From positions 1-35,204 of the forward strand of contig JABARV010000019.1 in the NCBI GenBank assembly GCA_019186965.1: a DNA stretch of 35,204 bases. Direction: 5' to 3'. Positions within the stretch are counted from its first letter, which is position 1, and every line of letters begins with the position of its first letter. Position numbers and translations under genes: made by a program. The stretch is from Turneriella sp. (GTDB lineage Bacteria > Spirochaetota > Leptospiria > Turneriellales > Turneriellaceae). The notes under the pieces are model-generated. The model saw only the letters and a program-made list of their open reading frames with translations, did no database searches and had not been told where the DNA came from. This document shows positions 1 through 35,204 of the stretch, piece by piece.

Positions 1-34
1 TGCTTAATGGTAGACTGATTGATGTTTTTAACAT
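1..34 (-). CDS. 5' end of an unidentified gene running off the left edge
   Basis: An ATG on the minus strand (32-34) opens a frame reading MLKTSISLPLS before the window ends. An AGAGG ribosome-binding sequence sits four bases upstream, which is the main support. Eleven residues are too few to identify a family. It would be divergent from the O-acetylhomoserine sulfhydrylase gene, sharing the region 35-304 as a two-way promoter region. Moderate-to-low confidence. Confidence 0.4.
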   Translation of the reverse strand, partial: MLKTSISLPLS

Positions 35-1600
<1,566 letters not shown>

Positions 1601-1630
1601 TTGTAGGGAAGTATTTCTTGAAGTATAAAT

Positions 1631-1660
1631 TCGTGGGGTGCAATTGGAGCCACCCTACGA
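1631..1660 (+). terminator. Stem-loop downstream of metY, candidate terminator
   Basis: TCGTGGGGTG pairs with CACCCTACGA across a 10-base loop, forming a 10 bp stem with one G-U pair when read on the plus strand. It lies 30 bases after the metY stop, between convergent genes. No long T-run follows, so intrinsic termination is plausible but not proven. Confidence 0.4.
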
Positions 1661-1662
1661 GT

Positions 1663-2604
1663 TTAACTTAAGAGTAGTTTCCACGAACGGGGGACAACCT
1701 CGATTTTTACATAATCTGCTGTATCCATTTCGCCATCAACCATAACAGGCGTATTAGGGATAACTCCAAATTCCATTTTTTTAAACGAAAGGTGGAGTAC
1801 ATCTTTTGACGTAATATGTTTCCCGCTAAAAAGTTTTGGAAAAAGCCGCAAAAGCGCTAAACGGTTTTGTACACAGGGGATAATTGCATCGAGTCTGCCA
1901 TCTGATGTATTTGCCATTGGCGCCATTTGCATTTTGCCTCCGGTAAATTGCGAATTACATACCGCGATGAAGTTTGCTTTATATATTTTTTTTTCTTTAT
2001 CAGTGTTGAGGGTGTATGTACGGGGAGTGTGTAACGGTATTTTAAGTAGCGTCGCTAGAGTGTAAGATTTTTTAAGCCTTATTGCTAAAAGGTTTATATC
2101 CGAAATTAATCCCAATGCCCAAATATTTATGAAGTAGCGTGTTTTTTTTGCACTATCCTGTTTAAACTCAAACTTGCCACAATCGAGAATTTTACTTTGT
2201 TTTTTTTTAAACGCCTCCAAAAGCCTTTGGGTTGCTTTCTCGAAAGAGTCAATGCCAAAGTCGCGTAAAAAACTATTGCCGCTGCCTGCGGGTAAAAGTC
2301 CAATAGGATGTTGCAATTTTTTGGATTTGCTTGCATTAAAGAGAGCGCTGAGGCCTAACGAAAACGTACCATCACCACCCATAAAGATTAAACTTTTTCC
2401 GTTACGGTATTTGGATAAAGAGAGGTCCCCAAAATGTGCGGCGTTTTTCGAAGGGTAGAGTTCTATAGGAATACTTGGAAATTTTTGTTCCCAAATTTTT
2501 GCAAATTGGCTTGCAAGAAATTCTCCCTTACTTTTTCCGCTATTCGGATTATAAATAAGTGCAAAGGTGCGTAGAGGCATTTTGCCGCGATCTGCTTTCT
2601 TCAT
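1663..2604 (-). CDS. Diacylglycerol/sphingosine kinase-family lipid kinase
   Basis: A 313-residue protein of the DAGK catalytic family (YegS/BmrU-like), which phosphorylates a membrane lipid such as diacylglycerol using ATP. The N-terminal 'YNPNSGK', the nucleotide-binding 'GGDGT' at residues 76-80, 'LLPAGSGNSF' (the usual GTxN loop with Ser in place of Thr) and 'VMVDGE' near the C-terminus support this. Neither M1 nor M9 (2580) has a clear ribosome-binding site, so the start is uncertain. The gene lies directly downstream of the flagellin terminator, only about 12 bases after its T-run. It is therefore either read through from flaB or expressed from a promoter inside flaB. Substrate unknown. 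Confidence 0.85.
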   Translation of the reverse strand: MKKADRGKMPLRTFALIYNPNSGKSKGEFLASQFAKIWEQKFPSIPIELYPSKNAAHFGDLSLSKYRNGKSLIFMGGDGTFSLGLSALFNASKSKKLQHPIGLLPAGSGNSFLRDFGIDSFEKATQRLLEAFKKKQSKILDCGKFEFKQDSAKKTRYFINIWALGLISDINLLAIRLKKSYTLATLLKIPLHTPRTYTLNTDKEKKIYKANFIAVCNSQFTGGKMQMAPMANTSDGRLDAIIPCVQNRLALLRLFPKLFSGKHITSKDVLHLSFKKMEFGVIPNTPVMVDGEMDTADYVKIEVVPRSWKLLLS

Positions 2605-2616
2605 TGAAAGAAAAGC

Positions 2617-2646
2617 AAAAAAAGGGGGGCCAAAAAGTTACCCCCC
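2617..2646 (-). terminator. Rho-independent terminator of flagellin
   Basis: On the minus strand, six G (2646-2641), an 11-base loop, six C (2629-2624) and then seven T (2623-2617) make a textbook intrinsic terminator about 50 bases after the flagellin stop. It isolates the abundant flagellin message from the lipid kinase gene immediately downstream. Confidence 0.85.
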
Positions 2647-2694
2647 GAATGAAATCAGCTTTTGTTACACACCCGTTGTTTTTACCGTAGTAGC

Positions 2695-3561
2695 TTATTT
2701 GCTACCGTGTTCGATAAGAGAAACAACGAGCCGAGAGGAAAGGTTGGAGTGAGCCAACATCGCCGTACCACTCTGTAACTGTATCTGATTTTTTGTGAAC
2801 TCCAGCAGTTCTTCCGCCATGTCAGTATCGCGCAGGCGTGAGTCTGCAGCGACCATGTTTTCATAGCCTTGTCGGAGTGCATCAACCGTAGTTTCAATAC
2901 GGTTGTAGTACGCTCCTAAATCTGCCCGTTGCCGGACTAATTTGTCGATCGCGTTATCGACAGTGCCAATCATCTCGTTCGCCTGAAAAACCGTCGCGAG
3001 GGGTTTTTTGGCTGCCTTTGCGCCTTTGCCGGTGTAGAATCCAAACGCTCGGCCATTCATTGTTTTTATGAACGCCTGGATGCGCTGGTCTTTATTCGGC
3101 CCGACGTGAAAGAAAATTGACCCTAACTTTGAGCCGCGCGCGTAACGCCCAGTTAAAAGTTTCATGCGGTTAAATTCGGCGGATGTACCAATGCGATCGA
3201 TTTCGTCGACCAACTGTGATACCTCTACCTGAATTTGCTGTCTATCCGAATCGGAATAAATTCCGTTTGCGGATTGTACAGCCAGTTCGCGAATACGTTG
3301 CAAAATGTCGTTTACTTGACCCATGTTACCTTCGGCAGTTTGGATGAACGATAACCCATTCATCGCATTGCGCTCAGCCTGTTTCAAGCCTCTAATTTGT
3401 GTACGCATTTTTTCTGAAACCGCAAGGTTCGTCGCGTCGTCGCCCGCACGGTTAATACGCTCGCCGGTGGCCAGCCTTTCTATCGATTTCTCGAAGTTGC
3501 CGTACACCTTGTGCAAGTGCCTATTAACCGCTAACGCGGGCAGATTGTTGTTAATCTGCAT
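2695..3561 (-). CDS. flaB: Periplasmic flagellar filament core protein, FlaB-type flagellin
   Basis: A 288-residue flagellin, the core subunit of spirochaete periplasmic flagella. Conserved terminal helices flank a very short centre: the N-terminal D0/D1 region includes 'RINRAGDDATNLAVSEKMR' and 'ANGIYSDSDRQQIQVEV', and the C-terminal D1/D0 region includes 'QRADLGAYYNR' and 'ELLEFTKNQIQLQSGTAML'. The central 'FFHVGPNKDQR' is a hallmark of spirochaete FlaB proteins and the strongest taxonomic clue here. The start follows AAGGAGG with six bases spacing. The extreme C-terminus (LSSRLVVSLIEHGSK) differs from the usual short ending. Upstream lies a large palindromic element that may form the message leader. 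No other flagellar structural gene is in the window. Confidence 0.95.
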   Translation of the reverse strand: MQINNNLPALAVNRHLHKVYGNFEKSIERLATGERINRAGDDATNLAVSEKMRTQIRGLKQAERNAMNGLSFIQTAEGNMGQVNDILQRIRELAVQSANGIYSDSDRQQIQVEVSQLVDEIDRIGTSAEFNRMKLLTGRYARGSKLGSIFFHVGPNKDQRIQAFIKTMNGRAFGFYTGKGAKAAKKPLATVFQANEMIGTVDNAIDKLVRQRADLGAYYNRIETTVDALRQGYENMVAADSRLRDTDMAEELLEFTKNQIQLQSGTAMLAHSNLSSRLVVSLIEHGSK

Positions 3562-3583
3562 CTTCTCCCTCCTTGGAAAATTT

Positions 3584-3710
3584 GAAGAGATGTCCTAAAA
3601 GTTGAAAATTACGTATTTTTTGGAGTGCGAAGCACTCCAAAAAATACAGAAAATTTTAACTTTTTAGGTTGTCGAATAGCCGCGTCAGCGGCGTATTCGG
3701 CAATCTCTTC
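3584..3710. repeat. Multi-arm palindromic element in the flagellin leader region
   Basis: Outer pair GAAGAGAT (3584-3591) and ATCTCTTC (3703-3710) encloses two arms. Arm one is a long hairpin: CCTAAAAGTTGAAAATT (3594-3610) nearly matches the complement of 3653-3669, and inside it GTATTTTTTGGAGTGC (3613-3628) pairs perfectly with 3632-3647 across GAA. Arm two pairs CGAATAGCCGC (3673-3683) with GCGGC-G-TATTCG (3688-3699). Together they form a three-way junction ending about ten bases upstream of the flagellin ribosome-binding site. It could be a repeated genomic element or a structured 5' leader. Confidence 0.7.
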
Positions 3711-4105
3711 ACCCAGTTATGGGCACACGCTTTTATTCATGTGCCCAGAGCGACGGCGCCGCGTGGGCACCTGAATCCTTTTCCATAGGAAGGGGAGTTC
3801 TTTTTCAATCGGCTGTGTTTTTCCATAGCTATTTAAAAATCTATAGCTATGGAAAAACGGAGCTATACCCAAAGCATAACTTGCCTTAGTCGAGAATAAC
3901 GGCACAATCCATTATTAACTACAACTAAAATATTTAAACATAGTGTAAGTTTACGAAAATAAAAATAAGTTACATTAAGTTAAACACATATGTAATGGGT
4001 GTAGCAAAAAAGTACAGTTTTTACAAAAATTATGTATTTACGGCAAAAAGCGCGTAGTCACGTGGTTTGGTAAGTAGTGAGCTATATGGAGCGGTACGGG
4101 GGAAT
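3711..4105. other. Gene-free region upstream of flagellin with competing hairpins
   Basis: About 400 bases without a credible gene. Three copies of a GGGCAC motif allow two mutually exclusive hairpins: GGGCACA (3721-3727) with TGTGCCC (3740-3746), or GTGCCCA (3741-3747) with TGGGCAC (3764-3770). Further out, TTTTTCCATAGCTAT (3818-3832) pairs perfectly with 3843-3857. The stretch 3905-4060 is strongly AT-rich. The flagellin promoter should lie here or in the adjacent element, but I could not fix a convincing -35/-10 pair. Confidence 0.5.
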
Positions 4106-4233
4106 GTCTAAAAAGTCGCGAACCGCGCCTATGGGGTGCGGCGAAGGCGCGAAAACAGGGCATTTTGGGACGTTTTGCAAGCGGCTTGCTCGTCAAGCCG
4201 CAGTGTTTTCGCTCATTCGGCGACTTTTTAGAC
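4106..4233. repeat. Second multi-arm palindromic element
   Basis: Outer perfect 14 bp inverted repeat GTCTAAAAAGTCGC (4106-4119) and GCGACTTTTTAGAC (4220-4233). Inside are CGCGCC/GGCGCG (4124-4129, 4146-4151) and GCGAAAACA/TGTTTTCGC (4149-4157, 4204-4212). The latter encloses GCGGCTTG/CAAGCCGC (4181-4188, 4194-4201). It overlaps no credible gene and lies 35 bases downstream of the lipoprotein stop at 4269. The outer arm shares 'CTAAAAAGT' with the element at 3584-3710. Confidence 0.65.
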
Positions 4234-4268
4234 GGTCACGCAAGATAGTGAAAATTTCTATTTAGTTT

Positions 4269-4847
4269 TTATTTTGTTTGGCCATTTAAAAGCATGGTGA
4301 CAGTATTGCTTGCCTTAAGCGGCATTTGGGCGATTAGAGCTGTGGCTACAATGCTTGCGTTGTCTTTAACAGCTGCTAAAATCGATTTGTTGGCAATGTC
4401 ATACACTGCAGCGTAAAAATCGACATTTATGGTTTGTGGTACAGCCATACCACTACCTTTTTCAGCGCTAACGAAAACAATAGTGTCAAATTTACCGAAT
4501 TGGGCTGAAAGCTTTAAAATCTCGTCGATAGCTGCTGCTTTTAAATTTTGTGGATCGACAACTCCTCTATTATTTAAACCAAAGTCAGTATAGATTTTGG
4601 TCACTCCTTTTGCATTTTCAGGTAGGGTAGGAAGTATCTTTTTTGAACCGACTTTGTCAGCTACTGCTACTTTAAAAGCTGCTGCTACCTTTGCGTCACT
4701 TGAAGCGTTATCTTCAACAACGACCAAAACATTTTTACCATTTAGGTTAACTTTAGTTGTTTTATCGGGAAAACGTACATTCCCGCTGCTACAGGCGATA
4801 AACGATACGGTTGTGGCACAAACCGCTAAGAATTTAACTGATTTCAT
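4269..4847 (-). CDS. Putative lipoprotein of unknown function
   Basis: A 192-residue protein starting MKSVKFLAVCATTVSFIAC, a classic lipoprotein signal peptide with lipobox FIAC, so it should be lipid-anchored after export. The start at 4847 is chosen because AAGGAG lies four bases upstream. The frame stays open further upstream, but the extra 36 residues would hide the signal peptide. The mature part contains 'KNVLVVVEDNASSDAKVAAAF' style beta/alpha segments and no cysteines. I do not recognise the family. It stands alone on the minus strand, with a palindromic element beyond its 3' end and a divergent small gene upstream. Confidence 0.75.
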   Translation of the reverse strand: MKSVKFLAVCATTVSFIACSSGNVRFPDKTTKVNLNGKNVLVVVEDNASSDAKVAAAFKVAVADKVGSKKILPTLPENAKGVTKIYTDFGLNNRGVVDPQNLKAAAIDEILKLSAQFGKFDTIVFVSAEKGSGMAVPQTINVDFYAAVYDIANKSILAAVKDNASIVATALIAQMPLKASNTVTMLLNGQTK

Positions 4848-4997
4848 AGAGCTCCTTAAAATTAAAAATTTATTAGGATTGCCTAAAAAGACAAAGTTTT
4901 TTGAGTTTATTAAGCACTCCTTATGGATACTGTCGTGCCCTAAACTTCGCGTCAATAAAAACTTGACTTCGTGTTACCGTCGTACGAGCGTCTTACG

Positions 4998-5294
4998 ATG
5001 GATTGGTCACAGTTGATGGTTCGTGCCTTGGAAGAGGGGAGCATTCGCGAACTACATTTATATCAAGTTCCGGTGCTCAAGAATGTTGAAAACTGGAGCC
5101 AGGTAAAAGAAATAGGCAAAGTCGATTTTCGCGGTAAGCATTCAGACTATAAAGGGGCGATTGTGCAGTATGGACAAAATTATTATTTTCTACCTAACTC
5201 TCGCATCGATGCCCTTTCTGTATACCGCAAATGGAATTTTAAAAAAAATATTCGCGTAATAACGGAAGCGGAAGTAAAAAAGAAAGCAACTTGA
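4998..5294 (+). CDS. Small protein of unknown function
   Basis: A 98-residue protein beginning MDWSQLMVRALEEGSIRELHLY, ending in a basic tail (AEVKKKAT). A GTG at 4971 would add nine residues; neither start has a clear ribosome-binding site, so the ATG is preferred. It contains 'VDFRGKHSDYKGAIVQYGQNYYF', which suggests a small beta-rich fold. No known domain recognised. It sits 56 bases before the SpoIIE-type phosphatase on the same strand and may be the first gene of that unit. A TTGACT at 4963-4968 could be a -35 box but lacks a good -10 partner. Confidence 0.65.
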   Translation: MDWSQLMVRALEEGSIRELHLYQVPVLKNVENWSQVKEIGKVDFRGKHSDYKGAIVQYGQNYYFLPNSRIDALSVYRKWNFKKNIRVITEAEVKKKAT

Positions 5295-5350
5295 TACTTC
5301 CCTTTATGGTGGCGTAAGGATTGTTATGGGTTACTCGAAAAAGAGGTAAA

Positions 5351-7324
5351 ATGTATCTTTACGCCCGTCCAGTATCGCAGCTTGTAAAACCCCAATTTGT
5401 TGCGCAGGTCGAAAGTTCGCTCACCAAGCAAATGTTTTGGAATATACGCTTGGCAATCATTGGTCTCCTTTTTGGGATGCTCCTTTACTACGGAATGTTG
5501 ATGGCAGATGGCGGGATTGAAAAACATCTTACGTGGTTTACTATCGAATTTGGTGTCGGAATTCCCATGATGGTATATTTTTTTTTGGGCGAGAATTGGA
5601 TTAAATCAGCGCGAAAAAAAGCCATTGCAGCTAACATGCAAGCGTTATTAATCGCTTTAATTATTGGTGTTGGTTTTTTTTATCAGCTTCCTACAATCCA
5701 AAACCCCAATATTAAACTAACCGCGTTTAGCCTTATTATTGGGGTAGTTGGTGCCGCTGCTTTTACCTTCGCATGCAACCGTTTTACTTTTCTTCTCTTC
5801 TCCTTGCCATGGCTTTTGCCGATAACATTCTATTTCTTTTTTGTTTCGCGTGATTTGGGTTCAATGATTTTAGGCGGCATGGTTGTTCCTTACGTGGGCG
5901 TTCTTACTTTTCTTTGTTTGAAAGATTATACGCGTCGGGTTGAACTTATCCATTCTGGACTAAATCTTGTTGAAGAAAAAGAACAGGTCGTTGTCGCTTC
6001 GCAAAAATTGCAAGTGAGTCTTGATCTTGTTAATAAATTGAAACAACAGCAAGATGGAGATTACTACCTGACCTCGCTTCTTTTAAACCCGCTGGGTGTA
6101 AACGCCGCCGAAAAAGATAGCAACGTTACTGTTGATTTTTATACGAAGCAAAAAAAAGAATTTGAATTCAAAAGCCATAAACGTAGAATAGGGGGAGATA
6201 TCTCTATTGCGCATACTCTACGTTTTGAAAATGCTCCGGTGACGGTCTTTCTTAACGCAGATGCAATGGGTAAGTCAATGCAAGGCGCGGGTGGAGCGCT
6301 TGTTTTAGGGGCAGTTTTTCAATCAATCATAGAAAGATCTAGACAGAATAAGCTACGTAAGGCAGATACGTGGATAGTAGATGTATTTTTGGAGCTACAA
6401 AGAGTTTTTGAAAGCTTTGATTGCTCGATGCTCGTTTCTATTTTTTTGTGTGCTTTGGAAAATAATTCTGGAAAACTTTATTACCTAAACGCAGAACATC
6501 CTTGGGGAGTTTTGTACCGCGAAGGTAAAGCCGCTTTTTTACAAAACCGCAGTTACTACCGCAAGCTTGGAACGCCAGGCTTACAAAGCGATATACAAGT
6601 TGACCAAATGCAGTTGCAAGCAGGTGATGTAATCCTTTTAGGGTCGGATGGACGCGACGATATTGAGCTTCCCGGACACGAGGAAGGCCACCGTGTTATC
6701 AACGAGGACGAAAGTATTTTTTTAAAGCATGTCGAAACAGGGGATGGTAGGCTTGAAAAAATTTACGAGCTTACAGCTTCCTCTGGCGAAATTACAGATG
6801 ATTTCTCTCTTGTACGCATAGAGTATAAGAGAAAATCTGAAAATCCAAAAGCAACGAAAATTTTGAAAGAAAAGAGTATATCAGAGCTTTTGCGTGAAGC
6901 AAAACAAAAAGTAGATATGGGAAATTTTATGCAAGCAGCAGAATTGCTCAAAAGCGCTTTTGGTTCCGCATCTGTAGGGCCACGCGCATTGCGAGCGATG
7001 CTTAATTTAGCGATGCAGGCCAAAGACTATCCTTTGGCAATACGTATCGCAGAAAAATCTTTAGGTATAGAATCCGAAGACGCAGAAATTTTTTACTTGG
7101 CGGCGGTTGCCGAACGCAGGCTCAACCGTTTAGAAAAATCGTTGGAGTATGCACAACGGGCGTACCGAACCAAAAAAGAACCCCGCGTTGCGGTTTTAAA
7201 TTTGCTTGCAGAACTTTACATCTCGCTTAAGCAAAATGAAAATGCGCGTGCTATCTTGCACGAATTATTGGAAATAAATCCAGAAGATACAAAAGCAAAG
7301 CGCATGAGCGAAATTTTAGGGTAA
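5351..7324 (+). CDS. Membrane SpoIIE/PP2C-type phosphatase with C-terminal TPRs
   Basis: A 657-residue protein with about six N-terminal membrane helices (roughly residues 33-52, 62-80, 98-113, 123-142, 147-165, 170-190), a short coiled coil (~200-235) and a SpoIIE/RsbU-type phosphatase domain. Metal-binding aspartates are visible in 'GGD' (281-283), 'NADAMGKSMQGAGGALVLG' (302-320) and 'LGSDGRDDI' near 435-440, so it looks active. Tetratricopeptide repeats follow from about 510 ('LLREAKQKVDMGNFMQAAELL'). The usual role is dephosphorylating an anti-sigma-factor antagonist. No such antagonist or anti-sigma gene is in the window. The start is the ATG after AAGAGG; an upstream TTG (5321) is less likely. 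The following gene begins one base after its stop. Confidence 0.85.
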   Translation: MYLYARPVSQLVKPQFVAQVESSLTKQMFWNIRLAIIGLLFGMLLYYGMLMADGGIEKHLTWFTIEFGVGIPMMVYFFLGENWIKSARKKAIAANMQALLIALIIGVGFFYQLPTIQNPNIKLTAFSLIIGVVGAAAFTFACNRFTFLLFSLPWLLPITFYFFFVSRDLGSMILGGMVVPYVGVLTFLCLKDYTRRVELIHSGLNLVEEKEQVVVASQKLQVSLDLVNKLKQQQDGDYYLTSLLLNPLGVNAAEKDSNVTVDFYTKQKKEFEFKSHKRRIGGDISIAHTLRFENAPVTVFLNADAMGKSMQGAGGALVLGAVFQSIIERSRQNKLRKADTWIVDVFLELQRVFESFDCSMLVSIFLCALENNSGKLYYLNAEHPWGVLYREGKAAFLQNRSYYRKLGTPGLQSDIQVDQMQLQAGDVILLGSDGRDDIELPGHEEGHRVINEDESIFLKHVETGDGRLEKIYELTASSGEITDDFSLVRIEYKRKSENPKATKILKEKSISELLREAKQKVDMGNFMQAAELLKSAFGSASVGPRALRAMLNLAMQAKDYPLAIRIAEKSLGIESEDAEIFYLAAVAERRLNRLEKSLEYAQRAYRTKKEPRVAVLNLLAELYISLKQNENARAILHELLEINPEDTKAKRMSEILG

Positions 7325-7325
7325 C

Positions 7326-8189
7326 ATGCCTCGGCGGTATATACATATTAACTCTGTAGACGATATTGATACAACCAAGTTGACTCTTAAGACAATTGAA
7401 AACCGGTATATCGACCAGAGTGGCCGCAGGTATGCCACGCGGTTCAATATACGTACTCGAAAAATTGAAATTGTGCCAATCGCTTTAGGGCGTGAAGAAG
7501 CTATTTTTTTTAAGCGCCAGGCTGGCGGTATACAGCATACCTCTGAAAATGTTTCGCAGGAAAAAAGTAGTGAGCGGCGAGTACATCCTAACCCAATGAA
7601 ACTACCTTCTTGGGTAGCTTCCATGGGGATTGAACCCAAAACAGAAGGCGTAGATTTACAGAGCTTTTTGGGAATCGCCGAAAAAGAAATACAACGCAAC
7701 GGAGAGCGGTTTCGCGGTCTCATCCAAAGTTTAAAGATGTCGTCTGTTCTTGAAGATTTAAAAGATAGCAACCAACACGATGCAATTTTGGAGATTACCA
7801 ACATTTACGAGCGCGATATACAGCAGCACGCAGGCCGTGTACAATCGCTCGTTGTAGAATTTATGCGCTTTCCTAAACCTTTGGCGAGTTATCTTGGCCA
7901 AATTGACCGTAATTGTAAAAAATATGTTGAAAAGTTGGATGTAGAAAAGCAACGCCGCTACGCGATGGGGTACCTTCTCTCGGGAGAGATGTTTGCGCTT
8001 CTTAGAGGCAGTTTGGATTTGATTGAAATGATTGAAAATTTAACAAAAGAAGCAAAAGTAGATAGGTTAAGTTACGATCGTAAAAGCGCTTTTGAATCAG
8101 CAATGCAGACGTTAGAGTTTCTTAAACAGTCCCAGCGCGAAGAGCTTGCGGTGTTCTTAGGTCTTCTCGTAAGTGTAGATGTTATATAG
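7326..8189 (+). CDS. Unknown protein coupled to the SpoIIE-type phosphatase
   Basis: A 287-residue soluble protein; no signal peptide or membrane helix. The N-terminal ~60 residues (MPRRYIHINSVDDIDTTKL...) look like a small beta-rich module with 'IRTRKIEIVPI'. The region from ~110 to the end is largely helical ('LQSFLGIAEKEIQRNGERFRG', 'QHAGRVQSLVVEFMRFP'). I do not recognise a family. It starts one base after the phosphatase stop, so translation is almost certainly coupled and a role in the same pathway is likely. It ends convergently with the cyclic-nucleotide-binding gene. Confidence 0.75.
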   Translation: MPRRYIHINSVDDIDTTKLTLKTIENRYIDQSGRRYATRFNIRTRKIEIVPIALGREEAIFFKRQAGGIQHTSENVSQEKSSERRVHPNPMKLPSWVASMGIEPKTEGVDLQSFLGIAEKEIQRNGERFRGLIQSLKMSSVLEDLKDSNQHDAILEITNIYERDIQQHAGRVQSLVVEFMRFPKPLASYLGQIDRNCKKYVEKLDVEKQRRYAMGYLLSGEMFALLRGSLDLIEMIENLTKEAKVDRLSYDRKSAFESAMQTLEFLKQSQREELAVFLGLLVSVDVI

Positions 8190-8205
8190 AAACAACAGTT
8201 CACAA

Positions 8206-8221
8206 AGTTTTTTAAAAAACT
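8206..8221. terminator. AT-only palindrome between convergent genes, possible two-way terminator
   Basis: AGTTTTTT followed directly by AAAAAACT is a perfect 16 bp palindrome lying between convergent genes and touching the stop codon of the minus-strand gene. It has no loop and no GC stem, so it is a poor intrinsic terminator on its own. Confidence 0.25.
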
Positions 8222-9425
8222 ATTGAGTTTTTGCAGCTTCACGCTGGCGCTCTGTTGCAGCGCGTTTGCGGATATATTGGACTTGTTTTTCGAGTTCAGA
8301 TAAATCTTTGCAGGTAAATTTTCCTTGGTCAAGGCGTAAGTTTTTATCGGAAAGTAGAGTGATGAGGTGCTCTTCCCCTTTTTCAGCGGGAAATCCAACC
8401 ATTTTAAGAAGTTCCTGCGAACCGAAATCGAAAACGTAACTCATCTTTGGTTGTATTGCAACCTTTTTCTTTTGAACCTGCGTAAGTAACGTGTCGTACA
8501 TACGGCCAACAGGATCGGGAATAAGCAAGTTTGCGAGTTGCCGGTACGCTGCCCAAATACGTTCGCTTAAAAGGGTAATTAATTTTGTGGCAAGCTGTGG
8601 TTGTGCTTGCACCATGCCTTCAAAGTTTTGTTTATTGATGGCAAGCGTTGTGACATTCCCAAACGCTACGGCAGAGGCAGAACGGGGTTTGTTCTCAAGT
8701 AGCGCCATTTCTCCGAAAATATCGCCTGGATTTAAAACAGCAAGAAGCACTTCGTTCTCGTTGACCACTTTTGTAATTTTTACGCGCCCCCCTTGTAAAA
8801 TATAGAGTTCGTTGCCGGGTTCGTGTTCGATAAAAATCATCTCACCGTCGCCAAATGTTCTTGCAAGGGCGTTTCCTATTGGCGCCGGTACAGACATGGG
8901 GGCGTTCATATTCTGTAGCGCCATTTTGGCCTGTGCAGTGAACGTACCGTTGGGATAGAATTGTATATACCTTTGGTATGCGTACGCCGCGTGTTTCATC
9001 TCTTGTTTGCCAAAGTAGAATTGTGCGACGTTGAACATCATCTGTGGATCTTCTTCAACAACGCTGTGGAAATTGAGTTTTGTAATTGCACGGTCAATAA
9101 TGCGCAAGCGTTGTGAAAAATAGCGGATGATCTTCATCGCGATAGGTGCATTTTTTTGGATTAGGACACCAAACTGGTCGCGCCCGACGTTAATCATCGA
9201 AGTAGGCGCAAGACACTGTGCCGTTTCGATATGGGGATGCCCACTCATCGAAGAGACAACACCAAAAAAATCACCAGGCCCTAAAATTTGGCTCGCTTCT
9301 TCGCCGGGAATAGGCATTTCTGCGCTAAGACGCACACGTCCCTGGCGTACAATAAAAAAACCTGGGGCAGCCTTGCCTTCGACAATTACAAAGGCGTTTT
9401 GTTGAAAATTCGCAATTTGAAACAT
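8220..9425 (-). CDS. Two-domain cyclic-nucleotide-binding regulatory protein
   Basis: A 401-residue cytoplasmic protein with two Crp/PKA-type cNMP-binding domains (about 1-115 and 188-300) separated by a helical TPR-like linker ('MFNVAQFYFGKQEMKHAAYAYQRY' region, 130-160). The second domain carries an intact phosphate-binding cassette, FGEMALLENKPRSA (237-250), with the Arg that contacts cyclic nucleotides. The first has a degenerate cassette (FGVVSSMSGHPHIE) and probably does not bind. The C-terminal ~100 residues show no clear helix-turn-helix, so this is probably a signalling rather than a DNA-binding protein. Similar proteins occur in treponemes, from memory. It diverges from the large gene at 9542; an exact GCCGATAA lies about 25 bases upstream. 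Confidence 0.85.
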   Translation of the reverse strand: MFQIANFQQNAFVIVEGKAAPGFFIVRQGRVRLSAEMPIPGEEASQILGPGDFFGVVSSMSGHPHIETAQCLAPTSMINVGRDQFGVLIQKNAPIAMKIIRYFSQRLRIIDRAITKLNFHSVVEEDPQMMFNVAQFYFGKQEMKHAAYAYQRYIQFYPNGTFTAQAKMALQNMNAPMSVPAPIGNALARTFGDGEMIFIEHEPGNELYILQGGRVKITKVVNENEVLLAVLNPGDIFGEMALLENKPRSASAVAFGNVTTLAINKQNFEGMVQAQPQLATKLITLLSERIWAAYRQLANLLIPDPVGRMYDTLLTQVQKKKVAIQPKMSYVFDFGSQELLKMVGFPAEKGEEHLITLLSDKNLRLDQGKFTCKDLSELEKQVQYIRKRAATERQREAAKTQ

Positions 9426-9449
9426 AGGGGGTCTCTATCCCTATAATAT

Positions 9450-9457
9450 TTATCGGC
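9450..9457 (-). promoter_or_regulatory. Possible sigma-28 (FliA-type) -10 element
   Basis: GCCGATAA on the minus strand is an exact copy of the flagellar sigma-28 -10 consensus, 24 bases before the ATG of the cyclic-nucleotide-binding protein. The expected TAAA at the -35 position is absent (TCAC instead). The match could be chance. Confidence 0.25.
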
Positions 9458-9541
9458 AGACATGCTGGCAATGTGAACAAAAGAATATGCCGCCTATATA
9501 CGTACTCAATAATTGGCGCATAAAGCATTGGTAATTAAGGT

Positions 9542-11749
9542 ATGGAAGAAGGAATTGCTGAAAATGCTCTAAGCACGATAGTCGTCCAAGATAGGTCTTC
9601 TTTAACGGGGGCAAATAATGCCGATATGGAAATTTTGGCAAAGCTCGACGAGAAACTCCGTTTTATCGAGCAAAAAAAAATCAACGCGAACGATCCGACA
9701 TATTACTTAACGTTAGACCAAATTTCTCTCGCAAACCCGACACTTTTTGCGGCATCGATTAAAAAAATAACCGACATCCAAAACCAGGGAAAAAATCGCG
9801 TCGCGTATCTGTACCCAATTTTGCTTTCACAACATTCAAAACCTACTTTCCAGTTATTCTTAATATACCCACCTAAAAATCGGGTGGGCATCAGAGACGC
9901 AGGCTCGCTTAGGCGGGCAGCAATGGCGAAATCGGAGCCGCTATTGCGTTCTATTTTAGAAGCAAAGCGGTCTAGACCCACAGACATTGAAGAGGAAGAC
10001 CCTGGAGCTCCACTCCTTAAATTAGACGGCTCAAGCGGAGCACGTTTTTACCCCGATTTTTTTTCGTTAGAGTATGATTTACGGCGACTTCTTAAAAAAA
10101 GCTTCGACAAGGTACAGCTTCCGTATATCGAAATTCCCGATTTCTTTGTTGATCTTAAAGATTTTTTTGCACGCTCGCCAGACTTGGTCGACAAAATTGG
10201 CGAAAAATACCATATTGTTATCGATCAACTTGAAGTGGACGAAAACGGGAACTATACGCGTACCCCCGAAGTAATTCGTCATTACCGTATCCTCGCCGAT
10301 GGGCTTGAAAAATTTGCACTCAATATTTTGGTAGAGAGGGCTAAAAAGGCGGGAGCGACGGACTTCATTACGGCAGCAGAAAGTTACCGTGCACAGTATG
10401 TTATCCCTGCAGAGCCTGGACGCAAACAAAACAAAGAAAAGGTCGAGGCTTTGGTGCATCTTGTAGAAAGGTATCCTTTCGAGCGGATCCCTACTAAAGA
10501 AGCTTCGCTCAGCCGTAATGCGGTAAACGATATTCTTTCTTGGCTAACGGTACTTATAAGGAAAAAAGATCAACTTGTAGAAAGAAAGCAGCAGCAAGGT
10601 GTTGAAAATTTATTACAAAAAATCGAAAACCTTGTCCAATCGTACACAAAACAAAATTTAGATCTTTTACAAATTGATTTACGTCGTGAAATTTTACGTG
10701 CCGTTAAAGAAGAATCGCAAGCAATGGCGTTAGAAAACGATTTTGAGAAACGGCTTACAACGCGGTACGGTTCTTACAAGGTTACTCAAGCAGACGGTTC
10801 TTCATATTTTTACTTTGTAGACCAAAAATACATGAGTTCAGTTCTCGAAAATTTGAGTCGTGCAATGAAAACGGATAGTTCTGCAGCGGAGCGCTTCGAT
10901 ATTGCCAACAAAATTTTTGAACAGCTTGTGAAACGCAAAGACCCTGCGCTTGACCATGCTCTCTCGAGCGAGGAGCGAATTTATTTATCGCAAATGAAGA
11001 CGCATAACGTAAATGAAATAAATGAATCCATGCGTTCTGCACTACGAGCAAACCGCTATAATATACCGCAGGGAATACTTGTGTCGCTTATTTCTACAAT
11101 TTTATTCTCCGTAGCTATATTTTATTCAACCCAGCTTTTTTGGCTTGTATTTCCACTTTTGTTACTCTCGGTTATTTCTTTTTATCGCATAAAATTTAAC
11201 CGCAAGACCTCTTCACGAGGCTCTATGCAAGAAAGCGAAAGTAAATCACGGGACGATTCAACAGATAATTCTGTATCGAGTGCCGCAAGTGCACAGCAAG
11301 ACGCGTTAAAACAAAAAGTAGCGGCGTACGGTTCGGCGATGGTTTTTCCGTTCTCTCCGTCTAAACAATCCGAAAGAGTGCTTACCGAAGATGAATTTCG
11401 CGCAAAAGTAAAAATGGCAGCGCCAGAAATTAAAAAGAATATTCCAGAACTTTCGAAGTTGACAGGTAGCGCATTAGAAGAAGCGACGTACGAAGCATTG
11501 CGAGAAGATGCAGTGTGCATAATGGTTCCAACCGATATCGTGAAAAAATCAGTAGGAAGAGTTCCCATTGCGCTTTACATTAACTATAAAGACTTTGCAG
11601 ACGATAAAACTCGTACAAAAATTGCGGATGAATACCGACAAATTTTTAAACCAAACCTAAAAGATTACGAGCAAGAGTTCTATCGGTATCTAATAAACAC
11701 TTTGGAAATCAAATACTATACATACCTAAAAAAGCATATTAAGAAATAA
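9542..11749 (+). CDS. Large membrane-anchored protein of unknown function
   Basis: A 735-residue protein with a long N-terminal soluble part (about 1-505), two closely spaced hydrophobic helices (about 510-527 and 530-547, 'ILVSLISTILFSVAIFY' and 'LFWLVFPLLLLSVISFY') and a ~185-residue C-terminal soluble part. The hairpin topology puts both soluble parts on the same side, probably the cytoplasm. A Ser/Asp-rich linker near 560-585 follows the membrane hairpin. I recognise no enzyme motif, though 'RRLLKKSFDKVQLPYIEIPDFF' looks conserved in style. The start ATG has AAGG only one base away, so a later start such as M28 is possible. It is divergent from the cyclic-nucleotide-binding gene and convergent with the kinase-like gene. 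Probably a spirochaete-specific family. Confidence 0.75.
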   Translation: MEEGIAENALSTIVVQDRSSLTGANNADMEILAKLDEKLRFIEQKKINANDPTYYLTLDQISLANPTLFAASIKKITDIQNQGKNRVAYLYPILLSQHSKPTFQLFLIYPPKNRVGIRDAGSLRRAAMAKSEPLLRSILEAKRSRPTDIEEEDPGAPLLKLDGSSGARFYPDFFSLEYDLRRLLKKSFDKVQLPYIEIPDFFVDLKDFFARSPDLVDKIGEKYHIVIDQLEVDENGNYTRTPEVIRHYRILADGLEKFALNILVERAKKAGATDFITAAESYRAQYVIPAEPGRKQNKEKVEALVHLVERYPFERIPTKEASLSRNAVNDILSWLTVLIRKKDQLVERKQQQGVENLLQKIENLVQSYTKQNLDLLQIDLRREILRAVKEESQAMALENDFEKRLTTRYGSYKVTQADGSSYFYFVDQKYMSSVLENLSRAMKTDSSAAERFDIANKIFEQLVKRKDPALDHALSSEERIYLSQMKTHNVNEINESMRSALRANRYNIPQGILVSLISTILFSVAIFYSTQLFWLVFPLLLLSVISFYRIKFNRKTSSRGSMQESESKSRDDSTDNSVSSAASAQQDALKQKVAAYGSAMVFPFSPSKQSERVLTEDEFRAKVKMAAPEIKKNIPELSKLTGSALEEATYEALREDAVCIMVPTDIVKKSVGRVPIALYINYKDFADDKTRTKIADEYRQIFKPNLKDYEQEFYRYLINTLEIKYYTYLKKHIKK

Positions 11750-11760
11750 AATTTTGTAGA

Positions 11761-13065
11761 TTAACTAACAGGAACAACTTCGGCAAAAACATCTGACCAA
11801 TTTGCTTGGGCCTCAAGCGCAGTGAGGTTGGCAAAAAGTCCCATAATTGCGCGATCGATAAAAAGTACGTCTCCAGGAATTGAAATGTTTTTAAGTTCGT
11901 TAAAGTTTTCTCGGTTATACGCGATAATTTTTTGGATTGGTTCAGTTTCTTTTGTGAACTTAAAAGGTCGATTTAAAAAAATGGGCGATAGAACTTCAAT
12001 AAAAAGGTCGATGTGTTTTTGTGGAACTGTATTGCCATCTTTAAGTTTTACTTGCATTGCCTGTGCAATTTGACCAATTTTTTCTAATTTTCCCGTGCGG
12101 CATGCATCTAACACGCCCATATACCCTGCGTGGAGCCAATCGGGTAATTCTTTTATGCTACCAAAATCGTACAAAATTAATCCGCCATCTTTACGGAACG
12201 CATAGTTTGCAGGGTTGGGGTCAGATTGAAGCTTACGCAAACAAAGAAGTTGTTCGATAAGCGTACGCATGAGTAAAACTCCCCATGAATTCTTCTGTTC
12301 TTGCGGGTATTTCCTTGCCTCTTCAATAGTAAGGCCAAGCGTAAGTTCTGTTGTTAGCACACGCTGTGAAGATAGTTCGGATACTGGCGCGGGAATTGTG
12401 ATATTGCGGTGGGCTTTGTAGAAAGTGCGGAATTCTTCTAAGCGAGTTTTTTCGCGCCGGTAATCGACTTCTTCAGAAAGACGCGCTTCTATTTCTGCAA
12501 AGATATGGTCCAAATTTGAAGACATCACCGATTCGAGAACGAGTTCAAAAAGGCGACGAAGATTTTTTAGATCAGAAAAAATGACTTTGTCAATTTTAGG
12601 GTACTGAATTTTTACCGCAACCTCGCGTCCATTAAGCATAACAGCGCGGTGTACTTGCCCAATAGAGGCGGCAGCGAGAGGTTTGGAGTCGATGTGTTTT
12701 ACAAGCGTGCGCCAATGTGGTATATCGGCGTCTAAGGTTTGGAACATTGTTTCAGCGGCGATAGTGGGTGCATTCCCTTGCAAGGTTTTTAACACGAAGG
12801 TGAGTTCTTTAGGGAGAAGCGCTTCTTGTATTGATAGCATTTGTCCTATTTTCATTGCGCCGCCTTTGAGTTTGCCCAAAGTGTCTGCAATTTTTTCGGC
12901 GTTTTTTGCCCACGATTTCGCCAACCGCATCTCGCGCGAGTCTTCGCCAAGAAATAGCCCCAGCGCCTTTTCACCAACAAGAGAAAAACCAACGCGCCCA
13001 GCCAAGGCGCCCATTTTTAGAAGGCGTCCCCAAGGTGAGGTTGTTAATTTTTCTTGTTCAGCCAT
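11761..13065 (-). CDS. ABC1/ADCK/UbiB-family kinase-like protein
   Basis: A 434-residue atypical kinase of the ABC1/UbiB family, whose members support quinone biosynthesis or lipid homeostasis through ATP binding. The family's KxGQ motif is in 'GGAMKIGQMLSIQE' (K72, Q75), the Ala-rich loop in 'LAAASIGQVHRAV' (130-142), the VAVK lysine at K152 in 'REVAVKIQYP', the catalytic-loop equivalent in 'LQSDPNPANY', and a DFG in 'ILYDFGSIKELP'. The QSDPNPANY form is closer to the COQ8/ADCK3 branch than to E. coli UbiB. No quinone biosynthesis gene is nearby. Last gene of the eight-gene minus-strand run, overlapping the Nudix gene by 8 bp. Confidence 0.88.
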   Translation of the reverse strand: MAEQEKLTTSPWGRLLKMGALAGRVGFSLVGEKALGLFLGEDSREMRLAKSWAKNAEKIADTLGKLKGGAMKIGQMLSIQEALLPKELTFVLKTLQGNAPTIAAETMFQTLDADIPHWRTLVKHIDSKPLAAASIGQVHRAVMLNGREVAVKIQYPKIDKVIFSDLKNLRRLFELVLESVMSSNLDHIFAEIEARLSEEVDYRREKTRLEEFRTFYKAHRNITIPAPVSELSSQRVLTTELTLGLTIEEARKYPQEQKNSWGVLLMRTLIEQLLCLRKLQSDPNPANYAFRKDGGLILYDFGSIKELPDWLHAGYMGVLDACRTGKLEKIGQIAQAMQVKLKDGNTVPQKHIDLFIEVLSPIFLNRPFKFTKETEPIQKIIAYNRENFNELKNISIPGDVLFIDRAIMGLFANLTALEAQANWSDVFAEVVPVS

Positions 13066-13519
13066 AAAATTCTACGGTGTGGTTTATAAGTTCGCCATTT
13101 AAATAATTAAATTTTGCTGAGAAAAATTTTTCTTGGTTGAGCCATTTTAGAAAAATTTTGTCACCGGGCCAAAGAGGAAGGTTTAGTACTTCGCTATCTT
13201 GTACCCAAACAAGTTCGCCTTCAGGACATTCTTTTTTTACTGTGCCCGAAAAATGTTCTGCTGTGTAAAGAAAGCAATACCAATCGCGTCCATTCGAAAA
13301 TTGTGGGAATGTCATTATTCCTCGTAAGCGCGGAGTGATTTTTAAATTACTTTCTTCAAAGACTTCACGGATTACGCACTCCTCAGGAGATTCACGAGGT
13401 TCAAATTTTCCGCCAAGACCGTTGTATTTTCCGAAGTGTACATCCGTCGGCCTTTTATTCCTGTGCATCATGAGGGTTTTACCGCCATTTCGGATATAAC
13501 AAAGCGTCGCTAAAATCAT
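13058..13519 (-). CDS. Nudix hydrolase, MutT/MTH1-like
   Basis: A 153-residue Nudix pyrophosphatase. The Nudix box runs from G37 to L59 (GGKFEPRESPEECVIREV then FEESNL), matching GX5EX7REUXEEXGU except Ser-Asn at the usual Gly position; E55 and E56 are the metal ligands. 'HFGKYNGLGGKFEP' resembles the entry to the active site in 8-oxo-dGTPases of the MTH1 group, suggesting cleavage of oxidised or other nucleoside triphosphates. Substrate cannot be fixed from sequence. Its ATG overlaps the preceding gene's stop (ATGA), so it is translationally coupled. Confidence 0.9.
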   Translation of the reverse strand: MILATLCYIRNGGKTLMMHRNKRPTDVHFGKYNGLGGKFEPRESPEECVIREVFEESNLKITPRLRGIMTFPQFSNGRDWYCFLYTAEHFSGTVKKECPEGELVWVQDSEVLNLPLWPGDKIFLKWLNQEKFFSAKFNYLNGELINHTVEFYG

Positions 13520-14085
13520 TCCACTATCCTTGGGTCGTAGAGTATGTTCGCGATTCGGTTTGCTAATCCTTCGAGAAGCCGTTCCTCTGCGCTAAAACGT
13601 GTATCAAAAAACGGTTCACCCGTATTGTACATGGTAGAATATTGCACCTCGTGCCTTTCAGAAAAACTGTCGTCTGTGTTATCTGAAATTTCATGTTGTG
13701 CACGAAGATAAATAGAAGCTCCAATATATAAATTAAACGCAGGGGTTTGGCTTGTACGTCCAAACCCTGTTGGCTCTTCTGTATAACCCAAAATTTTTCC
13801 GTAGAGTACTAAATCTGCCGTTTTCTTGTCGTCGGTGGTATACATAGAAGAGCTTGTCGAGAGCACAGCTTGCAGTTTTTCTTTAAGGCGTCCGGTAAGC
13901 TGCGGAGTAAACGTACGGTTGTCAAAATTTTGGATATAGAGCGAACGTTTTTTTTGGACACGGTAAGCTTTATATTGTTCGGATAAAGGCGCTGCGGTGG
14001 TATCGCTATTTTGTTGTGTAAGCGATACGCAGCTTTTGCAGAAAAAAATTGTAATATAGAAAAAAAAGGTAATAAATTTATACAC
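13516..14085 (-). CDS. LptE-like outer-membrane assembly lipoprotein
   Basis: A ~190-residue exported protein. The hydrophobic start 'YKFITFFFYITIFFCKSC' is a signal peptide with cysteines suited to lipid attachment (FFC or KSC; neither is an ideal lipobox). The body has the LptE pattern: 'RSLYIQNFDNRTFTPQLTG' (beta strand, N-x-T, helix), then 'KKTADLVLYGKILGYTEEP', then a long beta region and a final helix 'EERLLEGLANRIANIL'. LptE plugs LptD and helps place LPS in the outer membrane. Many treponemes lack LPS, so the match deserves care. The chosen start is GTG at 14085, overlapping the biotin carboxylase by 8 bp; TTG at 14115 is the alternative, and neither has a clear ribosome-binding site. 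Confidence 0.65.
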   Translation of the reverse strand: MYKFITFFFYITIFFCKSCVSLTQQNSDTTAAPLSEQYKAYRVQKKRSLYIQNFDNRTFTPQLTGRLKEKLQAVLSTSSSMYTTDDKKTADLVLYGKILGYTEEPTGFGRTSQTPAFNLYIGASIYLRAQHEISDNTDDSFSERHEVQYSTMYNTGEPFFDTRFSAEERLLEGLANRIANILYDPRIVE

Positions 14086-15559
14086 GGGAGTTTGAAAACG
14101 AAGAGAGTAATCCAAATCGCGCTTTGTTGACGCCTTGTTCCTTAGCGTATAAAATAATTGCAGCTAAAGTTGCAGCTTTTTCTATGTCGTTTTGTGGAGC
14201 GGTAAATTCGCGTTGTAAATAACGCGTATAGTGTTGGACTTCGACAAATTTTGGATCGATTATTAAAGCCTTGAGCAGAGGAATATTTGTATGGAAGCCG
14301 TTGATGATAAATTCATCTAATTTATTGGAAAGAAGGGCGCGGGCGGCGTCGCGGTTTTCTGCATGGACAATAAGCTTTGCGATCATATTGTCGTATTTTC
14401 CTGATACAGAAGAAGCATTCTCGACACCGGAGTCGACGCGTACGCGCTGCGAAGCCGTTTCAAAATTATGTCCATGCGTTGCCATGGGCTCCACATATTG
14501 CGAAATGGTGCCGGTTGAAGGTTGGTATGTTCCATCGCTTTTTTCTGCACAAATTCTCGCTTCGATTGCATGCCCTTTTATTTCAAGGGAAGAGTAATCT
14601 GTGGTTCTTCCTTCGGCAATACGAATTTGCTCGTATACTAAATCGAGTCCTGTAACCATTTCGGTGACAGTGTGCTCTACTTGTAAACGCGTATTCATTT
14701 CAAGAAAATAAAATTCGTTTCTTGTCGAATCGTAAAGATATTCCATTGTTCCCGCGTTTGAATACCCAACGTGGTTTGCTAAACGCACAGCAGAAGCATG
14801 CAATTCTTTGCGCACTTTATCTGGTAGGTTTGGCGCAGGAGCTTCTTCAATTATTTTTTGGTTATTGCGTTGTGCGCTACAGTCGCGATCGAAGATAGCG
14901 TAATTTTTTTTTGCGGCGTTCCCCAGTATTTGTACTTCAACATGCCGCGCTTTCACAAGGTAGCGTTCAATCACGAGGGCTTGGCTTTTGTAGAGCCTGT
15001 CGGCTTCGCGCAGTACTTTATCAAACGCGGCTGTAATTTCGGATTCTTCGTTGATGATTGCCTGCGCTTTGCCGCCACCGCCTGCTGCCGCTTTAAGAAC
15101 AACGGGAAGTCCGACGTTGAGGACAATACCACGCCTTTCAGTAGCACTTAGTTTAGAAGCGTCTTCAATCTCGTTGCCAGTGAGCACTGGAACTTTTGCT
15201 GCTTTTGCTTCGAGACGTGCGGCTGTTTTGTCGCCCATACGGTCCATTGCGTCGGCGGATGGCCCAATAAAAATAATTTTTGCTTCTTCTACCTTGCGTA
15301 CAAAGTGTGAGTTCTCCGACAAAAAACCGTACCCGGGATGGATTGCATCCACAGAATGTTCTTTGCAAATTTTTAAAATACTTTCTTGATCTAAAAAACC
15401 GTTTGGGAGTAGCACTGCGGTATTCGCTTCGCGTACGTACGGGGAGTTTGCATCTTCGCTTTCATAAACAGCGACGGTTTCTATTCCCATATTTTGTGCG
15501 GTACGTATAATACGACGCGCAATTTCGCCACGGTTGACGATGAGTAATCTTTGAATCAT
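14078..15559 (-). CDS. Biotin carboxylase subunit of an acyl-CoA or pyruvate carboxylase
   Basis: A 493-residue ATP-grasp enzyme that carboxylates biotin carried on a partner protein. It opens with 'LLIVNRGEIARRIIRTAQ' and contains 'AIHPGYGFLSEN', 'IFIGPS', 'DRDCSAQRNNQK', 'FLEMNTRLQVEHTVTE' and 'IKGHAIEARICAE', all standard. The glycine loop reads AAAGGGGKAQAI where relatives have GGGG-[KR]-G-M, so the last two loop residues are changed. It lacks a biotin-carrier domain, and no BCCP or carboxyltransferase is in the window, so acetyl-CoA, propionyl-CoA and pyruvate carboxylase roles are all open. Its ATG overlaps the stop of the TPR gene (ATGA). Confidence 0.88.
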   Translation of the reverse strand: MIQRLLIVNRGEIARRIIRTAQNMGIETVAVYESEDANSPYVREANTAVLLPNGFLDQESILKICKEHSVDAIHPGYGFLSENSHFVRKVEEAKIIFIGPSADAMDRMGDKTAARLEAKAAKVPVLTGNEIEDASKLSATERRGIVLNVGLPVVLKAAAGGGGKAQAIINEESEITAAFDKVLREADRLYKSQALVIERYLVKARHVEVQILGNAAKKNYAIFDRDCSAQRNNQKIIEEAPAPNLPDKVRKELHASAVRLANHVGYSNAGTMEYLYDSTRNEFYFLEMNTRLQVEHTVTEMVTGLDLVYEQIRIAEGRTTDYSSLEIKGHAIEARICAEKSDGTYQPSTGTISQYVEPMATHGHNFETASQRVRVDSGVENASSVSGKYDNMIAKLIVHAENRDAARALLSNKLDEFIINGFHTNIPLLKALIIDPKFVEVQHYTRYLQREFTAPQNDIEKAATLAAIILYAKEQGVNKARFGLLSSFSNSRV

Positions 15560-16638
15560 TCTTCTACCGTCTGGTTTAGGAGTCGTCTTGTCTGTTCAAG
15601 CCGTTTTCGCATCCGTACAAGCGAAATTTTTCCGTAAATAGCGTCTTGCGGAAAATTGAGCATCGCGCTAAATTCCCGTTCTGCTGTTTGGTAGTCCTGC
15701 GCAAAAAAAGAAGATTCTGCGTAGAAATAGTGTAGTTCTTTTTTATACGGAGCTTTTTGGTTAACGCTACGAAACCACAACGTTGCGTCGTAGTATTTTT
15801 TCATCGCAAACGCAACTTTACCCATACCTATTAGCGCGTCGTTAAACCCAGGGTCTTGTTTCAAAGCGTATTTAAAAGCGTTGAGAGCTTCGGTTGTTCG
15901 TTTTTGTTCTAATAGCGAGTCGCCAAGAGCAACAACGGGGTCCAAGCTATAAATATCGTAGCGGTACGCACGCAAAAAGTTGTAATCTGCAGCGTCTCTT
16001 TTCCCTGCAATTTCGTATCCTTTTCCTAAATAGTAATAATTTTTGCTGTACTGTGGAACAAGTTGTGTACATTTTTCAAACTCTGCAATTGCTTCACGGT
16101 GCTGCGAAAAATAAAGGTAAACACGACCTAAATTAAAACGAGCGGGAAAAAATTGAGGTTCGTGCGTACGTAATTCTTCAAAAATTTCACGTGCGCGATC
16201 CATGTCGTTCGCAAGAACGAATGCTAAAGCTTCATTATTTTTACGCGAAGAAAGGTCCTCCGCGTCTTCTGCCCACAAAAAGCCTTCACGGTTTACAATG
16301 CGTGGCCTTGTGTCGGATGTTTTGCCTGTCTCTTTTTTTTTCTTACGTAAATCTGATGCAGTTATGTGTTCGGGGAATTTTTGCGCACTTTTATCAACAA
16401 TAACCCAACCCATGTCGAAATCGAGTTGGGTAGGTTTAAAGCTCGACAAAAATTCGGGCGTTACGCGTGGATGGTGCATGCGTAGTGCAGAATCGACTTT
16501 GTCACGTGGCGGTTTTGCCAAAAGTGCTATTGAAAAAAAAGTAGCTACTAAGAAAAAAAAAGTAAAACAAGGTTTCGGATAGTAAATCCTGAAATTTTTA
16601 CTTTTACAACGCGTGTGAAGAGCCTCGCTTGTCTGCAT
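15556..16638 (-). CDS. Exported or membrane-anchored TPR protein
   Basis: About 360 residues. An N-terminal hydrophobic stretch 'FTFFFLVATFFSIALLA' after basic residues acts as signal peptide or anchor. A charged linker (KKKKETGK) follows, then tetratricopeptide repeats over the C-terminal ~230 residues: 'ANDMDRAREIFEELRTHEPQ', 'FNLGRVYLYFSQHREAIAEF', 'YYLGKGYEIAGKRDAADYNF', 'ALIGMGKVAFAMKKYYDATL'. TPRs mediate protein-protein contacts, here probably in the periplasm. The start is uncertain: the frame is open to 16671, and the preferred ATG at 16638 still overlaps the GST-like gene by 35 bases. It could be a scaffold in envelope assembly, given the LptE-like gene two positions downstream. Confidence 0.8.
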   Translation of the reverse strand: MQTSEALHTRCKSKNFRIYYPKPCFTFFFLVATFFSIALLAKPPRDKVDSALRMHHPRVTPEFLSSFKPTQLDFDMGWVIVDKSAQKFPEHITASDLRKKKKETGKTSDTRPRIVNREGFLWAEDAEDLSSRKNNEALAFVLANDMDRAREIFEELRTHEPQFFPARFNLGRVYLYFSQHREAIAEFEKCTQLVPQYSKNYYYLGKGYEIAGKRDAADYNFLRAYRYDIYSLDPVVALGDSLLEQKRTTEALNAFKYALKQDPGFNDALIGMGKVAFAMKKYYDATLWFRSVNQKAPYKKELHYFYAESSFFAQDYQTAEREFSAMLNFPQDAIYGKISLVRMRKRLEQTRRLLNQTVEE

Positions 16639-17356
16639 AGAGTTTATCGCGCCATTCGAGTAAATCCGCAAATTCGTTTGCCAAGTCGTTTTGCGTAAAC
16701 GCAGTACGCAGCGCAGGCTTTAGCGGAATATATTTATCCGCGACAGGCTTTACAAAACTAAGCGTGCCTGCTGCTGTTATATCTGCGTATGTAAAAGTAT
16801 CGAAAAGAAAACGTTTTCCATTAAGCCTTTGGCGAATTTTTAAGAGGACTTCGCGCACCTTACGTTTTTCTTCGGGGATAATCGCATGGCGAAAATCATA
16901 CTTCATAGAAAGGTATGCAGCTGCCAAGTCGGCTAATGGAGAAAGCGTGTTTTTTGCAAATTCGGGAATAAAATCGGGAAGCGCAGCACGCTTTGCCTCT
17001 TCACTTTGGCTAGTTGTATCGGTTGCAATAATGCGGTTTGCCTTGTTAGCGCAGTCTGCTAAATCGTGCCAATTGCGTATTTCATCAGCCAAATCCAATG
17101 GGATAAGCTTTTCTCTATGGCCAGTTCTATCTGCATAATTTACAATGTGCCACGAATCGCTAAAGCTGCGGTTTTCGGTAACTAAAACAGGTACGGTAAG
17201 TTTTCCTGTATAGTTTTTTGTCGCAAACCGCAAAAGAGCGTTTGTGATAAGCGGAACATGTTCCGTGTATTTGTAGCGGATAATATGGTGGTCAAGCGCC
17301 CAACGCGCTTGTTCTGACCAAGGGGAGTAACTAATACCAAAAAGTTGCGCGGCCAT
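16604..17356 (-). CDS. Glutathione S-transferase-like protein
   Basis: A 250-residue two-domain protein with a thioredoxin-fold N-terminus ('LFGISYSPWSEQARWALDHH', residues 5-24), the cis-Pro segment 'TVPVLVTENRSFSDSWHIVNY' near 53-74, and an all-helical C-terminal half. 'SPWSEQARW' holds the serine where GSTs activate the thiol. The C-terminal motif 'FTYADITAAGTLSFVKPV' with its N-capping-box Asp is a GST signature. Whether the substrate is glutathione in a spirochaete is unclear; it could use another thiol or have a non-enzymatic role. It starts two bases after the antiporter stop. Confidence 0.85.
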   Translation of the reverse strand: MAAQLFGISYSPWSEQARWALDHHIIRYKYTEHVPLITNALLRFATKNYTGKLTVPVLVTENRSFSDSWHIVNYADRTGHREKLIPLDLADEIRNWHDLADCANKANRIIATDTTSQSEEAKRAALPDFIPEFAKNTLSPLADLAAAYLSMKYDFRHAIIPEEKRKVREVLLKIRQRLNGKRFLFDTFTYADITAAGTLSFVKPVADKYIPLKPALRTAFTQNDLANEFADLLEWRDKLYADKRGSSHAL

Positions 17357-17358
17357 TT

Positions 17359-18951
17359 TTACCGTAAGAAAATTAAATGGACAAGCGCAAGAACGGGAAC
17401 GAGGATAAGGATGGTGTAAAGCATATACCCAAAGAAAGAAGGCATTTTAATTTTTGCTTCTTCGCACATCGCTTTTACCATGAAGTTGGGAGCGTTCCCG
17501 ATGTACGTATTGGCGCCGAAAAATACCGCTCCAACCGATATTCCCACGAGAATGGTTTCGTTGATTGCTCCGCTTGCCGCATGGACAACAGAACCAGCCG
17601 CCGCGCCAATACTTGCAGTAACCCCTTGGCCTAACGCAAAGAATGTTGCGTAAGAAGGTGCGTTATCCAAGAAAGAGCTTAAAGCACCTGTAATCCAGTA
17701 GAATTGCCAAGGCTCAGAGACGCCCGTTTCTGCGCCACGTGCTTTTAAAATACATAGCGCTGGAATCATTGTGATGAAAATACCAATAAAGAGCGCAGCA
17801 ACTTCGATGATGGGGGCAAATCCGAAGTGGTTTTTATCGCGTGGAGTATGTGGTTGAAAATGGGTCAAGACGCGCATGTTCGCTGTAGACTTACCCTCTT
17901 TTTCAATTTTTGCCAGAAGCGCCTCTTCGTACTCACGCGTTTTTTTGGCTTTTGCAATATGGTCTATAAGAAAAGAGATAAGCGCAAGGCCAAGCATCGC
18001 TGGTTGCTGTAACCACGCCAGCTCAAGAGGACCGTGTTCGGTGTGGTAATCTTTTAAAAACACAACAGACAAAAGCACGCCTGCAATAAGCAGAAAGTTA
18101 ATTCCACCACGGATGCGCAATTTGGTCTTTTGCGTGTCGTCTTTTACTAAGTCTGTTTTGTTTTCGCGTGAATACTGGATATTATCCCAAACAAAAAACA
18201 CAAGGAGTAAAATTGAGGCAGCTGTTAAATAGATGGGCCATAATTTTATCAATGTCCAAAAAAATGGTACGCCGTAGAGGTATCCCATAAAAAGTGGGGG
18301 ATCTCCCACAGGTAGTAAAACTCCGCCGATATTGGATACAAGAAGAATAAAGAAAACAAAGATATGCGTCGTGTGTTTGCGCTCTCGGTTCGTACGGATG
18401 AGAGGACGGATAAGGAGGACAGACGCTCCTGTAGTACCAATGATGCTGGCGATAAGGGTTCCAATCCCGAGTATCGTAGTATTGGTAAGCGGCGTTGCCT
18501 TAAGATCGCCTTCGATGTAAATGCCCCCCGAAATGACAAAGAGGGCTACCAATAAACAAATGAATGCATAGTATTCCTTCAAGGTCTCAATAATAACTTC
18601 AAAACCTAAATGCCCTTGCGTTGCAAGGTACCCAGCCATGATAAAAGCTAAAAGAAGGCTGATGACTGCCTTTACGAGGTTCGATTCCCATAGGTGTGGA
18701 ATTACTAAGGGTAAAATGGCAATAGAAAGTAAAATTATAATAAAAGGAATAACAGTAAAAATGGAAAGTGTTTTTCCTAATTCTTTTTGTGCGTCGACTT
18801 TGGCGGGAGGAATTGCTGCGTGGCTTGCGGTATCTGTAATTTTATTTTCTTTTTGGTTTGTCTGTGCCTGCACAGGCGCTGCGGTTAAATTTCCCACGAA
18901 AGCCAAAAGGCTTACCGCAAGAAAAACAACAATTATTCTCCGTAGTATCAT
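17359..18951 (-). CDS. nhaD: NhaD-type Na+/H+ antiporter (ion transporter superfamily)
   Basis: A 530-residue inner-membrane transporter. An N-terminal signal-like helix (about 4-25) and a soluble linker (~27-62) precede some ten to twelve membrane segments. Motifs of the NhaD group are clear: 'GTTGASVLLIRPLIRTNRER', 'SNIGGVLLPVGDPPLFMGYL', 'ITGALSSFLDNAPSYATFF' and 'GANTYIGNAPNFMVKA'. These proteins exchange cytoplasmic Na+ (or Li+) for protons, giving salt and alkali tolerance or using a sodium gradient. A charged cytoplasmic loop near residues 335-375 is longer than in short relatives. It begins 14 bases after the OmpA-like gene and touches the GST-like gene. Confidence 0.9.
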   Translation of the reverse strand: MILRRIIVVFLAVSLLAFVGNLTAAPVQAQTNQKENKITDTASHAAIPPAKVDAQKELGKTLSIFTVIPFIIILLSIAILPLVIPHLWESNLVKAVISLLLAFIMAGYLATQGHLGFEVIIETLKEYYAFICLLVALFVISGGIYIEGDLKATPLTNTTILGIGTLIASIIGTTGASVLLIRPLIRTNRERKHTTHIFVFFILLVSNIGGVLLPVGDPPLFMGYLYGVPFFWTLIKLWPIYLTAASILLLVFFVWDNIQYSRENKTDLVKDDTQKTKLRIRGGINFLLIAGVLLSVVFLKDYHTEHGPLELAWLQQPAMLGLALISFLIDHIAKAKKTREYEEALLAKIEKEGKSTANMRVLTHFQPHTPRDKNHFGFAPIIEVAALFIGIFITMIPALCILKARGAETGVSEPWQFYWITGALSSFLDNAPSYATFFALGQGVTASIGAAAGSVVHAASGAINETILVGISVGAVFFGANTYIGNAPNFMVKAMCEEAKIKMPSFFGYMLYTILILVPVLALVHLIFLR

Positions 18952-18965
18952 ATTTACCTTTCCTT

Positions 18966-19853
18966 TTATTCGAGTATTTTAAAAGACACGCGCCGGTTAC
19001 TGATGCGCCCGCTTACAGTTCTATTATCAGCGATAGGCTCGCTATCTGCAACGCCACGCACTTTGATATTTTGTGCACTAAATCCACGTTTTATAAGCGC
19101 GTCCTTGACGGTGTTGGCGCGTTTAAGTGAAATTATTTCGTTAATTTTGCGGGTACCCAAAGAACAGGTGTGGCCAGTAATTTCTAAACGTAAGTTTTCG
19201 TTCTTTGTGCGCTCTATAAGTGCGTCGAGAGTTTTTTCTGCTACGGGAGAGAGCGTGGTTTTCTCGGCTATAAAATTTAATTTTGTCGCCTCTATAAACG
19301 TTTTTAGTTCAGCGGAAACCTGGTGTTGGGAAGTGGGAGGTCTTGTTTCCACTTTAGGAGATAAAGGGGCAGGGCTAGGCAAAGCACAATTTATTTTGTG
19401 CGTAATGAAATAGTATGCAATGGCGAGTAAGATGAGTAAAAAAAGAGCGAGTAAAATTTGTTTTAACGCAGATGGCTTCTTTGGGGTTTCAATGGGTAGA
19501 GCCTTATTTTCTATAGTTACTTCAGGTTTTGTTGGTATGGCTATTTTGGGAGGAGTGCTTTGCTTTTGGTTTTTACTGCGCGGGGCCTTTTTAGACGCTG
19601 CCCACTTGCGTATTTCTGTACGAAAGAAAGAATCGGCTTCTTTTGTAAATTTATAGTGCTTTCGTATATACTCCATTGTCGATTTTTCAATCGCCGAATA
19701 TGTATTGGAGTCTTTGACCACCCTAAGCAGGGTTTTGGCGTCTTGTATTGAAATACGCCCGTCACCTTTTCCCGAGGTGAGGCCCTCTGCAAGCTCGACA
19801 AGGCGCCTGTCGTATTTTTTACCTTTGATTTTGGTGTAATAATTGAGCGCCAT
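18966..19853 (-). CDS. Inner-membrane OmpA-like anchor with cytoplasmic EF-hand-like domain
   Basis: A 295-residue protein with an unusual order: a cytoplasmic N-terminal domain (1-~90) containing 'SGKGDGRISIQDAKTLLRVV' (27-46, resembling a dockerin or half EF-hand) and 'YIRKHYKFTKEADSFFRTE'; a Pro/Lys linker; one membrane helix (132-150); then a periplasmic OmpA peptidoglycan-binding domain (~193-294) with 'LKRANTVKDALIKRG' and 'GRISNRRVSF'. The usual Asp in 'GHTD' is Cys (GHTCSLG), which may weaken binding to diaminopimelate or ornithine peptidoglycan. Topology resembles MotB, but the stator plug and ion-binding Asp are not seen. First gene of the long minus-strand run, so it probably tethers the membrane to the cell wall. 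Confidence 0.82.
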   Translation of the reverse strand: MALNYYTKIKGKKYDRRLVELAEGLTSGKGDGRISIQDAKTLLRVVKDSNTYSAIEKSTMEYIRKHYKFTKEADSFFRTEIRKWAASKKAPRSKNQKQSTPPKIAIPTKPEVTIENKALPIETPKKPSALKQILLALFLLILLAIAYYFITHKINCALPSPAPLSPKVETRPPTSQHQVSAELKTFIEATKLNFIAEKTTLSPVAEKTLDALIERTKNENLRLEITGHTCSLGTRKINEIISLKRANTVKDALIKRGFSAQNIKVRGVADSEPIADNRTVSGRISNRRVSFKILE

Positions 19854-19950
19854 GTTTTCTACTATTGCCTATGCCTATAGGCTCCTCGTTTTTTTTGCAG
19901 ACGATGTCAATAGATTTTATGAATGTAAGTATTGGCTCATGAGGTTCTTA

Positions 19951-20160
19951 GAGCCTGTGCGCCAACTCGCTGGAGCAATTTTTTTGCAAATTTTTGTACG
20001 CTATTTTGCACAAATTCCTCCGCGAATTGTGCAAATTCGCTCTGCAAGGGGCGAAGACGCCCGAATTTGTGCAAAATTTCGCACTTTTAAGCGAACCGCG
20101 TACAAAAATTCGCAAAAAAATTGCCTCCTATAAGCGCTGCGCGAGTTGGCGCACAGGCTC
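19951..20160. mobile_element. MITE-like palindromic element, 210 bp
   Basis: Perfect 20 bp terminal inverted repeats (GAGCCTGTGCGCCAACTCGC at 19951-19970; its complement at 20141-20160), flanked on both sides by TTA (19948-19950 and 20161-20163), a possible 3 bp target duplication. Inside, 19972-20001 nearly matches the complement of 20098-20128, ATTTTGCACAAATTC (20003-20017) pairs perfectly with 20063-20077, and two small hairpins cap the structure (20022-20040 and 20049-20062). It has no coding capacity. It sits between the hydrolase and the OmpA-like gene. Confidence 0.75.
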
Positions 20161-20181
20161 TTAGGGATACCGCACAAACCG

Positions 20182-21189
20182 CTAGGTATTTAAAAAACTT
20201 AAACTTAACTGTGCGAGCTTTCCTGTTTGTTCAAGGGGAGGCATGTGCGCAGCATTCGGAAGTACCACGTAGCGAGAATCTTTTATAATGCGGTGCATCC
20301 AACTGCCGATAGACTCTGGAAAAAAGCCGTCACGGTCACCCCAAACAATCAGCGTTGGGGTACGGATAGAGGCAAATTTTTTGACTTGCTCTGCTTTTTT
20401 CTTTTCAATAACGTCACTATCCGTGACATCTCCCATAAGATCAAGGAAGATTTTGTGGTACCAGTTTCGGTTTGCCGAAAACTTCATGAACAGGTAGTTT
20501 TTCACAGGAAGCGGCGCCATATTAGGGTTTATAAAAATAAGACGAAAAAAATTACGGAAATCTTCGTACGAAGATACCTCGAACGGGTTTTGGCCATTGA
20601 GTATCCGTTCGTAGATGTTATCCCCGTCATGCGTTGGCACAAGGCCTGCCGCAGAAATCATAATAAGCTTTTGTATACGGTTTGGTATTTTTATCGCTAA
20701 TTCAGCGGCAATTGCACCGCCCAGGGAATGGCCGGCGAGAACAAAACGGTCGCAGTGCATCTTATCGATAAAGCGTAGAAGCCAAGACGAAAACTGGTCG
20801 GGTGTGTACACGACACGCGCAGGTTTCTCGCTCTCGCCAAATCCGGGGATATCAGGCGCAATTACGTGGTAGCGGCGCGAAAGTTGGTGTGCGTACGGTA
20901 GAACGCCATCTTTGCTATCCGAAAAGCCGTGCAGTATGATTAACTTCGGCAACTGCGGTCTACCCCATTCAAGGTATTTTACCGTGATGTCTCCCAAAAA
21001 TGCGCTTCCCAGGCGTGCGCCGGTAGCTTTACGCCGTGTGGCAATATAGACGTTGTATAAGTTTTCTCCCAAGTTCCAGCGGATGCTTTGTGGAACAAAG
21101 CGGGTATAAGCAGCGTTGAGGAAGTAATCCAAGTCGATGCTTTGGAAGAGGTTGTTTTGCTTTTCGGCAAACGCCGCGAGCGTAGGCAT
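20182..21189 (-). CDS. Alpha/beta hydrolase
   Basis: A 335-residue alpha/beta-hydrolase fold enzyme, probably an esterase or lipase-like hydrolase. The oxyanion 'LHGFSDSKDG', the strand-turn 'VIAPDIPGFGESEKP', the nucleophile elbow 'LAGHSLGGAIAAELA' (Ser155 from the chosen start), the acid in 'IVWGDRDGFFP' and the histidine in 'LPNAAHMPPLEQ' complete the triad. About 65 residues precede the core, a longer N-terminus than usual. The start is ATG at 21189; a TTG at 21201 is in frame but has no ribosome-binding site. Substrate unknown. It stands alone, flanked by the MITE-like element and the Fur-box region. Confidence 0.88.
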   Translation of the reverse strand: MPTLAAFAEKQNNLFQSIDLDYFLNAAYTRFVPQSIRWNLGENLYNVYIATRRKATGARLGSAFLGDITVKYLEWGRPQLPKLIILHGFSDSKDGVLPYAHQLSRRYHVIAPDIPGFGESEKPARVVYTPDQFSSWLLRFIDKMHCDRFVLAGHSLGGAIAAELAIKIPNRIQKLIMISAAGLVPTHDGDNIYERILNGQNPFEVSSYEDFRNFFRLIFINPNMAPLPVKNYLFMKFSANRNWYHKIFLDLMGDVTDSDVIEKKKAEQVKKFASIRTPTLIVWGDRDGFFPESIGSWMHRIIKDSRYVVLPNAAHMPPLEQTGKLAQLSLSFLNT

Positions 21190-21201
21190 GCGCCATGCCA
21201 A

Positions 21202-21446
21202 CGATGGCTGTTAGAGCGTATAGCAAAAATGAACACTTGTTCATTAGTTGGCGCACAGCGCAGTGCCTCCGAAGGCAGAACAACGATAAACGGTATATCG
21301 CGACTTGGCATAAGTAGCGCCGGATTTCCATAGCTATGGGAAATTGTGGGAAAGTATTCGCAATTAATGGATAGAATAGCAAAAATTTCAATATTATGTC
21401 ACATTAGGGGATAACTATCCAGAAGTAATCGCAAAGATTCTGTGCA
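21202..21446. other. Gene-free region between hydrolase and Fur box
   Basis: No convincing gene. It holds a CCATAGCTATGG palindrome (21328-21339) within a longer near-palindrome TTTCCATAGCTATGGGAAA, the same core as the long inverted repeat at 3818-3857. It probably contains the divergent promoters of the hydrolase (-) and the Fur-box gene (+), but I cannot fix their boxes. Confidence 0.45.
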
Positions 21447-21465
21447 GATAATGAGAATCATTATC
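21447..21465. promoter_or_regulatory. Fur box
   Basis: GATAATGAGAATCATTATC matches the 19 bp Fur consensus GATAATGATAATCATTATC at 18 of 19 positions. It is 41 bases upstream of the ATG of a small plus-strand gene (21507). Iron-loaded Fur would be expected to repress from here. The Fur gene itself is not in the window. Confidence 0.85.
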
Positions 21466-21506
21466 TATTGTGTTGACCGTGTAGCAGCGATTCAGAGGGT
21501 GTCGCT

Positions 21507-21728
21507 ATGGAAAAGCATAGCACTCCCCCCTGTGGTGAACTTCTTAGTTGTGGAAAGGTGGCTCGCGCAGATATTTTTCCTTGTGGGCATATTGTTTTGG
21601 CGTTCGACACACTCAAAATTGCGTTTGCGCGTGAAGACTTCACCGACTTCGCGCATACTATTGCGCTGGCTCTATCCAATTTATCGTACCGTGACATCGA
21701 ACGTGCCCAATGGGGCCTTTTTATGTAG
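21507..21728 (+). CDS. Small Cys/His protein under a Fur box
   Basis: A 73-residue protein with C9, C15, C26 and H28 in its first third ('[20 protein letters not shown]'), then an amphipathic pattern '[18 protein letters not shown]'. The C-x-H plus F-x-x-x-x-I-x-F-x-R-x-x-F pattern recalls short proteins found beside iron-uptake genes in other phyla; this is memory, not a search result. AGAGGG lies seven bases before the ATG, and a near-consensus Fur box lies 41 bases before it. A GCTATG/CATAGC hairpin (21504-21509, 21516-21521) would bury the start codon. It could bind iron or another metal. Its last 48 bases overlap the chemoreceptor gene tail-to-tail. Confidence 0.6.
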
Positions 21729-23306
21729 CAACCGAAAAAAGCCCACAAGTTCATCCAGACGGCCTGCCTTTTCATTAAATTCGGTAGAGAGGTTTTTTAC
21801 CTGGGCGCTTGTTGAAACGACGCGCTCGGTTGTTTCGCTAATATGCGTTAAGTTTGTGTTTAGTGCGTGGCCTGTTGCTGTAGCTATATTTTCTGTAAGT
21901 TGCGAGTTCAGTTTACTCTGCTGGCTTATTTTTTCAAATTCTGTATTTACGTCTGTAACGGCGTTTTTACCACCTTCAGTCTTTTGGCGTGAGAGTCTGA
22001 TGGCATCATCTATTTTCTGAGAATTTCCCTTTGTTTGCTCGGAAAGCTTGGAGATTTCTGCAGCGACGACGGCAAAGCCCCTGCCAGCGTCTCCTGCGCG
22101 GGCGGCTTCGATGGTTGCATTGAGGGCAAGCAAATTTACTTGTTGCGCAATTTCGTTAATGAGTTCGACGCTTGCATTAATTTTAACGCTCTGTTGTTCT
22201 ATCTCGGTCATGCGTTCTGCAAGTTCTTTCACTGCGTGTGCGCCGTTTTGTACTGCGGCTGTCGATTCAGCACTGTTAGCATGCGCTTGCGTTACAGACT
22301 TCTTTACGTTCTCGATACGTGTCGAAATTTCTTTTATACTCGCTTCTTGCTCATACGCAGATTGGTTAAGTTCTTGAGATGTTTGCGCAAGCGTGATAGC
22401 GTCCGTTTTCAGTTGGCTGGCTTCGTTACGTATTTCGCTTACTACTAAATGCCACTTTTTTACCTGTTGATTAATTAAGTTTCCAATATTGGAGATGTCT
22501 TGGGCACCAAATTGTGGAACAGAGATGGATAAATCTCCTGTAGTGATCTCTTCTATTTTCTGCGTTGTTTCGACAAGCGCTGCCTTAAAAGTAGAGTGTG
22601 TTAAATACGCCGTATAAAGCGCGAAAGCAAAAATAACGCTTATGGCCCCAATACTATGCGCCACGGGATTTGCTGCAAAAATTTTCGCAGCAGTGGGCAC
22701 ATGCAACAAGTAAGAAAAGAAATAAACCGCAACAAGAGTTAATCCCAATGCGCCGCAAAGGAATCTACCTGAAAAGCTGAATGTCCTATATTCATTTTTT
22801 GAGAGCGAAATAGAGCTGAGGATTGGAAGCCGTTGGAGTGAAGCCATTGTCGCTTCGGTGAGAGTAACCGTCATGTACCATGAAAGCATTCCCCCTGCTG
22901 TGGGCAGCATAACTAAGTTTGCTACCATTATTGTAGGTACATCGTGGCGTGCCATGAAAATAAAATAAAGCGTGAGCATAGCAAAGTACCAGCGGCATAG
23001 GGAGAGAATACCCTCGAAAAAAGGGTAATGCAAAAGGCGTATTTTGAGTGCTTTTATTTTTTCTGGCGAAGTTTCGTTTTCTAAGGAGCGCAGAAGAGGG
23101 GTGAGCTTAATCCAGCGTACGAAGGCGTGGGAGAGAAAATCTTGCACCCCTGCGTACCCCATACAGAAAATGAAATCGATTATTTGTTCTTTTGAAAGAT
23201 TGCCGATAAGTAGAAAAAAATATCCAATAAAGGGTATAAAAACAGCAACTGTCAATGTTTGGTTGTGCAAAGTGAGTTGCCAGAAAAGTTTTTTGCTTTT
23301 TTCCAT
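21681..23306 (-). CDS. Methyl-accepting chemotaxis protein with six-helix membrane domain
   Basis: A 541-residue chemoreceptor. The N-terminal ~250 residues carry about six membrane helices (e.g. '[18 protein letters not shown]', '[13 protein letters not shown]', '[19 protein letters not shown]', '[18 protein letters not shown]') instead of one periplasmic sensor domain. A HAMP-like piece with '[13 protein letters not shown]' follows. The signalling hairpin tip is intact: '[38 protein letters not shown]'. It ends with '[11 protein letters not shown]' and a ~15-residue tail overlapping the Fur-box gene. The multi-helix sensor suggests it senses a membrane-borne or energy-related signal. It is divergent from the chemotaxis operon and likely feeds it. 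No clear ribosome-binding site. Confidence 0.9.
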
Positions 23307-23505
23307 GGTAATTTTACAACATTTCTCGATAGATTATCGGGCTCTACTTTTGCTTTTCTTGAGGATTATCAAACGGTTTGGTATTAAATTTGTGCGCTAA
23401 ACGAAAGCTTGGATTCTTATTGAGCCCAATAAGCCAGATGCTATTTTCTCGAAAAAAGTCATTTATATAAGTATTCCTACGTATTTAGGCAAGTAAATCC
23501 GCCAA

Positions 23506-23533
23506 TTGACTTTTTGAAAAAATCGGTTATATT
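23506..23533 (+). promoter_or_regulatory. Sigma-70-type promoter of the chemotaxis operon
   Basis: TTGACT (23506-23511) and TATATT (23528-23533) are separated by 16 bases, 40 bases upstream of the cheX ATG. No sigma-28 consensus was found here, so this chemotaxis operon is probably under housekeeping control. Confidence 0.6.
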
Positions 23534-23573
23534 CACGCATGATTTGTCGAGGGAACACCAAAAAGGAGCATAA

Positions 23574-24071
23574 ATGCAAGCAACAACAACAAGACAACAA
23601 AACCTTGCGGAGAAAATAAAGCTCAAAATGGCACACCTTTTTTCCATGAAAGAAAAACAGCGCCTTGTTTTAGGCGAGTTTTTGAATTCAGAGGTGATGA
23701 ACTTCAACGAACCTGCGCATGGTATCGAACGGTATAACCTCACCTACGGGCTTGATCTTTTAGGTTCGCTTTCAGGGCGCGTAATTTTAAATTTAGAAAG
23801 TAGTTTGGCGCATGCAGTCGCGGCGATTCTTTTTGCAAGCGAAGGGCCAATATCCGATGAAGACATGGATGTCTCGATGCAAGAGCTACTCAATATTTTT
23901 GGAGGCCACCTTGTAACGGCGTTTAATGAGTTAGGGCACGATTTAGACATTGCAACGCCAGAGCGCACCACGGAAGATTTTTTAAGCATGGAAGGTGTCC
24001 GCCGCATCTTGTTCCGCTTTTCGTGTTTGGGGCGCATTATACAATTTGTGGTCGTTCTTAAAAGCGAGTAG
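23574..24071 (+). CDS. cheX: CheX-type CheY-P phosphatase
   Basis: A 165-residue member of the CheC/CheX/FliY phosphatase family, which removes phosphate from CheY in organisms without CheZ. The catalytic E-x-x-N is E104-L-L-N107 in 'MQELLNIFGGHLVTAFNELG', followed by 'HDLDIATPE', the usual Pro-containing turn. 'LSGRVILNLESSLAHAVA' forms the conserved strand-helix before it. Only one ExxN is present, as in CheX and unlike CheC. The start follows AAGGAG by five bases. First gene of the chemotaxis operon; cheW follows nine bases after the stop. Confidence 0.88.
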   Translation: MQATTTRQQNLAEKIKLKMAHLFSMKEKQRLVLGEFLNSEVMNFNEPAHGIERYNLTYGLDLLGSLSGRVILNLESSLAHAVAAILFASEGPISDEDMDVSMQELLNIFGGHLVTAFNELGHDLDIATPERTTEDFLSMEGVRRILFRFSCLGRIIQFVVVLKSE

Positions 24072-24080
24072 GGGATAAAA

Positions 24081-24590
24081 ATGGAAGCTGCAATGGTACC
24101 TTATACATCTTTTATTGCAGCGCGCCGTTTAGGCACGGGCGTTGAGGTTGCCGACAGGGCAATGGACGACGGTGATGAAATATCCATCATTCTTTTTGAA
24201 ATTGGAAAAACACAGTTTGCCCTTCCCACGCTACGTGTTGTCGAAGTCGTGCGTGTTTCCGAAATTGTAAAAATTCCACGCTCGCCATCTTTTATCGAAG
24301 GGGTTATTGAAGTGCGCGACGAAGTTTTGCCCGTCATTGACATGCGCAAAAAATTGGGAGCGTTTGCAAAAAAATACGACGAGTGGACTATCATCATCGC
24401 GGAAGTGCAACACCTTAAAACAGGATTCATTGTAGATAGCGCAAAAAAAGTAATTACCCTAACAGGCGACGAACTCCAAAATTTGGGTTCTGCTGTAACC
24501 GGCGCAGAATCGCGTTACATCTACCGCACAATAAACCGCGACAAAACGCCGATTGTCATTTTAAATTTGGATACTCTTATGAACGAATAA
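24081..24590 (+). CDS. cheW: Chemotaxis coupling protein CheW
   Basis: A 169-residue CheW, the adaptor that links receptors to CheA in the array. The SH3-like core starts after ~30 extra N-terminal residues with 'ISIILFEIGKTQFALPTLRV' and includes 'IPRSPSFIEGVIEVRDEVLPVIDM', the classic strand pair and receptor-contact region. It is one of three CheW-type domains in the operon; the others are the P5 domain of CheA and the fused domain in the gene at 26308. AGGGGAT precedes the start. A 41-base gap separates it from cheA, which has its own GAGGAGGTG ribosome-binding site. Confidence 0.93.
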   Translation: MEAAMVPYTSFIAARRLGTGVEVADRAMDDGDEISIILFEIGKTQFALPTLRVVEVVRVSEIVKIPRSPSFIEGVIEVRDEVLPVIDMRKKLGAFAKKYDEWTIIIAEVQHLKTGFIVDSAKKVITLTGDELQNLGSAVTGAESRYIYRTINRDKTPIVILNLDTLMNE

Positions 24591-24631
24591 GAGATAGAAT
24601 CTTTAGCTGCAGTTGAAGAGGAGGTGCGCAC

Positions 24632-26311
24632 ATGACAGCTCCTGTTGTTAGTACAACTGCGCTCTGGGGAATTGCAATCCAAATTAGCGCAGAAGCAAAA
24701 TTCCCAAGCATCCTTATCCGCGAAATTTACCGGCGCTTGGCGTCGCAAGAAGACAAATGGGGATTTAGCATCGAATCAATTATGCCCGACATTTTTCCGG
24801 GAGAAAATTTATCCGAAGAGGCGATTGATAGCGCGTATAAATATTTAATCCGCATTACATACACAAAAAGTAAAGCAGAGCTCAAGAAAACTCTTGCGGC
24901 GTTGCTTAAGGGCGTGTCGGGAATTACCAAAATAGGTTTAGGCGAAATTTTACAAAAAAGTCCCGATGTAACTTCAAGCTCTGGTAGCGAGAGAAACGAA
25001 AGTGAAACAGGGATAGCAGAATTTTCCTCCGTACAGCGGCGGCAAGGTTCAATGCGCGTCGACCTTGCTAAAATTGAAGATTTAGTAAATTTAATAGGCG
25101 AACTTATTATAAACAAAAACCAAGTCGACGCTTTGTCGAATAGCATCGTCGGTTGGGTAGAGAAAGCACAACTGCAAAGCCAAGACAAATCGCAGCTTTC
25201 CGATTTTCAATCGGCGAAAAGCCAATTGAGTTATGTAACGGGTAAGCTGCGCGACTTGGCGCTGGGAATCCGCATGGTTCCCATTGGGCAGGCCCTAAAA
25301 AAATACCCCGCAGCGGTGCGCGAAATGGCGCGTAAGCAACAAAAAGAAATTCGCGTAATACTCGAAGGCGAAGAAACAGAACTGGATAAAGCAATCCTCG
25401 AAGAAATTGCCGATCCTCTTTTGCACATGATACGCAACTCGGTCGACCACGGCATAGAGTCGCCCAACGTACGCGAAAAAAATGGAAAGGCAAGGGAGGG
25501 AACTCTCCTTATACGCGCCGAACACGAAGGCGACCGTATTGCAATTTTTGTCGAAGACGACGGCGCAGGGCTTAACACGGGAAAAATTTTGCAAAAGGCT
25601 GTGCAAAAAGGAATCGTATCGGGAAAAAACAAAGACCTTCTTAGCGAACGCGAAATTTTCCATCTTATTTTTGCGCCGGGGTTTAGCACCGCCGACAAAG
25701 TATCGGAGCTTTCAGGGCGTGGCGTCGGTATGGATGTGGTCAAAAATAATATACAGCGTTTAAACGGCACCGTCGATGTCGAATCGGCAGAAGGCGTGGG
25801 TACGCGAATTACGTTAAAGTTGCCCCTTACGCTTTCTATTCTTGAGGGGCTTCTTTTAGAAGACGCCGAGCAAAGGTATGCAATCCCTCTTATCGCAATT
25901 GAAAAAGCATACCAAGTAGATCCTGTGGATTTAAAGCGCGTGGGTCGCTATTGGCTCATCGAAAAAAATGGCGTTACGCTTCCCGTTTTTCGTATTGCCG
26001 AACTTTTCCATAACGATACACAGATGGCGGGGACGTACTACCTCATCGAAGCGTCTGCCTCTGGCGGCAAGTTTGGCCTTATGGTACAGAAAATTCTTGG
26101 CCGCCAAGAAATTGTATTAAAACCTTTGGGCGACTACTTGGGAAAAGTAAAAGGAATTAGCGGAACAACAATTTTAGGGGATGGGCACGTCGCTCTTATT
26201 TTAGACACCAAGACCATCGCCGATTCAGTCGCGAACATTTTACACACGCCGCAAGCGGAAGGTGTGCTTAATAAAGAAGAAAAAGAAAATCTCCAAGAGG
26301 CGGATGTATGA
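24632..26311 (+). CDS. cheA: CheA histidine kinase lacking the P1 domain (P2-P3-P4-P5)
   Basis: A 559-residue kinase that begins directly with a P2-like response-regulator-binding domain (about 10-105; 'LWGIAIQISAEAKFPSILIR', ending 'LLKGVSGITKIGLGEIL'). It continues with a Ser/Glu linker, P3 dimerisation helices (142-215; 'VDLAKIEDLVNLIGELIINK'), the P4 ATPase (216-400) and P5 (~402-540). ATP-site motifs are intact: N-box 'HMIRNSVDHGIESP' (N269), 'DDGAGLN' (309-315) and 'GRGVGMDVV' (362-370). No phospho-accepting histidine domain is present. A strong ribosome-binding site fixes the start, so the loss is not a wrong start call; only 41 bases separate it from cheW. The missing P1 is supplied by the next gene, which overlaps it by 4 bp. 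It must phosphorylate that protein in trans. Confidence 0.93.
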   Translation: MTAPVVSTTALWGIAIQISAEAKFPSILIREIYRRLASQEDKWGFSIESIMPDIFPGENLSEEAIDSAYKYLIRITYTKSKAELKKTLAALLKGVSGITKIGLGEILQKSPDVTSSSGSERNESETGIAEFSSVQRRQGSMRVDLAKIEDLVNLIGELIINKNQVDALSNSIVGWVEKAQLQSQDKSQLSDFQSAKSQLSYVTGKLRDLALGIRMVPIGQALKKYPAAVREMARKQQKEIRVILEGEETELDKAILEEIADPLLHMIRNSVDHGIESPNVREKNGKAREGTLLIRAEHEGDRIAIFVEDDGAGLNTGKILQKAVQKGIVSGKNKDLLSEREIFHLIFAPGFSTADKVSELSGRGVGMDVVKNNIQRLNGTVDVESAEGVGTRITLKLPLTLSILEGLLLEDAEQRYAIPLIAIEKAYQVDPVDLKRVGRYWLIEKNGVTLPVFRIAELFHNDTQMAGTYYLIEASASGGKFGLMVQKILGRQEIVLKPLGDYLGKVKGISGTTILGDGHVALILDTKTIADSVANILHTPQAEGVLNKEEKENLQEADV

Positions 26312-27261
26312 GTGCACGCATAGACACAGCAACGCTAGACGCGGAATTGTTGAAAGAATTTTTCGTCGGTTGCGAAGAGCACCTTTCGGAAGCGGAAAAT
26401 GCGTTTATCGATTTAGAAAAACACCCGCAAGATATGGGGCTCATCAACGATATTTTTCGCCACTTCCATTCGGTAAAAGGCGACGCAGCGGCTTTGGGGT
26501 TTGACGCAGTGCGTATCCTTGCGCACGAACTTGAAACGATACTCGACAAGTTGCGCGAGCACACGCTTTCTGTAGCGCCAACGCTTTTAGATTTGCTCCT
26601 CGAAGGGCTCTCCCTCCTCCGGGCGCAAGTAAAGGCAATACAAGATAACGCAAACCTTCCCGACACTTCTGGAATTATTGTACGACTAAAAACGTACAGC
26701 CCCGAAGAAGAAGAAACCTACACAGGTACAGAAGAAAAAGAGGGTATGTACAATGTAAGTACAGCCGAGCTTACGCTTGCAGAAAGCGGCGCGGCGTTAC
26801 TCAACGAAGAAAAAACGTACACTGTTTTTCGTACCGGAAAATTGTGGTGCGCCCTTGATGTTACACAAAGCAATGAAATTATCGCGCCGCCGCACATAAC
26901 GCGTGTACCCAACGTCGAAAAATTTATCGAGGGGGTCATCAATCTGCGTGGCAGCATTGTTCCAATTATCCATTTAGGGCGCCGCTTGGGTATCGACGCC
27001 GATTTAGGCGCGGATGCAAAAATTTTACTTCTTATTATCGACGAAATGCGCTTGGGGCTTTTGGTGAGCGAAGTTGCGGGAGTGCGTACATGGACAAAAA
27101 GCCGCGTGCTTAAACCCGAAAGCGTTTCCTTTGACCTTAAAAAAACTTTTGTCACAGGTGTAGTAACCGAGATGAGCCGCATCGTGTTACTTTTAAACGT
27201 CCTTGAAATTATTCGCCGCAATGGCAATTTAAAACAACAAAATAAGCAGGGGGCTTTATGA
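26308..27261 (+). CDS. CheA P1 (Hpt) domain fused to a CheW domain
   Basis: A 317-residue protein with an Hpt domain at 10-120 and a CheW/P5-like domain at about 155-305, joined by an acidic linker ('[17 protein letters not shown]'). The Hpt motif '[16 protein letters not shown]' (50-65) contains the phosphorylatable H54 and K57-G58. The CheW part includes '[18 protein letters not shown]' and '[18 protein letters not shown]'. There are no P3 or P4 domains, so it cannot phosphorylate itself. It would receive phosphate from the CheA encoded just upstream and pass it to CheY or CheB, while its CheW domain places it inside the receptor array. The Rhodobacter sphaeroides CheA3/CheA4 pair (P1-P5 plus a P1-less kinase) is the nearest known logic. 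Its stop overlaps the receptor's ATG (ATGA). Confidence 0.9.
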
Positions 27262-28877
27262 AACTGGGAATTCGTGGAAAACTAACATTAGGGTTTAGCA
27301 TCGTTACGGTGATGCTGCTTATAGTCGGGTTTTTAGGGTTAAGGGCGCTAACAAAATCAAATGACGCTCTGGTTGAAGTTTCTGAAAAAACGATGAAAAA
27401 AGTAACATTGTTAGGTGAAGCTCGTGCTGCCTATTTAAATATTGTACGGGCGGAGAAAAATATTATACTTGAGAATCTACGTTCACGGCAACAAGAACAA
27501 ATCAAAACGGCTAAAGAACTTCGTGCACGTTTTGTGCAGCGTTTGGAAACAGTCATTCCTATTTTAATCGTTGAAAAAAGTAAAGAGCAATTACAACAAG
27601 CATTACAAATTGCTAAGGAACACGAAACTATTTTTAACCAGATTACCCTTTTAAGTGCCGCAGGTGCTAAGGCGCAAGCTATTGAATTGAGTGATCATAA
27701 AGCACGAGAAAATGTTACAAATATCATTGCTTTGATTGAAGAGGTCATCGCAACGCAAAATAGGCTTTCAGAGGCTAGCCGTATTGAAAATGGTAAATCG
27801 TATAGTATCACCCTAATCACGAATATCGTCATCATTGTCATTGCGGTTGCGCTTGCGTTTGGTTTTGCCTTCTTTATTATCCGCAACGTCCTCAACGGCA
27901 TGAATAACGCGCTCAATTCGGTGGCGACAGTGGCGGCGGGCACCGAGCAGGTGTCGAGCGCAGCGCAGCAAATATCGCAGGGCGCATCGGAGCAGTCGGC
28001 GGCGATTGAGCAAATTTCTTCGTCGCTCGAAGAGATGCTCGCGACGATTAAACAAAATAGTGATAGCGCAAACCAAACCGAAAAAATTGCTCTCAAAGCC
28101 GCCGATAGCGCCCGTGAAGGCGGTACCGCCGTTACGCAAGCGGTGAAAGCGATGGGCGACATCGCCGAGCGCATCGGCATCATCCAAGAAATTGCAGGCC
28201 AAACGAGCCTTTTGGCGCTTAACGCGTCGATTGAAGCGGCGCGCGCGGGCAACCACGGTAAAGGCTTTGCCGTCGTCGCGGCAGAGGTGCAAAAGCTCGC
28301 CGAAAAAAGCCAAGCGGCAGCGGCGGAAATCAGCACACTTTCCGAGTCGAGCGTTTCTGTTGCTAAAACAGCGGGCGATTTGATTACAAAACTCATCCCC
28401 GATATTCAAAAAACGGCCGAGCTCGTTTCTGAAATCAATTCGGCGAGCGCAGAGCAAACCAACGGCGCGAACCAAATTTCGTCGGCGGTGGAACAGTTCG
28501 GTTCGGTGATTCAAGAAAACGCTTCGTCGTCGGAAGAATTGGCGTCGACCTCTGAGGAACTCACCGCGCAGGCCGATCATTTGCGCGACATCGTCACTGA
28601 GATTATTACAGGAAAAGTTGACCAAACACACGGAAACGAAGAAAACGGGACACGGAGTAAAAAAGTTCAGGATACGAAAAAAAGTCTTCGTTCGTTGAGC
28701 CATGTTTTAAACAGCGAAAAACAGGCCCTAAATAAATCAAGTTTGCGAACACCCAAACATATAACTAATGGAGTTTCGGCACAACCAAAAATGGATAACC
28801 ATAAAGATGGTTTTGAATACGAAATGTCGAACGCAAAAGACGATACCGATCATGAGTTTCAAAGGATAGGTAAATAA
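27258..28877 (+). CDS. Methyl-accepting chemotaxis protein without a HAMP domain
   Basis: A 539-residue receptor: TM1 (about 10-28), a helical periplasmic sensor resembling the four-helix-bundle MCP type (~30-182), TM2 (~184-207) and a cytoplasmic signalling hairpin with tip '[38 protein letters not shown]'. TM2 runs almost straight into '[19 protein letters not shown]', leaving no room for HAMP. From ~27890 to ~28610 the DNA is distinctly GC-richer than on either side, starting exactly after TM2. The C-terminal ~80 residues are a polar AT-rich tail with no NWETF-type CheR-binding pentapeptide. It is inside the operon, so it is probably the principal or cognate receptor for this array. Confidence 0.92.
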
Positions 28878-28878
28878 A

Positions 28879-29733
28879 ATGGTAGGGCTTGCTTTTAAAA
28901 CACCATCGCTTTCAGATGCAGTGTGGGCTAAACTTTCTCCTGTTATTGAAAGCGAGGTAGGCATCCAAATGCCTATTGATAAAAAGGCATTACTGCAAAA
29001 TCGATTACTCAAAAGATTACGTATTTTAGGATTAGAAACCTTTGAAGAATACTGCGACTATCTTTTTAGTAAAGATGGACAAGAACATGAGATGACAGCG
29101 TTTCTTAACGAGATTACTACAAACAAAACCTATTTTTTTAGGGAGTTTCGCCATTTTGAAGTTTTGAACGATAGAATTATTCCAGAATTTCTTGCCACAC
29201 AAAAAAATACAATAAAGCCGTTTCGTATTTGGAGCGCAGCGGCTTCAACCGGCGAAGAGGTCTACTCGATAGCTTGTATCATTGAAGAGTATATGCGTAC
29301 GGAGAATGTGGTAATCCCGTACGAGATTTTAGGTTCGGATCTTTCAACGCGAGTACTCTGGCATGCGTACGACGCGATTTATGACGAAGAACAAGTACGT
29401 ATGATTTCCCCCGATTTGAAACGGCGGTATTTTCTAGAGAGGAAAAATTCAACAATCCCAGAACTCCGTGTTTCTCCCGAAGTGCGTGCACATGTAAAAT
29501 TTTGTAAAATTAATTTAATGAGTGAAAAGTATCCACACATTGAAAAGTTTGATGTGGTGTTTTGCCGTAACGTACTTATCTATTTCTCACGTCCCGATAT
29601 CCATAAAATTATGAAACGGATGCTTGAACATTTAAAAGACGGGGGATACCTAATTACAGGCCATGCGGATGCAATTCCTGTACCAGAGTTGAAGCTTAAG
29701 CGTATAGAACCCAGTATTTACGCCAAAGTGTAG
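28879..29733 (+). CDS. cheR: Chemoreceptor methyltransferase CheR
   Basis: A 284-residue SAM-dependent methyltransferase that methylates receptor glutamates. The N-terminal helical domain (~10-85) ends in 'FLNEITTNKTYFFREFRHFE'. The SAM-binding region has 'IWSAAASTGEEVYSIACI', 'ILGSDLSTRVL' and 'FDVVFCRNVLIYFSRPDI', then 'HLKDGGYLITGHADAIP'. The beta-subdomain used by some CheRs to grip a receptor pentapeptide looks reduced, consistent with the receptor lacking that pentapeptide. It starts one base after the receptor stop and ends one base before cheB. Confidence 0.94.
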   Translation: MVGLAFKTPSLSDAVWAKLSPVIESEVGIQMPIDKKALLQNRLLKRLRILGLETFEEYCDYLFSKDGQEHEMTAFLNEITTNKTYFFREFRHFEVLNDRIIPEFLATQKNTIKPFRIWSAAASTGEEVYSIACIIEEYMRTENVVIPYEILGSDLSTRVLWHAYDAIYDEEQVRMISPDLKRRYFLERKNSTIPELRVSPEVRAHVKFCKINLMSEKYPHIEKFDVVFCRNVLIYFSRPDIHKIMKRMLEHLKDGGYLITGHADAIPVPELKLKRIEPSIYAKV

Positions 29734-29734
29734 T

Positions 29735-30820
29735 ATGGATAAAAAGCGTATCACGGTAATGGTTGTAGACGACTCTGCGCTAATACGCAGTGCTCTTAAA
29801 AAAATTATTTCTGAAGATGCGGACTTAGAGGTAATAGGAGCGTTTAGCGATCCTTTTTTAGCGGCAAATGCGTTAAAAACACAATTACCCAGCGTAATGA
29901 TTTTAGATGTCGAGATGCCGGGAATGGACGGCCTGACTTTTTTAAATAAAATAATGACGCAGCGGCCCATCCCAATTATTATTTGTTCAAGCCTTGTAAG
30001 CGAAGGCTCTGACACGCTTGCAAAAGCGTTGAGCTTTGGCGCCGTCGAAGTTATACAAAAGCCTAAAATTGGAACACAAAAGTTTTTTGAAGAATCTAAA
30101 ATTCGAATTACCGACGCTATTAAGGCAGCGTCGCAAGCAAAGTTATCTAACCTAAAATATATACGCAAATCGAGCGAACGGTTTGTTCCCCCACCACGCC
30201 TAAGCGCAGATGCGGTGCTTCCAGTTTCTTCACACATACTTAAAGAAACAACAGAAAAAATTATTGCCGTGGGAGCTTCGACAGGCGGCACAGAGGCGCT
30301 CCGCATTTTTATCGAGCAGCTACCTATAGATGTCCCTGGGGTTGTGGTTGTGCAGCACATGCCCGAAAAATTCACACGTTCTTTCGCGGATCGTTTAAAC
30401 GAACTTAGCGCGGTTACAGTAAAAGAAGCAGAATCCAACGATACCGTGCTTCGTGGCCAAGTGCTGATTGCCCCCGGAAACAAGCATACTATCCTTAAAC
30501 GCAGTGGGCACCGCTATTACGTCGACGTTATTGATGGAGATTTGGTAAATCGCCACCGCCCTTCGGTGGATGTACTTTTCCGTTCGGTGGCAAACAGTGC
30601 GGGCAAAAACGCCGTGGGCGTAATTATGACGGGCATGGGAGACGACGGCGCACGAGGGCTTCTCGAAATGAAAAAAAATGGCGCGTACACAATTGCACAA
30701 GACGAAGAAAGCTGCGTGGTGTACGGCATGCCCAAGGAAGCGGTTAAAATGGGGGCGGTCGATAAAATACTTCCTTTAGAGAATATCGCAAACGAGGTAT
30801 TGAAAAAAACAGCGGCTTAG
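29735..30820 (+). CDS. cheB: Chemoreceptor methylesterase/response regulator CheB
   Basis: A 361-residue CheB with an N-terminal receiver (1-~120; D12, D13, phospho-acceptor D58 in 'MILDVEMPGMDGL', K109) and a C-terminal methylesterase (~173-358). The triad is Ser182 in 'GASTGG', His208 in 'VVQHMP' and Asp304 in 'MGDDGA'. It removes receptor methyl esters or deamidates glutamines when phosphorylated by the kinase system. Its phosphodonor here should be H54 of the P1-CheW protein rather than CheA itself. Translationally linked to cheR; a 40-base gap with a fresh ribosome-binding site precedes cheY. Confidence 0.95.
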   Translation: MDKKRITVMVVDDSALIRSALKKIISEDADLEVIGAFSDPFLAANALKTQLPSVMILDVEMPGMDGLTFLNKIMTQRPIPIIICSSLVSEGSDTLAKALSFGAVEVIQKPKIGTQKFFEESKIRITDAIKAASQAKLSNLKYIRKSSERFVPPPRLSADAVLPVSSHILKETTEKIIAVGASTGGTEALRIFIEQLPIDVPGVVVVQHMPEKFTRSFADRLNELSAVTVKEAESNDTVLRGQVLIAPGNKHTILKRSGHRYYVDVIDGDLVNRHRPSVDVLFRSVANSAGKNAVGVIMTGMGDDGARGLLEMKKNGAYTIAQDEESCVVYGMPKEAVKMGAVDKILPLENIANEVLKKTAA

Positions 30821-30860
30821 TATTATTTAGAAATATAAGTTAAATATTTTGGAGGACAAA

Positions 30861-31238
30861 ATGGAAACGAAGAAAAGAGCGATGATTGTGGATGATTCTC
30901 GGTTAACACAAAAACAATTGGCGCAAATACTAACAGATTGCGGGATTGACGTTACCGATATTGCATCGAATGGACTCGAAGCGGTAGACAAAGTGAAAGC
31001 GAAGCAGGGTGCGTTCGATATAATAACCCTCGACATTACTATGCCGCAACTCGACGGGGTATCTGCGCTTAAACAAATTATGGCAATAGATTCTAACGCA
31101 TGCGTACTCATGGTGAGCGCAATTGGCAAAGAAAACGTGATTAAAGCTTGCATGGCACAGGGCGCGCGCAATTTTATTGTAAAGCCTTTCCACGCTGAAA
31201 AAGTTAAAGAAATTGTCCGTGCTACTGTAGCAGCGTAA
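30861..31238 (+). CDS. cheY: Chemotaxis response regulator CheY
   Basis: A 126-residue single receiver domain. Acidic pair D11-D12 ('IVDDSR'), phospho-acceptor D58 in 'ITLDITMPQLDG', the switch Ser in 'VSAIGKENV' (Ser instead of Thr) and Lys in 'FIVKPFH' are all in place. CheY-P would bind the flagellar switch. The start is the ATG after GGAGGA; an upstream in-frame TTG (30849) lies within this ribosome-binding sequence. Last gene of the operon; its phosphatase CheX is encoded first. Confidence 0.95.
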   Translation: METKKRAMIVDDSRLTQKQLAQILTDCGIDVTDIASNGLEAVDKVKAKQGAFDIITLDITMPQLDGVSALKQIMAIDSNACVLMVSAIGKENVIKACMAQGARNFIVKPFHAEKVKEIVRATVAA

Positions 31239-31313
31239 GGAAGCGGTCTGTATCCGTACCTTTTGGGTATATCGAAGCAAGCGGATAGTTGGCTTTCTTA
31301 CTAAAGGAGAAAG

Positions 31314-32750
31314 ATGAAAAAGCTATTACCATTATTCTTTGTTCCGGTGCTTTTTTTGTGTTCGGTGGCTATAGGCGCTGCACCACGTAAAGGGCCGTTA
31401 AAACCAGTGGCGGTCGATGCCCCACCTACAAAGGGAGCAACTCCAGAAGCTGTACAGCCTGCGGAAAGTATACAGATAGAAAAAAAAGAAAATTGGTACG
31501 ATTCATTTAAATTGTCTGGAATGATTCGCGTACGCCCTGAATCCAAACAAAACTTTGGATTTGACGATACACAAAAATACGACTTTGTGGGGCAAAAAAC
31601 ATGGCTTACTGCAGAAAAAACATTTTCAGATAAAAGCAAAGCCGTGGTGACGCTACAAGACGTGCGTATATGGGGAGGGCAAAACCCCACCAATACTGAC
31701 ACAGGGACAGAGCTCCAAGCAGTTGATGTGCGTGAAGCGTACCTACTCCTCAAAAACTTTTTTTTCACTCCGTTTGATTTACAAGTAGGGCGGCAAAAGA
31801 TTGCTTACGGCGACGAAGTTTTGGTTGGTTATTCCGATTGGGGAAACACAGGACGTTCTTTCGATGGAATCCGTTTTATTTTAGATTCCCAATCGAATAA
31901 TTTACAAATATTTTCAACTTTTCTTAAAGGTGGGCGCTCGAACGACCCAAGTAATCCTAACGCTGCTTTTACAAATCCAGGCCCTAACTCAGGCCCGGGC
32001 GTTAAAATGAACATGTACTTTAGCGGTATTTACGATGCATGGAAAATCCATCCCATGTTCATGCTCGACACATACTTTTTTGCACGTAACCAAGACAACG
32101 GTATTACAGCAAACCAACTTTATACGGGGGGATTTCGTATTTCAAACCGTACCGAAAAAGGTAACGCAAACCCCAAAGATGCTGTACTTGATTACTCCAT
32201 CAACACCGCATACCAAGGCGGGTATAACGCAGGTAAAAAAATTGAAGCGTACGCAGTGGTGGGCTTCTTGGGCGTGATTTTTAACGCAGGCGCAAAAATG
32301 CGCGTGGGTGGCCAAGGCGCGTACTCGAGTGGCGGTGACAACAGCGGTTCAACGTACCACACATTTGACCCTCTTTACTCAACCGCACACATGACGTACG
32401 GGCAAGCAGACATGGTAAGCCTCCGTAACCTAACCGGCTTTGGAGCTGACTATACAGTATGGTTTACGCCAAATTTAAATTTACGTTTGGACTACTGGTA
32501 TGCAATGCGGACAAGTACCGACGACGGATGGTATGCTGTTTCGGGGGTACAAAGCGCAACGCCTGTTTCTGCGTTTAACGGACAGGCCCAACTGTACCAC
32601 GAAGTTGACGTACGGTTAGATTACAAAGCGCGTGACTTTTTGCTTTTTCAAGCAGGGTATGCGTACGCGCTGCGCGGCAAAGCGCTTAAAGACGCAAATA
32701 AAAACGCTGATTACCAATATGCGTATTTGATGTCGACAGTGCTTTTTTAA
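31314..32750 (+). CDS. Outer-membrane porin of the alginate-export type
   Basis: A 478-residue exported protein: signal peptide 1-22 ('LPLFFVPVLFLCSVAIGAA'), a Pro-rich linker, then a beta-barrel with alternating strands ending in the aromatic C-terminus 'STVLF' typical of barrels inserted by Bam. 'LQVGRQKIAYGDEVLVG' and 'NTGRSFDGIRF' (about 160-190) match the alginate-export/AlgE-like family signature, which in other bacteria covers many general or sugar-related porins. The true substrate is unknown; no polysaccharide genes are nearby. AAGGAG precedes the start. It is 75 bases after cheY and may have its own promoter. A barrel like this implies a Gram-negative-type outer membrane. Confidence 0.8.
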   Translation: MKKLLPLFFVPVLFLCSVAIGAAPRKGPLKPVAVDAPPTKGATPEAVQPAESIQIEKKENWYDSFKLSGMIRVRPESKQNFGFDDTQKYDFVGQKTWLTAEKTFSDKSKAVVTLQDVRIWGGQNPTNTDTGTELQAVDVREAYLLLKNFFFTPFDLQVGRQKIAYGDEVLVGYSDWGNTGRSFDGIRFILDSQSNNLQIFSTFLKGGRSNDPSNPNAAFTNPGPNSGPGVKMNMYFSGIYDAWKIHPMFMLDTYFFARNQDNGITANQLYTGGFRISNRTEKGNANPKDAVLDYSINTAYQGGYNAGKKIEAYAVVGFLGVIFNAGAKMRVGGQGAYSSGGDNSGSTYHTFDPLYSTAHMTYGQADMVSLRNLTGFGADYTVWFTPNLNLRLDYWYAMRTSTDDGWYAVSGVQSATPVSAFNGQAQLYHEVDVRLDYKARDFLLFQAGYAYALRGKALKDANKNADYQYAYLMSTVLF

Positions 32751-32830
32751 ATCTAAGAGTTTTTTTAGATAACGCCGACACTCCAGCATTTAATCTTTGA
32801 CGGTGTGTCTTTGTACTCCTTGACGGAAGT

Positions 32831-34627
32831 ATGGCGCTTGATGGAAGTATGAAGTACAACACAAAAAATAAAACCGAAAACAAAGTGGAAAAAAAGGCCG
32901 TCGAAAAAAACGGTATGCAAGTGATGCTCGACGTGTTGGAAAAAAACGGCGTCGATATTTGTTGGGGCTACCCAGGCGGCGCTATTTTACCTTTTTACGA
33001 CGCGCTCTATTCTTCTAAAATGAAGCATATTTTAACGCGCCACGAGCAGGGCGCTGTACACGCGGCAGAAGGTTATGCAAAAGCTACGGGAAAATTGGGT
33101 ATGTGCATCTCGACATCCGGCCCGGGCGCGACAAACCTTATCACGGGAATTACCGACGCGAAACTCGATAGCGTTCCTATACTTGCCCTTACAGGTCAAG
33201 TAGCGACAAGCGCAATTGGTACCGATGCATTCCAAGAATGTGACGCGTACGGTATGTCCATCCCCATTACGAAGTACAACGCGCTCATCCGTCATGCCGA
33301 CGATGTGGCGCGCATTACTCAAGAAGCCATCACGGTGGCAACATCGCTGCGCCCTGGCCCTGCACTCATCGATTTCCCTAAGGACGTACAAACGCAAAAT
33401 ACAAAAGTAACTAAGCCCGTAATGCGTATTAGCGAAAGGCATTATAAAAAACCTGAGCTTAAAGGCGACTTTGACCGCCTCATCGACACGCTCACGAAAG
33501 CCGAACGCCCGTTGCTTTACGTGGGCGGTGGTGCGGTTATCTCAAACGCATACAAAGAAGTGCGTGCACTTGCCGAAAAAGCAGACATCCCCGTTTTCAC
33601 CACTCTCATGGGCTTGGGCGCTTTTCCCGCAGAGCACGCACTTTCGCTCGGCATGGTGGGCATGCACGGCACCGCGTACGCGGCGAAGGCCGTTGAAGAA
33701 GCGGATTTTATTTTGGCGTTGGGTGCGCGTTTTGACGACCGTGTGGCGTTGAACGCTGGTGATTTTGCCAAGCGCGCCATCCGCGCGATGGTAGACATCG
33801 ACGATGCAGAAATCAACAAACGTGTGCCAGTGGACATCCACATTGTGGGCGACTTAACCGACGCACTCATTGAAATCAATAAGCGCTTAAAAAAAATCAC
33901 GCGCAAAACTTGGGTCGATCGCATCACCAAACTTAAAGAAGAAAACCCGTTGCGCTTTAACACCGACCCGGGCGCGATTAAACCGCAGCAAACGATTTAC
34001 GAACTGTGGAAGCGCACCCAAGGCAAAGCGGTCATCGCCACCGACGTTGGTCAACACCAAATGTGGGCTGCGCAGTACTACGCGTTCAACGAGCCGCGTA
34101 ATTTTATCACCTCGGGCGGTTTGGGCACAATGGGGTTTGGTTTCCCCGCAGCCATCGGCGCAAAGCAAGGCCGCCCCAATGACGCAGTGATTTTGATCAC
34201 CGGCGACGGCAGCTTCCAGATGTGCATTCAAGAGCTAGGCACGATTGCGATGTACCAAATTCCGATTAAAATTTTACTTTTTAATAACGGCTTTTTGGGT
34301 ATGGTGCGCCAATGGCAAGAGCTGTTTTACCAAAACCGCTTTTCGCACTCGAACATGAACTACAACCCCGATTTCATTAAAATTTGTTCGGGGTACGATA
34401 TACCCGCTAAACGCATCGACAAAGAATCAGAGCTGAACGCGGGTCTCGATTTTCTTTTGAACACAAAGGGCTCTGCGCTTTTAGAAGTGGTTATCCCCGA
34501 AGCGGAGAAAGTGTTCCCCATGATTCCTTCGGGCGCGGCGTACACCCAAATTGTGGATTTTGAATCACAAAAAGAAAAAGGTAAAGAAGTGCGTATGCAA
34601 ATCAACCAGCCGCGCAAAAAGGCATAA
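32831..34627 (+). CDS. ilvB: Acetolactate synthase large (catalytic) subunit
   Basis: A 598-residue ThDP enzyme that joins two pyruvates (or pyruvate and 2-oxobutyrate) in the first shared step of branched-chain amino acid synthesis. The catalytic Glu is E72 in '[20 protein letters not shown]', the FAD-domain segment 'GLGAFPAEH' is present, and the ThDP/Mg motif begins GDGSFQM at 458 and ends '[12 protein letters not shown]'. The N-terminus carries ~27 extra Lys-rich residues before '[16 protein letters not shown]'. Two possible ATGs (32831 and 32849) each follow an identical GGAAGT because of an 18 bp tandem duplication. No regulatory subunit (ilvN) follows; a lipoprotein gene does. Confidence 0.93.
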
Positions 34628-34652
34628 CAACTTTGCTCTAAGCGTTGGCTCA

Positions 34653-35081
34653 TTGGCAAAAGGCAGCTTCAAAGCGATAAAGCCGGTACTTTTTTTAAGT
34701 GCCGTGTTGCTTTTGAGCTGCTCGACGACTGCCGCCGACAAACGTCCGCTTTGGGATAAACTCTTTGGCTCAGGCACGCACGATAAAAAAGTTTTTTTAA
34801 GAACGATCGATAAACTGAATAGTTATCCCGCGTACGCATTTAGCGAGGCGTATGCGACAGACATACTCGTTGCGTACAATTCGCAAAAAGCAGGCTCTAA
34901 CTGCTGGTTCAAGTTCTATTTTTACGACACCGACGCCACCCGCCAAACCGAAGAGCTATCCCATTTTAGAACGCCGGTGTTTCGGTATGGCAACTGGGTG
35001 GGATATTGCCCCGCCGGCGACGTCGAAGACTTTGCCAATAAGGTGCGCTATATTTTGGTCGGCGAGGGGGATGTGGGGTGA
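34653..35081 (+). CDS. Small lipoprotein, possibly truncated by an insertion sequence
   Basis: About 142 residues starting at a TTG, giving a signal peptide 'FKAIKPVLFLSAVLLLSC' with lipobox LLSC. The frame is open upstream into ilvB, but only the later start exposes the signal peptide at the N-terminus; no strong ribosome-binding site is seen. The mature part has 'YAFSEAYATDILVAYNSQ' and 'NCWFKFYFYDTDATRQTEE'. I do not recognise a family. The stop codon TGA (35079-35081) borrows its GA from the tip of an insertion sequence, so the native C-terminus may have been longer. Confidence 0.6.
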   Translation: MAKGSFKAIKPVLFLSAVLLLSCSTTAADKRPLWDKLFGSGTHDKKVFLRTIDKLNSYPAYAFSEAYATDILVAYNSQKAGSNCWFKFYFYDTDATRQTEELSHFRTPVFRYGNWVGYCPAGDVEDFANKVRYILVGEGDVG

Positions 35082-35204
35082 GCCTGTTGAAAAACCCGAC
35101 TTGACTTTTTTTTGAATCTATGTATTGGTAATATTATGGCACGCTATAAAGAACCCGTAACAGAGCAATATCAAATGGTAACGCTTAACTTTGCCGATTT
35201 ATTT
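35080..35204 (+). mobile_element. Left end of an insertion sequence
   Basis: The sequence from 35080, GAGCCTGTTGAAAAACCCGA, resembles the terminal inverted repeats of IS1182-type elements (a '...CTGTTGAAAAA' tip, from memory). A transposase-like frame begins 56 bases in and runs off the window, as expected for an IS left end. The other end is outside the window, so the boundaries and any target duplication cannot be checked. Confidence 0.5.
35136..35204 (+). CDS. 5' end of a putative transposase
   Basis: Twenty-three codons (MARYKEPVTEQYQMVTLNF then ADLF) to the window edge. The opening 'MARYKE' resembles the start of IS1182-like transposases ('MARYK...', from memory). The fragment is too short to show a catalytic residue. 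TTGACT at 35101-35106 could be its -35 box. No clear ribosome-binding site, which is common for transposase genes. Confidence 0.45.
   Translation, partial: MARYKEPVTEQYQMVTLNFADLF

Follow-up and report, generated by a model that had tools for sequence, protein, structure and literature searches.

The chemotaxis operon described here encodes its CheA in two pieces, a kinase that lacks the P1 (Hpt) domain and a second protein in which P1 is fused to a CheW domain. It lies in a stretch of 35,204 nucleotides from Turneriella sp. (Spirochaetota), hereafter the window. We document the division of the domains, the integrity of the motifs, the CheW ancestry of the adaptor half, the linkage of both genes in an operon, and their co-inheritance. 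We think it probable that the two proteins form a bipartite CheA built into the chemoreceptor array, in which the P1-CheW protein would dock at a CheW position and be phosphorylated in trans on H54. Since the same two genes sit together in a few other spirochetes and in a group of Firmicutes, the pair is a genuine, though uncommon, form of the split-kinase design known from Rhodobacter sphaeroides.

Pfam matches give the order of the genes on the forward strand as CheX, CheW, P1-less kinase, P1-CheW, membrane chemoreceptor (MCP), CheR, CheB, and CheY (Table 1). The coordinates and reading frames given for the kinase and P1-CheW genes in the initial annotation of this DNA were exact. The four-base overlap between them is also present in L052 and L055, and a CheX-like gene is kept near the pair in G004, G015, G017, and G059. 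Just upstream of the operon, on the minus strand (21681-23306), lies a gene for a second protein with an MCP signaling domain.

Table 1. Features of the che operon in the window and of the domains of the split CheA.
Feature	Position	Strand	Evidence
Gene for a CheX-like phosphatase, at the start of the operon	23574..24071	+	Pfam CheX 1.1e-7
Plain CheW adaptor	24081..24590	+	Pfam CheW 1.8e-28
P1-less CheA kinase (P2-like, P3, P4, P5), 559 aa	24632..26311	+	Pfam; homologs in L052-L056, L167
P2-like N-terminal domain, aa 10-106, beta-alpha-beta-beta-alpha-beta	24659..24949	+	AF2 model, Foldseek
P3 dimerization domain (H-kinase_dim)	25049..25258	+	Pfam 2.4e-11
P4 ATPase domain, N, G1, G2 boxes intact	25409..25831	+	Pfam 5e-17
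Kinase P5 domain	25847..26227	+	Pfam CheW 6.8e-18; tree places it with CheA P5
ATGA overlap, kinase stop/P1-CheW start	26308..26311	+	Sequence
P1-CheW fusion protein, 317 aa	26308..27261	+	Pfam, AF2 model
P1/Hpt domain, aa 13-106	26344..26625	+	Pfam Hpt 6.7e-15; nearest solved chains CheA P1 2ld6, 1tqg
H54 codon, predicted phospho-acceptor	26467..26469	+	Conservation
Disordered linker, aa 133-166 (~35 residues), without P3/P4 remnant	26704..26805	+	pLDDT <50; no Pfam match
CheW domain, scaffold lineage, aa 171-303, GVINLRG motif	26818..27216	+	Pfam 2e-25; tree 100/100
Membrane chemoreceptor, 4HB_MCP sensor + MCP signaling domain	27258..28877	+	Pfam
CheR methyltransferase	28879..29733	+	Pfam 1.4e-54
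CheB methylesterase with receiver domain	29735..30820	+	Pfam 3.5e-68 and 3.3e-20
CheY-like single receiver	30849..31238	+	Pfam Response_reg 3.4e-24

The Pfam domains of the kinase are H-kinase_dim (residues 140-209), HATPase_c (260-400), and CheW/P5 (406-532), and no Hpt was matched in its 559 residues. The N, G1, and G2 boxes of P4 are kept in all ten homologs of the alignment. The 317-residue partner has an Hpt (13-106, 6.7e-15) and a CheW domain (171-303, 2e-25), with no Pfam match to a kinase core. The domain search thus bears out the initial annotation, which had described a kinase with P3, P4, and P5 and without Hpt, followed by a gene with an Hpt (H54) and a CheW domain and without kinase core. 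That the kinase starts at P2, as was also claimed, is supported by fold and position. The N-terminal 110 residues or so matched no Pfam family, and a profile search of the N terminus against PDB sequences gave no meaningful match. AF2, supplied with seven homologs, predicts for residues 1-113 a beta-alpha-beta-beta-alpha-beta fold of modest confidence (mean pLDDT 65.5), for which Foldseek places the P2 domain of Thermotoga maritima CheA (1u0s) fourth (E=1.2e-4), among other ferredoxin-like folds. The domain is conserved in the seven spirochetes known to carry the pair and can be aligned with its counterpart in the Bacillota kinases. P2 is a plausible identity rather than a proven one, because of the missing Pfam match, the modest model, and the other ferredoxin-like matches around 1u0s. 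A P1 domain hidden in this region, which the initial annotation had named as evidence against its reading, was rejected: no Hpt profile matched and the model is beta-alpha-beta-beta-alpha-beta rather than a helical bundle.

In the AF2 model of the P1-CheW protein, the Hpt is such a bundle, with helices at pLDDT of about 90 and H54 on the second one, and the CheW half is a beta barrel. H54, K57, and G58 are invariant in the seven spirochete proteins and present in the Bacillota ones too. The solved sequences nearest to the C-terminal half are CheW proteins, not CheA. All homologs retain the positions E38 and G57 of Escherichia coli CheW, and all but L055 retain R62; we take G57 and R62 to be relevant to the binding of receptors or of the kinase P5 in the rings. 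The residues at these two positions suggest that P1-CheW would bind both receptors and kinase P5 in rings.

The ancestry of this half is informative about the origin of the protein. In a tree of CheW-fold domains, CheA P5 and scaffold CheW are split at 100/100, and every P1-CheW domain, Bacillota included, falls on the scaffold CheW side. The tree was built without R. sphaeroides CheA3, for which the P5 label is taken from papers. The spirochete P1-CheW domains group with two Bacillota CheW proteins (95/94). Judged by its sequence, the P1 carrier is an adaptor to which P1 was attached and not a hollowed-out CheA, because its C-terminal domain belongs to scaffold CheW. A CheA whose middle was deleted is disfavored on the same ground, and the initial annotation gains support for its view of the P1 carrier as an adaptor. 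An AU test of a single fusion origin for spirochetes and Bacillota gave a p-AU of 0.29, which neither rejects nor establishes it, and a tree of the Hpt domain alone had no resolution; the fusion may have arisen twice.

The initial annotation had pointed to spirochete genomes as the place to look for the pair. We found full-length P1-CheW in 7 of 393 Spirochaetota genomes (the window, G004, G015, G017, G026, G059, and G178), set apart by a wide gap in the search, with the carriers at E values of 1e-85 or better and all else at 1e-32 or worse. The profile of the P1-less kinase reaches E <1e-130 in exactly the same seven genomes. The two proteins are therefore one-to-one in these genomes and co-occur in no other genome of the Spirochaetota sample, an association far beyond chance. 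The carriers span five families, and those with names are metagenome assemblies. The distribution is patchy: in the window's genus six other genomes were covered, and five of them, some incomplete, are without the pair. Identity among homologs is 38-60 percent for the kinase and 28-52 percent for P1-CheW. Their pairwise divergences are correlated over the seven spirochetes (r 0.96, to which shared divergence time alone contributes), and their trees show nearly identical branching. In the kinase tree, G015 and G017, which belong to the window's order, cluster with more distant genomes and not with the window, at weak support (81/73), which hints at transfer. The two genes are not adjacent in G178. 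In the G015 and G017 operons, the plain CheW (L053:6328-7359, L054:5938-6882) is extended at its N terminus by about 130-170 residues, and the extension matched no Pfam family in L053.

Draft assemblies often yield split genes as artifacts, and the pair could in principle be a degenerate or misassembled ordinary CheA that does not work. This reading, to which we give next to no weight, is already refuted by conservation: both frames are open, catalytic residues are kept across homologs, and the same split occurs in independent assemblies and in two phyla. The gene order speaks against it as well, with P1 downstream of the kinase and equipped with its own CheW domain. A sequencing artifact or frameshift was rejected on the same two grounds, gene order and conservation.

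The window's genome has other potential phosphodonors. Two complete CheAs are encoded elsewhere, one of 663 aa on contig 5, accompanied by an MCP, a CheW, and a receiver of its own, and the other, of 870 aa, on contig 1, with no che neighbors in the stretch read. In our tree both belong to P3-P4 lineages distant from the split kinase. There is also a stand-alone Hpt protein of 114 aa (contig 5, ~25050-25394; L168:5050-5394), a possible alternative phosphate carrier. These proteins, together with a Bacillota genome (G558) that retains P1-CheW without the split kinase, would suit a different arrangement, in which P1-CheW takes phosphate from the complete CheAs, directly or via CheY, and acts as a sink or cross-talk node, and the split kinase uses another P1, for instance through mixed dimers or the stand-alone Hpt. 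We find this improbable. It sits poorly with the way in which kinase and P1-CheW strictly co-occur and diverge together in seven spirochetes, and with the separate MCP, CheW, and receiver of one of the complete CheAs; moreover, mixed dimers of the split kinase with a complete CheA are unlikely because the P3-P4 lineages are distant. The initial annotation had stated that a complete CheA serving this array would refute its case. This objection holds by half: two complete CheAs do exist, but they are of other lineages, and neither they nor the stand-alone Hpt refute the pairing of the split kinase with P1-CheW.

The pair extends to a second phylum. Among 348 genomes sampled from Bacillota, five have full-length P1-CheW, and in four of these (L187-L190) one run of genes encodes an MCP, CheW, CheB, the P1-less kinase, a HEAT-repeat protein, CheR, a receiver, P1-CheW, an MCP-like protein, and CheY. 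The spirochete G178 has kinase, HEAT, CheR, receiver, P1-CheW, and receiver, so that the order from the kinase to P1-CheW is common to both. The HEAT-repeat gene between split kinase and cheR lies at L167:1552-2229 in G178 and at L187:5899-7431 in a Bacillota genome. A P3-P4 tree that also includes the complete CheAs of both phyla unites the split kinases in a single clade (98/90; 96 percent of bootstrap trees). A previous tree, differently sampled and containing long branches, had placed spirochete and Bacillota kinases near each other without support. The bipartite layout of CheA exists beyond the Rhodobacter case and was shared between Spirochaetota and Bacillota. The fifth Bacillota carrier, G558, still has P1-CheW, but about 7 kb that started within the MCP and reached to the receiver gene have been replaced. 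The deletion (L191:5879-9766) removed the 3' end of the MCP, CheW, CheB, the split kinase, HEAT, CheR, and the receiver, and the stretch now there encodes a protein that we take to resemble an IS110-type transposase. Because P1-CheW was kept after the split kinase was deleted, the pair is not indispensable in this case. The carriers have a GC content of 33 to 35 percent and are likely Caldicellulosiruptor, judging from this low value and from Hamer et al. 2010 (PMC2829493).

Searches elsewhere were less productive. No P1-CheW turned up in phylum samples centered on a deltaproteobacterial and on a pseudomonadotal genome, which shows little since these searches had no positive control; a short-linker P1..P5 protein has been reported in Desulfuromonas acetoxidans (Hamer et al., PMC2829493). 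A scan of genome contigs had no full-length relative outside Spirochaetota among its best 80 matches, and a plasmid search gave single-domain matches only. L152 resembled a CheW-Hpt protein but appears to be the end part of a P3-P4-P5-Hpt CheA whose frame is broken. Permuted CheAs, with the Hpt C-terminal of P3-P4-P5, form a well-supported clade in Deltaproteobacteria and Planctomycetota assemblies (L108, L119, L121-L123, L128, L129, L135, L143, L145, L146, L148, L155, L161, and L166).

How could such a kinase work? We propose that the P1-less kinase dimerizes via P3 and docks via P5, and that next to it P1-CheW would use its CheW domain to occupy a CheW position, on the kinase P5 and/or the receptor tips. 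The flexible linker of some 35 residues would tether P1 within reach of P4, which would phosphorylate H54 in trans; by analogy with CheA4 acting on CheA3, this is the most likely source of its phosphate. From phospho-P1 the phosphate could then move on to CheY and CheB of the operon, which the P2-like domain on the kinase would recruit, and CheX would strip it from CheY. We infer the transphosphorylation, the lattice position, and the docking to P2. With P1 on an adaptor that could be exchanged for the plain CheW of the same operon, P1 supply would depend on adaptor occupancy and not on the number of kinases. Since that CheW is encoded alongside, CheW and P1-CheW would compete for ring positions. 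This step, and with it a tuning of the output by their ratio, goes back to the initial annotation and would fit the CheW ancestry of the carrier.

Read most simply, the bipartite kinase has in P1-CheW nothing more than a tethered substrate: the CheW domain would be a handle for docking to P5, and the whole the functional equivalent of an ordinary CheA, without adaptor role or ratio tuning. The ATGA coupling would then yield near 1:1 synthesis, and the plain CheW of the operon is available for the scaffold role. We regard this as unlikely, for a scaffold-lineage CheW domain with the NLRG receptor-side motif is expected to bind receptors too, and 1:1 synthesis is not conserved, because the genes are non-adjacent in G178 and in Bacillota. 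We favor a P1-CheW that is an array adaptor as well as a substrate. More tentatively, and as a real possibility, the systems of both phyla may form one class in which P1 travels on an exchangeable adaptor, output is gated by the presence of CheW or P1-CheW at ring positions, and the carrier originated by fusion of P1 and CheW, in contrast to the decay of a duplicated CheA that has been proposed for CheA3/CheA4. In the canonical CheA, P1 and P4 are fixed one to one on one chain, so substrate supply and lattice occupancy are inseparable; a natural P1-adaptor fusion would let them vary independently. This makes it a testable system for the site of P1 in the array, the reach of a P1 at a CheW site to the P4 of a neighboring core unit, and the effect of adaptor composition on gain.

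Finally, the pair can be set against known systems. The canonical CheA has Hpt and kinase core on one chain, whereas the window's kinase is without Hpt and has its P3-P4-P5 core and ATP boxes intact; as one operon encodes both this P1-less core and a separate P1 protein, its layout is that of a bipartite CheA. Its closest analog is Rhodobacter (Cereibacter) sphaeroides CheA3/CheA4, also a P1-less kinase and a P1 carrier ending in a CheW-fold domain in one che operon (PMC3591291, PMC3964821, PMC10782961). There, CheA4 phosphorylates the P1 of CheA3 and both localize to the array (PMC3591291, PMC3964821), the same trans-phosphorylation from P4 to P1 within one array that we propose here, and the analogy with its division of P1 and P4 made in the initial annotation is supported. 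A passage in PMC10782961 cites work in which a P1 freed from CheA is still functional, and Hpt genes occur in cheA operons (PMC10782961). The differences are nonetheless considerable. CheA3 has a middle of ~794 aa, with degenerate CheA domains between the Hpt and the C-terminal domain (PMC10782961) and phosphatase activity on CheY6, whereas P1-CheW has its disordered linker without any domain, and the window's operon has a separate CheX. The C-terminal domain of CheA3 is described as P5; that of P1-CheW falls on the CheW side of the P5/CheW split (100/100) and has the NLRG motif, which places it in the CheW scaffold family. CheA4 has no P2, whereas the window's kinase keeps a predicted P2-like ferredoxin fold of modest model confidence. 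Unlike the CheA3/CheA4 system, the window's operon includes a membrane receptor.

The novelty suggested at the outset holds in part. No spirochete with this arrangement was found in the literature searched. However, a short-linker P1..CheW-fold architecture was noted in 2010 in Caldicellulosiruptor, Anaerocellum, and Desulfuromonas (Hamer et al., PMC2829493), and for CheA3/CheA4 it was proposed earlier that the P1 carrier intercalates next to the kinase in the rings of the array (PMC3964821). The short-linker P1..P5 protein and CheA4-like kinase of Caldicellulosiruptor saccharolyticus/Anaerocellum, described as domain architecture only (PMC2829493), are very probably the same system as L187-L190, whose operons, unlike that of the window, include additional MCP-like proteins and a HEAT-repeat gene. 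What is new are the spirochete members, the scaffold-CheW ancestry that the tree assigns to the carrier, the P2-like domain predicted on the kinase, the synteny with Bacillota, and the single kinase clade across phyla. Synechocystis PilL-N/PilL-C (Hik36/Hik43; PMC7656254) likewise divides a CheA between an Hpt protein and a P3-P4-P5 kinase, which interact with each other, but no CheW domain is reported on the Hpt part, the genes are far apart, and the system is that of the type IV pilus (PMC7656254). As an array adaptor with an extra signaling domain, P1-CheW resembles CheV (CheW plus receiver) and the CheW-CheR-like protein of Treponema (PMC7666581), the latter also in spirochetes. It differs from both in its cargo, a phospho-donor Hpt that the P1-less kinase would need for any output.
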